Assembly: GCA_913775315.1 (NCBI GenBank)
Contig: CAJYIX010000010.1
Location: 144,036-208,035, forward strand
Length of the DNA: 64,000 nt
Origin: an uncultured Sphingomonas sp.
GTDB taxonomy: Bacteria; Pseudomonadota; Alphaproteobacteria; Sphingomonadales; Sphingomonadaceae
Reading direction: 5' to 3'
Below are positions 1 through 64,000 of the stretch, in pieces. Each line of letters starts with the position of its first letter. The first letter of the stretch is position 1. The translations under genes were made by a program, and so were the position numbers. Below the pieces are notes generated by a model. The model was not told the origin of the DNA. It saw only the letters and a list, made by a program, of their open reading frames with translations, and made no database searches.

Positions 1-540
1 CTTGCGCAGCACCTCACGCGCCAGCGGCGAGCGAAATCGCATGTCCCAGAAGTCGGTGACCGCGGCGATGATGACGGCGTTGCCCGTCGCCTCGGCGATG
101 CAGATGTGGAAGCGGCGGTCGGCGACCTCCGCGGCTGCGCTGTCGGCGTCGGCCATCGCCTCCATCAGCGATCGCAATTCGGCCAGATGCGCCTCGTCGA
201 TCTCGGTCGCGGCGACGGCAGCGACTTCGCCCTCCAGCAGGCGGCGCGCCTCGATGATCTCGAACGCGCCGATATCGAGTTCGGATTCGCCGGGCGCGGC
301 GGCGGCGACGCTCGAATCAAGGACGAACACGCCCGATCCCTTGCGCGCCTCGACCAGGCCGAGCATTTCGAGTGCGATCATCGCCTCGCGGATCGTCGGG
401 CGGCTGACGCCGAAGCGTTCGGTCAGGTCGCGCTCGGCGGGCAGGCGCGAGCCGGGGACGTAGATCCCGTTCGCGATGTCGGCGCGGATCGCATCGACGA
501 TCCCGCGATAGAGCTTTCCGCCCTGTTCCCCCACTGCCAT
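1..540 (-). CDS. GntR/FadR-family (FCD domain) transcriptional regulator, 3' end missing
   Basis: The reading frame opens with ATG at 540 behind a GAGG site (about 5 nt away) and stays open to base 1, so only the first 180 residues are in the window. Residues 8-75 form a GntR winged helix-turn-helix (YRGIVDAIRADI, then RLPAERDLTERFGVSRPTIR). The rest is the start of an FCD ligand-binding domain (FEIIEARRLLEGEVA, later RFHICIAEATGN). FadR-subfamily regulators usually sense sugar acids or organic acids and repress adjacent catabolic genes. It is divergent from the DUF1080/oxidoreductase operon and lies near mannonate dehydratase, so control of uronate or aldonate catabolism is likely. The effector cannot be deduced. 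The family call is secure. Confidence 0.9.
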   Translation of the reverse strand, partial: MAVGEQGGKLYRGIVDAIRADIANGIYVPGSRLPAERDLTERFGVSRPTIREAMIALEMLGLVEARKGSGVFVLDSSVAAAAPGESELDIGAFEIIEARRLLEGEVAAVAATEIDEAHLAELRSLMEAMADADSAAAEVADRRFHICIAEATGNAVIIAAVTDFWDMRFRSPLAREVLRK

Positions 541-622
541 GCCAACCTCTTCGATCCAGTCCGGCCCGTCCTCCGACGCGGGAGCGGCACCGTCAAGCCC
601 GACACCATCCCGGTACGCAAAA

Positions 623-655
623 TGTCTGACAGGTGGGTTGCGTCTGGTCTAGCCA
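623..655. promoter_or_regulatory. Possible GntR operator sites in the divergent promoter region
   Basis: The intergenic space between the GntR gene and the DUF1080 gene contains the odd-centred palindrome TGTCTGACA (623-631) and TGGTCTAGCCA (645-655), whose outer TGG/CCA arms match the layout of FadR-family operators. A related TGTAAGACA occurs at 8118-8126 in the other divergent promoter of this island. Operator function is inferred only from symmetry and position. Confidence 0.3.
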
Positions 656-712
656 CATTCTAGGCTTGCAGCATCGGCCCGATACGAAGGCTGCAAATCG
701 AGGGGATTAGCG

Positions 713-2089
713 ATGCGCCTGGCCGCCATTTCGATCGTTGCCGCCTGTACGCTGGCCGCGCCCGCCGCGGCGCAGGCACCGTGGCGCGATGTCACGCCCA
801 AGGCGGGGCTCGCCGGCTGGACGGTGGCGGGCGGCAACGCGCCCTACCGCGTCGAGAATGGCGAGCTGGTCGGCCGCGCCGCCGCAAAGACGCCGAACAG
901 CTGGCTCGTCTCGAATCAGCAATATGGCGACTTCATCGTCGAGTTCGAGGCAAAGACCGATCCCATCCTCAATTCGGGCATGATGATCCGCGGCCAGCGG
1001 CGCGCCGACTACCGCAACGGCGTCGTCCATGGCTATCAGGCGGAGATCGATCCGTCGAAGCGCGCATGGAGCGGCGGCCTCTATGACGAGCAGCGCCGCC
1101 AGTGGCTCTACACGCTCGGCCGTAACGAGGCGGCGCGGCGGGCCTTCAGGTCCGGCGACTGGAATAGCTACCGGGTCGAAGCGATCGGCAACCGCATCCG
1201 CACCTGGATCAACGGCGTCCCCGCCGCCGACCTGGTCGACGACACCGACGCCCGCGGCTTCATCGCGCTGCAGGTCCATTCGGTGTCGGACGAGGTGGCC
1301 GCGAAGAACCCCGAGGTCCGCTTCCGCAAGATCCGCGTCATCACCGACCGGCCGCAGCGATATGCGCTGCCCGAGACGAAGCTCGAGCAACAGGGGTGGC
1401 TGATGAACCGCCTCAGCCCCGGCGAGGCGCAGGCGGGATGGAAGCTCCTGTGGGACGGTCGCACCACCAATGGCTGGCGCAGCGCCAGGGGGCCGAGCTT
1501 CCCGGCCAAGGGCTGGGCGATAAAGGACGGCATCCTGTCGGTCGAACCTTCCGGCGGCGGCGAATCCACCAATGGCGGCGACATCATCACCACGCGGGAC
1601 TATTCCGATTTCGAGCTGTCGGTCGATTTCCGCCTGACGCCGGGCGCGAACAGCGGGATCAAGTATTTCGTCGATCCCAACCTGCTGAAGGGCGAAGGCT
1701 CGGCGATCGGCCTCGAATACCAGTTGCTCGACGACGAGCGGCATCCCGATGCGAAGATGGGGCGCGACGGCAACCGGACATTGGGCTCGCTCTACGACCT
1801 CATCACCGCGCGAAACCTGTCGGACCCCGACAGCCCGGGCAAGCGGATCAACCCGCCGGGCGAATGGAACCGCGCACTGCTGGTCGTGCGCGGCAATCAT
1901 GTCGAGCACTGGCTCAACGGGTTCAAGGTCGTCGAATATGAGCGCGGGTCGCCCGAGTTCCGGCGGCTGGTCAGCTTGAGCAAATACGCCAAATGGCCGC
2001 GCTTCGGCGAAGGGAAATCGGGTCCGATCCTGCTTCAGGATCACGGCGACCGGGTCGATTTTCGCTCGATCAAGCTGCGCGGCCGCTAA
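713..2089 (+). CDS. Exported protein with two DUF1080 (3-keto-disaccharide hydrolase-type) domains
   Basis: The protein has 458 residues and starts with a Sec signal peptide (MRLAAISIVAACTLAA, cleavage after AAAQA), so it should act in the periplasm or at the cell surface. Two concanavalin-like DUF1080 domains follow, roughly residues 30-205 and 240-455; each ends in the typical pattern of NSG(M/I) and a WN...HWLNG-type segment. DUF1080 (PF06439) members hydrolyse 3-keto-glycosides in pathways where an oxidoreductase first oxidises C3 of the sugar. The next gene, 13 nt downstream, is an exported Gfo/Idh/MocA oxidoreductase, which fits such a pathway. The exact substrate is unknown. An ATG with GAGGGG upstream sets the start. 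Confidence 0.8.
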   Translation: MRLAAISIVAACTLAAPAAAQAPWRDVTPKAGLAGWTVAGGNAPYRVENGELVGRAAAKTPNSWLVSNQQYGDFIVEFEAKTDPILNSGMMIRGQRRADYRNGVVHGYQAEIDPSKRAWSGGLYDEQRRQWLYTLGRNEAARRAFRSGDWNSYRVEAIGNRIRTWINGVPAADLVDDTDARGFIALQVHSVSDEVAAKNPEVRFRKIRVITDRPQRYALPETKLEQQGWLMNRLSPGEAQAGWKLLWDGRTTNGWRSARGPSFPAKGWAIKDGILSVEPSGGGESTNGGDIITTRDYSDFELSVDFRLTPGANSGIKYFVDPNLLKGEGSAIGLEYQLLDDERHPDAKMGRDGNRTLGSLYDLITARNLSDPDSPGKRINPPGEWNRALLVVRGNHVEHWLNGFKVVEYERGSPEFRRLVSLSKYAKWPRFGEGKSGPILLQDHGDRVDFRSIKLRGR

Positions 2090-2102
2090 GAGGGGATTGG
2101 GA

Positions 2103-3413
2103 ATGGACCGTCGAACGATCCTGATGGGGGCGGGCGCCGCCGCCGGCCTTGCGATGACCGCAAAGAGCTATGCGCGCATTCAGGGCGCGAACGACCGGCT
2201 GCGTGTCGCCGTCGTCGGCGTCAATGGCCGCGGACAGGCGCATATGAGCGCCTTTACCAAGGTGCCGAACGTCCAGATCACGCATTTCGTCGATGTGGAC
2301 TCGGACGTGCTCGCCAAGCGCGCCGATGCGTTCGCGGGCAAGGGGTTCGCGCGGCCGAAGCTGGAGCGCGACTATCGGCAATTGCTGGCGCGCAAGGACG
2401 TCGACATCGTCACCGTCGCGACGCCCGACTTCTCGCACGCCAAGATCGGCATCGATGCGATGCGCAGCGGCGCGCACGTCTATCTCGAAAAGCCGATCGG
2501 CATCGCCCCGGCGGAGGGCGAGGCGCTGATCGCCGCGCAGAAGCGCACCGGCCGCGTGCTTCAGGTCGGCAACCAGCAGCGGTCGAGCATCGAGACGCGC
2601 CAGCTCCTCGACCTCGTTCGCGGCGGCGCGCTGGGCGACGTGTACGAGGCGCAGACCTGGTACGCCAACAACCGCAAGTCGATCGGCAAGGGCAAGGTGA
2701 CCGCACCGCCCGCCAATCTCGACTGGGACCTGTGGCAGGGGCCGCGGCCGCGCGGGCCGTATCGCGACAACCTCGTCCACTATAACTGGCACTGGTTCTG
2801 GAAATACGGGACCGGCGAGATCTGCAACAACGCGATGCACGAGCTCGACATCGCCCGCTGGTTGATGGGCGTCACCTATCCGGCCGCAGTGTCGGCGAAG
2901 GGCGCGCGCAACTTCTGGAAGGGCGACGACTGGGAGATGTACGATTCGCTCGCGCTCGCGCTCGACTATGACGGCGGGCGGACGATCCGCTGGAACGGGC
3001 AGAGCTGCAACGGCATCCAAACGTTCGGGCGCGGGCGCGGCGTGCTGCTGCTCGGCACCAAGGGGTCGGCGATCGTCGACCGCAACGGGTTCGAGCATTA
3101 CGGCCTCGACGGCAAGCTGATCCGCGAGGTGAAGGCGCCGGCCGAAAGCGCGACGACAGGGACGGTGGGCGAGGGCGCGCTCGACGTCTATCACGCGCAG
3201 AACTTCGTCGACGTGATCCGCGGCAAGAGCCGGTCGCTCAATTCGCCGATCGCGGAGGGGCATATTAGCACCACGCTCTGTCACCTCGGCAACATGGCCT
3301 ATCGCACCGACGCCGATCTAAAGGTCGATCCGCGAACCGGCCGCCCGGCGAGCGCGGCGGCGATGAAGCTCTGGTCGGTCGACTATGCGCCGGGCTGGGG
3401 CCTGAACGCTTGA
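2103..3413 (+). CDS. Gfo/Idh/MocA-family oxidoreductase with Tat-like signal
   Basis: The protein has 436 residues. I choose ATG 2103 rather than TTG 2097 because AGGGG at 2091-2095 sits 7 nt before the ATG but only 1 nt before the TTG. The N-terminus MDRRTILMGAGAAAG looks like a twin-arginine signal, implying export with bound NAD(P). Residues 33-160 are a Rossmann fold (VAVVGVNGRG) with the family motif LEKPIG; the C-terminal half is the GFO_IDH_MocA alpha/beta domain. Family members oxidise or reduce sugars and inositols at a ring carbon. It lies between the DUF1080 gene and apbE, almost certainly co-transcribed. The direction of reaction and substrate are not readable from sequence. Confidence 0.85.
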   Translation: MDRRTILMGAGAAAGLAMTAKSYARIQGANDRLRVAVVGVNGRGQAHMSAFTKVPNVQITHFVDVDSDVLAKRADAFAGKGFARPKLERDYRQLLARKDVDIVTVATPDFSHAKIGIDAMRSGAHVYLEKPIGIAPAEGEALIAAQKRTGRVLQVGNQQRSSIETRQLLDLVRGGALGDVYEAQTWYANNRKSIGKGKVTAPPANLDWDLWQGPRPRGPYRDNLVHYNWHWFWKYGTGEICNNAMHELDIARWLMGVTYPAAVSAKGARNFWKGDDWEMYDSLALALDYDGGRTIRWNGQSCNGIQTFGRGRGVLLLGTKGSAIVDRNGFEHYGLDGKLIREVKAPAESATTGTVGEGALDVYHAQNFVDVIRGKSRSLNSPIAEGHISTTLCHLGNMAYRTDADLKVDPRTGRPASAAAMKLWSVDYAPGWGLNA

Positions 3414-3414
3414 C

Positions 3415-4254
3415 GTGAGTGTCGAGACGCGCATCGAGCGGTTCGCCGCGATGGGGACGCGCGTCGAGTTCCATGTGTTTGGGCCGGTCGAAGAAGAAGT
3501 GATGCGCTCGGCGCGGCGGGCGGTGGAGGCGGTGGACGATTGTTTGACGATCCACCGACCCTCGCCCGCGACCGCGCTCAACGAGGCGCTGGCGGCGGGC
3601 GGTTCGGTCGAGATCGGCGACCCGCTGTTGCTGGAGGCGCTGGTGCTGGCCGACGCGGCGGTCGCGGCGACCGGCGGGCTGTTCGATCCGACCGCAGGCG
3701 AGGGTGTGGGCGGCGGCTGGGCACGGCTTTCGATCGACCGCGCAGCTGCGCGCATAACGGCGGACGGGCCGGTTGCCTTCGACTTCGGCGGGTTCGGCAA
3801 GGGCTATGCGCTTGATCGCGCGGTCGATATCCTGCGCGGGGCGGGCATCGTCAGTGCGCTGTTGTCAGCCGGGGAAAGCTCGATCGCGGTGATCGGCGCC
3901 CATCCGCTGGGGGGTGGCTGGCCGCTGGCGATCCCCGATCCGGCGGTGCCCGGCGGCACGCTGACGGTGATCGAGGTCGAGGATGCGGCGCTGTCGATCT
4001 CGGCCACGGTGGGGGCGGGGATGCTCGCGCCCAATCGCGCCGCGACGGTGCGCCCGCGCGACGGCCGGCCCGTCGCGGCAGCGCGCACCGCGATCGCCGT
4101 CGAGGCGAGCGGCGCGCTGGCAGAGGCGATCAGCACCGCGCTGATCGTCGCCGATGCGGGCGAGGCGGCGGTGCTGATCGCCGCGCGGCCGGGGCACCGC
4201 CACTTGTTTGACCATGCCGCGACGGCTGCGGCGCGTGAGGATGCGGATGTATGA
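3415..4254 (+). CDS. apbE: ApbE-family FAD:protein FMN transferase lacking a signal peptide
   Basis: ApbE transfers FMN from FAD to Ser/Thr of flavinylation motifs in redox proteins. The 279-residue frame begins with GTG 3415, one base after the previous stop, and shows the core motif FDFGGFGKGYALDRA near residue 125 and an Asp/Thr-rich C-terminal metal site region (LSISATVGAG, later AEAISTALIVADA). Typical ApbE proteins are exported lipoproteins of about 320-350 residues; this one has no signal or lipobox and is short, so it may be cytoplasmic. It overlaps the following oxidoreductase by 4 bp (ATGA). No obvious flavinylation target is encoded in the window. The family call is firm; its role in this sugar operon is inferred. 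Confidence 0.82.
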   Translation: MSVETRIERFAAMGTRVEFHVFGPVEEEVMRSARRAVEAVDDCLTIHRPSPATALNEALAAGGSVEIGDPLLLEALVLADAAVAATGGLFDPTAGEGVGGGWARLSIDRAAARITADGPVAFDFGGFGKGYALDRAVDILRGAGIVSALLSAGESSIAVIGAHPLGGGWPLAIPDPAVPGGTLTVIEVEDAALSISATVGAGMLAPNRAATVRPRDGRPVAAARTAIAVEASGALAEAISTALIVADAGEAAVLIAARPGHRHLFDHAATAAAREDADV

Positions 4255-5510
4255 ACGAGCGTGACTTCGACCTGACCCGCCGCGGTTTCATCGACCGCGT
4301 GCTCGCCGCCTCGACGGGCATCGGCATGGCGACCGCGGCGCCATGGGCCATGGCGGCGGCGGCGGGGATCGAGCGCGGCGACCGGGTACGGCTGGGCGTG
4401 GTCGGCACCGGCGATCGCGGGCGCGCGCTGATCCAGAACATCCTCAAGACCAAGAACTGCACCGTCGCGGCGATCTGCGACAGCTATGCGCCGCATCTGG
4501 CGCGGGGCCGCGCGTTGGTGCCCGCGGGGACGCGCAGCTTCACCGACTATCGCGCGATGCTGGATGCCAAGGGGATCGACGCGGTCGTGATCGCCACGCC
4601 GCTCGACATGCACGCACAGCAGACGTTCATGGCGCTCGATGCCGGGCTCCACGTCTGGTGCGAAAAGGCGATGGCGCGGACGATTGCCGATTGCGGGGCG
4701 ATGGTGTCGCGAGCGCGGGGCGCGCGCAAGGTCCTACAGATCGGCCACCAGCGGATGTTCCACCCCACCTACCTCGCGGCGCGAAAGCGCGCGGCGGCGG
4801 GCGAGATCGGGACGATCACGCAGGTGCGCGCCAGCTGGCATCGCAACAAGAGCTGGCGCCGCCCCGTCGCGGCCGATGCCACCGACCGGCAGATCAACTG
4901 GCGCCTCTATCGCGACCGCTCGGCTGGCCTCATGACCGAGCTGGCGACGCACCAGCTACAGGTCGCCAACTGGTTCATGGACGCGCTGCCGACACGGGTT
5001 ATGGGATCGGGCAGCATCTGTTTCTGGAAGGACGGGCGCGAGGTCCACGACCATGTCGCGCTGGTGTTCGACTATCCGGGCGGGCGGAAGACGATCTACA
5101 CGTCGCTGCTCAACAACGCCCGCTATGGCTGCGAGGAGCAGATCCAGGGGAGCAAGGGCACGATCGAGCCCGAACTCGGCCGCATCTATTCGGAGGACCC
5201 GAACGCCGTCCCCGCGCTCCAGCAGATGCAGTGCGACGTGGCGGCGGGCTCGAAGCGTGCGATCCCGATCGGCGGCGCGACCTGGTTCCCCGAGCTGCCC
5301 GTCCGCACGCCCGGCACCCCGCTCGGCTGGGGCGAATATGACGAGACGATGCTCCAGTTCGAGGGCTTCGGCGAGGCGGTGCGCAAAGGCCGCGAACTGC
5401 CGGGGCTGTTGAAGGAGGCGTATTACGCCAGCGTCGCCTCGCTGCTGGGCGAGCAGGCGATGGACAGTGGGCGGACGCTCGACTGGCCGAAGGATCTCGT
5501 CGCCGTCTGA
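4251..5510 (+). CDS. Gfo/Idh/MocA-family oxidoreductase with Tat signal
   Basis: This 419-residue protein starts with LTRRGFIDRVLAAS, a clear twin-arginine motif, followed by a hydrophobic Ala-rich stretch, so it is probably exported folded. The Rossmann core (RLGVVGTGDRGRA, residues about 45-58) and a VWCEKAM segment in place of the usual EKP motif mark it as Gfo/Idh/MocA. It overlaps apbE by 4 bp and closes the DUF1080-oxidoreductase-apbE-oxidoreductase operon. It is only distantly similar to the oxidoreductase at 2103-3413, so the two probably act on different intermediates or in opposite directions (oxidation at C3, then re-reduction). Substrate is unknown. Confidence 0.85.
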   Translation: MNERDFDLTRRGFIDRVLAASTGIGMATAAPWAMAAAAGIERGDRVRLGVVGTGDRGRALIQNILKTKNCTVAAICDSYAPHLARGRALVPAGTRSFTDYRAMLDAKGIDAVVIATPLDMHAQQTFMALDAGLHVWCEKAMARTIADCGAMVSRARGARKVLQIGHQRMFHPTYLAARKRAAAGEIGTITQVRASWHRNKSWRRPVAADATDRQINWRLYRDRSAGLMTELATHQLQVANWFMDALPTRVMGSGSICFWKDGREVHDHVALVFDYPGGRKTIYTSLLNNARYGCEEQIQGSKGTIEPELGRIYSEDPNAVPALQQMQCDVAAGSKRAIPIGGATWFPELPVRTPGTPLGWGEYDETMLQFEGFGEAVRKGRELPGLLKEAYYASVASLLGEQAMDSGRTLDWPKDLVAV

Positions 5511-5547
5511 GAGCGGGGCGGCACCGATGCGGCGCCGCCCCTTTCCG

Positions 5548-6822
5548 TCACGCGGCCGGCTTCACCTCCAGCCGCGGCACGAGCAGGTGTATGATTGCCA
5601 GCGCCACCAGATAGGCGCTGCCCGCCCAGACGAAGACCGGCGCATAGCTGCCCACCGTCTCCAGCACCTGTCCGACATAGGTGGACATGAGCATGCCGCC
5701 GACCGCCCCCGCCGCGCCGCCGATTCCCATGACCGAGGCGACGGAGGAACGGGGGAAGGTGTCGCTGACCATGGTGTAGAGGTTCGACGACCAGCCCTGA
5801 TGCGCGGCCGCCGCCAGCCCGATGATCGCCACCGCGCTCCACAGGCCGGAGACGCTGCTGGCGAAGAAGATCGGCAGGACGAGGATCGCGCAGACCAGCA
5901 GCGCCATCTTGCGCCCGGCATTGACGCTCATCCCCCGTTTGATGAGCGCCGACGACAGCCAGCCGCCGCCGATGCTGCCCACGTCGGCCATCAGATAGAC
6001 GGCGATCAGCGGCGGGCCGAAGCTCTTGAGGTCGAGGCCGTGGCGCTTGGCGAAGAAGTCGGGCAGCCAGAAGAGGAACAGGTACCAGACCGGGTCGGTC
6101 AGGAACTTGCCGACGATGAACGCCCAGGTGCCGCGGCGGCGGAACAGCGCGCTCCAGCGGATGCGCGGCTCGTCCTCCGCCGGGGCCACGTCGGAATTGA
6201 TGTACGCCAGCTCCGAGGGGGAGACGCTGCGGTGCTCGGCGGGCTTGCGATAGAAGGCGAGCCACGCGACCAGCCAGACGAAGCCCAGAAGCCCGGTGAT
6301 GATGAACGCCGCCTGCCACCCCAGCTGGATGGCGAGGACGGGCACGACGATCGGCGTCGCGATCGCGCCGACATTGGCGCCGGCGTTGAGGATGCCCGCC
6401 GCCAGTGCGCGCTCCTTCTTGGGAAACCACTCGGCCACCGACTTGATCGCGGCGGGGAAGTTCGCTGCCTCACCCAGCCCCAGCGCGAACCGCGCCGCCG
6501 CGAACCCGCCGGGCGTGCGGGCGAGTGCATGGACCATCGCCGCCACGCTCCAGACCGCGATCGCGCTGGCATAGCCGAGCTTGGACCCGATCCGGTCGAT
6601 GACCGGCCCGCAGGCGAGCAGGCCGAGGCCGTAGGCGGCCTGGAACCAGAAGACGATGTTGCCATAGTCGATCTCGCTCCAGCCGAGCTCGGCCTGGAGC
6701 GTGGGTTTCAGGATGCCGATGATCTGCCGGTCGATGTAATTGATCGTGGTGGCGAAGAAGAGCAGCGCGCAGATGATCCAGCGCACGTTGCTGGCGGGCC
6801 GTATCGGTCCGGTGGTTGTCAC
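5548..6822 (-). CDS. MFS transporter, hexuronate/anion:cation symporter type (ExuT-like)
   Basis: This is a 424-residue, 12-TM major facilitator protein. The frame stays open upstream through the uxuA region, but the real start is GTG 6822, which has AAGGAGAGA a few bases upstream and begins VTTTGPIRPASN just before TM1. The segment NYIDRQIIGILKP is typical of the anion:cation symporter family that includes ExuT and GarP. Two six-helix halves are separated by a loop rich in charged residues around residue 205. It lies 40 bp downstream of uxuA on the same strand, so uptake of glucuronate, galacturonate or an aldonate is the likely job. The substrate is inferred from context. Confidence 0.85.
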   Translation of the reverse strand: MTTTGPIRPASNVRWIICALLFFATTINYIDRQIIGILKPTLQAELGWSEIDYGNIVFWFQAAYGLGLLACGPVIDRIGSKLGYASAIAVWSVAAMVHALARTPGGFAAARFALGLGEAANFPAAIKSVAEWFPKKERALAAGILNAGANVGAIATPIVVPVLAIQLGWQAAFIITGLLGFVWLVAWLAFYRKPAEHRSVSPSELAYINSDVAPAEDEPRIRWSALFRRRGTWAFIVGKFLTDPVWYLFLFWLPDFFAKRHGLDLKSFGPPLIAVYLMADVGSIGGGWLSSALIKRGMSVNAGRKMALLVCAILVLPIFFASSVSGLWSAVAIIGLAAAAHQGWSSNLYTMVSDTFPRSSVASVMGIGGAAGAVGGMLMSTYVGQVLETVGSYAPVFVWAGSAYLVALAIIHLLVPRLEVKPAA

Positions 6823-6862
6823 GCTGTCTCTCCTTTGTCGCGGCGTCTCCCGCGTTGTTTCT

Positions 6863-8026
6863 TCAGGCGGCGCGGGCGTGGGCGATGCCGCGTTCGAGCC
6901 CGCGCAGTTCGGCCAGCCCGCGCATCCGCCCGAGCAGCGAATAGCCGGGGAGGGTGCGCTTGGTGAGGTCGTCGAGCATCTGATGGCCGTGGTCGGGTCG
7001 CATCGGGATCGACCGGCCTTCACGGATTTGAAGGTCGTGAACCGCCGCGACGATGCGGGCCATTTCGGCATCGCCCTCGAGATGCGGGGCCTCGTGGAAG
7101 GTGCCGCCATCCTCGCGCTGGACCGAGCGCAGGTGGAGGAAGCCGATGCGGCTGCCCAACCGCTCGACCATGCCGGGCAGGTCGTTGTCGGCGCGCGCGC
7201 CGAACGAGCCGGAGCAGAAGCACAGACCGTTGGCCGCGCTCGGCACCCGGTCGAACAGATACGCCACGTCCGCCTCGGTACTGACGACGCGCGGCAGGCC
7301 GAACAGCGGGAAGGGCGGGTCGTCGGGATGGACGACGAGGCGGATGCCGAGGGACTCGGCATGCGGTGCTACGACGTTCAGGAAGGCGATCAGGTTGGCG
7401 CGCAGGGCATCGGGGCCGAGTTCGCCATAGCGGGCGAGCGCGGCGCGAAAGGCATCGCGGGTGAACCCTTCCTCGCTGCCGGGCAGGCCGGCGATGATCG
7501 TCGCCTCGAGCGCCATGCACGCGGCGTCGCCCATGCCCGCGTGGCGGCGCGCCGCCTTGTCGAGCAGGTCGGGCGCGTAATCCGCCTCCGCCCCCGGCCG
7601 CTTCAGGATGAAGCAGTCATAGGCCGCCGCCATCTCGTGCTCGAAGCGAAGCGCCCTCGCACCATCGGGCAGCTCCCAGGCGAGGTCGGTCCGCGTCCAG
7701 TCGAGCACGGGCATGAAATTGTAGGTGACGACGTCGATACCCGACGCGGCAAGGTTGGTCAGCGTCCGGCAATACGCGTCGAGATAGCGCGCGGAATCGC
7801 CGTTGCCGGTCTTGATATCGTCATGAACGGGCACGCTTTCGACCACGCGCCACTTGAGACCCGCCGCCTCGATCCGGTCCCGGTACGCGGCGATCGTCTC
7901 GGCGGGCCAGACCGCGCCGTTGGGCAGGTCGTGGAGCGCGCTCACCACGTCGGTCGCGCCCGATTGCCTGATTTCCCGAAGCGATACCGGGTCGGATGCC
8001 CCGAACCATCGCATCGCCTGCGTCAT
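6863..8026 (-). CDS. uxuA: Mannonate dehydratase
   Basis: UxuA dehydrates D-mannonate to 2-keto-3-deoxygluconate in glucuronate catabolism, in the cytoplasm. The 387-residue product aligns from its first residues with known UxuA (MTQAMRWFGASDPVSL, then IRQSGATDVVSALHDLP), and shows metal-site segments VVHPDDPPFP, CFCSGSFGA and RPDHGH. I choose ATG 8026 for that alignment; in-frame GTG codons at 8032 and 8038 are nearer-spaced to a GGGGA box and could be used instead. It heads a uxuA-MFS transporter operon divergent from a third Gfo/Idh/MocA oxidoreductase. Neither uxaC nor a fructuronate reductase is in the window. Confidence 0.93.
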   Translation of the reverse strand: MTQAMRWFGASDPVSLREIRQSGATDVVSALHDLPNGAVWPAETIAAYRDRIEAAGLKWRVVESVPVHDDIKTGNGDSARYLDAYCRTLTNLAASGIDVVTYNFMPVLDWTRTDLAWELPDGARALRFEHEMAAAYDCFILKRPGAEADYAPDLLDKAARRHAGMGDAACMALEATIIAGLPGSEEGFTRDAFRAALARYGELGPDALRANLIAFLNVVAPHAESLGIRLVVHPDDPPFPLFGLPRVVSTEADVAYLFDRVPSAANGLCFCSGSFGARADNDLPGMVERLGSRIGFLHLRSVQREDGGTFHEAPHLEGDAEMARIVAAVHDLQIREGRSIPMRPDHGHQMLDDLTKRTLPGYSLLGRMRGLAELRGLERGIAHARAA

Positions 8027-8084
8027 CCACACGCGCACTGTCCCCAAAACTCGTCGCGGCCATCTCGCCGCTTCCGATTTGCTA

Positions 8085-8144
8085 TCATAGCGGATATGAC
8101 AGGCCAATATCAAAATCTGTAAGACATGTTTTTGGAGGGGTATC
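8085..8144. promoter_or_regulatory. Divergent promoter/operator region between uxuA and an oxidoreductase
   Basis: This AT-richer stretch contains the palindromes GATAT-N9-ATATC (about 8093-8111) and TGTAAGACA (8118-8126). The latter shares TGTNNGACA with 623-631 near the GntR gene, suggesting a common operator. A GGAGGGG ribosome binding site precedes the rightward gene. Confidence 0.3.
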
Positions 8145-9311
8145 ATGCAGGAAGTCGATCGGCGTGCATTGCTCGCGGGCCTGGGCATCGGCGGCGCGGT
8201 GATGGCGATGAGCGCGGCTCATGCCCAATCGGTGACGGCGGGGAATGCGGCGCCGGATCGCGGGCCGCCGCGCGCGCCCGATCCCTCCGCCCGTCACCGC
8301 ATCCGCTTCGCGGTCGTCGGCCTCGACCACCCGCATATCTTCGCGATGACCGACGCGCTGATCCGCGGCGGCGGGACACTGGCGATGGTCCATGCGCCCG
8401 ACCCGAAACAGCGCGCGGCATTCCTCGGCCGCTACGGCGACGTGCGCCTGGCGCGCAGCGAGGCGGAGGTGCTGGAAGCGAACGACATCCAGCTCGTCGC
8501 CAGCGCCGCGATCCCGGACCTGCGCGCGCCGCTCGGCATCCGGGTGATGCGCGCTGGCAAGGACTTCCTGTCGGACAAGCCGGGCATCACCAGCCTGAAA
8601 CAGCTTGCCGACGTACGCCGCGCCATCGTGGAAACGAAGCGCAAGTTCGCGATCCTCTATTCCGAACGATACGAAGTGCGCGCCGCCGTCCGCGCCGGCG
8701 AACTGGTCAAGGCGGGCGCGATCGGCAAGGTGGTGCAGACCGTCAACCTGGCGCCCCACCGGATGAACCCGGCGAGCCGCCCCGACTGGTTCTGGGACAC
8801 CGCGCGCTATGGCGGCATCCTGACCGATATCGGCAGCCATCAGGCCGACCAGTTCCTGTTCTATACCGGCTCCACCCGCGCCGACGTGGTGGCGTCGCAG
8901 GCGGGCAATGTCGGCACGCCGCAGCATCCGCGCTTCCAGGATTTCGGGGACATGACGCTGACCGGCAATGGCGGCACCGGCTATGTCCGCGTCGACTGGT
9001 TCACGCCCGACGGGCTGTCGACCTGGGGCGACGGGCGGCTGTTCATCTTGGGCACGCAAGGGTTCATCGAGCTCAGGAAATATGTCGACGTCGCCGGACG
9101 GCCGGGCGGCGACCATCTGTTCATCACCGATGCCAAGGGCTCCCGCTACGAGGATTGCAGCAAGGTGGCGTTGCCGTTCGGCCCGCAATTCGTGAGCGAC
9201 GTGGTCGAGCGCACCGAAGTCGCGCAGGACCAGCGCCAGGCGTTGCTCGCCGCCGAACTGGTGCTGAAGGCCCAGGCTCGGGCGAAACCGCCGGTCCTTC
9301 CCGGCGGCTGA
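8145..9311 (+). CDS. Gfo/Idh/MocA-family oxidoreductase with Tat-like signal
   Basis: This 388-residue protein is the third such oxidoreductase in the island. It begins MQEVDRRALLAGLGIGGAV, a Tat-like signal ending near AHAQS, preceded by GGAGGGG. The Rossmann fold (FAVVGLDHPH) is present, but the usual EKP motif reads SDKPGIT, and the C-terminal domain is short. The catalytic lysine is therefore retained in DKP. It is transcribed divergently from uxuA and ends 3 bp from the convergent trmB gene. An exported sugar oxidoreductase linked to uronate or 3-keto-sugar metabolism is likely; the substrate is not known. Confidence 0.83.
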   Translation: MQEVDRRALLAGLGIGGAVMAMSAAHAQSVTAGNAAPDRGPPRAPDPSARHRIRFAVVGLDHPHIFAMTDALIRGGGTLAMVHAPDPKQRAAFLGRYGDVRLARSEAEVLEANDIQLVASAAIPDLRAPLGIRVMRAGKDFLSDKPGITSLKQLADVRRAIVETKRKFAILYSERYEVRAAVRAGELVKAGAIGKVVQTVNLAPHRMNPASRPDWFWDTARYGGILTDIGSHQADQFLFYTGSTRADVVASQAGNVGTPQHPRFQDFGDMTLTGNGGTGYVRVDWFTPDGLSTWGDGRLFILGTQGFIELRKYVDVAGRPGGDHLFITDAKGSRYEDCSKVALPFGPQFVSDVVERTEVAQDQRQALLAAELVLKAQARAKPPVLPGG

Positions 9312-9313
9312 GG

Positions 9314-9994
9314 TCAGACGCGCACGTAGCGGAAATACCAGACCTCGTGCCCCTTGCGCCGGGCTTTCCGCTCGTAGCGCGTCTCGGGCCAGTCGGCGGG
9401 GCGGGTGAGGAAGTCGGCGGCGGTTTTCGCCTGCCATTCGAAGTCGCGTCGCTGGGTCATCACCATCATCGACCAGCGGCAATAGGTCGGGTCGTCGGTG
9501 CCCAGCCGGAACTCGGCGCCGGGCTTCAGCTTGGCGGCGATCAGGTCGAGCGGGCCGTGATTGACCATCCGCCGCTTGGCATGGCGCGCCTTGGGCCAGG
9601 GATCGGGGTGGAGGAGATAGGCGCGGTCGAGGCTGGCGTCGGGCAGCCGCTCCAGCACCTGCAGCGCGTCGCCCATGTGCAGGCGGACGTTGCCGAGGTC
9701 GCCGTCGCGGATATGGCCGAGCGCGCTGACGACACCGTTGAGGAACGGCTCGCAACCGATGAAGCCGGTGCCGGGCCGGACCGCGGCCTGTCCTGCCAGA
9801 TGCTCGCCCCCGCCAAAGCCGATTTCGAGTTCGAGCGGTCGGTCGTCGCCGAACAGCGTCTGCGCATCGAGCGGCCCTTCCTCGGGCACCGAGATCCGCG
9901 GCAGCAGGTCCTCGACGAGCGCGGCCTGGCCGGCGCGCAGCTTGTGCCCCTGGCGGCGGCCGTAGAGGCGGCGGATGGTCGCGGGATCGTTCAT
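9314..9994 (-). CDS. trmB: tRNA (guanine-N7-)-methyltransferase
   Basis: TrmB uses SAM to form m7G46 in the variable loop of tRNAs. The 226-residue product has the SAM-binding segment LELEIGFGGGEHL (about residue 52), the conserved FIGCEPF and the catalytic segment LLHPDPWPKARHAKRR, with TDD near the C-terminus. Length and domain layout are normal. It is convergent with the upstream oxidoreductase gene (2-bp gap). In many sphingomonads trmB sits near metK; here the upstream DNA is an almost gene-free stretch instead. Confidence 0.95.
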   Translation of the reverse strand: MNDPATIRRLYGRRQGHKLRAGQAALVEDLLPRISVPEEGPLDAQTLFGDDRPLELEIGFGGGEHLAGQAAVRPGTGFIGCEPFLNGVVSALGHIRDGDLGNVRLHMGDALQVLERLPDASLDRAYLLHPDPWPKARHAKRRMVNHGPLDLIAAKLKPGAEFRLGTDDPTYCRWSMMVMTQRRDFEWQAKTAADFLTRPADWPETRYERKARRKGHEVWYFRYVRV

Positions 9995-10107
9995 GGCGCG
10001 CGGGCCTAGGCGCTCGGGGGCGGGGCTGTCGAGGGGGTTGATCGGACGGCGCGGTTCGCTATTGGCATCGCCGCCGGCCAGCGATCGAGTCGCCGCGGTT
10101 GTCCCCG

Positions 10108-10125
10108 CTATCCACGTTATCCACA
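10108..10125 (+). promoter_or_regulatory. DnaA-box-like tandem pair
   Basis: A perfect TTATCCACA (10117-10125) directly follows the near-match CTATCCACG (10108-10116). Two abutting boxes are noticeable, but no further boxes or AT-rich unwinding region are seen nearby, so this is a possible DnaA binding site and not evidence for an origin. Confidence 0.35.
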
Positions 10126-10640
10126 GGGTCGAGGCTGCATTTGGCGCTTCGGGCGACTCGGATCGCGTGACACACTTTGCCTGTAGCCGGGACGGAGCGG
10201 TTCGAGAAATCGAAGCAAATCGAAGCGGTTATACCGGATCGGACGATGCGCAGGTGCCTTCACTGGAAACCGCGCGGCGGCCTGAACCGGGGATCGAGCG
10301 AAGGCGGTGACAAGACGGCGTGCGGCCCCGGCCGGACGGCGAATGGAACCACCGGAGGACGATCGAACGATCCGGACGATGCCGGGCCTTCGGGCACAGC
10401 GGAAATCGGGTCGGCCGACGGAAACGGCGATGCGGAAACGCTTCCCCTGGAAGCGCGAAGCGAAGGCGGGACCCGAGGCGAAACGCGCCGGCACGCGCAA
10501 GCGCACCGACGTGAGGCCATCGAGGCCGGAAACGCGACACCGCCCCTTGCCGAAAGGCGACCGGCAGGCACGCGGGACCGGCCCCGATGACCGGACCCCG
10601 GCGAACACGGCGCGACAGCGCACGGCGCACCGGGTGAGGA

Positions 10641-10669
10641 GGGGCTGGCGGCGACGCCGGCCCCTTTTT
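10641..10669 (+). terminator. Rho-independent terminator
   Basis: GGGGCTGGCG and CGCCGGCCCC form a 10-bp stem (one G-U) with a GCGA loop followed by TTTTT. It reads on the plus strand and is not preceded by a recognisable gene, so it marks the end of an unidentified transcript. Confidence 0.8.
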
Positions 10670-10766
10670 CGCGTGCGGCATCTTTCTGGCGGGCTTTGGT
10701 CCAGCGCCCCTTCCATCGCGCGCCGCCGCCCCGACATAGCCCCCGAACCAGTGTCGGAGGCGTTTC

Positions 10767-11555
10767 ATGAAGACCAGCGGCAACACCATCCTCATCACCG
10801 GCGGCGGCTCGGGCATCGGCGCCGCGCTCGCGCAGCGCTTCGCCAGGCGCGGCGACACGGTGATCGTCGCGGGCCGGCGTCAGGCCGCGCTCGACGAGGC
10901 GATTGCGGGGCACGACAACATGCACGCGCTGACGCTCGACATCGACGATGCCGCGGCGATCAAGACGTTCGCGGCCGAGGTGATCCAGCGGTTCCCCGCG
11001 CTCAACGTCGTCATTCACAATGCCGGGATCATGCGGTTCGAGGGGCTGGAGGGCGCGCGCGACCTGTCGGATGCGGAGGCGACGATCACCACCAACCTGC
11101 TCGGCCCGATCCGGCTGACCGACGCGCTGGTCGATCATCTGAAGGGACAGGCGGACGCGGCGATCGTCACCGTCACCTCGGGCCTGGCCTTCGTCCCGCT
11201 GGTCGCTGCGCCCACCTATTCGGCGACGAAGGCGGCGGTGCACAGCTATACCGTGGCGCTGCGCGAGGCGCTGGCGGGACAGGTTGAGGTGATCGAGATC
11301 GCACCGCCGGGTGTCCGCACCGACCTGACCCCCGGACAGGCGGATCGTACCGGCTATCTCGGCCTCGACGATTTCGCCGACGAGGTGATGGCACTGATTT
11401 CGCAAGCGCCGACCCCGCCCGAAATCCTGGTCGAGCGCGTCCGCGATTTCCGCAATGCCGAGGCCGACGGTGCCTTTGCCGAGCGGTTCAAGGGCATGAA
11501 CGACTTCGCCCGCGCCGAGCGGGAGAAGGCGGACAAGGCGAACGCGGACGCCTGA
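10767..11555 (+). CDS. SDR-family NAD(P)-dependent oxidoreductase (DltE-like)
   Basis: This 262-residue cytoplasmic short-chain dehydrogenase has the nucleotide motif TGGGSGIG at residues 10-17, the NAG motif (VVIHNAGIM) and the active-site Ser-Tyr-Lys set (TSGLAF, then PTYSATKAAV). The C-terminal part resembles DltE-type SDRs (PPGVRTDLTPGQ and a C-terminal RVRDFRNAE region). CGGAGG sits 6 nt before ATG. DltE-like enzymes are of uncertain substrate; the name does not imply teichoic acid metabolism here. It follows the terminator at 10669 and probably has its own promoter. Confidence 0.88.
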   Translation: MKTSGNTILITGGGSGIGAALAQRFARRGDTVIVAGRRQAALDEAIAGHDNMHALTLDIDDAAAIKTFAAEVIQRFPALNVVIHNAGIMRFEGLEGARDLSDAEATITTNLLGPIRLTDALVDHLKGQADAAIVTVTSGLAFVPLVAAPTYSATKAAVHSYTVALREALAGQVEVIEIAPPGVRTDLTPGQADRTGYLGLDDFADEVMALISQAPTPPEILVERVRDFRNAEADGAFAERFKGMNDFARAEREKADKANADA

Positions 11556-11622
11556 CCAATTCTTTCGGTGCGGCAAGGCTTAAGTGCTTTGCCGCACCCG
11601 ATGACAGGACTATCGCGCGGCG

Positions 11623-12525
11623 ATGACGACCCAGGCCCCCGACACCGCCGCCCGTTCGACCCGCATCGGCCTGATGCAGGGGGCGGGGGCGTATCTGCTC
11701 TGGGGGCTGCTCCCGCTCTATTTCATGCCGCTGCGCGGGGTCGATGCGGGCGAGGTGGTGGCCAACCGCGTGGTCTGGTCGCTGGCGCTTCTCTTCGCGA
11801 TCGTTGCGGTGACGCGGCGGGGCGCACGGCTGTGGCTGGCGCTGACCACGCCCGCGACGCTGCGGCTGCTGGCGGCGAGCGCGGCGATGATCTCGATCAA
11901 CTGGCTCGTCTATATCTGGGCGGTCCAGCATCATCATGTGCTGGAGGCGAGCCTCGGCTATTTTCTCAATCCGCTCGTCAACGTCGTTCTCGGCGTCGTC
12001 GTGCTGCATGAGAAGCTGACCCGTCCGCAGCTGGCGGCGGTGGTGCTTGCCGGCGCGGGCGTGCTGGTGCTCGCGTCACAGGCGGCGGCGGGGCTGTGGA
12101 TCAGCCTCGTCCTCGCGCTCTCCTTCGGGCTCTATGGCCTCATCCGCAAAGTCGCGCCGGTCGAATCGGTCGAGGGGCTGACGACCGAGACGCTGATCCT
12201 CACGCCGGTCGCGCTCGGCTATATGGCCTGGCTGGCGAGCCATGGCGGGCTCGCGTTGGCGGGCGGCGATACGCTGGTCACCGTGCTGCTGCTGATCGCC
12301 GGCATCGTCACCGCGATCCCGCTGCTCCTGTTCGCGGCGGGGGCGCGGCGGCTTCCCTATTCGGTGATCGGGCTGCTTCAGTACCTTGCGCCGACGATCC
12401 AGTTCGGGCTGGCGATCACGCTGTTCGGCGAGGTGGTGACGACCGCGCACCTGATCTGCTTCGCGCTGATCTGGTCGGGGCTTGGCGTGTTCGTCGTCGG
12501 GAGCCTGCGCGCGCGCAAGGTTTGA
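11623..12525 (+). CDS. rarD: RarD-type EamA transporter
   Basis: The 300-residue product is a 10-TM drug/metabolite transporter superfamily protein of the RarD subfamily, seen in AYLLWGLLPLYF near the start, ANRVVWSL, and ASLGYFLNPLVNVVLG in the middle. RarD proteins sit in the inner membrane; E. coli RarD was named for chloramphenicol resistance but the physiological substrate is uncertain. It is followed within 35 bp by argS, with which it may be co-transcribed. Confidence 0.9.
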   Translation: MTTQAPDTAARSTRIGLMQGAGAYLLWGLLPLYFMPLRGVDAGEVVANRVVWSLALLFAIVAVTRRGARLWLALTTPATLRLLAASAAMISINWLVYIWAVQHHHVLEASLGYFLNPLVNVVLGVVVLHEKLTRPQLAAVVLAGAGVLVLASQAAAGLWISLVLALSFGLYGLIRKVAPVESVEGLTTETLILTPVALGYMAWLASHGGLALAGGDTLVTVLLLIAGIVTAIPLLLFAAGARRLPYSVIGLLQYLAPTIQFGLAITLFGEVVTTAHLICFALIWSGLGVFVVGSLRARKV

Positions 12526-12557
12526 GTCCGCGCCCGCGCTCGGCTAGGGGCGCGGCC

Positions 12558-14291
12558 ATGACGCTCTACGCCCAGTTCGCCGCCCATCTCGACTCGATCC
12601 TCGACGCGCTCGTCGCCGAGGGTACGCTGCCCGACGGCCTCAACCGCCGCGCCGTCACGGTCGAGCCGCCGCGCGACGCGAGCCACGGCGACCTTGCCAC
12701 CAACGCCGCGATGGTGCTCGCCAAGCCCGCGGGCACTGCCCCTCGCGCGCTGGCCGAGGCGATCGCCGCCAAGCTCGGCGCGCTGGACGAGGTCGCGTCG
12801 GTCGCGGTGGCGGGGCCGGGGTTCATCAACCTGACGCTGAACGAGGATCGCTGGCGCGACGAACTGGCCGCGATCCATGCGGCGGGCGACGATTACGGCC
12901 GCTCGGACGCAGGCGCGGGCGTCACCGTCAATGTCGAGTACGTCTCGGCCAACCCGACCGGGCCGATGCACATGGGTCATTGCCGCGGCGCGGTGGTCGG
13001 CGACGCGCTGTCCAGCCTGCTCGAGCATGTCGGACACAAGGTGATCCGCGAATATTACGTGAACGATGCCGGCGGTCAGGTCGACGTGCTCGCCCGCTCG
13101 GCGCACCTGCGCTATCGCGAGGCGCTGGGCGAGGATGCGGGCGAGGTGCCCGAGGGCCTCTATCCGGGCGATTATCTGATCCCGGTGGGGCAGATGCTGG
13201 CCGCCGACTATGGCGACCGCTACGCCGCCGCGCCCGAGGCCGAGTGGCTGCCCTTGTTCCGCACGCGTGCGGTCGCGGCGATGCTGGAGCTCATCAAGGC
13301 CGACTTGGCGCTGCTCGGCATCCACCACGATCTCTTCTCGTCCGAAGCCGAGCTTCAGGCCGCGGGCAAGCCCGAAGAGGCCGAGGCGTGGCTGCGCGCG
13401 CGCGACCTCATCTATGACGGCGTGCTCGAGGCGCCGAAGGGCGAACTGCCCGACGACTGGGAGCCGGTCGAGCTGCCGCTGTTCCGCTCGACGAAGTTCG
13501 GCGACGATCAGGATCGGCCGATCAAGAAGTCGAACGGCCAGTGGACCTATTTCGGCGCCGACCTCGCCTATCACTTCCAGAAGGCGCAGTCGGCCGACCA
13601 GCTGATAGACATCTGGGGCGCGGACCATGCCGGAACGGTCAAGCGGATCGTCGCGGCGGTCGAGGCGCTGACCGAGGGGAAGACGCGCTTCGATGTGAAG
13701 CTGATCCAGATGGTCCGGCTGCTCCGCGCCGGCGAGCCGGTGAAGATGTCGAAGCGGTCGGGCAATTTCGTCACCCTCGCCGACGTGGTGCGCGAAGTGG
13801 GCAAGGACGTCGTCCGCTTCACCATGCTGACGCGCAAGGCCGATGCGCAGATGGACTTCGACTTCGCCAAGGTGGTCGAGGCCTCGAAGGACAATCCCGT
13901 CTTCTACGTCCAGTACGCGCATGCCCGCGTCCATTCGCTGCGTCGCCGCGCGGCGGAGGCGGGGATCGCACCCGCGACCGCGACGCCCGACCTGTCCCGG
14001 CTTGACACGGCGGAGTTGTCGCTGGTCAAGCGGCTCGCCCAGTTCCCGCGCGTGGTCGACGGCGCGGCACAGGCGCGCGAGCCGCACCGGATCGCCTTTT
14101 ATCTCTATGACTTGGCCGCCGATTTCCATGGTGCCTGGAACGCGGGCAACGACGATCCCTCGCGCCGGACGGTAATCGCCGGTGACGCGTCCTTAACGCA
14201 GGCTCGGCTTTATCTCGCCGACGCGATCGGGCAGATCATCCGGTCGGGCCTCCGCATCGTGGGCGTGGAGGCGGTCGAGGAGATGAAGTGA
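12558..14291 (+). CDS. argS: Arginyl-tRNA synthetase
   Basis: ArgS charges tRNA-Arg with arginine. I start it at ATG 12558 (MTLYAQFAAHLDSIL) although the frame is open far upstream through rarD; this gives 577 residues, the normal length. The N-terminal Add-1 domain is followed by the HIGH-type signature in PTGPMHMGHCRG (about residue 138), the KMSK signature in VKMSKRSGNF (about residue 397), and a C-terminal DALR anticodon-binding domain. It overlaps the SPOR-domain gene by one base. Confidence 0.97.
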   Translation: MTLYAQFAAHLDSILDALVAEGTLPDGLNRRAVTVEPPRDASHGDLATNAAMVLAKPAGTAPRALAEAIAAKLGALDEVASVAVAGPGFINLTLNEDRWRDELAAIHAAGDDYGRSDAGAGVTVNVEYVSANPTGPMHMGHCRGAVVGDALSSLLEHVGHKVIREYYVNDAGGQVDVLARSAHLRYREALGEDAGEVPEGLYPGDYLIPVGQMLAADYGDRYAAAPEAEWLPLFRTRAVAAMLELIKADLALLGIHHDLFSSEAELQAAGKPEEAEAWLRARDLIYDGVLEAPKGELPDDWEPVELPLFRSTKFGDDQDRPIKKSNGQWTYFGADLAYHFQKAQSADQLIDIWGADHAGTVKRIVAAVEALTEGKTRFDVKLIQMVRLLRAGEPVKMSKRSGNFVTLADVVREVGKDVVRFTMLTRKADAQMDFDFAKVVEASKDNPVFYVQYAHARVHSLRRRAAEAGIAPATATPDLSRLDTAELSLVKRLAQFPRVVDGAAQAREPHRIAFYLYDLAADFHGAWNAGNDDPSRRTVIAGDASLTQARLYLADAIGQIIRSGLRIVGVEAVEEMK

Positions 14292-15049
14292 TGGCAGCCG
14301 CTGCCGACGACACCGCAATGGCCGAAGAGGATCGGCTGCCCTGGCTGGAGACGGTCGAGGAGCGGTATGAGGAAGGCGCGCCGATGGGGCGCGTCATCCT
14401 GCTGGTCGTCATTGGCCTCGCCATCATCGGCGCGGCGATCGCCGGGCTCTACTGGTGGCAGGATCGCGCGCCGTCGACCGGCGGCGGATCGGGCGAACTC
14501 ATCAACGCGGCCGAGGGCGACTACAAGGTCAAGCCCGACGAAGTGGGCGGGATGCAGGTGCCGGGCGAGGGCGACAGCGTGTTCAAGACCAGCGACGGCG
14601 GCACGAGCGCCAACGCCGCGGTCGACCTGAACGCGGTGCCCGAAGCGCCGCTGGCGACCGGCGCGCGCCCCGCACCCAAGCCGTCGGCGACCCCCACCAA
14701 GGGCGCTGCGCGCGTGACCGAGGCGGTGCCCCCGCCGGGCCGCAGCGATCCGGCCGCGGGCAAGGCGGCGGGCGTGCGCCTGCCCCCCGTCGCGGCGGGT
14801 GGTGCGGGCGGCGGCGCAGTGGTGCAGCTCGGCTCCTTCCCCAACACCGCGGCGGCCAATGCGGCGTGGAAGCAGTTGTCGGGCCGCTTCGGCTATCTCG
14901 CCGGGCTCGGCCAGTCGATCGAGGCGGCGGAGGTCAACGGTCGCACCGTCCAGCGCCTGCGCGTCAACACCGGCAGCAATGCCCAGGCCCGCGAAGTCTG
15001 CGGGAAGCTCAAGGTCGCGGGCGAGGCGTGCTTCGTGGTGGCGAACTGA
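14291..15049 (+). CDS. SPOR-domain membrane protein
   Basis: The 252-residue product has a cytoplasmic acidic N-terminus, one TM helix (residues about 35-56, VILLVVIGLAIIGAAIAGLYWW), a long Pro/Ala-rich linker and a C-terminal SPOR domain (VVQLGSFPNTAAANAAW to the end). SPOR domains bind denuded septal peptidoglycan, so a role in cell division or envelope remodelling is likely. GAGGAG lies 8 nt before ATG 14291; GTG 14288 is an in-frame alternative. It is coupled to argS and lies upstream of nagZ, the usual alphaproteobacterial neighbourhood. Confidence 0.88.
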   Translation: MAAAADDTAMAEEDRLPWLETVEERYEEGAPMGRVILLVVIGLAIIGAAIAGLYWWQDRAPSTGGGSGELINAAEGDYKVKPDEVGGMQVPGEGDSVFKTSDGGTSANAAVDLNAVPEAPLATGARPAPKPSATPTKGAARVTEAVPPPGRSDPAAGKAAGVRLPPVAAGGAGGGAVVQLGSFPNTAAANAAWKQLSGRFGYLAGLGQSIEAAEVNGRTVQRLRVNTGSNAQAREVCGKLKVAGEACFVVAN

Positions 15050-15070
15050 CGTGATCTGGGCGGCACGGCC

Positions 15071-15157
15071 GTACCCCGGCGAAGGCCGGGGTACAGGCAC
15101 GGCCGGCACGTGAACGCCGGCGACGTTCCCCAACTGGACCCCGGCCTTCGCCGGGGT
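15071..15157. repeat. Two inverted copies of a GC-rich intergenic palindrome
   Basis: GTACCCCGGC-GAAG-GCCGGGGTAC at 15071-15094 and ACCCCGGC-CTTC-GCCGGGGT at 15138-15157 are the same hairpin in opposite orientation (the loops GAAG and CTTC are reverse complements). They lie between the SPOR gene and nagZ and may stabilise or terminate transcripts. Confidence 0.75.
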
Positions 15158-15208
15158 GCGGGGTCGTCTAGGCTTGGCCTGCTCGCCGGCCCGCGCTAAC
15201 CCGGCCCC

Positions 15209-16216
15209 ATGCTTCCCGTCATCTATGGCCTGTCCGGCCCGGCGCTGACCGCCGACGAGCGCGCCTTTTTCCGCGAGGCCGAGCCGCTCGGCTACATCCT
15301 GTTCGCGCGCAACGTCGTCGATCGCGGCCAGCTTCGCGCGCTGACCGACGATCTGCGCGCGCTGTCGGGCCGCGACGACCTGCCCATCCTGATCGACCAG
15401 GAGGGCGGGCCGGTCGCGCGGATGAAGCCGCCCGAATGGCCCGCGACCCCCGCCGGCCCCGCCTTCGCAAAGCTCTGGGATATCGCGCCGTCCTCGGCGA
15501 TCGAGGCGGCGCGGGTGAATGCGCAGGCGATCGGGCTGATGCTCAGCGAAGTGGGGATCAGCGTCGACTGCCTGCCGCTGCTCGACGTGGCGGTGGAGGG
15601 CGCGACCCCCGCGGTCGCCAGCCGCACCTATGGCGGCGAGCCGATGCAGGTGGCCGCATTGGGCCGCGCGGTGCTCGACGGGCTGGCGGCGGGTGGCACG
15701 ATCGGCGTGGTCAAGCACATGCCCGGCCACGGCCGCGCGCGCGTCGACAGCCACCACGAACTGCCGCGCGTCACCGCGACGCCTGAGGAACTGGAGGTCG
15801 ATTTCGAACCCTTCCGCACGCTTGCCCACGCGCCCATGGGCATGACCTGTCACTGCGTGTTCGAGGGCTATGACGCCGAGCGGCCGGCGACGCTCTCCCC
15901 GACGATCATCGGCGACGTGATCCGCGGCCGCATCGGCTTCGACGGCCTGCTGATGACCGACGATATCGACATGAAGGCGCTGTCGGGCAGCGCCGGCGAC
16001 AAGGCCGCGGGGGCGATCGCCGCGGGGTGCGACGTGGTGCTCGACTGCTGGGCGCGGATGCCCGAAATGGTCGATATCGCCGGCCGCCTGGCACCCGCGG
16101 GAGGGGCGACGCTCGAGCGCCTCGACCGGGCCTTGGCGACGCGCCAGCCGCCGCAGGGGGATTTCGCCGAACTGGTGGCGAAGCGGGATGCGTTGCTGGC
16201 GCTGGCGGGCGATTGA
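15209..16216 (+). CDS. nagZ: Beta-N-acetylhexosaminidase, GH3
   Basis: NagZ removes GlcNAc from anhydromuropeptides in cytoplasmic peptidoglycan recycling. The 335-residue product has no signal, and shows DQEGGPVARM, the catalytic loop KHMPGHG with the His/Asp general acid region (residues about 170-180), and nucleophile Asp in LLMTDDIDM. Length matches the single-domain Gram-negative enzymes. In alphaproteobacteria it usually precedes scpA-scpB-tatABC; here an extra membrane gene sits between. Confidence 0.95.
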   Translation: MLPVIYGLSGPALTADERAFFREAEPLGYILFARNVVDRGQLRALTDDLRALSGRDDLPILIDQEGGPVARMKPPEWPATPAGPAFAKLWDIAPSSAIEAARVNAQAIGLMLSEVGISVDCLPLLDVAVEGATPAVASRTYGGEPMQVAALGRAVLDGLAAGGTIGVVKHMPGHGRARVDSHHELPRVTATPEELEVDFEPFRTLAHAPMGMTCHCVFEGYDAERPATLSPTIIGDVIRGRIGFDGLLMTDDIDMKALSGSAGDKAAGAIAAGCDVVLDCWARMPEMVDIAGRLAPAGGATLERLDRALATRQPPQGDFAELVAKRDALLALAGD

Positions 16217-16281
16217 GCCGCAGCCGCCCCGTTGAACTCCCCAATTCCCGCGGATAAGGGCGGCAAAAAAAGGGGGGGGTC

Positions 16282-16821
16282 ATGACAAATGCAACCATGC
16301 CGCTCGCGAGCCTGCGCGAGCAGTTCCGCGCCACGTCGACCGCATCGATGCCGCTGGCGGGGATGATCCTGTGGACGATCGCGGCAGTCGGGTCGGCCAT
16401 CGTGTCGCCGAAGACGTTAGGGTTCGCGGTTGCGTTCGGCAGCGGGCTGATCTTCCCGCTCGCGCTGCTGATCGACCGGCTGCGTGGGCGACAGCTCATG
16501 AAGAGCGGCGCGGGCAACCCGGTGCTCGCCAATTTCATGGGCGGCATCGTCATGGTCGGGCTGCTCTGGCCGCTGGTCATCATCGCCGGCCTGAACAATC
16601 CCGGCATCATCGTGCTGGGCGCCGCGATCCTCTTGGCGCTCGTTTGGATCCCGTTTGGCTGGTCGGCGGATGATCCAGTGGGAATGCAGCACGCGATCGG
16701 GCGCTGCGTCGCGGCCTACGCCGCCTATCTGTTCGTGCCGCGGCCGTGGCATCTGACGGCGATATGCATCGTCGTGGTCGCGGCGTATCTCTTCTCCTTC
16801 GCGCGGATGCGCCGCGACTGA
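16282..16821 (+). CDS. Multi-TM membrane protein of unknown function (DUF7010-like)
   Basis: The 179-residue product has about six hydrophobic segments (around residues 25-40, 47-63, 86-103, 107-123, 138-152, 158-174) and a basic tail. It looks like a small conserved membrane protein family (DUF7010); no catalytic motif is seen. Its start is preceded by a run of eight G (16272-16279), a very strong ribosome binding site. It interrupts the otherwise conserved nagZ-scpA order, so it may be a recent insertion. Confidence 0.65.
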   Translation: MTNATMPLASLREQFRATSTASMPLAGMILWTIAAVGSAIVSPKTLGFAVAFGSGLIFPLALLIDRLRGRQLMKSGAGNPVLANFMGGIVMVGLLWPLVIIAGLNNPGIIVLGAAILLALVWIPFGWSADDPVGMQHAIGRCVAAYAAYLFVPRPWHLTAICIVVVAAYLFSFARMRRD

Positions 16822-16840
16822 CGGGGATGTACGATCGCCC

Positions 16841-17569
16841 ATGGCCGACGCCGACACGCTGACGATTTCGCTCGATAGCTGGGAGGGGCCGCTCGACCTG
16901 CTGCTGGGGCTCGCCCGGACGCAGAAGGTCGACCTGCGCGCGATCTCGATCCTCGAGCTGGTCGACCAGTATCTCGATTTCATCGCGAGCGCGCGGGACC
17001 TGAAGCTGGAGGTCGCGGCCGACTATCTCGTGATGGCCGCCTGGCTGGCGTACCTCAAGTCGGCGCTGCTGCTCCCGCGCGATCCCGAGGAGACGCCGAG
17101 CCCCGAAGAACTGGCGCTCCGCCTCACGCTGCGACTCGCGCGGCTGGACGCGATGCGGGAGGCCGGCGCACGGCTGATGGCGCGCGACCGTCTAGGGCGC
17201 GACGTGTTCACGCGCGGGTGTCCGGAGGGACTGCAGACGATCCGCCGGACCAGGTGGGACGCGAGCCTCTATGACCTGATCGCTGCCTATGGCCGGGTGA
17301 GCGCGCGGTCGCGGCCCGTGCTGCATGTCGTGCGCCAGCGGCCTGTGATGACGCTGGAGACGGCGCTGTCGCGCGTGTCGGCGATGCTGGGCGAGGCGAT
17401 CGACTGGACGGCGATCGAATGCTTCATGCCCGAGGGGGGCGAGGCGCTTTGGCGGCGATCGGCGCTTGCTTCCAGCTTCCTCGCCGCGCTCGAACTCGCC
17501 AAGCAGGGGCGGATCGAGCTCGCACAGGACGCGCCCTTCGCGCCGCTTTACCTGCGATCGCTGGCATGA
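16841..17569 (+). CDS. scpA: Segregation and condensation protein A
   Basis: ScpA is the kleisin of the SMC-ScpA-ScpB condensin complex. The 242-residue product begins with the signature LDSWEGPLDLLLGLARTQKVDL and has the C-terminal winged-helix segment (LAQDAPFAPLYLR). The stop overlaps the scpB start (ATGA), indicating translational coupling. Confidence 0.95.
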   Translation: MADADTLTISLDSWEGPLDLLLGLARTQKVDLRAISILELVDQYLDFIASARDLKLEVAADYLVMAAWLAYLKSALLLPRDPEETPSPEELALRLTLRLARLDAMREAGARLMARDRLGRDVFTRGCPEGLQTIRRTRWDASLYDLIAAYGRVSARSRPVLHVVRQRPVMTLETALSRVSAMLGEAIDWTAIECFMPEGGEALWRRSALASSFLAALELAKQGRIELAQDAPFAPLYLRSLA

Positions 17570-18144
17570 CCCCGCCCGACGAGCGCACCCGCGCGATTGA
17601 GGCGATCCTGTTCGCCGCCACCGGACCGCTGGCGGTGGCCGAGATCGCCACGCATCTGGGCGAGCGCGAGGGGATTGCGGAGGCGTTGGAGCGGCTTCGG
17701 ACCGACTATGCCGGCCGGGGCCTCAACCTCGTCCAGCGCGGCGAGCATTGGCATTTCGAGACCGCAGGCGATCTTGCCCACCTGCTCCGCCGCGACCGGG
17801 AGGACAGCCGCAAGCTCAGCCGTGCGGGGATCGAGACGCTGGCGATCATCGCCTATCACGAACCGGTCACGCGCGCGGAGATCGAGGCGATCCGCGGGGT
17901 CCAGGTGGCGAAGGGTACGATCGACGTGCTGATGGAGGCCGGCTGGATCCGTCCCGCCGGCCGGCGCGAGGTGCCGGGACGGCCGCTGACCTATGCTACG
18001 ACGCCTGTGTTCCTCGATCACTTCGGCCTTGCCAGCCGCCGCGACCTGCCCGGCATCGACGAACTGCGCGCCGCGGGGCTGCTAGATCCGGTCGATTTGG
18101 CGCTCGAACAGGTATCGGTGGAAAAGGACGGAGAGGACGACTAG
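17566..18144 (+). CDS. scpB: Segregation and condensation protein B
   Basis: ScpB dimerises and binds ScpA in the SMC complex. The 192-residue product from ATG 17566 contains two winged-helix domains with the hallmark LSRAGIETLAIIAYHEPVTR and EIEAIRGV, followed by GRPLTYATTPVFLDHFGL. Frames extending further upstream run through scpA and are not used. It precedes tatA by 27 bp. Confidence 0.95.
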   Translation: MTPPDERTRAIEAILFAATGPLAVAEIATHLGEREGIAEALERLRTDYAGRGLNLVQRGEHWHFETAGDLAHLLRRDREDSRKLSRAGIETLAIIAYHEPVTRAEIEAIRGVQVAKGTIDVLMEAGWIRPAGRREVPGRPLTYATTPVFLDHFGLASRRDLPGIDELRAAGLLDPVDLALEQVSVEKDGEDD

Positions 18145-18171
18145 ATAGGCGTGACCTCTAGGAGATTCGTC

Positions 18172-18393
18172 ATGGGTAGTTTCAGCCTGATCCACTGGCT
18201 GGTGTTCGGCGTGATTGCGATCCTGCTGCTCGGCGGCGGCCGCTTTTCGAACCTGATGGGTGACGTCGCCAAGGGCATCAAGAACTTCAAGAAGGGCATG
18301 GCCGAGGAAGAGGCCGAGCCGACGCGCATCGAGGCACAGCGCGCCGCCGAGCCCGCGTACAAGACCGAAGAGCGCACGCGCGAGACGCGCTGA
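18172..18393 (+). CDS. tatA: Sec-independent translocase subunit TatA
   Basis: TatA forms the pore-like oligomer of the twin-arginine translocase. AGGAG with 7-nt spacing selects ATG 18172 ([23 protein letters not shown]), giving 73 residues: a short periplasmic segment, one TM helix and the amphipathic helix with [19 protein letters not shown]. It heads tatABC. The window encodes several Tat substrates (three oxidoreductases and a penicillin-acylase protein). Confidence 0.95.
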
Positions 18394-18468
18394 CACTCGC
18401 CGGACGGGGCGGGCCGCGATGCCCGCCGCATGACACGACAGCGCTAAGGGCGGGACCGACAGGGCGAG

Positions 18469-18888
18469 ATGCTCGACTTCAACATGAGCGAGATGATGGT
18501 GGTCGCCATCGTCGCGCTACTCGTCATCGGCCCCAAGGACCTGCCCAAGGCGATGCGCTTCGTCGGCTATTGGGTCGGCCGCGCGCGCGGTGTGGCGCGC
18601 CAGTTCCGTTCGGGCTTCGATGCGATGGTGCGCGAGGCCGAGCTCGCCGAAATGGAAAAGAAATGGGCGGACGAGAACGCGCGGATCATGCGCGAACACC
18701 CGCCGGAGCCCGCCGCGCAGCCCGTCGCGCTCGAGGGGCCGCCGGCTCCCGATGATGCGCACGCCGCTGCCGGCGGCGCCACGCCCATGCCGGAGGGCGA
18801 CCACGGTCCTGCATCGACGCCCCAGCCGGTGATCCGCGACGAGCCCGCAGCCACGCCGGTCGATCCGGCGCAGAAGGGCCAGCCGTGA
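18469..18888 (+). CDS. tatB: Sec-independent translocase subunit TatB
   Basis: TatB, with TatC, forms the receptor for twin-arginine signal peptides. The 139-residue product begins MLDFNMSEMMVVAIVALLVIGPKDLPKAM, a TM helix with the typical Glu-8 region and GPKDLP hinge, then an amphipathic helix and a Pro/Ala-rich tail. Its stop overlaps the tatC GTG start by 4 bp. Confidence 0.93.
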   Translation: MLDFNMSEMMVVAIVALLVIGPKDLPKAMRFVGYWVGRARGVARQFRSGFDAMVREAELAEMEKKWADENARIMREHPPEPAAQPVALEGPPAPDDAHAAAGGATPMPEGDHGPASTPQPVIRDEPAATPVDPAQKGQP

Positions 18889-19652
18889 GGGACATCGACG
18901 ACACGCAGGCCCCGCTGCTCGAACACCTGATCGAGCTGCGTCGCCGTCTGTTCTACTGCCTGCTGACGATCCTCGTTGCGTTCGGCGTCTGCTATTATTT
19001 CGCCGAGGACGTGTTCTCGTTTCTCGTGCAACCGCTGCTGGCCGCGGGGCAGAAGAAGGTGATCTTCACCCAGCTGTTCGAGGCGTTCTTCGTCCGGGTG
19101 AAGGTCGCGTTCTTTGCGGCGATGATGATCTCCTTCCCCGTGCTCGCCAACCAGTTGTGGCAGTTCGTGGCGCCGGGCCTTTACCGCAGCGAGAAGAAGG
19201 CGCTGTTGCCGTTCCTGCTGGCGACGCCGATCCTGTTCACGATGGGGGCGGCGCTTGCCTATTTCGTGACGATCCCGGTGGCGTTACACTTCCTGCTTGG
19301 CTTCCAGGGCAATTTCGGCGGCATCCAGCAGGAGGCGTTGCCCTCGGTCGGCAATTACCTGTCGTTCGTGATGCAGTTCCTGTTTGCGTTCGGCATCGCG
19401 TTCCTGCTGCCGATCCTGCTGATGCTGTTGGAGCGCGCGGGCATCGTGACGCGCAAGCAGCTTGTGAGTGCGCGGCGCTACGCGATCGTTGCCGCGTTCG
19501 GCCTCGCCGCGGTGCTGACGCCGCCCGATATTGGCTCGCAGTTCCTGTTGGCGATCCCGCTGATCTTTCTCTATGAGGTCGCGCTGATCGGCATCTGGTT
19601 CACCGAGCGTAAGCGCGCCAGGACCGCCGCGGTCGAGGAAGAGCCCGCCTGA
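18885..19652 (+). CDS. tatC: Sec-independent translocase subunit TatC
   Basis: TatC is the six-TM core of the Tat receptor. The 255-residue product starts with GTG 18885 (MRDIDDTQAPLLEHLIELRRR), containing the conserved HLxELRxR segment, and has the later FExFFVRVKVAFF motif region and six hydrophobic helices. A bidirectional terminator follows directly. Confidence 0.95.
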   Translation: MRDIDDTQAPLLEHLIELRRRLFYCLLTILVAFGVCYYFAEDVFSFLVQPLLAAGQKKVIFTQLFEAFFVRVKVAFFAAMMISFPVLANQLWQFVAPGLYRSEKKALLPFLLATPILFTMGAALAYFVTIPVALHFLLGFQGNFGGIQQEALPSVGNYLSFVMQFLFAFGIAFLLPILLMLLERAGIVTRKQLVSARRYAIVAAFGLAAVLTPPDIGSQFLLAIPLIFLYEVALIGIWFTERKRARTAAVEEEPA

Positions 19653-19656
19653 CAAG

Positions 19657-19694
19657 AAAAGGCCGCGTTCCCGATCGGGAACGCGGCCTTTTTT
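19657..19694. terminator. Bidirectional Rho-independent terminator
   Basis: AAAAGGCCGCGTTCCC and GGGAACGCGGCCTTTT form a perfect 16-bp stem with loop GATC, flanked by A- and T-runs. It serves tatC on the plus strand and the convergent entericidin gene on the minus strand. Confidence 0.9.
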
Positions 19695-19712
19695 CAGCCT
19701 TGCGGCCGGGGC

Positions 19713-19838
19713 TTAGTTCGCGGCCTTCTCGACCGCGGTGCCCGCCGACTTCACGTCCTTGCCGACGCCCTCGACGGTGTTGCACGCGCTGGTCAGCAGC
19801 GCACCCGCGACCACGGCCAGACCCAGAATCTTACGCAT
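19713..19838 (-). CDS. Entericidin A/B-family small lipoprotein
   Basis: A 41-residue product read from ATG 19838: basic start, hydrophobic helix, lipobox TSAC with Cys19, then NTVEGVGKDVKSAGTAVEKAAN, the characteristic entericidin sequence. GGAG lies 6 nt before ATG 19838, whereas it abuts the alternative ATG 19844. Entericidins are stress-induced outer-membrane or periplasmic lipoproteins linked in E. coli to a toxin/antidote lysis module. An EcfG-like promoter (19871-19895) lies 33 bp upstream, and the gene is next to the general stress response locus, so stress control is likely. No second entericidin copy is seen. Confidence 0.88.
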   Translation of the reverse strand: MRKILGLAVVAGALLTSACNTVEGVGKDVKSAGTAVEKAAN

Positions 19839-19870
19839 CGTCATCTCCATCCTAGAACCAGTGGCATCAA

Positions 19871-19895
19871 AATGCCGCTCGTCGATATTCGTTCC
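19871..19895 (-). promoter_or_regulatory. EcfG-type promoter of the entericidin gene
   Basis: On the minus strand GGAAC (19895-19891), a 16-nt spacer and CATT (19874-19871) match the alphaproteobacterial EcfG consensus GGAAC-N16-CGTT with one change. The expected start site near 19862 leaves a leader of about 24 nt before the entericidin ATG. Confidence 0.6.
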
Positions 19896-19929
19896 GCGGC
19901 TGTAACCAGCGGATGGAAGACCAGGTGAT

Positions 19930-20039
19930 GTTGGAAGGGGTAAGGCCCGAAAGCGTCGCCGGGGGGGGGGGAGGGTCGACGCTTCCGGGCCTCATGTCGT
20001 GGACGGTGAGAGCGGGGGGGCAAAAGGTCACCGTCCGGG
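19930..20039 (-). ncRNA. Candidate EcfG-controlled small RNA with two C-rich hairpin loops (GsrN-like)
   Basis: Downstream of a perfect EcfG promoter, the minus strand can fold into two stem-loops. Hairpin A (20036-20001) has a 9-bp stem and an 18-nt loop with seven C. Hairpin B (19992-19943) has a 16-bp stem and an 18-nt loop with eleven consecutive C. In hairpin B the single imperfect pair is G-U on the minus strand but A-C on the plus strand, which favours minus-strand transcription. Caulobacter GsrN is a general-stress small RNA with an exposed C-rich loop transcribed by the same sigma factor. No reading frame of interest lies here. The 3' end is unclear; no T-run follows hairpin B, so the transcript might run into the entericidin gene. 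Confidence 0.6.
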
Positions 20040-20045
20040 TTGCTG

Positions 20046-20070
20046 AACGTGCGTCCCAGCGGGGGGTTCC
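20046..20070 (-). promoter_or_regulatory. EcfG-type promoter, exact consensus
   Basis: On the minus strand GGAAC (20070-20066), 16 nt, then CGTT (20049-20046) is an exact match to the EcfG/sigma-T promoter. The predicted start near 20037-20040 coincides with the first base pairs of hairpin A of the candidate small RNA. Confidence 0.75.
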
Positions 20071-20099
20071 GACGCCGCCCGCACACTCACGATTTTTTT

Positions 20100-21704
20100 T
20101 CAGGGACGGCCCATCACCGCGACGTTGATCTCGTAGGCGCCGCTCAGCGGGTCGTGATGGAGCGGCGCGCGAAGCTGGCGCGCAAGGCCGGCGATCACCC
20201 GGCCGTAACGCCCGGCGAGCAGCGCATCGAGCCCGTCGCCCTGGATCAGCGCGGGCGAGACGACGCGAAGGACGCCGATCCCAGGCTGGTCGGCGGGCTG
20301 GCGCAGCGAGATGCGCGCCTGCGTCTCCGGATTCGCGGTCATCGCCAGTTCGAGCAGCTCTGTGACGAGGAAGGCGACGGCGATCGCGGTATCCTGCGAC
20401 ACCATCACCGGCTCGACCTCGATCGCGACGGCGAAGCGGTGCGCTCCCTCCGGCGCGCCGGCGCGGATGCCCGCGGCCAGCTCGCCGATCACCGCACGCA
20501 TCTCGACCCCGCGATTCTCCTCGAGCTCGGCGAAGTGATAGCGGTGGACGACCGCGAGCGCGTCGACGCGCCGCTGGATCGAGGCATAGGCAGCAGCCGC
20601 CTCGGGCGTGGCGGCGCCGCGCGCGTGGAAGTTGATGAGGCTGGCGATGACCTGAAGGTTGTTCTTGACCCGGTGGTGAACCTCGCGCGTCAGCTTGGTC
20701 TGGCGCACCAGACCCTCGGCGAGCCCCGCCTCGTGCGCGACGACGGTGTGGGTAATCGCGCGGAAGGTGTCGCCAAGTTGGCGGATCTCCTGCGCCGGCA
20801 CCGCGCCATAGTCGACGGGGCCGAGCACCGTGCCCGGCGCATACGCGCCGACGCTGGCGCGCAGGCGGCGGAGCGGCCGGATCAGCAGGCGGTCGACGAC
20901 GAACCACGCGATGGCGGCGGCGCCGATCCACATCAGGAACGGGATCAGCATCGCGACGAGCAAAGGCGAGGTGATCGGCGCGCCGCGCATCGCCATCTCG
21001 ACGACCAGGCCGTCGATGCCGATCGGCGTCGCCGCGCTTTCGGTCCGCGCGAACGGGCCGGCATCGGGCAGGTCGGCCAGCGTCAGCGAGGCGTCGTCGT
21101 CGCGCAGCGCGATGCCCTTATCGGCGAGAAGGCCGCTCGGCTGCGCGATCGGGCCGAGGAAGCCGGCGGGAAAGAAGGCGGTGCCGACGACGCCCGAGCG
21201 CGGATCGGCAACGGCGAGGACGACGCCATCGGCGACGACCCGCGCGGCGATCCGGCCGGCATCCAGCCGTTCGCCGGCGATGGCGCGGTCGGCGGGCAGT
21301 GCCTCGCCGCAGAGGAGCCGGCCGGCCCGGTCGCGGATCGCGAAGCGGAGGCCCGCGGCATATTGCTGCGCAAAGATGCCGCGGGCGCGGGCGCAGGTCG
21401 CGTCGTTGCCCGGGTCGGCCGCGAGCGCGACGACGCTGGTGCGCAGCGCCGCCATGTCGCCCAGGAGTTCGGCGCCGATCGAGCGATTGCTCTCGGCCAG
21501 CGCCACGCGGAGCTGCGCGCGCACCTCCACATCGGCGATGCGTGTCGTCTGAACCGTGGCGAGGAAGGCGAGCAGCGCCAGCGGCAGCAACGCACCACCG
21601 AGAATCAGGAAGACGCGCGCGCCGGTCGGGAGCCCGGACAGCCAGCGGCGCGGTTCGACCTCGGGCGGCAGGTCCGGTTCGGATGCGGTATCGGGCGCGG
21701 TCAT
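20100..21704 (-). CDS. phyP: Sensor histidine kinase of the HRXXN type in the general stress locus, with degenerate ATPase domain (PhyP-like)
   Basis: The 534-residue membrane protein has TM1 near residues 30-50, an extracytoplasmic sensor region, TM2 near 248-272, a HAMP-like linker, and a HisKA_2 domain with EVHHRVKNNLQVIASL (about residue 340). The C-terminal ATPase lacks recognisable N and G boxes: where NELVTNALKHA-like sequence is expected it reads TELLELAMTANP. In Sphingomonas Fr1 the kinase-like protein encoded beside nepR (PhyP) acts as a negative regulator, probably a PhyR phosphatase; position, dimerisation motif and degenerate ATPase fit that. The gene lies 87 bp downstream of nepR, likely co-transcribed. 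Confidence 0.82.
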   Translation of the reverse strand: MTAPDTASEPDLPPEVEPRRWLSGLPTGARVFLILGGALLPLALLAFLATVQTTRIADVEVRAQLRVALAESNRSIGAELLGDMAALRTSVVALAADPGNDATCARARGIFAQQYAAGLRFAIRDRAGRLLCGEALPADRAIAGERLDAGRIAARVVADGVVLAVADPRSGVVGTAFFPAGFLGPIAQPSGLLADKGIALRDDDASLTLADLPDAGPFARTESAATPIGIDGLVVEMAMRGAPITSPLLVAMLIPFLMWIGAAAIAWFVVDRLLIRPLRRLRASVGAYAPGTVLGPVDYGAVPAQEIRQLGDTFRAITHTVVAHEAGLAEGLVRQTKLTREVHHRVKNNLQVIASLINFHARGAATPEAAAAYASIQRRVDALAVVHRYHFAELEENRGVEMRAVIGELAAGIRAGAPEGAHRFAVAIEVEPVMVSQDTAIAVAFLVTELLELAMTANPETQARISLRQPADQPGIGVLRVVSPALIQGDGLDALLAGRYGRVIAGLARQLRAPLHHDPLSGAYEINVAVMGRP

Positions 21705-21791
21705 CGTGAACCGACGCTAAAGCAATGCGGTGCGAACGCCATGGTCAATCGGGCTTTCGCGACGGATGGATGACGCGCCCGGGGCGCGGGC

Positions 21792-21998
21792 TCAATCGAG
21801 CTTCTTGAGCAGGTCGAGCAGGTCGTCCGGCACCGTCTCCTCCACCGCTTCGCGATAGACGGCGCGCAGCGCATCGCCGACATTCTTGTTCGCGGGCGCT
21901 GGCGGGGTCCTTGGCGGCTTCGGCGGCTGATTGTCAGAACCCACGACTTCCCCCTGCAGCCCGCCATCCCCCGGTTTTTCGGACGACGGGTACGACAC
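21792..21998 (-). CDS. nepR: Anti-sigma factor NepR
   Basis: NepR sequesters EcfG until phosphorylated PhyR binds it. The 68-residue frame from GTG 21998 ends in the diagnostic NVGDALRAVYREAVEETVP followed by DDLLDLLKKLD, with a Pro-rich N-terminal tail. GTG 21944, preceded by a GGGGGA box, is an alternative start giving 50 residues. An EcfG-type promoter (22062-22087) reads into it, giving the usual negative feedback. It is divergent from phyR. Confidence 0.93.
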   Translation of the reverse strand: MSYPSSEKPGDGGLQGEVVGSDNQPPKPPRTPPAPANKNVGDALRAVYREAVEETVPDDLLDLLKKLD

Positions 21999-22061
21999 TG
22001 TTCGGCGAGGCCCTTTGCAGCGCTTCGCTTCGCGCGCAACCTATGCGCGTTCGGTGCGATG

Positions 22062-22087
22062 AAACTAAAAAGACGTTCGATGGTTCC
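22062..22087 (-). promoter_or_regulatory. EcfG-type promoter of nepR
   Basis: GGAAC (22087-22083 on the minus strand) is followed after 17 nt by GTTT (equivalently GGAAC-N16-AGTT), one change from consensus. The predicted start near 22053 leaves about 55 nt before GTG 21998. Confidence 0.65.
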
Positions 22088-22194
22088 GTGGCTTGTGGCT
22101 TTTCCGGGGAGGGGGGGATTTTGCCCGTCCGCGGCCTCACCACATCTGATTGGCCCGCCCGCCCCGGCGGACGGTGGAGGAGACTAGAATTACC

Positions 22195-22998
22195 ATGTCG
22201 CTTGGACAGCAGCTTGCCCCGCATCTTCCGTTTCTTCGCCGCTATGGCCGGGCACTGACCGGCAGCCAGGCCGAGGGGGACCGCTATGTCCGCGCGACGC
22301 TCGAGGCGATCGTCGCGGCGCCGGAGGAGTTTCCGCGCGACGTCGATCCGCGCCTCGGCCTCTATCGCACGTTCCAGGCGATCTGGGGATCGAGCCAGAT
22401 CGACGACCATGAGGCCGATCATGCCGGCGGCAGCGATCAGGAAGCGATCGCGCGCGCCCGCCTTGCCCGCATCGCGCCCTTGTCGCGTCAGGCGCTGCTG
22501 CTGACCGCGATGGAGGGGTTCACGGTCGAGGATACGGCCTATCTGATCGACGTCGACACAGCCGAGGTCGACGCGCTGGTCGCCGACGCGCTGGCCGAGA
22601 TCGAGCAGCAGACGCGCGCCCGCGTGCTGGTGATCGAGGACGAGCCGATCATCGCCATGGACCTCGAGACGATCGTCCGCGACCTGGGCCACGAAGTGAC
22701 CGGCGTCGCCGTGACCCGCGACGAGGCGGTGGCACTGGCGATGGAGGATCGCCCCGGCCTCGTCCTCGCCGACATCCAGCTGGCCGACGACAGTTCGGGT
22801 ATCGATGCGGTCAAGGACATTCTGGCGCAGTTCAACGTGCCGGTGATCTTCATCACCGCCTTCCCCGAGCGGCTGCTGACGGGCGAGCGACCCGAGCCTA
22901 CCTTCCTCATCACCAAGCCGTTCCAGCGGTCGACGGTGAAGGCGGCGATCAGCCAGGCGCTGTTCTTCGACCAATCGACGGTCCCGGCCGGCGCGTAA
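22195..22998 (+). CDS. phyR: Response regulator PhyR (sigma-factor-mimic anti-anti-sigma)
   Basis: PhyR, when phosphorylated, exposes a sigma-like domain that titrates NepR away from EcfG. The 267-residue product from ATG 22195 has an ECF sigma2/sigma4-like domain (residues about 8-125) and a receiver domain (about 142-260) with the acidic pair E148/D149, phosphoacceptor D193 (LADIQLAD) and the Lys in ITKPF. GGAGGAG is slightly far from the ATG (about 11 nt). It is divergent from nepR and upstream of a small membrane peptide and ecfG. Confidence 0.96.
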   Translation: MSLGQQLAPHLPFLRRYGRALTGSQAEGDRYVRATLEAIVAAPEEFPRDVDPRLGLYRTFQAIWGSSQIDDHEADHAGGSDQEAIARARLARIAPLSRQALLLTAMEGFTVEDTAYLIDVDTAEVDALVADALAEIEQQTRARVLVIEDEPIIAMDLETIVRDLGHEVTGVAVTRDEAVALAMEDRPGLVLADIQLADDSSGIDAVKDILAQFNVPVIFITAFPERLLTGERPEPTFLITKPFQRSTVKAAISQALFFDQSTVPAGA

Positions 22999-23054
22999 AG
23001 CGCTTCGGGTCAAAAGGATACGGAGCCAAAACGAACTTGGGGGGTTGAAGCGAC

Positions 23055-23192
23055 ATGGCTGATCCGAACGAACAGGTTCATATCGACACCGACCGCGCTC
23101 GCGCCGGTGCGACCCCCCATATGACGCGCTACATCCTGCCGATTTCGCTCGCGCTGGTGATCGCGATCTTTGCGTATCTCGTCCTGGCCTGA
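23055..23192 (+). CDS. 45-residue single-TM peptide between phyR and ecfG
   Basis: ATG 23055 opens a 45-residue frame: a polar N-terminal part (MADPNEQVHIDTDRARAGAT) and one C-terminal TM helix (RYILPISLALVIAIFAYLVLA). It lies 56 bp after phyR and about 107 bp before the ecfG start on the same strand. Codon use is normal for the genome, supporting that it is expressed. I do not recognise its function; a membrane-bound modulator of the stress pathway is only a guess from position. Confidence 0.65.
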   Translation: MADPNEQVHIDTDRARAGATPHMTRYILPISLALVIAIFAYLVLA

Positions 23193-23299
23193 CCCGATTG
23201 TCCGCTTCCGATGATGCGGCGGGGATGGTCATTCCCGCCCCCACCCCTTATGTTCCAGACCGTGGCCGCGTACCGCAGGGCCCATCCGATCGGAGCTGC

Positions 23300-23944
23300 A
23301 TGTCCCAGTCTGACGAACAACAGCCGGGCGGCGAAATGCCCGAGCGCGAGCATGTCTCGCTCTCGGATCCCGAGTTCAAGGCACAGCTCACGCAGGTCAT
23401 TCCGCACCTTCGCGCGTTCGGCCGCTCGCTGTCGGGCAGCCGCGATACCGCCGACGATCTGGTGCAGGAGACGCTGTTGAAAGCGTGGGCCGCGCGCAAG
23501 CGGTTCCAGGCGGGCACGAACATGCGCGCCTGGACCTTCATTATCCTGCGCAACCTCTATCTCAGCCAGATGCGCCGCGCGCGTTTCAAGGGCGAGTGGG
23601 ACGATCTGGTCGCCGATCGGCTGCTCGCCGCGCCGGCCAGCCAGGATCGCCATGTGGAGCTGACCGACATGCAGCGTGCGCTGCTCCACCTGCCGCGGCC
23701 GCAGCGTGAGGCGCTGATCCTCGTCGGGGCGGGCGGGTTCGCTTATGAAGAGGCGGCCGAAATCTGTCAGGTCGCGGTCGGGACGATCAAGAGCCGGGTG
23801 GCCCGGGGCCGCGTCGCGCTCGAGAATCTGTTGACCGACGGTGCGCTGCCCAGCCGCGCGCTGCACGATCATGGCGACAAGAGCGCGCTCGACACGATCA
23901 TGGGCGAGGTCGACGAACTCAGCCGGGACCGCGGTCTGCACTGA
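23300..23944 (+). CDS. ecfG: General stress ECF sigma factor EcfG
   Basis: EcfG (group ECF15) directs RNA polymerase to GGAAC-N16-CGTT promoters. The frame is open from 23198, but ATG 23300 (MSQSDEQQPGGEMPE), with GGAG 4 nt upstream, gives the normal 214 residues. Region 2 is at about residues 30-95 (DDLVQETLLKAWAARKRF, NMRAWTFIILRN) and region 4 at about 130-185 (LPRPQREALILVGAGGFAYEEAAE, GTIKSRVARGR). A hairpin terminator follows, and a NepR-like frame is convergent. Confidence 0.95.
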   Translation: MSQSDEQQPGGEMPEREHVSLSDPEFKAQLTQVIPHLRAFGRSLSGSRDTADDLVQETLLKAWAARKRFQAGTNMRAWTFIILRNLYLSQMRRARFKGEWDDLVADRLLAAPASQDRHVELTDMQRALLHLPRPQREALILVGAGGFAYEEAAEICQVAVGTIKSRVARGRVALENLLTDGALPSRALHDHGDKSALDTIMGEVDELSRDRGLH

Positions 23945-23969
23945 CCTTCAAAATTATCGGCTGATCACA

Positions 23970-24006
23970 AAAAACCGCGCGGGACGATCAGTGCCGCGCG
24001 GTTTTT
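23970..24006. terminator. Bidirectional hairpin terminator of ecfG and a convergent ORF
   Basis: AAAAACCGCGCGG and CCGCGCGGTTTTT form a 13-bp stem with an 11-nt loop. It terminates ecfG on the plus strand. The stop codon of the convergent NepR-like frame lies in the loop, so the hairpin overlaps the end of that gene. Confidence 0.85.
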
Positions 24007-24164
24007 CTGTCGAGTTCGTGAAGCAGCCCGATCATGTCGTCGGGCAACCCCGTGTCCCGCCCATAGGCGCCGCGAAGGGCGCCGGTCAGGCGGTCGCTGG
24101 CGCAGGGCCGCGATACCTGAACGCGCTTTGCCGCGTCTCGCTCGAAGGGGGGCTGTTTGGTCAT
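23988..24164 (-). CDS. Second NepR-like anti-sigma factor (short ORF)
   Basis: ATG 24164 opens a 58-residue frame whose C-terminal half, DRLTGALRGAYGRDTGLP then DDMIGLLHELDRK, follows the NepR pattern ALRxxY...PDD..LL..LD seen in nepR of this same locus, with a 2-residue gap. The N-terminus (MTKQPPFERDAAKR) is basic rather than Pro-rich. It is convergent with ecfG and divergent from glnE. NepR2 paralogues that compete for PhyR or EcfG are known in Caulobacter and Erythrobacter. Expression is unproven; the match to the helix-1 pattern makes chance unlikely. Confidence 0.72.
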   Translation of the reverse strand: MTKQPPFERDAAKRVQVSRPCASDRLTGALRGAYGRDTGLPDDMIGLLHELDRKTARH

Positions 24165-24238
24165 GCGGGTATAACGCGGATCAAGCCCGTATGTTTCTTG
24201 ACAATACCGTCATTTGGTCGCTTCCCGAGGCTCGTGAC

Positions 24239-26917
24239 ATGATTGCGACGGTCGATCCCGAAACGATGGCGGCAGCGCTCGTGCGCGCGTGCGAGGAATC
24301 GCCTTTCCTTCGGCTGGCCGCCCAGCGCGAGCCTGAGACGGCCGCAAGCGCAGCGGGACTGCTGGCCGATCCGCTGGCGGCGGCGTTCGATGGGCTTGAC
24401 GATCTGCCGGTCGCCGCGCGGCTACGGCGCGCGCGCTGGCGGCTGGCGCTGCTCGCGGCACTGGCGGATCTGTCGGGGGCGTGGCCGCTCGAAGAGGTGG
24501 TGGGCACGCTCACCGCCTTTGCCGACCGCGCACTCGATATCGCCATCCGCGCGGCGATCGAGGAGCGGATGCCGGGCGCCGACCCCACCGGCTTCACCGC
24601 GATCGCGCTCGGCAAGCAGGGGAGCCGCGAGCTCAACTATTCGTCCGACATCGATCCCATCCTGCTGTTCGATCCCCAGACGCTGCCCACCCGCCTGCGC
24701 GAGGAGCCGCAGGAAGCAGCCGTGCGGATCGGCAAGCGCGTGGTCGAACTGCTCCAGGCGCGCGACGGCGACGGCTATGTCCTGCGCGTCGACCTGCGCC
24801 TGCGCCCCTCGAGCGAGGTGACGCCGATCGCGCTGCCGGTCGAGGCGGCGATCGGTTACTATGAGTCCGCGGCGCTGCCGTGGGAGCGCGCCGCGTTCAT
24901 TCGCGCGCGTGCCTGTGCGGGCGATGTGGCGCTGGGTGAGCGGTTCCTCGCCGCGATCGCGCCGTTCGTCTGGCGGCGCAGCCTCGACTTCGGCGCGATC
25001 ACCGAGATTCGCGGCATCACCGCGCGCATCCGCGACCATCATGCGCAGGGCCAGGCGTTCGGCCCGGGCTATGACCTGAAGCGCGGGCGCGGCGGCATCC
25101 GCGAGATCGAGTTCTTCGCGCAGATCCACCAGTTGATCCATGGCGGCCGCGACCCGGCGCTGCGCGCGCCGGCGACGCTCGATGCGCTGGCGGCGTTGGG
25201 CGCGGCGGGGCGGATCGGCGCGGACGACGCGCGCGTGCTGGCCGAGGCGTATCGCCGGCTCCGCACCGTCGAGCACCGCGTCCAGATGATCGACGATCGC
25301 CAGACGCACACGCTGCCCCCCGGCGACTCGCTCGATCGCGTCGCGCGGCTGGACGGGCTGGCGGACGGTGCGGCGCTGCTCGCCGACCTGCGCCCGCATA
25401 TCGAGGCGGTCGGCCGCATCTATGACGCGCTGGAGCCGGAGGCGTCGGACCGGCTGCCCGATGCGGAGGCCGCGCTGGCCGAGCGGTTGGCCGCGGCGGG
25501 TTTCGCCGATGGGCCGAGTGCAGTTCGCCGCGTCGCAGAATGGCGGTCGGGTGGCTATCCGGCGCTGCGCTCGGCCCCGGCGCGGGCGGCGCTGGAGGAT
25601 GTGCTGCCCGGCCTGATCGCCGCGCTGGGGGAAGCGCCCGATCCCGACGCCGCGCTGCTGCGGCTCGACCGGATGCTGGGCAAGCTGCCGAGCGCGATCA
25701 ATTTCTTCCGCCTGATCGACGCGCGGCCGCAGCTTGCGCGGTTGCTGGCGACGGTGCTGGCGCTCGCGCCGACACTTGCCGATGCACTGGGGCGGCGGGT
25801 GGAACTGCTCGACGGGCTGATCGACGCGAGCGCGCTGGAGCCGGTGGGCGAGGTTGGCGACCTGGTCGCAGCGATGCGCGCGGGGCGGCTCGATTACGAA
25901 CAGCGGCTCGACCATGTTCGGCGGGTGGTCGCGGAGACACGGTTCGCGCTCGGCGTACAGATCGTCGCGGGCGCGCGCGATCCGCTGGAGGTCGCGCGCG
26001 GCTATTCGCGGCTGGCAGAGGCGGCGATCGAGACGCTGGCGGCTGCCGCGACCGACGAGTTCGAGCGGGCGCACGGCCGCGTGCCAGGCAGTGAACTGGT
26101 CATCCTCGCGCTCGGGCGGCTGGGCGGCGGGGCGCTGACCCATGCCAGCGACCTCGATCTCGTCTATCTGTTCACCGGCGATCATGCGGCCGAGAGCGAC
26201 GGGAAGCGGCCGCTGGGTGCGGTACATTACTACAACCGGCTGGCGCAGCGGGTGACGGCGGCGCTGTCGGTGCCGACCGCCTCCGGCCCGCTCTATCCGG
26301 TCGATACGCGGCTGCGACCGTCGGGCAATCAGGGGCCACTGGTCGTCTCGCTGGAGGGGTTCCGCCGCTATCAGACCGAAAGTGCGTGGACGTGGGAGCA
26401 TATGGCGCTCACCCGCGCGCGGCCCGTCTTCGGGTCGGGCGAAGCGCGCGCGGCGACGCAGGCGATCGTCGACGCGGTGCTGAACGGCGCGCGGCCGGAG
26501 CGCGACATCGCCGCCGACGCCGCGGCGATGCGGGCTGAGATGCGCGCGCACAAGCCGGCGCAGGGGCCGCTGGATGCCAAGCTCCTCGACGGCGGGCTGG
26601 TCGACCTCGAGTTTGCGGTGCATGTCCGCCAGCTCGTCCACCGGACGGGCTTTTCGCCCGACCTGGCGGCGGCGATCCGTGTGCTGTCGGGGGAGGGGCG
26701 GGTGTCCGACGATCTCGGCGTCGCGCTCGAACTGCTGACCCGGCTGATCGTCACGCTGCGTCTGGTCGCGCCCGATGCGCAGGAACCGGCGCCCCCGACC
26801 AAGGCCCTGATTGCCCGCGCGCTCGGCCTTGCCGATTGGGACGCGGTGGTCGCCGCGCTGGATGCCGTCCGGCAAACGGTGCGCGTGGCCTGGGACGAGG
26901 TGCAAGGAGACGAATGA
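24239..26917 (+). CDS. glnE: Bifunctional glutamine synthetase adenylyltransferase/deadenylyltransferase
   Basis: GlnE adds and removes AMP on glutamine synthetase in response to PII. I choose ATG 24239 (MIATVDPETMAAAL), with CGAGG 8 nt upstream, over frames opening at 24128 or 24191; this gives 892 residues, somewhat shorter than E. coli GlnE. Two nucleotidyltransferase domains are visible: the N-terminal one with GKQGSRELNYSSDIDPILLF (about residue 122) and the C-terminal one with LGRLGGGALTHASDLDLVYLF (about residue 622). Its stop overlaps the start of bcp. Confidence 0.95.
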   Translation: MIATVDPETMAAALVRACEESPFLRLAAQREPETAASAAGLLADPLAAAFDGLDDLPVAARLRRARWRLALLAALADLSGAWPLEEVVGTLTAFADRALDIAIRAAIEERMPGADPTGFTAIALGKQGSRELNYSSDIDPILLFDPQTLPTRLREEPQEAAVRIGKRVVELLQARDGDGYVLRVDLRLRPSSEVTPIALPVEAAIGYYESAALPWERAAFIRARACAGDVALGERFLAAIAPFVWRRSLDFGAITEIRGITARIRDHHAQGQAFGPGYDLKRGRGGIREIEFFAQIHQLIHGGRDPALRAPATLDALAALGAAGRIGADDARVLAEAYRRLRTVEHRVQMIDDRQTHTLPPGDSLDRVARLDGLADGAALLADLRPHIEAVGRIYDALEPEASDRLPDAEAALAERLAAAGFADGPSAVRRVAEWRSGGYPALRSAPARAALEDVLPGLIAALGEAPDPDAALLRLDRMLGKLPSAINFFRLIDARPQLARLLATVLALAPTLADALGRRVELLDGLIDASALEPVGEVGDLVAAMRAGRLDYEQRLDHVRRVVAETRFALGVQIVAGARDPLEVARGYSRLAEAAIETLAAAATDEFERAHGRVPGSELVILALGRLGGGALTHASDLDLVYLFTGDHAAESDGKRPLGAVHYYNRLAQRVTAALSVPTASGPLYPVDTRLRPSGNQGPLVVSLEGFRRYQTESAWTWEHMALTRARPVFGSGEARAATQAIVDAVLNGARPERDIAADAAAMRAEMRAHKPAQGPLDAKLLDGGLVDLEFAVHVRQLVHRTGFSPDLAAAIRVLSGEGRVSDDLGVALELLTRLIVTLRLVAPDAQEPAPPTKALIARALGLADWDAVVAALDAVRQTVRVAWDEVQGDE

Positions 26918-27378
26918 TGGCGCTCGGCGAAGGTGATGCGATCCCCGCGGTCAAGGTGACGATGCCCGATGGCGCCGAACGGTCGCTTGGCAGTTTCGGC
27001 GCGCCGCTGGTCGTCTATTTCTATCCCAAGGACGACACGACCGGCTGCACCAACGAGGCCAAGGACTTCTCTGCCGCGATGGCCGATTTCGATGCGGCGG
27101 GCGTCGCCGTGCTCGGCATCTCGAAGGACCCGCCCGCCAAGCATCAGAAGTTCGCGGCGAAGTACGACCTCACCGTCCCGCTCGCGACCGACGCCGACGA
27201 CAGCGTGTGCGATGCGTTCGGGACGTGGACCGAAAAGTCGATGTACGGAAAGAAGTACATGGGCATCGAGCGGGCGACCTTCCTGTTCGGCAAGGACGGC
27301 ACGCTCGTCCGCGCGTGGCACAAGGTGAAGGTGCCCGGTCACGTCGCCGAGGTGCTGGAGGCCGCGAAGGCGCTGTGA
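26917..27378 (+). CDS. bcp: Thioredoxin-dependent peroxiredoxin (Bcp/PrxQ)
   Basis: Bcp reduces hydroperoxides with thioredoxin. The 153-residue product has the peroxidatic Cys in YPKDDTTGCTNEAKDF and the fold segment GISKDPPAKHQKF. The usual PrxQ resolving Cys five residues later is absent (TTGCTNEA), but another Cys occurs in DDSVCDAFG. AAGGAG is 7 nt from ATG 26917 and 4 nt from the adjacent in-frame ATG 26914. It is coupled to glnE upstream and a DUF455 gene downstream. Confidence 0.92.
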   Translation: MALGEGDAIPAVKVTMPDGAERSLGSFGAPLVVYFYPKDDTTGCTNEAKDFSAAMADFDAAGVAVLGISKDPPAKHQKFAAKYDLTVPLATDADDSVCDAFGTWTEKSMYGKKYMGIERATFLFGKDGTLVRAWHKVKVPGHVAEVLEAAKAL

Positions 27379-28193
27379 ACCGGAGTGTTGCCGAAGCCGT
27401 CCATGCCGTCCTGACCGCTGCCGACCCGCGCGCCAAGGTGAAGGCAGCGCGGGCGGCGGCGCGCGATTGGCGGCTGGGGCGGCTCGACTTCCGCTTCGAC
27501 GTGGCGATGCCCGATCGCCCGGCGCGGCCGGCGGTGCCCGAATTGCTGCCGCCCAACCGGATGCCGAAGCGCGGGCGCGGCGGGTCGGAACGGGGGCGGA
27601 TCGCGCTCATCCACTCACTCGCGCATATCGAGTTCGTGGCGATCGACCTGGCTTTCGACGCGGTGGGGCGGTTCGGGGCCGAGTTCCCGCGCGGGTTCAC
27701 CGACGACTGGATGGCGGTCGGCGCGGACGAGGCGATGCATTTCGCGCTGGTCGAGCGGCGGCTGAACCGGCTCGGCAGCTTTTATGGTGCGATGCCCGCG
27801 CACGACGGGCTGTGGGAGGCGGCGTTCGCGACGCGCCACGATGCGATGGCGCGGCTGGCGGTCGTGCCGATGGTGCTGGAGGCGCGCGGCCTCGACGTCA
27901 CGCCGCAGACGATTGAGCGGTTCGCCAGCGCCGACGACGAGCCCACGGTGCGCATCCTGCGCCGTATCCTGACCGACGAAGTGCGCCATGTCGCCGCGGG
28001 GACGCGCTGGTACGGATGGGGCTGCATCCGGGATTCGCTCGACCCCGCGAGCAAGTGGCAGGGCCTCGTTTCCTCATACTTTCGGGGGATCATTAAGCCA
28101 CCGTTCAACGATTCGGCGCGCGCCGCTGCCGGTTTGACGCGCGATTTCTACGGCCCCCTTGCTGACATGAATGTTACCGGACACACAGCCTGA
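27375..28193 (+). CDS. DUF455 family ferritin-like protein
   Basis: The 272-residue product starts with GTG 27375, overlapping bcp by 4 bp. It is a DUF455 (PF04305) protein: a ferritin-like helical bundle with candidate metal ligands in HSLAHIEFVAIDL, GADEAMHFALVE and DEVRHVAAG. Such proteins are sometimes annotated as rhamnan or RNA-polymerase-linked proteins without evidence; the biochemical role is unknown. Coupling to a peroxiredoxin hints at metal or oxidative-stress handling, which is inference. Confidence 0.82.
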   Translation: MNRSVAEAVHAVLTAADPRAKVKAARAAARDWRLGRLDFRFDVAMPDRPARPAVPELLPPNRMPKRGRGGSERGRIALIHSLAHIEFVAIDLAFDAVGRFGAEFPRGFTDDWMAVGADEAMHFALVERRLNRLGSFYGAMPAHDGLWEAAFATRHDAMARLAVVPMVLEARGLDVTPQTIERFASADDEPTVRILRRILTDEVRHVAAGTRWYGWGCIRDSLDPASKWQGLVSSYFRGIIKPPFNDSARAAAGLTRDFYGPLADMNVTGHTA

Positions 28194-28286
28194 CGTCACG
28201 ACACGCGGGTGGGGCTGCGACGGGACAATCATCAGCGGCGGGGCAATCGTGCCCGCGGCCGCGCGTGTTTGGGTCGCAAGCGCCAT

Positions 28287-29435
28287 ATGTCTGATCTGTC
28301 GAGCGATATGAACGAACCGACCGCGCAAAAGGCTTCTTTCCTTCGTACCCGCCAGTTCCTGATCCATGACGGCCGCAAGGCGCGCCGCGTGTCGATCAGC
28401 CCGGTCCAGCAGATGCTGACGGTCGGCGCGGCGGCGATGACGCTTTCGCTGACCGGCTATGGCGCGGTGCAGGCGACCACTGCCCCCACCGGCAAGGTCG
28501 AGGCGATGCAGGCCGAGGTCGCAAAGATGCGCGCCGACGTCGCCGCCGTCCGCGAAGCCGCCAAGGTCCACGCCGCCCGCGTCGAGAAGCGCCAAGCGCT
28601 GATCGCCGCCGTGCTGAGCGGCAAGGGCAGCCCCGACGAGCTCGCCGATTTGGCCGAAGCGCCCCGCGCGAAGGCGGAGGCCGCCGCCGCTCAGATTCTC
28701 GCCCCGCTGAACAAGGTCGAGGCTCGCCAGGTCGAGTTCGCGATGGCCGCGCGCGAGGCGACCGATGCCCGCGCCGCCGCCACCGCCCGCCAGCTCAAGA
28801 AGCTGGGTGTGAAGCCCGAGCGTGTTCTCGCTCGCGCGGGCATGGGTGGCCCCTTCCTGCCGCTCGACAGCAAGGAAGGCGCCGCGGCCGCCGCCGAGGT
28901 GAACGCCGACGCGCAGTTTCGCTCGCTGTTCCAGAGCTGGAAGAAGCTAGACACGCTCGAGCAGGCGGTGATCTCGATCCCGTCGCTTCAGCCCGTCGAC
29001 AACATCTCGCTCACCTCGAGCTTCGGCGTCCGTTCCGACCCGTTCCGCGGCACCGCGGCGATGCATGCCGGCGTCGACATTCCCGGCCCGATCGGCACGC
29101 CGGTCTATGCCACCGCAGACGGCGTCGTCCGCCGCGCCGAGCGGGCGGGCGCCTATGGCAATCTGGTCGAGATCAATCACGGCAAGGGCATCGAGACGCG
29201 CTACGGCCATCTCAGCCGGATCATGATTGGCGACAATGTCCGCGTGAAGCGCGGGCAACTTATCGGCCTGATGGGCTCGACCGGCCGTTCGACCGGCAGC
29301 CACCTGCATTACGAGGTCCGGATCGACGGCCGCCCCGTCAATCCGCTTCCCTATATGCAGACCGCCGACGTTCTGCTAGGCGCGCAGGACAAGGCGCTGC
29401 GCCAGCGCGGCGCGATGGGCGGCCCGGCCAAGTAA
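28287..29435 (+). CDS. M23 family metallopeptidase (LytM-domain envelope protein)
   Basis: From ATG 28287 the protein has 382 residues: a cytoplasmic basic segment, one TM helix near residues 46-65, a coiled-coil-like Ala/Glu/Lys-rich region (about 70-165) and a C-terminal peptidase M23 domain (about 245-355). The zinc ligands are present (HAGVDIPG and GSHLHYEVR), so it is probably an active peptidoglycan endopeptidase rather than an EnvC/NlpD-type activator. An upstream extension to 28209 has no ribosome binding site. Confidence 0.88.
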   Translation: MSDLSSDMNEPTAQKASFLRTRQFLIHDGRKARRVSISPVQQMLTVGAAAMTLSLTGYGAVQATTAPTGKVEAMQAEVAKMRADVAAVREAAKVHAARVEKRQALIAAVLSGKGSPDELADLAEAPRAKAEAAAAQILAPLNKVEARQVEFAMAAREATDARAAATARQLKKLGVKPERVLARAGMGGPFLPLDSKEGAAAAAEVNADAQFRSLFQSWKKLDTLEQAVISIPSLQPVDNISLTSSFGVRSDPFRGTAAMHAGVDIPGPIGTPVYATADGVVRRAERAGAYGNLVEINHGKGIETRYGHLSRIMIGDNVRVKRGQLIGLMGSTGRSTGSHLHYEVRIDGRPVNPLPYMQTADVLLGAQDKALRQRGAMGGPAK

Positions 29436-29469
29436 GCCGCCCGACGAGTTTCAGAGGTAGGGGAGGAGA

Positions 29470-29494
29470 GGGGTCGTCCATTGATGGCGACCCC
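29470..29494. terminator. Hairpin after the M23 peptidase gene
   Basis: GGGGTCG-T-CCAT and ATGG-CGACCCC form an interrupted 11-bp stem. No T-run follows on either strand, so it is either a weak terminator or an mRNA-stabilising hairpin. Confidence 0.4.
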
Positions 29495-29515
29495 CACTTC
29501 CCTTATCTCCACCCC

Positions 29516-29860
29516 ATGACCGACACCGCCACCCAGCCCGAGATCGCGCTCAGCGCGTCCGCCGCCGCTCGCGTCGCCGCGATCGCCGAGCGCCAGAAAA
29601 AGCCGGCGATCCTGAGGCTTTCGGTCGAGGGGGGTGGCTGTTCGGGCTTCCAGTACCGCTTCGGCCTTGCCGACACGATCGAGGGTGACGACAGCGTCGC
29701 CGAGACGGCGGGCGTCCGGTTGGTGGTCGATCCGGTCAGCCTCGATCTCGTCCGTGGGGCAGAGGTCGATTTCGTCGAGTCGCTCGGCGGCGCGGCGTTC
29801 CGAGTGACCAATCCGCAGGCCGCGTCGGGCTGTGGCTGCGGCACCAGCTTCTCGGTCTGA
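29516..29860 (+). CDS. erpA: HesB/IscA-family iron-sulfur cluster insertion protein (ErpA-type)
   Basis: A-type carriers deliver Fe-S clusters to apo-enzymes. The 114-residue product has the three conserved Cys in VEGGGCSGFQYRF and SGCGCGTSF near the C-terminus. The long N-terminal segment and the sequence fit ErpA better than IscA. It is followed after 8 bp by xth, giving a two-gene operon. ErpA versus IscA/SufA naming is not certain. Confidence 0.87.
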   Translation: MTDTATQPEIALSASAAARVAAIAERQKKPAILRLSVEGGGCSGFQYRFGLADTIEGDDSVAETAGVRLVVDPVSLDLVRGAEVDFVESLGGAAFRVTNPQAASGCGCGTSFSV

Positions 29861-29867
29861 CGCGCGC

Positions 29868-30638
29868 GTGAAGATCGTCAGCTACAACGTCAACGGCATC
29901 AAGGCTCGGCTCCCCCGCCTCCTTGAATATCTTGAGGAGCAGGCGCCCGACGTGGTGTGCCTTCAGGAACTCAAGTCCAGCGACGAGACCTTTCCCGAGG
30001 CCGATATCCGCGCGGCCGGATACGGCGCCGTTTGGCACGGGCAAAAGGGGTTCAACGGCGTTGCGATCCTCGCCAAGGGTAACGACCCCGTCGAACGCAA
30101 GCGCGGGCTGGCGGGCGAGCCGGAGGACGAGCACAGCCGTTATGTCGAGGCCGAGGTGAACGGTGTCGTCATCGCCTCGATCTACCTGCCCAACGGCAAT
30201 CCGGTGCCCGGCCCCAAGTTCGATTACAAGCTGCGCTGGATCGAGCGGCTGTCGGCCCACGCGCTCGATCTGCTGGCAGAAGAGAAGCCCGTCGTGCTCG
30301 CCGGCGACTATAACGTCATTCCCAATGACGACGACACCTTCTCGGTCCGGGCGATGGAAAGCGACGCGCTGATGCAGCCGGAGTCGAGGCAAGGCTATCG
30401 CCAGTTGCTGGCACAGGGTTGGACCGACGCGCTGCGCACCCGCTATCCGAGCGGCGGGGTCTGGACGTTCTGGGACTATCAGGCGGGCGCCTGGCAGCGC
30501 GATGCGGGCTTTCGCATCGACCATCTGCTGCTCAGCCCCACCGCGGCCGATCGCCTTGCCGATGCCGGCGTCGACAAGGCGTATCGCGGCCGCGAAAAGG
30601 CGAGCGACCATGCACCGACCTGGGTCAGCCTGCGCTGA
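29868..30638 (+). CDS. xth: Exodeoxyribonuclease III (AP endonuclease)
   Basis: ExoIII cleaves abasic sites and acts as a 3'-5' exonuclease in base excision repair. Starting at GTG 29868 (MKIVSYNVNGIKARL), the 256-residue product has the EEP-fold motifs LQELKS (catalytic Glu), IYLPNGNP, GDYNVIPNDDD, and the C-terminal SDHAPTW. It is translationally close to erpA; an earlier in-frame opening at 29832 overlaps erpA and is not needed. Confidence 0.95.
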   Translation: MKIVSYNVNGIKARLPRLLEYLEEQAPDVVCLQELKSSDETFPEADIRAAGYGAVWHGQKGFNGVAILAKGNDPVERKRGLAGEPEDEHSRYVEAEVNGVVIASIYLPNGNPVPGPKFDYKLRWIERLSAHALDLLAEEKPVVLAGDYNVIPNDDDTFSVRAMESDALMQPESRQGYRQLLAQGWTDALRTRYPSGGVWTFWDYQAGAWQRDAGFRIDHLLLSPTAADRLADAGVDKAYRGREKASDHAPTWVSLR

Positions 30639-30701
30639 GAATTAACGCTTCCGGAGCGTCTGCCCGCTAGACCATGCGCCGAGCGATCGACGGGGCGGTG
30701 C

Positions 30702-31889
30702 ATGGAAGCGGGCGGATACGGACTGGCGGCGAATGTCGGCGTGGCGCTGTTGTTCGCGCTCAGCTTTGCGGCGATCGCGATCACCGACCCGGGACAGCGC
30801 CATGCGCGGCGATTCGCTGCCGCGTATCTGATCGGCATGCTGACGCCGATCTGTGAGCTGCTCGTCCGCTATACCGATCTGCCGGGCCTGTTCTCGATCG
30901 TCGGCTATGCGGCGTTCCTCGCTTCGATGGTGTTCACCGCGCACAGCGTCGCGACCTTTCATGGCGAGCGCAGCCCGCGGCGATTGCTGATCGGCCTGTT
31001 CGTCGGCGGGGTGGCGATCCGCATCATGATCCATGGGGGCCAGCGGGACTGGCTGCCCTATGAGCTTGCCTATCAGATGCCGTTCGCGCTGGCGTTGTTC
31101 GCAGCCGCCTGGGCCGCGTCGCGGGCACGGCCGCGGCGGCTGCTGACGACGGCGCTGGCGATCGACTTCGCGCTGGTCGCGCTCCATTTTCCGATCAAGG
31201 CGGTTGCCTCGACCTGGCTCGGGTCGGGCGCGACCGCGCGCGACTATGCCTCCAGCAACTATGCGGTGCTGTCACAGGCGGCGACGGGGCTTTTGCTGAC
31301 CTCGGTCGGGCTGATCCTGCTGCTGCTGGTGCACGAGGCGTCGGTGCTGCGTTCGCGCAGCGAGGCGAACAGCGATCCGCTGACGGGCCTCGACAACCGG
31401 CGCGGCCTGTTCGCGCGGCTGGCCCCGATCCTGGCCGATGCCGACCGGGACGGAATGCCGGTGCAGGTGGTCCTCTTTGATCTGGACACGTTCAAGGCGA
31501 TCAACGATCGCTTCGGCCATGCCGAGGGGGACCGGGTGATCGCCGGTTTCGGTGCGATCCTGCGCGCGCACCTGCCACAGGGCGCGGTCGCGGCGCGGAT
31601 GGGCGGCGAGGAGTTCGCCGTGATGGTGCCGGGCATCACCCTCGACAGCGGGTGGCGGCTGGCCGAGCGGATTCGCCACGCGGCCGAACGGGCGGGCGGG
31701 GCCGGGATCGCCTTTACCGTCAGCGGCGGCGTCGCGACACGCGCGCCGGGCCTGGCGATCGAGCCGGTCCTCGCGCGTGCCGACGCCGCGCTCTACGGCG
31801 CGAAAGCGCAGGGACGGAACCGCGTGGTGCGCGCCTCGACCGAGCCCGAACGCGCGGCGGCGATCATGATGCTGGACCGCGCAAGCTGA
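30702..31889 (+). CDS. Membrane-bound diguanylate cyclase (GGDEF)
   Basis: The 395-residue protein has about seven TM helices in residues 8-215 (a 7TM-like sensor) and a C-terminal GGDEF domain with DPLTGLDNRRGLF, LFDLDTFKAINDRFGH and the active-site loop MGGEEFAV. It should synthesise c-di-GMP. The RxxD inhibitory I-site expected just before the GGEEF loop reads PQGA, so product inhibition through that site is unlikely. The TM domain is not one of the MHYT, MASE1 or MASE2 types I can recognise. Confidence 0.88.
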   Translation: MEAGGYGLAANVGVALLFALSFAAIAITDPGQRHARRFAAAYLIGMLTPICELLVRYTDLPGLFSIVGYAAFLASMVFTAHSVATFHGERSPRRLLIGLFVGGVAIRIMIHGGQRDWLPYELAYQMPFALALFAAAWAASRARPRRLLTTALAIDFALVALHFPIKAVASTWLGSGATARDYASSNYAVLSQAATGLLLTSVGLILLLLVHEASVLRSRSEANSDPLTGLDNRRGLFARLAPILADADRDGMPVQVVLFDLDTFKAINDRFGHAEGDRVIAGFGAILRAHLPQGAVAARMGGEEFAVMVPGITLDSGWRLAERIRHAAERAGGAGIAFTVSGGVATRAPGLAIEPVLARADAALYGAKAQGRNRVVRASTEPERAAAIMMLDRAS

Positions 31890-31989
31890 GCCCGGCGAAA
31901 TTTCCCGACCCTTGGCAAAAACCGCCGACTACATGTGTAATCGACAATCTGCCCGCTCGTAAGTTATTGTATTTAGGTTCGCCGGTGTC

Positions 31990-32005
31990 TGGCACGACTA
32001 ATGCA
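31990..32005 (+). promoter_or_regulatory. Near-consensus sigma-54 promoter
   Basis: TGGCACG-N4-ATGCA matches the sigma-54 -24/-12 consensus TGGCACG-N4-TTGCA at all but one base, with correct GG to GC spacing. It lies 54 bp upstream of the small secreted protein gene at 32059. No enhancer-binding protein gene is nearby. Confidence 0.5.
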
Positions 32006-32058
32006 CTCTTCCGAACGTCGCCTGCCCCCGTGGCGACGCCAAGTGGAGGAGGACCCCA

Positions 32059-32289
32059 ATGTCGATCATCGCTATCGCCGCACTCTCGCTCGGTTTCGCC
32101 GCTCCGGCGGTTGCCGAGGACCCCAAGCCCGCCGAAGCGCGGCCTTCTGCGGCCGCTGCCGCCTATCAGCCGTCGGACGCGACCCGTGTCTGCATCAAGG
32201 GTAAGATCACGGGCTCGATCCTGCCGCTGACTGTCTGTGACACGATGAAGGGCTGGAAGGCCAGGGGCGTCGACCCGTTCAAGCGCTGA
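32059..32289 (+). CDS. Small secreted protein of unknown function with two conserved Cys
   Basis: The 76-residue product has a Sec signal (MSIIAIAALSLGFAAPAVA, cleavage before EDPKP), an Ala-rich spacer and a compact C-terminal part VCIKGKITGSILPLTVCDTMKGW with two Cys that could form a disulfide. GGAGGA precedes the ATG. I recognise no family. It is monocistronic, convergent with the acyltransferase gene at 32335, and lies behind a sigma-54-like promoter. Confidence 0.7.
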   Translation: MSIIAIAALSLGFAAPAVAEDPKPAEARPSAAAAAYQPSDATRVCIKGKITGSILPLTVCDTMKGWKARGVDPFKR

Positions 32290-32334
32290 CGCCCGTCTTG
32301 CCGCTCCGGGGCCGCGCGCCCCGGAGCCGGCGGA

Positions 32335-33480
32335 TCAAAGATTTTTGCCGAAGATCGTGTAGCGCTTGTTGATCCGGCTCTGGATCGCATCGGCGATCGC
32401 GATCATCCCCTGATTGTCGTCGAGGATCCAGCCGATCTCGCCGCGCGTCGCACCGTAATGCGCGACCGAATCGCGGCGGATATATTCGATCATCATGAAG
32501 GCGAGCTGGCTCGCCATGCGCGATGCCTGGAGCCGCTTGACCACGCCCATCAGCGGCACGCGCATCGTCCTGGCCTTGGGCTTGCGCAGCCAGAGCAGCA
32601 GCTTGGCCCAGCCGAAGGGGAGGAGGCTGCCGTTGAGCGGCGCCACCGCCTCGTTGAGGTCGGGCAGGGTAATCATGAACGCCACCGGCTCGCCGTCGAG
32701 TTCGGCGATGCGGATGAGGTCGTTGAAGACGATCGGCTTCAGCTTCTTGCCGACATCGTCGATCTCGGGCTGGGTCAGCGGCACGAAGCCCCAATTGTCG
32801 CCCCAGGCGTCGTTGAGAATGCCGAGGATGATCGCCGCTTCCTCGGCGAACTTCGATTTGTCGACCTGGCGGATGCGGATGCGCTTGTTCTTCTCGCCCG
32901 CCGCGACGATGCGCTGGACGATCGGCGGAAATTCCTGGCTGATGTCGAGGTCGTAGGTGACCAGTTCCTTGGCCGAGGTATAGCCGGCCGCCTCGATCCA
33001 TTCGCGATAGTCCGACTTGTTATGACCCATCAGCACCGTCGGCGGATGGTCGAAGCCATCGGTGAGCAGACCCGGCTGTTCCCAGATCGACAGGCTGATC
33101 GGCCCGAGGACGCGGGTCATCCCCTTGCCGCGCAGCCACGTCTCCGCCGTGGCGATCAGCGCGGCGGCGACCTCGCCATCCTCGGCCTCGAGCAGGCCCC
33201 ACTGGCCGCAGCCGGGGCCGAAGCCCTTGTCCGCGGGCATGGTGAGCGCCAGCGTGTCGATATGCGCCGAGATCCGCCCGACGATCTTGCCGCTCCGCTC
33301 GGCGAGGAAAAGCTGGCCCTCGGCATGACTGAACCAGCCGTTCTTGGCCGGGCTGATCGTCTCCGCCACTTCCTGGCGGAGCGGCGGGACCCAGTTCGGA
33401 TCGTCGGCGTTCAGCCGATAGGCGATGTCGATGAAGGCGCGGGTATCGGCCTTGGTGGCGACGGGGCGGACCTGGATCAT
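32335..33480 (-). CDS. GNAT-fold acyltransferase-like protein, candidate bacterial ceramide synthase
   Basis: The 381-residue cytoplasmic protein has a first GNAT-like lobe (residues about 1-160, with AERSGKIVGRISAHID and GPISLSIWEQPGLLTDGF) and a second lobe from about 200 (WGDNWGFVPLTQPE, then LDGEPVAFMITLPDL). Sphingomonad relatives are often labelled N-acetyltransferase or dATP pyrophosphohydrolase. In Caulobacter a GNAT-like protein (CC_1154, bCerS) N-acylates the sphingoid base and is encoded a few genes from spt. Length and proximity here (spt is 6 kb away) make this the best ceramide synthase candidate in the window, but I could not compare sequences. Confidence 0.6.
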   Translation of the reverse strand: MIQVRPVATKADTRAFIDIAYRLNADDPNWVPPLRQEVAETISPAKNGWFSHAEGQLFLAERSGKIVGRISAHIDTLALTMPADKGFGPGCGQWGLLEAEDGEVAAALIATAETWLRGKGMTRVLGPISLSIWEQPGLLTDGFDHPPTVLMGHNKSDYREWIEAAGYTSAKELVTYDLDISQEFPPIVQRIVAAGEKNKRIRIRQVDKSKFAEEAAIILGILNDAWGDNWGFVPLTQPEIDDVGKKLKPIVFNDLIRIAELDGEPVAFMITLPDLNEAVAPLNGSLLPFGWAKLLLWLRKPKARTMRVPLMGVVKRLQASRMASQLAFMMIEYIRRDSVAHYGATRGEIGWILDDNQGMIAIADAIQSRINKRYTIFGKNL

Positions 33481-33563
33481 GGCCGCTTCACGTCCTCCCG
33501 CAGCGGTCCGCTGTCAAGCGTCCGAACGCGGGCAATTGCACGCCAACATATAGCCACTATCTC

Positions 33564-34682
33564 ATGCCAATGCCTGCGACCATGAACATGTTGTCTGTGA
33601 CCCAGATCGATGCGAGCGGCGTCGCTTCGCGGCGGATGGCCGCGCCGGCGCGTGACCGGCTCGCCGAGGACAAGGCGATGCTGCGCACCGCCGCCGAACT
33701 GACGCGCGACCTGCTCAAGCCGCGACCGGCGATCTACTGGACCGACCTGATCGCGTCGAGCGTGGTCGGCTACGGCGCGCTGCTGGCTTCGATGACGCTT
33801 GCTTCGACGGGCTGGGCCGTGGCGGCGTTCGTCGTCGCGGTGCTTGCGCTCTATCGCGCGGCCAGCTTCATCCACGAGGTCAGCCACATCAAGCATTCGG
33901 CGCTGCCGGGCTTTCGCACCGGCTGGAACGCGCTGATCGGCGTGCCGCTGCTTGCGCCGTCGTTCCTCTATGAGGGCGTGCACAATCTGCATCACCAGCG
34001 GACGAAGTACGGCACCGCCGAGGACCCCGAATATCTGCCGCTCGCGCATATGAAGCCGTGGAGCGTGCCGCTGTTCGTCCTCGTCGCCGCGCTGGCGCCG
34101 ATCGGCTTTCTGATCCGGTTCGGCATCATGGTGCCGGTGGGGCTGGTGAGCCCGAAGCTGCGCGCGGAGATTGACGCGCGATTCTCGGCGCTGGCGATCA
34201 ACCCCGACTTCCGCCGCCGCCCGCTGGAGGGCGAGGCGCTGACGCTGTTCCGCCGTTACGAGCGGATGGCGAGCGTGTGGGCGATAGCGCTGGTTGGGCT
34301 GACCGTCGTCGGCGTGATCCCGCTCAAGGCGTTCGGCATCTATCTGGCCGCGATCTCGGTCCTGATGATCGTTAACCAGGTCCGCACCCTTGTTGCGCAT
34401 CTGTGGGAGAACGAGGGCGAGGCGATGTCGGTGACCGCGCAGTATCTCGATTCGGTCAACGTGCCGCCGCCGGGGATGCTGCCCTTCTTGTGGGCGCCGG
34501 TGGGTCTGCGCTACCATGCGCTCCACCACCTGCTGCCGGGGCTGCCCTATCACTCGCTGGGCGAGGCGCATCGCAGGCTGTCGGGCGTGCTGGAGCCGGC
34601 CTCGCCCTTCCACGCGGCGAACTATCGCGGGCTGCCTGGGCTGCTGACGCGGCTGGTGAAGGGCACGTTCGGCGTCCGCTAA
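33564..34682 (+). CDS. Membrane fatty acid desaturase-type protein
   Basis: The 372-residue product carries the three His boxes of the membrane di-iron desaturase/hydroxylase superfamily: HEVSHIKH (about residue 111), HNLHHQ (about 137) and YHALHHLLP (about 317), with four to six TM segments. ATG 33564 is the first start; ATG 33582 is an alternative. It is divergent from the candidate ceramide synthase. Sphingomonad sphingoid bases can be unsaturated, so action on a ceramide or its acyl chain is possible; ordinary fatty acyl desaturation is equally possible. Confidence 0.85.
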   Translation: MPMPATMNMLSVTQIDASGVASRRMAAPARDRLAEDKAMLRTAAELTRDLLKPRPAIYWTDLIASSVVGYGALLASMTLASTGWAVAAFVVAVLALYRAASFIHEVSHIKHSALPGFRTGWNALIGVPLLAPSFLYEGVHNLHHQRTKYGTAEDPEYLPLAHMKPWSVPLFVLVAALAPIGFLIRFGIMVPVGLVSPKLRAEIDARFSALAINPDFRRRPLEGEALTLFRRYERMASVWAIALVGLTVVGVIPLKAFGIYLAAISVLMIVNQVRTLVAHLWENEGEAMSVTAQYLDSVNVPPPGMLPFLWAPVGLRYHALHHLLPGLPYHSLGEAHRRLSGVLEPASPFHAANYRGLPGLLTRLVKGTFGVR

Positions 34683-34688
34683 GCCGTC

Positions 34689-34727
34689 ACTCCGGAGGCG
34701 ATCCGGAGTCCTTTGTTGAAAACAAAG
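34689..34727 (+). terminator. Two tandem hairpins after the desaturase gene
   Basis: ACTCCGG-N7-CCGGAGT (34689-34709) is followed by CTTTGTT-GAA-AACAAAG (34711-34727). The pair lies 7 bp beyond the desaturase stop and may terminate or protect its mRNA; there is no long T-run. Confidence 0.4.
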
Positions 34728-34734
34728 TTGGTTC

Positions 34735-34860
34735 ACGCGGAGGCGCGGAGATGTGGCGATCTCTGCCGCGGAGCGGCTCAAGCGGCTGCTGCGTTCGCCT
34801 GCGGGAGGCCTGCGAAAGCCGCTATGCGGCAGTGATCAAGACTTCTCCGCGCCTCCGCGT
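34735..34860. repeat. Inverted-repeat element with perfect 16-bp arms
   Basis: ACGCGGAGGCGCGGAG (34735-34750) and its exact reverse complement (34845-34860) flank 94 bp without a gene; a few more bases outside also pair with one mismatch. The whole can be drawn as a long hairpin or a small mobile intergenic unit. There is no transposase. Confidence 0.65.
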
Positions 34861-34883
34861 AAACCCGGCTCTTATCAATCGGG

Positions 34884-34904
34884 ACCCCGGATCAGGTCCG
34901 GGGT
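34884..34904. repeat. Dispersed palindrome ACCCCGGA-CCGGGGT type
   Basis: ACCCCGGATCAGGTCCGGGGT lies 6 bp beyond the lptG stop. It belongs to the same family as the copies at 44597-44617, 44656-44676 and 46169-46195. It may act as a terminator for the leftward lptFG transcript. Confidence 0.6.
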
Positions 34905-34910
34905 GACGGA

Positions 34911-36011
34911 TTATTCTTCGGTCCGTACCAGCACCGCTTCGCCGATCAGGAAGAACAGCAGGAACGGCGCCCAGGCGGCGAGGAACGGCGGGTAGGCGCC
35001 AAGATTGCCCATCGCCAGCGCGAAATTGTCGGCGACGAAATAGGCGAAGCCCAGCGCCATGCCGATCACCGCGCGGACGAACAGCTTGCCCGACCGCGCG
35101 ACGCCGAACGCCGCGACCGCGCCGAGCAGCGGCATCAGTACCGACGACAGCGGCCCGGACAGCTTGTGCCACAGCGCCCCCTCCAGCGCCTTGGTCGGGC
35201 GACCGGCGGTGTCGAGTTCGTCGATCGCGCTCTTCAGCTCGCCGAACGGCAGGCCGTCGGCATTGACGCTGGCCAGCGTGAACTGGTCGGGGCTGATCCC
35301 GTCGCCGATATGGGTCGTGCCGAGCGCCTCGACCTTGCCGGCATTCACGTCGAAGCGGCGCGCGCCCTCGACCCGCCAGCCCTGACCCTCGCGCACGCCC
35401 TTGGTCGCGGTCAGGACCGAGCGGAGGGTACCGCCCTCCCGCACGAACAGCGTGATCCCGGCGATCTGCACCGCCGCCCCGCGCCCGACGGCCAGGCGGA
35501 CGTTCATCAGGTTGTTGCCCTCCCGCACCCAGACGTTGGTGCGGTTGCCGCGATCGACGGGGAGGGGGCCGTAGTCCACGTCCTGCCACGCATCGAGCGT
35601 GGCGGTCGCGCGCGTGACGATGCGTTCGTTGAAGACGAAGCTGACCGCCGCCACACCCAGCGCCGCGACGATCAGCGGTGCCAGCACCTGATGTGCGGAC
35701 AGCCCCGCCGCCTTCATCGAGATGACTTCGCTGTTCTGGTTGAGCGTCGACAGCGTGATGATCGTGCCGAGCAGGACCGAGAAGGGCAGGAACCGGGCGA
35801 TGATCTCCGGCGTCCGCAGGCTGACGTAGCGCAGCACCTCGCCCTGACCGTTGCCGGCAACGGCCAGAATCCGCCCGCTTTCGGAGAGCAGATCGAGCGC
35901 CTGAAGGACGAGCACCAGCGCCGCGAGGATCGCGAAGCTGCGCGTCAGGAACATCTTGCCCATGTAGAGCGTGACGGTCCGCGACGGGAAGAAGCTGGTC
36001 GCGCCGCTCAT
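34911..36011 (-). CDS. lptG: LPS-export ABC permease LptG-type subunit
   Basis: The 366-residue product has the YjgP/YjgQ (LptF/LptG) architecture: a TM helix with SRTVTLYMGKMFL, three N-terminal TMs, a large periplasmic beta-jellyroll (about residues 110-265) and three C-terminal TMs. ATG 36011 overlaps the lptF stop (ATGA). LptF and LptG with LptB extract lipid from the inner membrane. In sphingomonads, which are known to have glycosphingolipids in place of LPS, the cargo may be a glycosphingolipid; this is inference supported by the nearby spt cluster. Confidence 0.9.
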   Translation of the reverse strand: MSGATSFFPSRTVTLYMGKMFLTRSFAILAALVLVLQALDLLSESGRILAVAGNGQGEVLRYVSLRTPEIIARFLPFSVLLGTIITLSTLNQNSEVISMKAAGLSAHQVLAPLIVAALGVAAVSFVFNERIVTRATATLDAWQDVDYGPLPVDRGNRTNVWVREGNNLMNVRLAVGRGAAVQIAGITLFVREGGTLRSVLTATKGVREGQGWRVEGARRFDVNAGKVEALGTTHIGDGISPDQFTLASVNADGLPFGELKSAIDELDTAGRPTKALEGALWHKLSGPLSSVLMPLLGAVAAFGVARSGKLFVRAVIGMALGFAYFVADNFALAMGNLGAYPPFLAAWAPFLLFFLIGEAVLVRTEE

Positions 36012-37237
36012 GCCATGCGCCTCCGGCCGGGCAGGCGGCGGGCGATCGCGCTCGCGATTTTGCCCACCCAGCGTTCGAGTGCGGCGATCGGCTGCCCGCC
36101 GGGGACATAGGCGGTCTGATAGTACATCCAGATCACCAGCCCGGCGAAGATCGCGAACGGTCCCCACAGCGCCAGGATCGGGTCGATCCGGCCGAGGCCG
36201 CCCACCGCTTCGCCATATTCGTTCACCTTGTGATACGTCACCAGCATCACGATCGACAGGAACACGCCGAGCGCCGAGGACGACCGCTTGGGCGGGATGC
36301 CGAGTGCGAGCGCGAGCAGCGGCAGCAGGAACATCGTCGCCACCTCGACCACGCGGAAGTGGAACGCGGCGCGGCTGGTGTCGCGAATCTCCTCGGTCAC
36401 GCGCGGATCCTTGCCTAGCACGACGAGTTCGGGGAGCGTGCGTTCCAAATTGCGGTCGCCGCGCGCGCGGAACTGGCCGAATTCGGGAAGCGGGATCGGC
36501 AGGTCGTGGCTGGTGAAGGTCAGCACCCGCGGCTGGACGAAGCCGGGCGAGTTGTGGACCAGTGCGCCGCGGGTCAGGCGGAAGATGATCGTGTTGGGAT
36601 CGTCGGTGCGCAGGAACTGGCCCTTTTCCGCGGTGGCGGCGTACCAACTGCCGTCCTTTGAACGGAAATGGACGAAGATACCCGACAGATCGGCGCCGCT
36701 GTCGCGGCTCTCCTCGATGCGGAGCGTCATCGCGTCGCCGAAATTGGTGAACTCGCCTACCTTGATCGACGCGCCGAGTGCGCCGGAGCGCAGCTCGAAC
36801 CGCAGCTCCTCATAAGCGTAGCGCGCCTTGGGCTGCACATAGCCGACGATGGCCAGATTCAGCGCGGCGAGCGCGATCGTGTACATGTACGGCACGCGCA
36901 GCAGCCGCCCATAGCTCATGCCGACGCCGCGTAGAACGTCGAGCTCGCTTTGCGAGGCCAGCTTGCGGAAGGCGAGCAGGATGCCGAGGACGAGGCCGAT
37001 CGGGATGCCGAGGCCCAGATATTCGGGCAGCAGGTTGGCCAGCATCTTCCACACGACCGCCACCGGACCGCCCTCTGTCGCGACGAAGTCGAACAGGCGC
37101 AGCATGCGGTCGAGCACCAGCAGCATCGCCGCGATGATGAGGGTCGAGAACAGCGGCACCGCGATCAGGCGGGCCATGTAGCGGTCGATCGAGCCCATAG
37201 AGAGGTCGGCACTGCCTTTCGCGTCGACGCCCGCCAC
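36008..37237 (-). CDS. lptF: LPS-export ABC permease LptF-type subunit
   Basis: The 409-residue partner of LptG starts at GTG 37237, which has GGAG 7 nt upstream; ATG 37198 lacks a good site. Conserved features include DRYMARLIAVP, DRMLRLFDF, SQSELDVLRGVGMSY in the coupling-helix region, and the periplasmic domain (about 130-270). It lies in one operon with lptG and 43 bp downstream of the hybrid histidine kinase gene. Cargo is discussed under lptG. Confidence 0.92.
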   Translation of the reverse strand: MAGVDAKGSADLSMGSIDRYMARLIAVPLFSTLIIAAMLLVLDRMLRLFDFVATEGGPVAVVWKMLANLLPEYLGLGIPIGLVLGILLAFRKLASQSELDVLRGVGMSYGRLLRVPYMYTIALAALNLAIVGYVQPKARYAYEELRFELRSGALGASIKVGEFTNFGDAMTLRIEESRDSGADLSGIFVHFRSKDGSWYAATAEKGQFLRTDDPNTIIFRLTRGALVHNSPGFVQPRVLTFTSHDLPIPLPEFGQFRARGDRNLERTLPELVVLGKDPRVTEEIRDTSRAAFHFRVVEVATMFLLPLLALALGIPPKRSSSALGVFLSIVMLVTYHKVNEYGEAVGGLGRIDPILALWGPFAIFAGLVIWMYYQTAYVPGGQPIAALERWVGKIASAIARRLPGRRRMA

Positions 37238-37280
37238 ATGGGGGCTCCGCGCCGGCTATAGGGCCGACCCTGCGCGCTTG

Positions 37281-39209
37281 TCATCCCCCGGCAGCGGACG
37301 CGACCGCATCGCCGAGCGCGGCGAGCGTGAACGGCTTTCGGATCACCGGATCGCGCCCCAGCGCATCGTCGTCGATGTCGCCGGCAAAGCCCGTCATGAA
37401 CAGGACCCGCAGGTCGGGGCGATGGGCGCGCAGGCTCGTCACCATCTCCGGCCCGGTCACGCCGGGCATCAGCACGTCGGACAGGACGAGGTCGACATTG
37501 GCCATGCCGCCCAGCGTATCGGCTGCCCGCGCCGGATCGTCGCACGAGACCGGCCGATGGCCGAGCTCGCCGAGCGCCGCGACGACGGAGCGCAGGACGC
37601 GCGGATCGTCCTCGACGACGAGGATGTCGCGGCCCGTGGTGGCGGCTTCGGCAACGGGCGCGTCCGGGGCGTCGGTCGGGGCGTCGGCCGCGGCGTGATG
37701 ACGGGGCAGGTAGAGCGAGACCGACGTGCCGCGACCGGGTGCCGATTCGATACCGATCTCCCCGCCGAAGCGGCGGACGGTGCCGAACACCTGGCTGAGG
37801 CCGAGGCCGGTGCCGCGTCCGACCGGCTTGGTGGTGAAGAAGGGTTCGAAGACGCGCGCCTGGATGTCGGGCGTCATGCCGTGGCCGGTGTCGGCCACGA
37901 CGAAGACGACGTGATCGCCGGCGCCGCACGCCCCGACCTGTCCCGCCGCCAGCGTCATCGCCCGGGCGGCGATCGTCAGCGTGCCGCGACCCTCCATCGC
38001 GTCGCGCGCGTTGACCGCCAGGTTGAGGATCGCGTTTTCGAGCTGGTGCCGGTCGGCCCAGACGCGCCAGTCGCGCGCGTCCCCCGCCACCTCGATCCGC
38101 ATCGCGTCGCCGAGCGTGCGGTCGAGCAGCGGTGTCATGCCGGCGATCAGCGCGGGCGGGTCGATCGCCTCGGGCGCGACGGGTTCCGCGCGGGCGAAGG
38201 CGAGGAGCTGGCGGGTGAGCGCGGCGGCGCGTTGCGCGCCCTCCGTCGCATGATCGAGGTGACGGACGACCCGCTCGTCGATCGCGGGCTGCCGCCGCGC
38301 CAGCTCGATCCCGCCGATGACGACCGCGAGCATGTTGTTGAAGTCGTGCGCGATGCCGCCGGTCAGCTGGCCGATCGCCTCCATCTTCTGCGCCTGGCTC
38401 AATTGCGCCTCGGCCGCCTCCCGCTCGGCCTGTTCGGCGCGCAGGCTTTCCGTGGCAGCGGCGACGGCGGTTTCGAGGCTGGCGGCGCGCGCACGCTCGG
38501 CATCGGCCTCGTCCGCGGCGGCGCGGCGCTCTGCGATCGCGCGGACGAGGTGCCAGCCGAAGAACAGGCCGATCCCGAGCAGCGCGATGCCGAGGAGCAG
38601 CAGCCCGCCCGCCAGCCGGTTCGAGCGTGCGACGCTGGCGTCGAGCTCGATCGAGCGGGCGTCGAGGAGCAGTCGCTCGGCCTCCATCGTCTGGCCGAGC
38701 AGATCGTCGATCCGGCGCAGCGCCGCACTGTCGCGCGCATCGTAGAAGGCGGCGATCGCCCGATCGGGACTGCGTTCGCCCGCGCCCGCGGCGATCGACG
38801 ACAATTCGCGCCCACGATCGGCATAAGCGCGTTCGAGCGCAGCGAGGCGCGCGCGCTGGAGCGCGTTGTCGCGCATCATGCGGCCGAGCATGTCGAGCTG
38901 CCGCCCCGCCGCGGACCATTCGCCCGCGAACCGGACGCCAAGCTGCCGGTCGCCGCTGATGACGTAGCGGCCAAGCGACGCCTCTGCCTGCGCCAGGTTC
39001 TCGCCCAGTGAGCGGGCGAGGATCATTACCTCGAAACTGTGCGAGCGACGCTCGATCGCGCGGTCGCGCGCGGCATTCGAATCGAGGACGGTGGTGACGA
39101 GGCCGACGGTCACGCCGATCCCGAGGATCAGGATCAGCGCCAGCACCCAACCGCGCCAGTCCTCGGGCAGCCAGTCGGGCCGGAAGCGGCGGCGGGCGGC
39201 CGCCTTCAC
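37281..39209 (-). CDS. Hybrid sensor histidine kinase with C-terminal receiver
   Basis: The 642-residue protein has TM1 (residues about 22-43), a CHASE3-like extracytoplasmic helical domain, TM2 (about 200-220), a coiled coil, a HisKA domain (IGQLTGGIAHDFNNMLAVV), a HATPase_c domain with N box (NLAVNARDAM), G1 (DTGHGM) and GTGLGL, and a receiver domain (about 520-635) with DLVLSDVLMPG. All catalytic motifs are intact. It sits between lptF and spt on the same strand, so it may sense envelope state; no separate response regulator is adjacent. Confidence 0.9.
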   Translation of the reverse strand: MKAAARRRFRPDWLPEDWRGWVLALILILGIGVTVGLVTTVLDSNAARDRAIERRSHSFEVMILARSLGENLAQAEASLGRYVISGDRQLGVRFAGEWSAAGRQLDMLGRMMRDNALQRARLAALERAYADRGRELSSIAAGAGERSPDRAIAAFYDARDSAALRRIDDLLGQTMEAERLLLDARSIELDASVARSNRLAGGLLLLGIALLGIGLFFGWHLVRAIAERRAAADEADAERARAASLETAVAAATESLRAEQAEREAAEAQLSQAQKMEAIGQLTGGIAHDFNNMLAVVIGGIELARRQPAIDERVVRHLDHATEGAQRAAALTRQLLAFARAEPVAPEAIDPPALIAGMTPLLDRTLGDAMRIEVAGDARDWRVWADRHQLENAILNLAVNARDAMEGRGTLTIAARAMTLAAGQVGACGAGDHVVFVVADTGHGMTPDIQARVFEPFFTTKPVGRGTGLGLSQVFGTVRRFGGEIGIESAPGRGTSVSLYLPRHHAAADAPTDAPDAPVAEAATTGRDILVVEDDPRVLRSVVAALGELGHRPVSCDDPARAADTLGGMANVDLVLSDVLMPGVTGPEMVTSLRAHRPDLRVLFMTGFAGDIDDDALGRDPVIRKPFTLAALGDAVASAAGG

Positions 39210-39228
39210 GCGCGCCGCCCCCCGGCGA

Positions 39229-40497
39229 TCAGGCGATCACGCCGACGGCGCGTCCCGCCTCGGCGAACATTGCGGTGATCGCCTCGATCTGTTCGGGCCG
39301 ATGCTCGGCGCAGAGCGAGCAGCGCAGGAGGAACGTGCCCGCGGGAGTCGCGGGCGGGCGCGCCATGTTGACGTAGAGGCCGGCCTCCAGCAGCGCCTGC
39401 CACATCACCACCGCCTGTTGCTGGTCGGTGAGGATGACGGCGATGATCGCGCTGTCGGCCTGTTCGGTGCCCAGCTTGAAGCCCAGTCCGCGCAGATTGG
39501 CGTGCAGCGTGCGTGCGTTGCGCCACAGTCGCTCGCGCTTCTCGGTCGCGGTCATCAGCTTGGTGATCGAGGTCGCGGCGGTGGCGACGACGCTCGGCGG
39601 CAGGCTGGCGGTGAAGATGTACGGGCGGCAGGCGAGGCGCATCACCTCGAACTTCGGGTGGTTCGACACGCAGAAGCCGCCGACGGTGCCGACCGACTTC
39701 GAAAAGGTGCCGATGACGAAGTCGATGTCGCGGCCGAGCTCCAGCCCCTGCGCCTCGTACACACCGCGGCCATGCTCGCCGAAGAAGCCCATCGAGTGCG
39801 CTTCGTCGCTCAAGGTCATCGCGCCGTGCTTGCGCGCGACGGCCACCATCTGGTCGAGCGGGGCGAGGTCGCCGAGCATCGAATAGACGCCCTCGAGGAT
39901 GACGAGCTTGCCCGCATCCTTGGGCAGGCGGCCGAGGCGCTTGTCGAGGTCCTCGACCGAATTGTGGCGGAAGCGCACGACCTCCGCATTGCCGAGCGCG
40001 CAGCCGTCGTAGATCGAGGCATGGCTGTCGGCGTCGAGGATGATGTAATCCCCCTTGCCCGCGATGGTCGAGATGATGCCGAGATTGGCCTGGTAGCCGG
40101 TCGAGAACACCATCGCATGATCGGCACCGTAGAAGGCGCGCAGCGCGTCCTCCGCCGCCACATGGTCGCGGAAGGTGCCGTTGAGCATCCGGCTGCCGTT
40201 GGTGCCCGAGCCGAATTCGTCGAGCGCCGCCTTGCCCGCCGCGATGACATCGGCGTCAAAGGTCATGCCCATGTAATTGTAGGTGCCGGCGAGGATCGTC
40301 GGCTTGCCGCGGATCACCGCCTCGGTCGGCGAATGCACCTCGTCCATCACGATCGCGAACGGATCGCGCACGCCGGTCGCCAGCAGCGCCTCACGCTCGG
40401 CGATCAGGCCGTCGAACTTGGAGAACAGGTCGCGCTTCGGCTCGGCGGCGGGGGCGTCGGCGGGCAGCTCGTGCGCGGTGGCGGCGGCTTCGGTCAT
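39229..40497 (-). CDS. spt: Serine palmitoyltransferase
   Basis: SPT condenses L-serine with palmitoyl-CoA or acyl-ACP to 3-keto-dihydrosphingosine, the first step of sphingolipid synthesis. The 422-residue soluble protein closely resembles the Sphingomonas paucimobilis enzyme throughout (FDGLIAERE, GTYNYMGMTFD, FGSGTNGSRMLNGTF). PLP-site residues are visible: H159 in DADSHASIY, D231 and H234 in SDEAHSMGFFG, and K267 in GTFSKSVGT. The acyl carrier protein gene lies 7 bp upstream in the same operon. Confidence 0.97.
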   Translation of the reverse strand: MTEAAATAHELPADAPAAEPKRDLFSKFDGLIAEREALLATGVRDPFAIVMDEVHSPTEAVIRGKPTILAGTYNYMGMTFDADVIAAGKAALDEFGSGTNGSRMLNGTFRDHVAAEDALRAFYGADHAMVFSTGYQANLGIISTIAGKGDYIILDADSHASIYDGCALGNAEVVRFRHNSVEDLDKRLGRLPKDAGKLVILEGVYSMLGDLAPLDQMVAVARKHGAMTLSDEAHSMGFFGEHGRGVYEAQGLELGRDIDFVIGTFSKSVGTVGGFCVSNHPKFEVMRLACRPYIFTASLPPSVVATAATSITKLMTATEKRERLWRNARTLHANLRGLGFKLGTEQADSAIIAVILTDQQQAVVMWQALLEAGLYVNMARPPATPAGTFLLRCSLCAEHRPEQIEAITAMFAEAGRAVGVIA

Positions 40498-40504
40498 GGT
40501 GGGG

Positions 40505-40750
40505 TTACTCGGCCTTCAGCTTCTGGACGGCGTCGACCAGCTGACCGACGGTCTCGATCTCGGCCTGCATGTTCATGGTGATGAGGATGTCGAACTCGTC
40601 CTCGATCGCGGCGACGAAATCCATGACGGTCAGGCTGTCCCATTCGAGATCGCCGGCAAAGGTCGTCGCCTCGGTCAGGGCGACGCCCTTCTTGTTGAAA
40701 GGTTCGATCTGGGCGGCGACGGTGTCGAAAACGGCCTGACGGTCGGACAT
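40505..40750 (-). CDS. acpR: Dedicated acyl carrier protein for sphingolipid synthesis
   Basis: The 81-residue product begins at ATG 40750 (MSDRQAVFDTVAAQIEPFN) and has the phosphopantetheine site in LEWDSLTVMDF. It is acidic and helical like other ACPs but differs from housekeeping AcpP (DSLE motif lacking). In Caulobacter the ACP encoded beside spt (AcpR, CC_1163) is required for ceramide synthesis; the same arrangement here supports that role. Frames opening upstream at 40861 lack a ribosome binding site. Confidence 0.88.
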   Translation of the reverse strand: MSDRQAVFDTVAAQIEPFNKKGVALTEATTFAGDLEWDSLTVMDFVAAIEDEFDILITMNMQAEIETVGQLVDAVQKLKAE

Positions 40751-40817
40751 TCGCGGTGTTCTTTCCTTGCGGTTCGCCGACGCCCTGACAGGGCAATGCG
40801 GCGGCTTTCGGGAGGGG

Positions 40818-41713
40818 TTATAGCAAGCCCGCGGCGCGATACCACTCGGCCGTGGCGGCAAGGCCGGGTTCGGTCGCGATCGCGGGGCGCCAGAGCGCGG
40901 GCGGGGGGCGGCGGTCGGCGCGGACGACCCAGTCGGGATGGCTGAAATAGGCGGCGCGGTCGGGCGTGAGTTTGGCCCTGTCGCCCTTTACCGCGCGCGC
41001 GATCCTGGCCGAAAGCATCAGAAGCGCGCGCGGGGTCGAGAGCGGGACGACGCGTCTGCCCACCGCGCAGCCGAGCGCGCGGGCAAAGTCGACATGCGAC
41101 CAGCCCATCGGCGCCTCGTCATCCGCCTCGAACACGCCGGCCACCTCGCTGGCGGCGAGCGCGAGCAAGAGGTCGGCGAGGTCGTCGACATGGATGGTCG
41201 AGAAGCGGCCGGGCGGGGGCAGGGGAACGACGCCCTTCCTCGCCAGCCGGAACAGCTCGAGCATTTCCATGTCGCCGGGGCCGTAGATGGCGGGCGGGCG
41301 CACGACCGCCGCGCCGGGGATCGCGGCGAGGATGGCGGCCTCTCCCTCCGCCTTCGACCAGCCATAGGTGGAGAGGGCGGGCTCACGCGCGGACAGCGAG
41401 GAGACGTGGACGAAGCGGCGGACGCCTGCAGCTTTTGCGGCGGCGGCGACGGCCTGCGTGCCGGTCACGTTGCCCGCGACGAAGCCAGCCTTGTCCGGCG
41501 CGTTGACGACGCCGGCGACGTGGATGACGGCATCGGCACCGCTCGCGAGGTCGCGCAGCGCATCGGGCGTGTCGAGCGCGCCGGCGATCCACGCGACGCC
41601 TTCGCGTGCCGCCTGTGGCCGGCGGGTGAGCGCGCGGATATTGTGCCCGGCGGCAAGCGCGCGGTCGATCAGGCGCTTGCCGACGAAGCCGGTGCCGCCG
41701 GTGATGGCGAGGA

Positions 41714-41717
<4 letters not shown>
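40818..41717 (-). CDS. NAD-dependent epimerase/dehydratase-family protein, CerR-like sphingolipid reductase
   Basis: The 299-residue extended SDR has the N-terminal TGGTGFVG motif, HVAGVVNAPD, and the catalytic Tyr-Lys in STYGWSKAEGE with Ser in VSSLSA. It is upstream of acpR-spt on the same strand. In Caulobacter the corresponding neighbour (CC_1164, CerR) reduces the 3-keto group of the sphingoid base or ceramide, so the same role is likely. It overlaps proB by 4 bp, which ties it to a larger obgE-proB-cerR-acpR-spt transcript. Confidence 0.78.
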
Positions 41718-43923
<2,206 letters not shown>

Positions 43924-43984
43924 TTAGCGCAAAGGGCCGCTTGCGTCACCCTTTTGGCGCGCACCTTGCGCTTTCCGGCCCGAT

Positions 43985-44109
43985 GGACCATATTGCAAGG
44001 GCTAAAGTCGCAAATCGACGGTTCTCGCTTTGCGGCGCTCTCCTTCTTTCCCTGCTGACCGGCAACCGGTCCCGCGCCACTTGCGCGGGCGAAACGAAGG
44101 AATACTCAA
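43985..44109 (+). promoter_or_regulatory. Structured leader of the cold shock gene
   Basis: The intergenic DNA before the csp ATG contains the hairpin CCCGCG-N7-CGCGGG (about 44071-44089) and an AAGGA site 9 nt before the start. Cold shock mRNAs often have long structured leaders; the length of the transcribed leader here is unknown. Confidence 0.35.
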
Positions 44110-44322
44110 ATGGCCATCACCGGCACCGTCAAGTTCTTCAACGCCGACAAGGGCTATGGCTTCATCGCGCCGGACACGGGCGGCAACGACGCCTTCGTCC
44201 ACATCAGCGCGGTCGAGCGTTCGGGCATGGTCACGCTGCAGCAGGACCAGCGCGTCTCGTACGAGCTCGAAGAGGATCGCCGCGGCAAGATGGCGGCGGT
44301 CAACCTCAACGCGGCCGACTAA
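44110..44322 (+). CDS. csp: Cold shock domain protein
   Basis: The 70-residue single CSD protein has the RNP1 motif KGYGFIAPD and RNP2 DAFVHISAV, so it binds single-stranded RNA or DNA. It starts MAITGTVKFFNADKG. It is followed by a small Ala-rich gene on the same strand. It is not possible to say from sequence whether it is cold-induced. Confidence 0.95.
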   Translation: MAITGTVKFFNADKGYGFIAPDTGGNDAFVHISAVERSGMVTLQQDQRVSYELEEDRRGKMAAVNLNAAD

Positions 44323-44388
44323 GGTCCCCGCGTCCGGTGCGGCGGCGTTCCGTCGCCGCACCTTATTCTTCTATCGAGGAGCAGCACG

Positions 44389-44574
44389 ATGAGCGATGAT
44401 GCCGCCACCTTTCGCGGTCGTGCAGACCAGGCGCGCGCCGATGCCGCCGCCTCTAACCTCCAGAACGTCCGCGACCGATGCGAGCGGTCCGCCGTGACCT
44501 GGGAAGCCATGGCCGACCGCGCCGAGCGCATCGCTCACGAACGTGCCGTCAGGGCCGCCCCGCGGGAAGCGTAA
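44389..44574 (+). CDS. Small Ala/Arg-rich soluble protein of unknown function
   Basis: A 61-residue charged, probably all-helical product (MSDDAATFRGRADQARADAA) preceded by GAGGAG and in genome-typical codons. Its position 66 bp after csp suggests co-transcription. I recognise no domain; short proteins of this kind are common in sphingomonads. Confidence 0.6.
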   Translation: MSDDAATFRGRADQARADAAASNLQNVRDRCERSAVTWEAMADRAERIAHERAVRAAPREA

Positions 44575-44596
44575 CGTCACAATCACATGATGCGTC

Positions 44597-44676
44597 ATCC
44601 CGGACTTGATCCGGGATCCCGCTTCTTCTTTTCCGACGGCAGCCAAGGCAGCGGGACCCCAGATCAAGTCCGGGGT
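44597..44676. repeat. Pair of dispersed palindromes
   Basis: ATCCCGGACTTGATCCGGGAT (44597-44617) and the imperfect ACCCCAGATCAAGTCCGGGGT (44656-44676) flank 38 bp. They belong to the CCGGA-TT/CAAG-TCCGG family also found at 34884 and 46169, and lie between convergent genes. Confidence 0.65.
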
Positions 44677-44692
44677 GACTAGGTGCCTGCGG

Positions 44693-45268
44693 CTACCCCT
44701 GCGACCGCACCAGCGTTTCCAGCGCCAGCCGCCGCGCCATGTCGCGCGGAAGGCCGAGCGCACGGGTCATCGACCCGCCGAGCAACGCATCGCCGAGTGC
44801 CAGCAGGACGAGATGCAGCGTGTCGGCATGGATCGGCTTACCCGGCCGCGCGACGTCGGCGAGCTCGTCGACCAGCCGGTGGATCGCCTCCAGGATCGGG
44901 TCGAGCGCATCCTCGTTTCCCGTCAGGATCATCCAGCTCGCCAGCGCGCCCGCTCCCTCGGTATCGAACGCGTCGAAGGTAAGATCGACGACCTCGCGCG
45001 GTTCCTGCTCGCCGGCGCGGGCGCGCAGCGCCGCCTGTCCGATCTTGGCGGTGATCGCCTCCGCCATGCTGCCCGCCAGCGCCTTTTGCAGGCCGGATGC
45101 CGAGCCGAAATGATGCAGCAGGTTGGCATGTGTGCGGCCGATTCGCGTCGCGACCGCCTTCAACGTCACCGCCTGTGGCCCTGCCTCGATCAGCAATTCG
45201 CGGGCGGCCTGCAGCGCGGTATCGCGCGAAGCTTCGGGAGAGAGACGGCGGCGGGCGACTATTGACAT
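44693..45268 (-). CDS. TetR/AcrR-family transcriptional regulator
   Basis: From ATG 45268 (MSIVARRRLSPEASRDTAL) the product has 191 residues, with an N-terminal HTH (VTLKAVATRIGRTHANLLHHF) and a C-terminal ligand domain. It is divergent from a metal-dependent hydrolase-like gene with only 44 bp between the starts; a palindrome in that gap is a likely operator, so it probably represses both itself and the neighbour. The ligand is unknown. Confidence 0.88.
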   Translation of the reverse strand: MSIVARRRLSPEASRDTALQAARELLIEAGPQAVTLKAVATRIGRTHANLLHHFGSASGLQKALAGSMAEAITAKIGQAALRARAGEQEPREVVDLTFDAFDTEGAGALASWMILTGNEDALDPILEAIHRLVDELADVARPGKPIHADTLHLVLLALGDALLGGSMTRALGLPRDMARRLALETLVRSQG

Positions 45269-45283
45269 TGGTGTAAGTAAAAT

Positions 45284-45303
45284 CCAGATTTCGAGCAATC
45301 TGG
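45284..45303. promoter_or_regulatory. Candidate TetR operator
   Basis: CCAGATT-TCGAGC-AATCTGG is a perfect 7-bp inverted repeat in the 44-bp gap between the tetR-like gene and its divergent neighbour, overlapping the latter's ribosome binding site. Confidence 0.45.
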
Positions 45304-45312
45304 AGGATTATG

Positions 45313-46155
45313 ATGGCGAACGCAAAGACTCCCGCCGATCTGACCATCACCCCGCGCGACCTGCGCTTCGGCCGAGCGCGCCGGCCCGATCGCTGGTGGC
45401 TGAACGGCGATCCGATCGCCACGGCGTTCTACAACGCGCTGTCGGTGACGTTTCCGAAGGGCGAGGCGTTCTTCATCGACAGCGTGCGCAAGTTCCGCGA
45501 CGGCACCCCGCCGCGTCTCGCCGCCGAAATCCAGGCCTTTATCAAGCAGGAAGTGATCCACACGCGCGAGCATGTGGCGTTCAACCGCCACGTGACCGAT
45601 CAGGGCTATGACACCTCGCGGCTCGAGAAGCGGGTGGACGACGAGATCGCGCTCACGCGCGACAAGCCGGCGATCGGCTCGCTCGCCGCGACGATGTGCC
45701 TCGAGCATTTCACCGCGATCCTTGCGCACGAACTGGTCGCCGATCCGCGCCATCTGGCGGGCGGCGATGGCGAGGCGGCGGACCTGTGGCGGTGGCACGC
45801 GATCGAGGAGATCGAGCACAAGGGCGTCGCTTACGACACCTGGCTGCACGCGACGCGAGACTGGCCGCGCTTTCGCCGCTGGTGGATCAAGACGCTGGTC
45901 ATGCTGACGGTTACGCGCAAGTTTCTCGTCGGGCGATGGATCGGGATGCTCGACCTGCTGGCACAGGATGGGCTGACCGGCTGGCGGGTGAAGGCGCGGG
46001 TGCTTGCCTATGCGTTCGGGCGACCGGGCGTGGCGCGCAAGGTGATGGGGGCTTGGACCAGCTTCTTCCTGCCCGGCTTCCACCCGTGGAACCATGACGA
46101 CCGCGCGCTGATCGGCCGGGTCGACAGCGAGTTCGCGATGGCGCGGGTGGCGTGA
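45313..46155 (+). CDS. Predicted metal-dependent hydrolase family protein (PF10118)
   Basis: The 280-residue product matches the PF10118 family, with clustered His/Glu candidates in KQEVIHTREHVAFNRH, CLEHFTAILAHEL and WHAIEEIEHKGVAYD, the arrangement of a ferritin-like di-metal bundle. GGAGG is 6 nt from ATG 45313 and 3 nt from the adjacent ATG 45310. It is controlled in all likelihood by the divergent TetR regulator. The biochemical activity of this family is not established. Confidence 0.85.
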   Translation: MANAKTPADLTITPRDLRFGRARRPDRWWLNGDPIATAFYNALSVTFPKGEAFFIDSVRKFRDGTPPRLAAEIQAFIKQEVIHTREHVAFNRHVTDQGYDTSRLEKRVDDEIALTRDKPAIGSLAATMCLEHFTAILAHELVADPRHLAGGDGEAADLWRWHAIEEIEHKGVAYDTWLHATRDWPRFRRWWIKTLVMLTVTRKFLVGRWIGMLDLLAQDGLTGWRVKARVLAYAFGRPGVARKVMGAWTSFFLPGFHPWNHDDRALIGRVDSEFAMARVA

Positions 46156-46168
46156 ACCACCCGCCGCC

Positions 46169-46195
46169 GTCACCCCGGATCAAGTCCGGGGTGAC
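46169..46195. repeat. Perfect palindrome between convergent genes
   Basis: GTCACCCCGGA-TCAAG-TCCGGGGTGAC has perfect 11-bp arms. It fills the gap between the PF10118 gene and the convergent GNAT gene and could serve as a bidirectional terminator. Confidence 0.7.
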
Positions 46196-46201
46196 GGGGA
46201 T

Positions 46202-46744
46202 TTAGGCGGCGATGGCTTGAGCCTCACTCGCCGGCGCCCGCCATTCCATCATCACGCAGCCGACCTCGGCCCCGCGCGCGACCGACTGGCGCGTGCGAAC
46301 CTCGCCCGTGGCCACGAAGCCGAGTTTGGCGAGCACCCGGCCAGAGGCGGGGTTGTCGAGATAGTGGCCGGAGACGAGCCGCGTGAGCCGCAGGCTCTCC
46401 GCCAGCGTCGTTACCACCGCGCCCGCCGCCTCGGTCATCAGCCCACGGCCCCAGGCGGCGGGCGTCAGCCAGTAGCCGAGCTCGCGCTCGCCGGTTTCGT
46501 CGCGGTGGACGCCGATCCCGCCGACCAGCACCGCGTTGCCGCCGACATGCTCGAAGATCAGGAAGGTCGGCTCGTCGATGCGCGAAGGTAGCGCCAGGAA
46601 CGCCTCCGCATCGTCGAGCCGATAGGGCCAGGGCGCGCGCGACAGCATCCGCACGACCGTCTCGTGCGCGATCGCGGCGGCAAGGGCAGGGGCGTCCTCG
46701 CGCCAGGCGGGGCGGAGCGTCAGGCGCCGGGTACGAACGAACAT
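46202..46744 (-). CDS. GNAT family N-acetyltransferase (RimJ/RimL type)
   Basis: The 180-residue product begins MFVRTRRLTLRPAWREDA, the usual RimJ/RimL-type start, and has the acetyl-CoA region ELGYWLTPAAWGRGLMTEA with ASGRVLAKLGF after it. GGAGAG precedes ATG 46744. The substrate could be a protein N-terminus, an amino acid or an antibiotic; sequence does not say. Confidence 0.87.
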   Translation of the reverse strand: MFVRTRRLTLRPAWREDAPALAAAIAHETVVRMLSRAPWPYRLDDAEAFLALPSRIDEPTFLIFEHVGGNAVLVGGIGVHRDETGERELGYWLTPAAWGRGLMTEAAGAVVTTLAESLRLTRLVSGHYLDNPASGRVLAKLGFVATGEVRTRQSVARGAEVGCVMMEWRAPASEAQAIAA

Positions 46745-46802
46745 CGCAGCTCTCCTCGATACGCACGCGCCGATCGGGCACGGGCGGGGGCGAGGGGAGC
46801 AA

Positions 46803-46836
46803 GAAAAAAGGGAGCCGGGGCGGACCCGTCTCCCTT
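46803..46836 (-). terminator. Terminator of the rplU-rpmA operon
   Basis: On the minus strand AAGGGAG and CTCCCTT pair around a GC-rich loop and are followed by TTTTC. It lies about 70 bp after the rpmA stop; a second strong hairpin (TGCCCA-ACG-TGGGCA) lies between. Confidence 0.7.
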
Positions 46837-46903
46837 CCTCTTGGCTGGTTCCGATGCCGGAACCCGGGTCTGCCCACGTTGGGCAACCCGGCCGGTTACC
46901 CGA

Positions 46904-47173
46904 TTATTCGGCGGCTTCCGCCATCGGCTGGACCGCACAGAAGGTGCGGCCAAGGCGACCACGCGAAAACGCGACCTGACCCTCGGTCAGCGCGAACAGC
47001 GTGTGGTCCTTGCCGATGCCGACGTTCGGTCCCGGATAGTATTTCGTGCCGCGCTGGCGAATGATGATATTGCCCGGAATGACGTGCTCGCCACCGAACT
47101 TCTTCACGCCAAGGCGCTTGCTCTCGGAATCGCGACCGTTGCGCGACGAACCGCCAGCTTTCTTATGTGCCAT
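46904..47173 (-). CDS. rpmA: 50S ribosomal protein L27
   Basis: The 89-residue product begins [18 protein letters not shown] and contains GVKKFGGE and [15 protein letters not shown], diagnostic for L27, whose N-terminus reaches the peptidyl transferase centre. It follows rplU by 25 bp. The N-terminus has no cleavable leader. Confidence 0.98.
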
Positions 47174-47198
47174 TTCCTGGGTCTCCTTGTCGCTGCGA

Positions 47199-47504
47199 TC
47201 AGGCCGCGTCGCCGATCGACACGATCTTCAGGATCGTGTGATTCTGGCGGTGGCCGTTCTTGCGGCGATAATTGTGGCGGCGGCGCTTCTTGAAGACGAT
47301 GACCTTCTCGCCCTTCGCCTGCGCCACGATCTCGGCGGCGACGGTCAGGCCGGCCACCGACTTGAGGTCGCTACCGTCGCCGGCGAGCAGGACGTCGCTC
47401 AGCGTCACCGAATCACCAGCCTCGCCGCCGAGCTTCTCGACGACGATCTTGTCTCCAGCGGCAACGCGATACTGCTTGCCGCCCGTGCGCACGACTGCGA
47501 ACAT
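47199..47504 (-). CDS. rplU: 50S ribosomal protein L21
   Basis: From ATG 47504 the product has 101 residues ([19 protein letters not shown]) and the conserved [16 protein letters not shown] near the C-terminus. An upstream open frame to 47603 is not used. It forms an operon with rpmA. Confidence 0.98.
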
Positions 47505-47621
47505 GGCCCTAAATCTCTTCCAGCAATACGATAACCCGCCCCGACCCCGTAAGGCCGTGCGAGTGGGAAGGCGTCCGTTATGCCCCGAGGGTGATTCTGT
47601 CAACCGCCCGTGGCAATCAAA

Positions 47622-48002
47622 TCAGTGCCGATGGACGGACTTCAGCTTGTAGCGATTGCCGCCGACGCGATCGAACAGGCCGCCGATCGCGGGATGCTCG
47701 ACCGGTTCCTCGCTTTCGTCGGTGATCAGGTTCTGCTGGCTGACATAGGCGACATAGCTCGATTCGCCGTTTTCCGCGAGCAGGTGGTAGAAGGGCTGAT
47801 CCTTGCGCGGGCGCACCGCTTCCGGGATCGCGTCGTACCATTCCTCGCTGTTGGCGAAGACCGGGTCGATGTCGAACACCACGCCGCGAAAGTCGAACAG
47901 CCGGTGGCGCACCACGTCGCCGACGTTGAAGCGCGCATGCGCGACTGCCGGCAGCACGATATCCGGGTCGAGGGGAAGGGTGTTGGTCTCGATGCGATCC
48001 AT
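47622..48002 (-). CDS. hspQ: Heat shock protein HspQ (hemimethylated DNA-binding YccV domain)
   Basis: The 126-residue product has the HspQ/YccV fold segment ARFNVGDVVRHRLFDFRGVVFDIDP, then FYHLLAENGESSYVAYVSQQNL. HspQ modulates Lon proteolysis in enteric bacteria. It carries a longer N-terminal leader than E. coli HspQ. It is monocistronic, between rplU and the tRNA gene. Confidence 0.93.
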   Translation of the reverse strand: MDRIETNTLPLDPDIVLPAVAHARFNVGDVVRHRLFDFRGVVFDIDPVFANSEEWYDAIPEAVRPRKDQPFYHLLAENGESSYVAYVSQQNLITDESEEPVEHPAIGGLFDRVGGNRYKLKSVHRH

Positions 48003-48125
48003 GGCCTGAATCTAATGTCGTTTCGTCAATGCACAAGCAGGGGCTTGCGCACCCTTCACGCTTCGGCTAACCGCCCCGCTCCGACCGACAGGCCGCCTTC
48101 GCGCGGTCGTCTATGGGACCTCTGC

Positions 48126-48216
<91 letters not shown>

Positions 48217-48268
48217 CCCCCATCCCCCCACTGGCAATTCGCCGGTGGCCGGATTAACGGACCCTCCC

Positions 48269-49300
48269 ATGAACGAGATGATTTCGACGGGCGCCGCGCG
48301 CCTCGAGCGGCGCATGGCGCGCGGGTGCGAGTTCCTGGGGTCGGAGGTCGCCATCCTGTGCGGGGCGATGTCGTGGGTGAGCGAGCGCAACCTCGTCGCC
48401 GCGATCTCGAACGCGGGCGGTTTCGGCGTGATCGCGTGCGGGGCGATGAGCCCCGACCTGCTCGACACGGAGATCGCGGCGACCCGCGGGCTGACGGGCA
48501 AGCCGTTCGGCGTCAACCTCATCACCATGCATCCGCAGCTGTTCGACCTAATCAAGGTGTGCGGCCAGCACCGCGTCGGCCATGTGGTCCTTGCCGGCGG
48601 CCTGCCGCCCAAGGGCGCGCTTGAGGCGATCAAGGCGACGGGGGCCAAGGTGATCGCCTTCGCGCCCGCCCTCAGCCTTGCCAAGAAGCTTGTCCGCTCG
48701 GGCGTCGACGCGCTGGTGATCGAGGGGATGGAGGCGGGCGGCCATATCGGTCCGGTCTCGACCAGCGTGCTGGCGCAGGAAATCCTGCCCGAGGTTGCCG
48801 CCGACGTGCCGGTGTTCGTGGCGGGCGGGATCGGCCGTGGCGAGGCGATCGCCGGCTATCTCGACATGGGCGCGGCGGGCGTCCAGCTCGGCACGCGGTT
48901 CGTCTGCGCGACCGAATCGATCGCCCACCCCAATTTCAAGCGCGCGTTCCTGCGCGCCTCTGCCCGCGATGCGGTGGCGAGCGTGCAGGTTGATGCGCGA
49001 CTGCCCGTCATCCCCGTGCGGGCGCTCAAGAACCCCGGCACCGAGCTGTTCACCGCCAAGCAGCGCGAAGTCGCCGCCAGCCTCGATTCGGGCGCGGTCG
49101 AGATGGCCGAGGCACAGCTCCAGATCGAGCATTACTGGGCCGGCGCCCTGCGCCGCGCGGTGATCGATGGCGATGTCGAGCACGGGAGCCTGATGGCCGG
49201 CCAGTCGGTCGGCATGGTGACGAAGGAGGAGCCTGTCGCCGACATCATCGCGGCGCTGATGAACGAGGCGGCCGCGGCGCTGGAGAAGCGCGCGGCCTAG
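48269..49300 (+). CDS. Nitronate monooxygenase-family (2-nitropropane dioxygenase) FMN enzyme
   Basis: The 343-residue TIM-barrel protein has the FMN-binding pattern PVFVAGGIGRGEAIAGYL and GAAGVQLGTRFVCATES, and the catalytic His region EAGGHIGPVS. Proteins of this family oxidise propionate-3-nitronate or are FabK-like enoyl reductases; the GGHxG motif favours nitronate monooxygenase. ATG 48269 is taken as start; upstream in-frame sequence runs through the tRNA. The ribosome binding site is weak, so ATG 48278 or 48314 remain possible. Confidence 0.88.
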   Translation: MNEMISTGAARLERRMARGCEFLGSEVAILCGAMSWVSERNLVAAISNAGGFGVIACGAMSPDLLDTEIAATRGLTGKPFGVNLITMHPQLFDLIKVCGQHRVGHVVLAGGLPPKGALEAIKATGAKVIAFAPALSLAKKLVRSGVDALVIEGMEAGGHIGPVSTSVLAQEILPEVAADVPVFVAGGIGRGEAIAGYLDMGAAGVQLGTRFVCATESIAHPNFKRAFLRASARDAVASVQVDARLPVIPVRALKNPGTELFTAKQREVAASLDSGAVEMAEAQLQIEHYWAGALRRAVIDGDVEHGSLMAGQSVGMVTKEEPVADIIAALMNEAAAALEKRAA

Positions 49301-49363
49301 AAGCCCCGTCCGCTGAGAGCCCCTCCCGTTTAGGGAGGGGAGAGGGCCGCATGAAACGCGTGC

Positions 49364-49933
49364 TCAGTCCTGCAACCGCAGCGCCACGTCGTTCATGAAC
49401 CGCGTGTCGTCGCCCGCGGCCAGCCACGGTGCCTCCGCCGCGATGGCGCCGAGCAGGTCGCTCAGATCGTCGATCTCGACCTTGGCGAAGTTGCCGAGGA
49501 CATGGCCGGTCACCCGGTCCTTGTGCCCCGGATGGCCGATGCCCAGGCGCACGCGGCGAAACTCCGGCCCGACATGCGCGATCGCCGAGCGGATACCGTT
49601 GTGCCCCGCCGCGCCGCCGCCGACGCGTACCTTCACCTTGAACGGCGCGAAGTCGAGCTCGTCGTAGAACACCGTCACGTCGCCGACCGCCAGCTTGTAG
49701 AAGTCGAGTGCCGATCGGATCGAGCGCCCACTGTCGTTCATGAACGTCGCGGGCTTTAGCAACAGCAGCTTCTCGCTGCCGATCCGCCCTTCCTGCAACC
49801 AGCCCTGGAACTTCTTCTGCGGTGGCGAGAATCCGTGCACCTCGGCGATCGCGTCGATCGCCATGAAGCCGATATTGTGCCGGTGCATCGCATATTGCGG
49901 CCCCGGATTGCCGAGCCCTACCCAGAGTTGCAT
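49364..49933 (-). CDS. pth: Peptidyl-tRNA hydrolase
   Basis: Pth releases tRNA from drop-off peptidyl-tRNA. The 189-residue product from ATG 49933 (MQLWVGLGNPGPQYA), with GGAG 6 nt upstream, has the catalytic His in HRHNIGFM, the FMNDSGRS loop, YDELDF and GGGAAGHNGIRS. It lies downstream of rplY with a terminator between, as in many bacteria. Confidence 0.97.
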   Translation of the reverse strand: MQLWVGLGNPGPQYAMHRHNIGFMAIDAIAEVHGFSPPQKKFQGWLQEGRIGSEKLLLLKPATFMNDSGRSIRSALDFYKLAVGDVTVFYDELDFAPFKVKVRVGGGAAGHNGIRSAIAHVGPEFRRVRLGIGHPGHKDRVTGHVLGNFAKVEIDDLSDLLGAIAAEAPWLAAGDDTRFMNDVALRLQD

Positions 49934-49981
49934 CGGTTGCTCCTGCGATGTGTCGGCTGATGCCGTCGAAAGGTTTGCCGC

Positions 49982-50022
49982 CAAAAACGAAAACGGCGGC
50001 CGGATCGTGGACCCGGCCGCCG
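49982..50022 (-). terminator. Terminator of rplY
   Basis: On the minus strand CGGCGGCCGG and CCGGCCGCCG form a 10-bp stem followed by TTTTCGTTTTT. It sits 28 bp beyond the rplY stop; some readthrough to pth is likely. Confidence 0.85.
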
Positions 50023-50049
50023 CATATTCGTGTCGGAAAGGACCGGCGA

Positions 50050-50778
50050 TTACTCGCCCTTGTCCTCGCCTTCCTCGGCGTCGCCATCGTCCTCGGCAGC
50101 CTCTTCGGCGGCTTCGGCGGCAGCGGCCTCTTCCTCGGCCTGCTGCTCGGCAGCGGCGGCCTCGGCCAGCGCGGCGTCTTCAGCCAGCGCTTCCTGGACG
50201 TCGGCCTTCATCGCCGACGGGGCGATGATCGTCGCGATCGTGAACTCGTCGTCCTGCGTCGACTCGGCGTCGCCCGGCAGGTTGATCGCCGACAGGTGGA
50301 TCGTGTCGCCGACCTCGAGGCCCTTGAGCGAAACCTCGATATTCTCGGGGATCTTGTCCGCCTCGACCGTGACTTCGAGCTCGTGCGCGACGATGTTGAG
50401 CACGCCGCCCTTGTTGATGCCGGGGGCCTCTTCCTCGTCGGTGAACAGGAACGGCACCGCGACCGTGACAGTCGCGTTCTTGGCGATGCGCAGGAAGTCG
50501 ACGTGCACCGGACGATCGGTGACGGGGTCGAAGGTCACGTCCTTCGGCAGGGTGCGGATCTTGCCCCGGCCGGCGCCCTCGATCATCACGATCGAGTTCA
50601 TGAAGTGGCCGGTGCCAAGGAGCTTGTTCAGCGCCCGCTCCTCGAGATGGATCGAGAGGGGTTCCTGCTTGTTGCCGTAGATCACGGCGGGGACGCGGCC
50701 TTCACGACGAAGCGCGCGGGAGGCTCCCTTGCCAACCCGCTCGCGCGTCTCGGCCGACAGGTTAAGCGTATCGCTCAT
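50050..50778 (-). CDS. rplY: 50S ribosomal protein L25 / general stress protein Ctc
   Basis: The 242-residue product has the L25 5S-rRNA-binding domain (residues 5-95, [21 protein letters not shown]) and the C-terminal TL5/Ctc beta domain (about 105-185), followed by a long Ala/Glu/Asp-rich acidic tail of about 50 residues. The acidic tail is longer than in enteric relatives, as is usual for alphaproteobacteria. Confidence 0.95.
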
Positions 50779-50890
50779 GTCGGTGCTCCGAAATGCTGAT
50801 GATTAGTCCATTCATCCGGCCGAGCCTCCAGGGATGACCCCGGCACGGAAGCCGCGGGCGTTAGCCGAAGGTGCGCGCTTTTACAAGCGC

Positions 50891-50974
50891 GGCGGCACCA
50901 GCCCGCTCCCCCACCCGGCCTCCCATCCAGGATATGCGGTGGGAGGCCGGGTGGGGGAGCGGGCTGGTGCCGCC
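50891..50974. repeat. Perfect 35-bp inverted repeat
   Basis: The arm at 50891-50925 and the arm at 50940-50974 are exact reverse complements over 35 bp, separated by a 14-bp loop. It is GC-rich (GGCGGCACCAGCCCGCTCCC at the outer end). It lies between the rplY promoter and the DUF2189 gene end. No coding function is seen. A cruciform, transcription barrier or mobile hairpin unit are possibilities. Confidence 0.85.
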
Positions 50975-51000
50975 CCCCGGCGTGAGCCGGGGCTACGAAC

Positions 51001-51795
51001 TCACCGCTTCACGATGCGTGTATAAAGGTGCCAGGTCGAATAGCCGAGCCACGGCAGGACGATCGCCAGCCCCACCGCGAACGGGATCGTGCCGAGCGCG
51101 AGCAGTGCGACGACGCGCAGACCCCAGCCCGCGGTCTCGCCCGGATTGGCGCGCGCGGCGTCGATCGACGTGCGGATCGCGGTCATCGCATCGACGGGCT
51201 TGTCGACGACCATCGGGAAGCTGACGAACGATACGACAAGCGCGACGACGGCGAATGCGAGGCCGGCGAGGTTGCCGACGACCATCATCTCCCACCCCGC
51301 GCTCGTCGTGAACAGCCGCCCGAACAGGTCGGCCGCGCGCATCTGGTTCTCCGCGCCGAAGGTGAGGGCGTAGACCGCATAGGCTGCGGTCAGCCAGACA
51401 ACGAACAGCCCGAACAGCACCGCGGTCAGCGTCAGGATCGGCGTGCGGCTGCGCCCCTTGAGCGGGTCGAGGAAATGCGACCAGTCGGACTCCAGCCCCT
51501 CCTCGCGCCGGCGCGCCAGCTCGTAGAAGCCGGCAGCGACTGCGGGGCCGGCGATCGAGAGGCCGGCGATGGCGGGGAAAAGGAGGGGGAGCAGCGCATC
51601 ATTCATCGCGACGATGACCGCGAACAGGCAGATGGCGGGATAGATAAGGCCCAGGAACATGAGGTCGCCGCGCCGCTCCCGAAAGTCGCGCCAGCCCTCT
51701 GCCAGCGCCCAATCGAGATCGGCCTTGCCGATCCGTCGCACCTCGATCCGTTCGACGCCGCGGGAATAGGCGGCGGAGTCCATCGTGATGGCCAT
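51001..51795 (-). CDS. DUF2189 multi-TM membrane protein
   Basis: The 264-residue product from ATG 51795 (AGGA 7 nt upstream) matches DUF2189: an N-terminal soluble stretch (VERIEVRRIGKADLDWALAEG) then about six TM helices with GPAVAAGFYELARRREEG between the second and third. Function is unknown; members are common in proteobacteria, often near respiratory genes. Here it is alone, downstream of the 35-bp inverted repeat in transcription direction. Confidence 0.82.
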   Translation of the reverse strand: MAITMDSAAYSRGVERIEVRRIGKADLDWALAEGWRDFRERRGDLMFLGLIYPAICLFAVIVAMNDALLPLLFPAIAGLSIAGPAVAAGFYELARRREEGLESDWSHFLDPLKGRSRTPILTLTAVLFGLFVVWLTAAYAVYALTFGAENQMRAADLFGRLFTTSAGWEMMVVGNLAGLAFAVVALVVSFVSFPMVVDKPVDAMTAIRTSIDAARANPGETAGWGLRVVALLALGTIPFAVGLAIVLPWLGYSTWHLYTRIVKR

Positions 51796-51896
51796 GTCCT
51801 GATCCTTTTCCTAAGTCCTGGTTCAATTCCTTCTTGTCGCTTCCACGCCGTGATCGCGCGTTCGGGCTTGGGCCTGGAAGAATACGCCTATCGCGT

Positions 51897-51924
51897 CGGT
51901 ATCGCCAGCGGCGCGGCGATACCG
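51897..51924. terminator. Hairpin beyond the penicillin-acylase gene
   Basis: CGGTATCGCC-N8-GGCGATACCG is a perfect 10-bp stem 8 bp after the leftward gene's stop. No T-run follows on the minus strand, so it may only stabilise the mRNA end. Confidence 0.45.
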
Positions 51925-51932
51925 TCTTTGGG

Positions 51933-54269
51933 TCAGGCGGGGTCGAGGAAGACGCGGCCCGCCGCCTCCGCCTCCACCCGCTCGCGCGTGAAGACGAGGG
52001 GGAGCATCCGCCCCTCGATCCACGACTGCGCCATATCGGCGTAGTGCGAGCTTTTGGGATCGCCCGACTGGCCGGGGAGGTTGAGGAACAGGCAGTTGTC
52101 CCAGCCGCCGACGTCGATTGCTTGCACATAGCTTGCGCCTCCCGCGACGCCGAGATCGCCTGCCAGCCAGCGCGCATTGACGGTTGTCCCGTCGCCGCCC
52201 GACCCGCCGACCTCGATCGGGGGGAAGGCAGCGGCGATCATCGGCGACCTGCGGGCGAGGGGGTGGCGGATCGTCACATCGTGGAGCGTCCCCCAGCGCC
52301 ACAATGCCGGTTCCGGCCCCAGCCGCCGCTCGGCCGCTTCCCACCCCGACGCCAGCGCCATCGCGACGATGAGATCGCGCGAGCCCTTCGGGTTCGGGCC
52401 GAGCCGCTTGTCGGGACTTTCGAGCAGAGACAGGATCGCGCCGACCTCGAACAGCGGCACCCACTCGCGCAGTCGTGCGGGGACGACGATGTTGTGGATG
52501 CGCTGCTCGAGATCGGCCCACGCAAGTTCGTACACCGCCGCCGCCGCACTGTCGGCGGCGAGCACGCCGTCCCAATCGCGCAGCAACGCCGCCGCATCGA
52601 CCGCGGCATCGGGCACGCTATCGGGGATCAGCGACATGAAGCGGCGCGCGGGGGTGGAGGCAACGTCTTGCATCAGCGAAACCGAGTCGTTGAGGCTGTG
52701 GCGTGGCTGTCCCTCCAGCACCTCGACCACCCGCTCGTACCGCCAAGGCTCGCGGAAGGAATAGGCGAGGACCGGCCTGTAATCCTTGGGCAGGTTGTCC
52801 TGGTTGGCGCTCGCCAGCCAGCCCGCCTTGGGATCGATGACGCTAGGCAACTGCTCGACCGGCAGCAGCCCTTCCCAGTCGTAACGACCGTCGCCGGGGG
52901 CGGGCGTCATCCCGTCATGCCCGCCCATCCGCCGCGGCGCGAAGCCGAGGATGCGCCAGGCGATATGCCCGTCGACATCGGCATAATGGAAATTGGTGGG
53001 CGAGGGGTGGAGCCGGAACGCGGCCTGCAACCCCTGCCAGTCGCGCGCCAGATTGATCGCCGCCATCGCGAACACCCCGCTCGCGCCCGGCCGTTGCGAC
53101 ACATGCGCGAGCGCGGTGGCGCGGCGGCGGGCGGGATCGTGGGCGATCAACGGCCCCTGCACCGACCAGCGCAGCACGACGGTGCGCGGCGGCGCGTCCT
53201 TGGGCGAGAGCGTGACCTCGCGCCGTTCGAACGTCTTCCATCGCCCGCGATGCCAATAGCGTTCGGCATCGACGGGGTTGAGGTCGAGGAGGTACAGGTC
53301 CGACTGGTCGATATGGCTATTGGTACGGCCGAAGGCGAAGCGGTCGGTGTGCCCCTGCATGATCCCCGCCAGCCCCGGTGCGCCCGCACCGATCACGTCG
53401 AGGCCGGGCGCGGACAGGTGCGCGACGTGCCGCGGCGGGAAACCGCCGATCGAGAGGTGCGGATCGTTGGCGAGGATCGGGCGGCCGGTCGCGGTCCGCG
53501 AGGGTGCAACGGTCCACGCGTTGCTGCCCGCGGCATCGGGCTCGGGTGCTGATGGCGGCGCGCTGCCGAGGATACCCAGATCGGCCTCGCCCACCTCCGC
53601 CACTTTCAGCCCGTCGCGGAACGTGATCGGCCGCGGCGGGCGGGGCGGGGCGACCAGCGCCTCCAGCCACAGCGCATCGGCGGCAGACAGGCGGGCGCGC
53701 CGCACTTCGTCGTCGATATTGCCCGGCGTCAGTTCACGCGCGGCGACGAGGTCGGCGAGCGTCCATTCGAGCGGCTGGTAGCCGAGGATCGCGAACTCCG
53801 CCGGCATCAGCGAAGGGTCGGCAGCGACCGCGGCGATCCGCGCATTGATGCCCGCGACATAGCCCTCGACACAGGCGCGCACCTCGGCGGGCACCGCGGC
53901 GATCTCCGCGCCCACATCGCCGCGATACCGGCCGAGCAGCGCCAACGTGTCGCTGCGGACATAATCGAGCCCGAGCACTTCGGACAGGCGACCCTGCTGG
54001 CGGCGATACTCGTAATCGAGCTGGAACAGCCGGTCGCGCGCGACGACCCAGCCCTGACCGAAGAACGCATCGCGGGCGCTGGCGGCGCGGATGTGCGGGA
54101 CGCCCCAGCGGTCGTCGATGATCTCGATGGGCGCGGTGAGGCCTTTGGCGGTCAGGCGCAGCGGCGGGGCGGGCGGCTCGGCGACGACGTCCTGCGCGCG
54201 CAAGCGGAACGGGGCCAGCACGGCGGCGGCGGCGCTGCCGAGCAGGAGCGTGCGGCGGGAAAGGTTCAT
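51933..54269 (-). CDS. Penicillin acylase-family N-terminal nucleophile hydrolase, Tat-exported
   Basis: The 778-residue precursor begins MNLSRRTLLLGSAAAAVLAP, a twin-arginine signal. It is a peptidase S45 protein: alpha subunit (about 40-230), spacer, and a beta subunit starting at the autocatalytic site AAGSNAW with nucleophile Ser249, followed by ANDPHL. Family members hydrolyse penicillins, cephalosporins or acyl-homoserine lactones, so quorum quenching or amide scavenging is possible; specificity cannot be read. AGGAGG lies 10 nt before the ATG. Confidence 0.9.
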   Translation of the reverse strand: MNLSRRTLLLGSAAAAVLAPFRLRAQDVVAEPPAPPLRLTAKGLTAPIEIIDDRWGVPHIRAASARDAFFGQGWVVARDRLFQLDYEYRRQQGRLSEVLGLDYVRSDTLALLGRYRGDVGAEIAAVPAEVRACVEGYVAGINARIAAVAADPSLMPAEFAILGYQPLEWTLADLVAARELTPGNIDDEVRRARLSAADALWLEALVAPPRPPRPITFRDGLKVAEVGEADLGILGSAPPSAPEPDAAGSNAWTVAPSRTATGRPILANDPHLSIGGFPPRHVAHLSAPGLDVIGAGAPGLAGIMQGHTDRFAFGRTNSHIDQSDLYLLDLNPVDAERYWHRGRWKTFERREVTLSPKDAPPRTVVLRWSVQGPLIAHDPARRRATALAHVSQRPGASGVFAMAAINLARDWQGLQAAFRLHPSPTNFHYADVDGHIAWRILGFAPRRMGGHDGMTPAPGDGRYDWEGLLPVEQLPSVIDPKAGWLASANQDNLPKDYRPVLAYSFREPWRYERVVEVLEGQPRHSLNDSVSLMQDVASTPARRFMSLIPDSVPDAAVDAAALLRDWDGVLAADSAAAAVYELAWADLEQRIHNIVVPARLREWVPLFEVGAILSLLESPDKRLGPNPKGSRDLIVAMALASGWEAAERRLGPEPALWRWGTLHDVTIRHPLARRSPMIAAAFPPIEVGGSGGDGTTVNARWLAGDLGVAGGASYVQAIDVGGWDNCLFLNLPGQSGDPKSSHYADMAQSWIEGRMLPLVFTRERVEAEAAGRVFLDPA

Positions 54270-54371
54270 GGGAAACGCGCCTCCTGTCAGCGGCGCCCTT
54301 TCGGCCCGCTCGGACAGCGCATGTCAACCGCCGCCGAGATGGCGGTCAAAGGCTCGAACAGGACCCTGCGG

Positions 54372-54479
54372 TCAGGTGAGGATCACGAACGCCGCGCCGA
54401 AAATGGCGAGCGCGGCGCTGCTGAATCCGCAAAGCATCCCGAACCGGCATTGTGACAATTCAGCGCCGATGCGCTCCAT
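54372..54479 (-). CDS. Possible 35-residue membrane peptide
   Basis: ATG 54479, preceded by GGAGAGG, opens a 35-residue frame with a polar start (MERIGAELSQCRFG) and one hydrophobic segment (SSAALAIFGAAFVILT). It lies between the penicillin-acylase gene and marR on the same strand. No family is recognised, and a short frame of this size could be chance. Confidence 0.4.
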   Translation of the reverse strand: MERIGAELSQCRFGMLCGFSSAALAIFGAAFVILT

Positions 54480-54528
54480 GACACCTCTCCGTCCCGCCGC
54501 GGTTCATCCGCGGTCGGATGGGAGCGTA

Positions 54529-54984
54529 TCACGACCGGAACGCGCCGCAAGAGGGGTCGTCGTCGAGGGCGGCGACCAGCTTTTCGAGGGTGGTGCCAAG
54601 CGCCTGACATTCGGCCGGTTCGAGCGAGGCGAACAATTCGCCGGTAAGCCGTTGGCGCAGCGGTTCGGTGGCCGCGATCGCACGCCGACCCTCGTCGGTG
54701 ATGGCGAGTCGCTTCACGCGGCGGTCGGCCGGGTCGGCGGTCCGCGCGATCAGGCCGTCACGCTCCAGTCCGTCCAGCGCTTCCGTCACCGTGCGAGGTG
54801 CCTGGCCCAGATAGGCGGCAAGGTCGGCGGCACGGGCGTCGCCGGCATGCTTTTCGATGATGAGCAGCATCTTGGTGCGGGCCAGCGACGCGCCCTCCGC
54901 CGCCATCGCCGCGTCGATACGGCGATGGACCCGCATGTAGGTGCCGGCGAGCAGCCGGGCGATGTCGTCGCTGCGATATTTCAT
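54529..54984 (-). CDS. MarR-family transcriptional regulator
   Basis: The 151-residue product from ATG 54984 has the MarR winged helix (TKMLLIIEKHAGDARAADLAAYLG, then RTVTEALDGLERDGLIART and ADRRVKRLAITDEG). It is divergent from the emrA-emrB-OMF operon, which it very probably represses; the inducer is unknown. A palindrome at 55005-55022 is the likely operator. Confidence 0.92.
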   Translation of the reverse strand: MKYRSDDIARLLAGTYMRVHRRIDAAMAAEGASLARTKMLLIIEKHAGDARAADLAAYLGQAPRTVTEALDGLERDGLIARTADPADRRVKRLAITDEGRRAIAATEPLRQRLTGELFASLEPAECQALGTTLEKLVAALDDDPSCGAFRS

Positions 54985-55004
54985 GAGGGGCCTCAATATA
55001 TGGT

Positions 55005-55022
55005 CTTGCGCAATGCTGCAAG
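55005..55022. promoter_or_regulatory. Candidate MarR operator
   Basis: CTTGC-N8-GCAAG contains the TTGC/GCAA half-sites typical of MarR boxes and lies midway between the divergent marR and emrA starts. Confidence 0.45.
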
Positions 55023-55077
55023 TGCGAGCACATGAGGCACCCGACGACTCGACTCAACTTTCCGAAGGCGCTTGCCC

Positions 55078-56241
55078 GTGGCCGATAACGCTGCCGATCA
55101 AACCACTCCCGATGACGCCGGTTCCGAGCCCGCCTCGCCCGCGAAGAAGCGACGCGCCAAGATCATCATCCTGGTGCTGCTGGCGGTCGTGGTCGTCGGC
55201 GGCCTCCTCTGGTTCATGCGCTATCAGAGCTATGGCAAGTTCCAGCAGTCGACGACCGACGCCTATGTGCAGGCCGATTCGGTCACGGTCGCACCCAAGA
55301 TCTCGGGCTATGTCGAACAGGTGCTGGTCGCCGAGAACCAGACGGTGAAAGCGGGCGACCCGCTCGTCCGCATTGACGCGCGCGACTATAATGCGCAGGC
55401 AAAGCAGAGCGAGGCGCAGATCGCCGTCGCACAGGCGAACGCCCGCGGCGTCGAAGCGCAGATCGCCGAGCAGCAGGCCGCGATCACCCGCGCGCGTGCC
55501 GACCTTGCCGCCGCCGAGACCGACGCTGCCTTCGCCCGCAACGAAGTCGTCCGCTACGCCCCGCTCGCCGCCTCTGGCGCGGAGACGCGCGAGCGGCTGT
55601 CGACGCTGCGCAACCAGGCGCAGCAGGCGATCGCGCGTGTCGTCGCCGCCCGCGCTGCCGTCGCCGCGGCGGAGCGCCGCGTCGGCACGCTGCGCGCACA
55701 GGTCAATCAGGCGCTGGCACAGGGCGAGGGCGCGCGTGCCCAGCTGGAAGCCGCGCAGACCAATGTCGGCGCGACGCTGATCCGCGCGTCGATTCCCGGC
55801 CGCATCGGCGACAAGAGCGTGCGCGTCGGCCAGTATGTCCAGGCGGGCACCCGGCTGATGTCAGTCGTGCCGACCACCGACCTCTATATCGAAGCCAATT
55901 TCAAGGAGACGCAGCTCGGCCTGATGCGCGTCGGCCAGCCCGTGTCGATCGAGGTCGACGCGCTGCCCGGCGTCGAGATTCCCGGCCGCGTCGCCAGCAT
56001 CGCACCCGGCACCGGCGCGCAATTCTCGGTCCTGCCGCCGCAGAACGCGACGGGCAATTTCACCAAGATCGTCCAGCGCATCCCCGTCCGCATCCAGCTG
56101 AACCCCGGCCCGGCGACGCGAGCGCTGCTCGTCCCCGGCATGTCGGTCGAGGTGAGCGTCGATACCCGTTCGGCCCGTGACGCGCGCGACCGCATCGCCA
56201 AGGAGCAGGAAGACCATAACGAGCGGATCGGCCGCAAGTGA
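55078..56241 (+). CDS. emrA: EmrA-type membrane fusion protein
   Basis: The periplasmic adaptor of the tripartite pump has 387 residues from GTG 55078 (GAAGG 9 nt upstream). It shows a TM helix at about residues 27-48, a biotinyl-lipoyl segment (VTVAPKISGYVEQVLVAENQ), a long Ala/Arg/Gln-rich alpha-hairpin (about 105-215) and a beta-barrel (PGRIGDKSVRVGQYVQAGT). It overlaps emrB by 4 bp (GTGA). Confidence 0.92.
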   Translation: MADNAADQTTPDDAGSEPASPAKKRRAKIIILVLLAVVVVGGLLWFMRYQSYGKFQQSTTDAYVQADSVTVAPKISGYVEQVLVAENQTVKAGDPLVRIDARDYNAQAKQSEAQIAVAQANARGVEAQIAEQQAAITRARADLAAAETDAAFARNEVVRYAPLAASGAETRERLSTLRNQAQQAIARVVAARAAVAAAERRVGTLRAQVNQALAQGEGARAQLEAAQTNVGATLIRASIPGRIGDKSVRVGQYVQAGTRLMSVVPTTDLYIEANFKETQLGLMRVGQPVSIEVDALPGVEIPGRVASIAPGTGAQFSVLPPQNATGNFTKIVQRIPVRIQLNPGPATRALLVPGMSVEVSVDTRSARDARDRIAKEQEDHNERIGRK

Positions 56242-57788
56242 ACGCCGCCGCCGCCCCCCAGCAGCACGAGGCGAATGCCGACGCGGCCGCATGGATGGCG
56301 GTCGCGGCGGGCAGCCTCGGCGCGATGATGGCGACGCTCGACATTTCGATCGTCAATTCCGCGCTGCCGACGATCCAGGGCGAGATCGGCGCGAGCGGGA
56401 CCGAGGGGACGTGGATCGCCACCAGCTATCTGGTCGCCGAAATCGTCATCATCCCGCTCGCCGCCTGGCTGTCGCGCGTCTTCGGGCTGCGCACTTTCCT
56501 GCTCGTCGCGGCGAGCCTGTTCACCATCTTCTCGATGATCTGCGGCATCGCCACCGACTTAACGACGATGATCATCGGCCGTGCGGGGCAGGGGATCACC
56601 GGCGGTGCGCTCATTCCCACCGCGATGACGATCATCGCGACCCGCCTGCCGCGGCATCAGCAGCCGGTGGGCAACGCACTGTTCGGCGTGGTCGTCATCT
56701 TGGGGCCATTGCTCGGGCCGCTGATCGGCGGCTGGCTGACCGAAAATGTGAGCTGGCACTACGCCTTCTTCCTCAACCTGCCGGTCGGGATCATCCTCGT
56801 CACGCTGCTGCTCGTCGGCCTGCCGCACCAGAAGGCGCATATCGAGGAACTGGCGAATGCCGACTGGCTCGGCATCATCGGACTCGCGCTCGGCCTAGGC
56901 GGGCTGACCGTCGTGCTGGAGGAAGGACAGCGCGAGCAGTGGTTCGAGAGCCACGAGATCGTCATGCTGACGCTCGTCTCGATCGTTGGGTTCGTGTGCC
57001 TGTTCGCGGGCCAGTTCGTGGCGAAGCGCCCCGTGATCAAGCTCAAGCTGCTGCTCGATCGCCAGTTCGGCTCGGTCGCGCTGATGGGCGTCGTGCTTGG
57101 CATGATGCTCTACGGCACCGCCTTCGTCATTCCGCAGTTCCTGGCCGCGATCGCCAACTACAACGCGCTTCAGGCGGGCCAGATCGTGCTCCTGTCGGGC
57201 ATTCCCAGCATCCTCCTGATGCCGTTCACGCCGATCCTGATCCGCAAGATCGACATTCGCATCGCGGTCGGCTTCGGCTTCCTCATCATGGCGTATAGCT
57301 GCTGGATCGACACCACGCTGACCGCGGATGCGGTGGGCGGCGACTTCGTCGAATCGCAGCTGCTGCGCGGGGTCGGCACGATCTTCGGCTTCCTCTTCCT
57401 CAATCAGGCGGCGATCGCGTCGGTGCCGAAGGAGGATGCGGGCGATGCCGCCGGGCTGTTCAATGCCGTCCGCAACCTGGGCGGCAGCCTCGCGCTCGCG
57501 GGCATCGCGACCGTGCAGGACCAGCGGATGTGGCTGCACAGCCGCCGGCTGGAGGAAACGCTGCCCGCCAATTCGGGCGAGGTGCAGGGCTATCTCGGCG
57601 GGCTGACCGGCGCGCTGGGCAATGCCGAGGCCGCGTTCCGCACGCTGGCCGGCACCATTCAGCGCGAGGCGCTGGTGATGACCTATAACGACATCTTCGT
57701 CGTCCTCTCGGTGCTGATCGTCTGTGCAGCGCCGCTCGTCCTGTTCCTGCGACCGCTGCCCAAGGGGCCGATGGCCGCGATGCATTGA
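56238..57788 (+). CDS. emrB: EmrB/QacA-type MFS drug efflux transporter (DHA2, 14 TM)
   Basis: The 516-residue inner-membrane pump has the DHA2 signatures LDISIVNSALPTIQGE in TM1, GRAGQGITGGALIPTAM, and antiporter motif C GVVVILGPLLGPLIGG, followed by 14 predicted TMs. It pairs with the adaptor and outer membrane factor in the same operon. Export of hydrophobic drugs or toxic acids is likely; substrate is unknown. Confidence 0.93.
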   Translation: MNAAAAPQQHEANADAAAWMAVAAGSLGAMMATLDISIVNSALPTIQGEIGASGTEGTWIATSYLVAEIVIIPLAAWLSRVFGLRTFLLVAASLFTIFSMICGIATDLTTMIIGRAGQGITGGALIPTAMTIIATRLPRHQQPVGNALFGVVVILGPLLGPLIGGWLTENVSWHYAFFLNLPVGIILVTLLLVGLPHQKAHIEELANADWLGIIGLALGLGGLTVVLEEGQREQWFESHEIVMLTLVSIVGFVCLFAGQFVAKRPVIKLKLLLDRQFGSVALMGVVLGMMLYGTAFVIPQFLAAIANYNALQAGQIVLLSGIPSILLMPFTPILIRKIDIRIAVGFGFLIMAYSCWIDTTLTADAVGGDFVESQLLRGVGTIFGFLFLNQAAIASVPKEDAGDAAGLFNAVRNLGGSLALAGIATVQDQRMWLHSRRLEETLPANSGEVQGYLGGLTGALGNAEAAFRTLAGTIQREALVMTYNDIFVVLSVLIVCAAPLVLFLRPLPKGPMAAMH

Positions 57789-57795
57789 GGCATCC

Positions 57796-59208
57796 ATGCG
57801 CAAGTTGATCCCGCTCGTCTCGCTCGCCGCGCTCGCGGCCTGCACCGTCGGCCCGAATTACGAAGGCCCCAAGAGCGCCGGCGCGGTCGCCGCGCCTGCT
57901 GCCTTCGCGCGTGCCGGCCAGACCTCGACCGCGCAGCCCGTCGTCGCCGACTGGTGGCGCGCGCTCAACGATTCGCAGCTCGACGCGCTGGTCGAGCGCG
58001 CGCTCAAGGACAATCCGAGCATCGCCGTCGCCGAGGCGCGGCTCCGCCAGGCACGCTCTGCGCTCCGGCTGGACAAGGCGAACGGCCTGCCCAACGCGAA
58101 TGTCCAGGGCACGTACCTGCGAGCGGAACTCCCCAATGGCGGGTTGACCGGCGGGACGGCGGATGGCGGCACGCAGGGGATCGACTTCTACAATGTCGGC
58201 TTCGACGCGAGCTGGGAGATCGACCTGTTCGGCGGCCAGAAGCGCCGGGTCGAGGCGGCGCGCGCCGGTGTCGGCGCGGCCGAGGCGCAGGTGGCGGATG
58301 CGCAGGTCAGCCTGACCGCCGAAGTCGCCAGCGCCTATGTCAACCTGCGCGATCGCCAGCGCCGGCTCGAACTTGGCCGCGCGACCGCGGAGACGCGCCG
58401 CCGCATCCTCGCGCTGACCGAGCAGCGGTTCCGCGCAGGCACCGCGAGCCAGCTCGATGTCGAGCGCATCCGCGGCCTCGTCGTCGAGAGCGACGCGGCG
58501 ATCGTGCCGATCGATGCAGAGCGCGACGCCTATCTCAACGCGCTGGCGGTGCTGGTGGGCGAGGCGCCGGGCACGCTCGATGCCGAGCTGTCCGCGCCGC
58601 GCCCCGTGCCACTTCCGCCGGCACGCGTCGACGTTGGTGATCCGGCCCAGTTGCTGGAGCGCCGCCCCGACGTGCGCGCGGCCGAGCGCGTGCTCGCCCA
58701 GCGCACCGCGCAGATCGGCCTGACCAAGGCCGCCGCGATGCCGCGGATCAGCTTCCTCGGCCTGATCGGCATCGGCGGGACCAAGCCCGGCGATCTGTTC
58801 GACCTCGGCAACCTTGCCGGGATCGCGGTGCCGCGGCTCCAGTGGAACGCGCTCGACTTCGGCCGCAACGGCGCTCGCATCGGCCAGGCCGAGGGGCAGC
58901 GGGACGAGGCGGCTGCGCAGTATCGCGGCGCTGTGTTGACCGCGCTGCGCGATGCGGAGGATGCGCTGTCGCGCTATGCCGCGCGCCGCGCCACGGTGGC
59001 CGCCGCCGCCCGGTCGAAGGCGACCGCCGACCGCGCCGCCGCGCTGATGCAGCAGCGCTATTCGGCGGGCGTCGCAACGCTGATCGACACGCTCGATGCC
59101 GAGCGGCAGCGGACGGCGGCGGAGCAGTCGGTGGTCCAGGCGACGGCGGCGATGACCGCCGATTACGTAGCGCTGCAAAAGGCGCTCGGCCTCGGCTGGC
59201 GGACCTGA
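57796..59208 (+). CDS. Outer membrane factor lipoprotein (NodT/OprM family)
   Basis: The 470-residue product from ATG 57796 has a lipoprotein signal with LAAC (Cys16) and two OEP repeats in a TolC-like fold (WWRALNDSQLDALVERAL near the start, ERRPDVRAAERVLA in the middle). It completes the efflux operon behind emrB (7-bp gap). The frame extends upstream to 57724 inside emrB without a ribosome site. Confidence 0.92.
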   Translation: MRKLIPLVSLAALAACTVGPNYEGPKSAGAVAAPAAFARAGQTSTAQPVVADWWRALNDSQLDALVERALKDNPSIAVAEARLRQARSALRLDKANGLPNANVQGTYLRAELPNGGLTGGTADGGTQGIDFYNVGFDASWEIDLFGGQKRRVEAARAGVGAAEAQVADAQVSLTAEVASAYVNLRDRQRRLELGRATAETRRRILALTEQRFRAGTASQLDVERIRGLVVESDAAIVPIDAERDAYLNALAVLVGEAPGTLDAELSAPRPVPLPPARVDVGDPAQLLERRPDVRAAERVLAQRTAQIGLTKAAAMPRISFLGLIGIGGTKPGDLFDLGNLAGIAVPRLQWNALDFGRNGARIGQAEGQRDEAAAQYRGAVLTALRDAEDALSRYAARRATVAAAARSKATADRAAALMQQRYSAGVATLIDTLDAERQRTAAEQSVVQATAAMTADYVALQKALGLGWRT

Positions 59209-59306
59209 TCGTCCGAACGGGTCACTTTTCAAGCGGCACCGCGCGGATATAGTCCGACTTGTCGATCCGCCGGCACCCAAGCCGGCGACGGCGGGGGGGG
59301 ATGGAC

Positions 59307-59876
59307 ATGAAAGCGACGACCGCGCTGGCGCTGGCCGCGGCACCCGTCTGGCTTGCGACCGCACAGGCACCGCAAGGCGGCAACATCTTCGACAAGGCGA
59401 TCAATCAGCCGGGCATCGGCTGGAGCCTGTACGGCCCGGACCAGAAGGCGAAGGAAGTACCCGCTGCCGACGTGCCCGGCGGCAACGCCGTGCGCGTGCA
59501 GGTGACGCGCAAGGGTGCGAACCCGTGGGATACAGGCGCCACCTATCCGACGATCAAGCCCGTCGCGGCGGGCGATACGCTGCTCGCCATCGTCTATCTG
59601 CGCGCGCCCGATGCCAAGGAAGGCGAGACCGTGCCCGTCCCGATCGGCGCGGGCGGGGCCAACGCGCCCTATACCCCGATCGCGGCGGAGACAGTGCAGG
59701 TGGGTTCCGCCTGGAAGCGCTATTATGCATCGGGCGTGTCGAGCGCCGCCTATGCAGCGGGCAAGGCGCGCATCTCGATCCAGCTCGCCGGCGCCAAGCA
59801 GGTGCTGGAGATCGGGCCGGCGTTCCTCCTCGACCTGGGGCAGGGGGTCGATCCGGCGAAGCTGCCGAAGAATTGA
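59307..59876 (+). CDS. Small exported protein, possibly carbohydrate-binding
   Basis: I choose ATG 59307 because the eight-G run at 59293-59300 has 6-nt spacing to it and abuts ATG 59301. The 189-residue product has a Sec signal (MKATTALALAAAPVWLATAQA) and a beta-rich domain with GNIFDKAINQPGIGW and WDTGATYPTIKPVAAGDTL, resembling CBM4/9-type jellyroll modules. No catalytic motif is seen. It is convergent with ruvC. Confidence 0.65.
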   Translation: MKATTALALAAAPVWLATAQAPQGGNIFDKAINQPGIGWSLYGPDQKAKEVPAADVPGGNAVRVQVTRKGANPWDTGATYPTIKPVAAGDTLLAIVYLRAPDAKEGETVPVPIGAGGANAPYTPIAAETVQVGSAWKRYYASGVSSAAYAAGKARISIQLAGAKQVLEIGPAFLLDLGQGVDPAKLPKN

Positions 59877-59895
59877 GGACGGTGCCGGAGGGCGC

Positions 59896-60384
59896 TTACC
59901 CCGGTCTCCGTCCCGCACTCGCCAGATGATGCGCGTGGCAGATCGCGACGGCCAGCGCGTCGGCGGCGTCGGGGCCGTCGATCGTCGTGCCTGGCATCAG
60001 CCGGGTGACCATCGCATGCACCTGCGCCTTGTCCGCGCGGCCGGTGCCGACCACCGCCTGCTTGACGAGGCTGGGGGCATATTCGCCGACGATCAGCCCG
60101 GCGCGCGCCGCGTTCGCCAGCACCACGCCGCGCGCCTGGGCGAGTTTCAGCGTCGATTGCGCGTTGGCGTTGACGAACACTTCCTCGCACGCCGCCGCCA
60201 TGGGGCGGTGTTCGCCGACCAGCGCGGAAAGCAGTGCATCGAGCTGGGCGAGGCGAGTGGCGAGCGGGGCGGCGGTGTTCGTCTTCAGCCGCCCGTTGGC
60301 GCGGTGCGACAGCCGGTTCCCCGCCGCCTCGATCAATCCCCAGCCCGTGGTACCGAGACCGGGGTCGAGGCCGAGGATCAGCAA
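59896..60384 (-). CDS. ruvC: Holliday junction resolvase RuvC
   Basis: The 162-residue product starts with TTG 60384 ([15 protein letters not shown]), with GAGG 5 nt upstream; no ATG or GTG serves. Catalytic acids are in LGLDPG, ACEEVF and [12 protein letters not shown]. RuvA and RuvB are not in the window. Confidence 0.95.
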
Positions 60385-60415
60385 GGGTGCCTCCCCAAGC
60401 CGGGGAGGCGATCCC

Positions 60416-61159
60416 TCAACCCAGCTTCTCCATCACTTCGTCGGAGACTTCGTAATTGCCCCAGACCGTTTGGACGTCGTCGTCGTCGTCGAGGGCGTCG
60501 ATCAGCTTGAAGAGCTGGCCCGCCTCGTCCTCGCCCACCGCGACCATCGTCTGCGGCCGCCAGGCGAGCTTCGCGCCCTCCGGCTCGCCGAGGACGGGGG
60601 TGATCGCCTTGGCGACCTCGTGCAGCGCGTCCTGCGCGGTCCAGATCTCGTGGCCGTCATCGGTGGAGGTCACGTCTTCGGCACCCGCCTCCAGCGCGGC
60701 CTCGAACACCTTTTCGGCGTCACCGGCGCTCGCGGGATAGTTGATGAGGCCCATCCGGTCGAAACCGTGGCTGACCGATCCGCTCGCGCCCAGGTTGCCG
60801 CCGTTCTTCGACACTGCGGTGCGCACGTTGGTGGCTGTGCGGTTGCGGTTGTCGGTCAGCGCCTCGATGATGAGGCTGACACCGCCGGGGCCGAACCCCT
60901 CGTAGCGGATCTCCTCGTAATTGTCGGTGTCGTTGGTCGAGGCCTTGTCGATCGCGCGCTGGATATTGTCCTTGGGCATCGACTGCGCCTTGGCCGCATT
61001 GACCGCGGCGCGCAGGCGCGGGTTCATGTCGGGGTCGGGTGTGCCCATCTTGGCCGCGACGGTGATTTCGCGGGAAAGCTTGGAGAAGAGCGAGGAGCGC
61101 TTCTTATCCTGCGCACCCTTGCGGTGCATGATGTTCTTGAACTTGCTGTGGCCTGCCAT
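60416..61159 (-). CDS. YebC/PmpR-family transcriptional/translation regulator
   Basis: The 247-residue product from ATG 61159 begins [21 protein letters not shown] and contains the YebC core [21 protein letters not shown]. YebC proteins act as DNA-binding regulators or, more recently, ribosome-associated factors. It lies just upstream of ruvC, a common bacterial arrangement. Confidence 0.95.
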
Positions 61160-61229
61160 GATGCGCTTCCGGTTCGATGCCGCCCGCTGGGGATAGGGGC
61201 GGCGTCCTAGCCTTGAAGCGGGCGCCGGC

Positions 61230-61766
61230 TCAAGAGGGGAGGCGCGTTCCCAGCGCGTCGATCTTCGCTTCCAGCGCCTCCAGCCGCGCCAGCACCGCAT
61301 GGTCGAGCTTGTGGTGAAGGCGCAGGATATCGAGCTCGGCGCGCAGATTGGTCTCGTAATCGAGGCTGGCGGCCACCCGGTCCTTCGCCGCCTGCCGGTT
61401 CTGGCTCATCATGATGATTGGCGCCTGCACTGCGGCGAGCGTAGACAGCATCAGATTGAGGAAGATGTACGGGTAAGGGTCAAACGCGTGCCCCCAGTGC
61501 GTCAGCACATCGCTGTTGAGCAGCATCCAGCCGACCAGTACGGCGGAAAAGGCAATAATGAAGCTCCACGACCCGCCGACCGCCGCGACCTTGTCCGACA
61601 GGCGATCACCGAAGGTCGCCACATCGTCCGCCACGTCGGCGGCATCCCGTGAGACGGGGCGTTTTTCCTGCATCGTGGCCAGCACGCGCTGCTCCTCCGC
61701 GTCGAGCGCGGCGGGGGTCTTGCCGATCAGGCGGCCGACGATCACGTGCAGGGGGTTGGTGGCCAT
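61230..61766 (-). CDS. DUF1003 membrane protein
   Basis: The 178-residue product has two TM helices (about residues 68-85 and 98-118) joined by a short loop ([19 protein letters not shown]), followed by [17 protein letters not shown] and a C-terminal coiled coil, the DUF1003 layout. Function is unknown. It is monocistronic between yebC and the GH18-NodB gene. Confidence 0.87.
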
Positions 61767-62008
61767 GACGAAGTTCCTTTATCGTGGAACCGGGTGCCTG
61801 CCCGCCCCTGTTCGCGCGCTGAGCGTCACATGACAAAACGTCCATGAACGCGCGCGGCAGGAAAGATGAAACGGATTTAAGCTAGACCTCAGCCGCGCGC
61901 CATCGCGCATGGGCTAGGCCGATAATGTCGGGCATCATGCCCGCACCGGGAGCCGCCATCATGTTCTTCACCGTCACACCGCTGACCAGCCGGGAGCCGC
62001 GCTGAGCC

Positions 62009-64000
62009 ATGCGCGCGCCCGTTTTCTTCGATCCGACCGGACGGCGCAGCCGCTGGTCCAAGCGGTTGCTGGGATTGATCCTGCTGTCGGTGATCCTTGC
62101 GGCAGTCGCGTTCGCCTCGACACTGGTGCGTGTGCCGCATGAGCGCGATCTCGCACTGCCCCTGCCACAGCCGCACGCGTCGCGGCTGCGCGGCAACCCG
62201 CCGCGCCACGGGCTCGCCGCCTGGCTGCCCCGCCGTGCCGGCAAGAGCGCAAACACCGCGCTCAGCATCGGTTTCTACTCGCCCGGCGACGACAGCAGCA
62301 TCGCGTCACTGCGCCGCCATGTCGGCTCGCTCGACTGGATCGTGCCGTCGCTGATCACCTTTGCGGGTCCGAAGCATCAGGTGTCGGTCAACGATGACGT
62401 GCGCTTCAACCGCATGATCGCCGCCATGCCGCGTCCGCCCAAAGTGTTGCCGATGGTGCAGAATTTCGGCAACGCCGACTGGGATGGCGCAGGTGCTGCC
62501 GCGCTGCTCCACGACACCGCCGCGCGGCGCGCGTTCGCGATCAAGCTCGGCAAGCTGGTAGCCGCGCGCCATTACGGCGGCGTGGTGCTCGACATCGAAG
62601 CGCTGCCCGCGAGCGCGATGCGCGACTATCTGCGCTTCTTAGGCGACGTGCGCGTCGCATTGCCCAAGGGTTCGCAGCTGGCTGTGACTGCCCCCGCGGA
62701 GGACGAGGCGTGGCCCTTGGCGGCGATCGCGCGCGCGTCCGACAAGCTGATCTTCATGGCCTATGACCAGCATTGGGAAGGTGGCTCCGCCGGCCCGATC
62801 GCGGCGCAGGACTGGTTCGTCGCGCAGGTGCAGGACGCGTTGAAGCGGGTCGGGCGTGAGAAGCTGGTCGTGGCGCTCGGCAGCTACGGCTATGACTGGC
62901 ACGGCGACGACACCGATGCGCTGACGATGGAGGAAGCGTGGATGGCGGCGCACGACAGCGATGCCGCCATCAGCTTCGATCCTGCCAGCGGCAACGCAGG
63001 CTTCGCTTATGACGAAGGTGGCGTGCACCACGCGATCTGGATGCTCGACGCAGCCACCAGCTGGAACCAGATGCAGGTGCTCAAACGCTTGGGGATCGGT
63101 GACGTAGCCTTGTGGCGGCTGGGCAGCGAGGACCCAGGCTTCTGGTCCGACCTGGGCGCATTCCGTACCGGCGGCACGCCCGATCTGTCGACGCTCAAGC
63201 AGTTGCTCAACACCGATGTCGAGGGCAGCGGGGAGATCCTGCGCATCACCGCGACACCGCAGACCGGGCACCGCACGGTCGCGGCCGACGCCAGCGGGAT
63301 CATCCGGCAGGAGCGCTACGACGCGCTGCCGACGCCGTACGTAGTGCGACGCGCGGGCGCGGCTGATCCGAAGAAGCTGGCGCTTACCTTCGACGACGGG
63401 CCGGACGGCACCTGGACGCCCAAGATCCTGAACGTGCTGGAACAGGCGCACGTGCCGGGCACCTTCTTCGTCATCGGCGAGAATGCGCTGGAGCATCCCG
63501 GGCTGCTTAACCGCATCATCGCCGACGGTGGCGAGATCGGCAATCATACCTACACCCACCCCAACCTCGCCGCTGCGAGTGCACGCGAGACCGACCTTCA
63601 GATGAACGCGACGCAGCGGATGGTGCAGGCCTATACCGGCCGGTCGATGCGGCTGTTCCGCGCGCCCTATTTCGGCGATGCCGAGCCAACCACGACAGAC
63701 GAGCTCGGGCCGGCGCTCGCTGCGCAGGAAGCGGGCTATACCGTCGTCGGCCTCCACGTCGACCCGAATGACTGGCAGCGCCCCGGCAGCGACGCGATCG
63801 TTCAGCAGGTAATCGATCAGGTCCACAGTGCCACGCCTGATAACTCGGCCAACGTCATCCTGCTGCACGACGGCGGCGGCGACCGGTCGCAGACAGTGGC
63901 GGCGCTGCCGCGCATCATCGCCACGCTGAAGGCGGAAGGCTACCAGTTCGTCACCGCGTCCGAGCTGGTCGGTGTGCCGCCGGCGCAGGCGATGCCGAAG
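62009..64000 (+). CDS. GH18 - polysaccharide deacetylase (NodB) membrane protein, 3' end missing
   Basis: The frame from ATG 62009 stays open to the window end (664 codons). It has a cytoplasmic basic start, TM helix (about 19-38), a GH18-like barrel (about 85-420; YGGVVLDIEAL with the catalytic Glu, and FMAYDQHWEGG) and a NodB deacetylase domain from about 458 (LTFDDGPDGTWTPKIL, NHTYTHPN, FRAPYF, HVDPNDWQ). Known proteins with this order usually continue into a membrane family-2 glycosyltransferase, making a three-activity polysaccharide protein of about 1100 residues; whether that domain follows cannot be seen here. Confidence 0.88.
   Translation, partial: MRAPVFFDPTGRRSRWSKRLLGLILLSVILAAVAFASTLVRVPHERDLALPLPQPHASRLRGNPPRHGLAAWLPRRAGKSANTALSIGFYSPGDDSSIASLRRHVGSLDWIVPSLITFAGPKHQVSVNDDVRFNRMIAAMPRPPKVLPMVQNFGNADWDGAGAAALLHDTAARRAFAIKLGKLVAARHYGGVVLDIEALPASAMRDYLRFLGDVRVALPKGSQLAVTAPAEDEAWPLAAIARASDKLIFMAYDQHWEGGSAGPIAAQDWFVAQVQDALKRVGREKLVVALGSYGYDWHGDDTDALTMEEAWMAAHDSDAAISFDPASGNAGFAYDEGGVHHAIWMLDAATSWNQMQVLKRLGIGDVALWRLGSEDPGFWSDLGAFRTGGTPDLSTLKQLLNTDVEGSGEILRITATPQTGHRTVAADASGIIRQERYDALPTPYVVRRAGAADPKKLALTFDDGPDGTWTPKILNVLEQAHVPGTFFVIGENALEHPGLLNRIIADGGEIGNHTYTHPNLAAASARETDLQMNATQRMVQAYTGRSMRLFRAPYFGDAEPTTTDELGPALAAQEAGYTVVGLHVDPNDWQRPGSDAIVQQVIDQVHSATPDNSANVILLHDGGGDRSQTVAALPRIIATLKAEGYQFVTASELVGVPPAQAMPK

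Follow-up and report, generated by a model that had tools for sequence, protein, structure and literature searches.

The 6C RNAs are defined by two stem-loops carrying runs of at least six C, and presumably correspond to Rfam accession RF01066. In M. abscessus, B11 carries two C-rich loops and has a target whose leader contains six G's, with repression of this target described as lost only when both loops are mutated, such that either loop suffices (PMC10470900). In Caulobacter crescentus, the ~100 nt GsrN is transcribed by the sigma factor of the general stress response (GSR), and its C-rich 5′ loop pairs with the G-rich leader of katG, a contact for which compensatory mutations are described (PMC5869019). 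As given in the sections of that report covered here, GsrN homologues usually lie near the GSR locus, C. crescentus itself excepted, BLASTN matches of GsrN do not reach beyond the Caulobacteraceae, and no apparent gsrN-like gene is reported for Erythrobacter litoralis, which belongs to the Sphingomonadales; the main text holds no word starting with "sphingo". Further traits of GsrN are a stable 5′ isoform and an Hfq effect.

The stretch of DNA analysed here (the window, 64,000 nt) carries a GSR locus, of which the following genes and signals bear on the sRNA described below:

18885..19652, plus strand: tatC, convergent to the sRNA (Pfam TatC, E 6e-72)
19713..19838, minus strand: entericidin-like small lipoprotein gene, just downstream of the sRNA (translation; Pfam Entericidin PF08085, E 6e-8)
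19871..19895, minus strand: second EcfG-like promoter, GGAAC-N17-ATT, presumably that of the entericidin gene (sequence)
20100..21704, minus strand: GSR-locus histidine kinase of HisKA_2/HWE type, next to the sRNA on its upstream side (Pfam)
21792..21998, minus strand: nepR, anti-sigma factor (Pfam NepR, E 3e-10)
22195..22998, plus strand: phyR, regulator of the general stress response (Pfam PhyR_sigma2, PhyR_sigma-like and Response_reg in a scan begun at 22150; start from the gene caller)
23336..23944, plus strand: gene for an ecfG-type sigma factor, with an uncertain start taken from a simple gene caller (Pfam Sigma70_r2 and Sigma70_r4_2 in a scan begun at 23198)

Beside this locus, the minus strand carries a predicted sRNA gene of ~105 nt which, judged from its sequence, is a member of a conserved family absent from Rfam and undescribed. 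An Rfam scan of the whole window returned one tRNA only, with the sRNA unmatched at gathering score, and the original prediction of an unlisted small RNA with two conserved C-rich loops beside the general stress locus is supported by the comparisons that follow. Among the papers listed for sphingomonad or EcfG-linked sRNAs, including few subscription papers, no title or abstract opening describes the sRNA; the part of PMC8103513 covered holds nothing on an sRNA of Sphingomonas, and the main text of PMC6599016 makes no small RNA, non-coding or intergenic mention. Elsewhere in the locus, a reverse-strand GGAACC...GTTTC motif at 22060-22100, upstream of the divergent nepR, is visible in many of the phyR leaders listed and is likely an EcfG promoter for nepR.

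The sRNA itself comprises the following elements:

20046..20070, minus strand: EcfG-type promoter, GGAAC-N16-CGTT (exact match; family alignment)
20036..20041, minus strand: predicted transcription start, near 20038 (from the conserved promoter)
20001..20036, minus strand: hairpin 1, 9-bp stem (fold; 9/9 pairs covary)
20010..20027, minus strand: C-rich loop 1 (CCUUUUGCCCCCCCGCUC), 18 nt with C7, proposed main seed (C run in alignment)
19942..19993, minus strand: hairpin 2, putative terminator stem-loop, 16-bp core stem (16/16 pairs covary)
19959..19976, minus strand: C-rich loop 2 (ACCCUCCCCCCCCCCCGG), 18 nt with C11, possible second seed (sequence)
19933..19943, minus strand: pyrimidine-rich tail (UUACCCCUUCC), weak in the source species and T-rich in the family (sequence)

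The exact GGAAC-N16-CGTT promoter claimed for the minus strand is present and is the sole exact match in the window at a spacing of 16-17; by itself the motif proves nothing, as 0.66 matches are expected in the window by chance, and it is conservation that raises the finding above this level. Conservation of the motif is near perfect, with GGAAC-N17-GTT at the same position in 35/35 complete host-genus copies, and an EcfG-type promoter upstream of all 99 members of a family-wide alignment (members fitted to the model, 16 of them from the genus set), spaced N17 in 90 and N18 in 9, the latter read by eye. The distance from the GTT end to the model start is 3-7 nt across the 90 N17 members, and 4 nt in 79 of them. 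As originally claimed, stem 2 has a single non-Watson-Crick pair, G-U on the minus strand and A-C on the plus strand; across the 99 members, stem cells read on the minus strand comprise 116 G-U against 20 A-C, which argues that the sRNA lies on the window's minus strand and supports the proposed direction of transcription. RNA folding, a check suggested with the original prediction, gave z = -6.4 for the minus strand and z = -2.8 for the plus strand (200 shuffles).

Both 18-nt loops with C7 and C11 are found in the window as predicted, and the stems that present them are paired in 98.8% (hairpin 1) and 94.3% (hairpin 2) of cells across the 99 members. The longest C run of loop 1 is 6-8 in 94/99 members and at least 6 in 98/99, and the C-tract is followed by GCTC in 89/99, with conservation reaching past the tract on both sides (CCUUUUG or similar before, GCUC after). 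Loop 2 holds an anti-Shine-Dalgarno-like CCUCC, and its longest C run spans 4-14 over the 99 copies (5-14 in 98/99, at least 6 in 91/99). The claim that the loops are C-rich holds family-wide, whilst the C11 length is not conserved, unlike the tract of loop 1. With a C-tract that is nearly fixed and conserved flanks, loop 1 is the likelier main seed, and loop 2, being variable in length, may matter less. After stem 2, the T fraction at alignment columns 4-9 is 0.55-0.84 in the 99 members, and hairpin 2 with its U-rich tail probably forms an intrinsic terminator; the 3′ end of the feature is accordingly placed at the terminator tail near 19933, a correction to the original prediction.

Within the host genus, BLASTN across 61 genomes matched the sRNA in 36, namely its own genome and 35/36 other genomes of the genus, with 0/24 genomes from other families of the order matched. 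The sole genus genome without a match (G007) is an assembly of 610 contigs, estimated as 84% complete, and shows no tatC either, such that the miss is probably an assembly gap. The genus alignment holds 35 copies, the copy of G006 being truncated within hairpin 2 by the end of its contig and left out, and shows compensatory change in 12/25 stem pairs, with 49 cells against 11.6 in shuffles; none of 500 shuffles scored as high, and sliding the partners abolishes pairing. In the family-wide alignment, 25/25 stem pairs covary over 357 cells, again with 0/500 shuffles as high. The genus alignment was not fitted to the structure, whereas the family-wide alignment was, and is biased towards structure to that extent. 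On the conservation check set beforehand, the stems and C tracts are kept in related genomes and the prediction stood. Synteny within the genus is equally tight, with the histidine kinase upstream in 35/35 loci and TatC within 1.5 kb in 33/35.

Beyond the genus, a covariance model built from the 35 genus copies (R1) matched 89/249 host-family genomes, covering 39/96 genera, at E <= 1e-3, and 86/249 at 40 bits or more, with G074, G238 and G129 removed as their matches lay below 37 bits and had no promoter. This family search scored 15 candidates per genome, so R1 misses are no proof of absence. Applied to the order, R1 matched 26/147 genomes, all but one of them in the host family. R1 matches of at least 40 bits with readable upstream sequence carry the promoter, a check made without G082 (contig start) and in which the sequence of L076 is incomplete. 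Five matches below 37 bits, L130-L133 in the host family and L134 in another, have no EcfG promoter, resemble plain terminators and were rejected. A wider model (R2), run on 38 chosen genomes, matched 20 at E <= 0.1, of which seven (G000, G284, G061, G147, G063, G083 and G084) were accepted by promoter or tatC position. With three weak genera removed and three added, the count of family genera with a member is about 39 among the 96 sampled, and over half of the 96 yielded no recognisable one. In the post-tatC region of 25 family genomes with no match or a weak one, 24 lacked GGAAC-N16-18-GTT followed by a C run of at least 5; those 24 regions include three promoter motifs followed by a C4 run and several stray C5-C6 tracts. 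The same region of G063 has a C6 tract and a model match (41 bits) in place. This limited spread within the family agrees with the reported lack of an apparent gsrN-like gene in Erythrobacter litoralis.

The usual setting of the sRNA is between the stress-locus histidine kinase and tatC. Among 51 further loci (L077-L127), TatC lies near in 45; at 16 of these loci no nearby relative of the window's kinase was detected, though a diverged kinase could be missed, and the sRNA is kept, with tatC in 14 of the 16. A strongly diverged member occurs at L471 5001-5102 on the 2.02-Mb, 47% GC chromosome of G084, in full synteny (tatB-tatC, entericidin, RNA, kinase, NepR). This genome appears to resemble Zymomonas, for which Zms8 is described, in the part of the literature covered, as an 80-nt minus-strand sRNA whose overexpression aided growth in ethanol and acetate, and the G084 member may be the counterpart of Zms8 or of another published Zymomonas sRNA. 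Named GTDB genomes, scanned for promoter plus hairpin 1, gave at least 120 stretches; Sphingomonas accounts for most of the 80 matches listed, and the others include Rhizorhabdus, Sphingosinicella, Stakelama, Hephaestia, Pacificimonas, Parasphingopyxis, Sphingorhabdus and unassigned metagenome bins.

Several related RNAs were seen alongside these members. G284 holds a second copy elsewhere (L128/L157), preceded by an EcfG promoter, in which loop 1 is identical (ACCTTTTGCCCCCCCGCTCT) and the terminator hairpin differs; on this evidence the copy is a putative paralogue keeping loop 1. Two-hairpin RNAs with C-rich CTCCC-type loops and no EcfG promoter, L142 in G039 and L143 in G083, may form a separate family of dual C-loop RNAs. 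A look for GsrN-like RNAs close to phyR in 13 genomes from other families gave a single candidate: L468, on the plus strand near 7760 in G385 (another family of the class), with an EcfG promoter, a long hairpin bearing a CCCCAGCCCC loop, and a second hairpin.

That the sRNA is a true GsrN orthologue, diverged past sequence recognition and with a second C-rich loop gained, is conceivable but doubtful. The promoter is of the same kind, the gene sits at the GSR locus, the 5′ hairpin loop is C-rich, and GsrN is of similar length at ~100 nt. However, in the report on GsrN as covered here, matches stop at the Caulobacteraceae and Erythrobacter litoralis goes without an apparent counterpart. R2 turned up nothing convincing in the other families of the class, with three matches among 289 class genomes (which may not include Caulobacteraceae): two from the host genus and G506, without an EcfG promoter. 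Neither G506 (36.5 bits) nor G039/L142, with two C-loop hairpins, was counted as a member, both lacking the promoter. Short C-loop hairpins can, furthermore, arise repeatedly. The katG leaders also speak against orthology: a G run of at least 5 occurs in 2/29 readable leaders (30 loci), and pairing with the sRNA beats shuffles in 10/28, with a mean z of +0.33, such that katG was rejected as a target shared with GsrN. The original description of a sphingomonad counterpart of GsrN is borne out for the promoter, the stress-locus position and the C loops, whilst a counterpart by descent is no more than conceivable. It is nonetheless reasonable to suppose that the sRNA works like GsrN.

We consider it improbable that the C-rich loops bind a protein, in the manner of a sponge, in place of mRNAs. 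The conservation of loop 1 beyond its C-tract exceeds the need of G-tract pairing and would be explained by such binding, however we know of no protein that would fit. Moreover, the two characterised look-alike RNAs, GsrN and B11, act on G-tract leaders as far as their published accounts were covered. That the hairpins are only the terminator or 3′ UTR of the upstream kinase mRNA, or a terminator shared with tatC, is very improbable. Whilst the sRNA follows the kinase closely on the same strand and hairpin 2 is terminator-shaped, the promoter stands directly before the hairpins in 99/99 members, the RNA persists in the 16/51 loci with no kinase relative detected nearby, and a terminator has no need for the sequence of loop 1 to be conserved; a further palindrome, with a T run, comes directly after tatC in the window (19660-19695). 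That the sRNA is a cis-acting leader of the entericidin gene, downstream on the same strand in the window, is scarcely credible, given the terminator shape of hairpin 2, the gene's own EcfG-like promoter at 19871-19895, and a GGAAC-N17-RTT motif within 200 nt downstream of the sRNA in 49/99 aligned members. Both of these last readings are unlikely as the sRNA has its own promoter and entericidin a separate one.

Returning to an sRNA that would act on mRNA leaders, the flagellin leaders are tentatively the best target candidates, with the phyR leader weaker. Flagellin was picked from the 14 G7 leaders of the sRNA's own genome, and then tested elsewhere in the genus. A G run of at least 5 is present in 28/30 flagellin loci, and a C run of at least 5 in 1/30, counting L534, a weak match with a doubtful start, and both L511 and L535, copies in one genome. 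The duplex of the leader with loop 1 of its own genome beats shuffles in 29/29 comparisons (G007 has no RNA), with a mean z of -1.22 compared with +0.10 for antisense, the katG leaders (10/28, mean z +0.33) serving as control, and in the sRNA's own genome CGGGGGGGC of the flagellin leader can form 9 bp with GCCCCCCCG of loop 1. In minimum-energy folds the flagellin G run touches a hairpin loop in 10/29 only and is often partly paired. The tract lies ~40-50 nt before the start and is flanked by GGCTCGGC...CTCCG in many loci (e.g. L506-L533), and it may be kept for another purpose, for example as a site for another regulator. In S. melonis Fr1, as described in the parts of PMC6599016 covered, a stress mix down-regulates the flagellin genes in the wild type and equally in an ecfG deletion, and the authors trace flagellin control to SdrG and its kinases. 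An EcfG-dependent RNA is therefore unnecessary for the fall in flagellin mRNA, and the sRNA would at most act on translation or add to control.

For phyR, the proposed pairing site is:

22106..22117, plus strand: GGGGAGGGGGGG in the phyR leader, speculative target site (sequence; pairing test)

Alone among the eight local leaders tested (169/181 loci taken in), phyR has a mean pairing with both loops better than shuffles, with mean z values of -0.68 and -0.78 (n = 120 loci), compared with +0.45 and +0.79 for antisense; the effect is small and, as the loci are related, a hint only. Runs of G5 or more are found in 47/112 phyR leaders, and of C5 or more in 18. Other G-tracts in the window include a G6 tract immediately ahead of a short open frame, 23055-23192, that lies between phyR and ecfG (window 23039-23192). 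Two genes have their ribosome-binding position occupied by a G8 tract (16272-16281 and 59293-59300). The first of these two genes, at 16282 with the G8 tract at its start, has orthologues in 2/30 other genus genomes only, with G5 (G003) and G6 (G021) near the start, a sample too small for judgement. A search of the sRNA's own genome for the GCGGGGGG-ATG pattern gave 49 matches compared with 16 for the reversed pattern; 30 of the 49 were inspected, yielding no convincing leader set, and the pattern was set aside. Classification of 75 G7 tracts in the same genome placed 25 sense in genes, 23 antisense, 14 sense in leaders and 13 in other intergenic places, two of these 13 being the complement of the sRNA itself; leaders were not clearly richer in such tracts than the other intergenic places.

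We regard it as quite probable that the sRNA is a trans-acting, EcfG-transcribed RNA of ~105 nt, terminated at hairpin 2, with C loops that pair with G-rich mRNA leaders. EcfG would transcribe the RNA from the minus strand, starting near 20038 as the conserved promoter suggests, and transcription would stop at hairpin 2, whose conserved stem and U-rich tail fit an intrinsic terminator. The folded sRNA, a structure backed by covariation, would expose the nearly fixed C-tract of loop 1 and the length-variable C-tract of loop 2. By analogy with GsrN and B11, these loops would pair with G-rich tracts in mRNA 5′ leaders, and the pairing may alter translation or stability of the mRNA during stress. 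Pairing with G-tracts appears the likeliest mechanism because an EcfG-type promoter and two C loops are combined here. A broader proposal, that a family-wide dual C-loop sRNA forms the post-transcriptional arm of the sphingomonad GSR, independent of GsrN and convergent on B11/6C, lowering flagellin translation under stress through pairing of loop 1 with the conserved leader G-tract, atop an EcfG-independent fall in mRNA, is unlikely to hold in full.

A syntenic sRNA with near-perfect promoter conservation would give the sphingomonad stress response a testable post-transcriptional arm; no sphingomonad stress sRNA is named in the surveyed paper titles and abstracts, and Rfam has none here at gathering score. 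The family would also extend C-loop sRNAs with EcfG-type promoters to the Sphingomonadales, whose one genome named in the covered part of PMC5869019 reportedly has no gsrN-like gene. As with GsrN, a GSR sigma factor promoter, identified here by motif, stands directly upstream of the sRNA, and its 5′ hairpin is predicted, with covariation behind it, to expose a C-rich loop; like the GsrN homologues, it adjoins GSR regulatory genes. In contrast to GsrN, the second (terminator) hairpin also carries a C-rich loop, and the katG leaders of the host genus are without a G-tract.

With cmscan run to E 10, the sRNA has no 6C match, the only matches being Scr3202 and Rota_CRE. The best of these sub-threshold matches is Scr3202 of Streptomyces (RF02833; E 0.39 and 21.9 bits, where the gathering score is 52), the two hairpins with C-rich loops aligning over the whole model; with the gathering score not reached, this is a resemblance of layout only. 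By the usual definition of 6C RNA, the C runs of the sRNA are long enough at six or more (98/99 members in loop 1, 91/99 in loop 2). The sRNA shares two C loops with actinobacterial B11 and 6C RNAs but belongs to another phylum, and is a case for asking whether two-C-loop RNAs evolved more than once.
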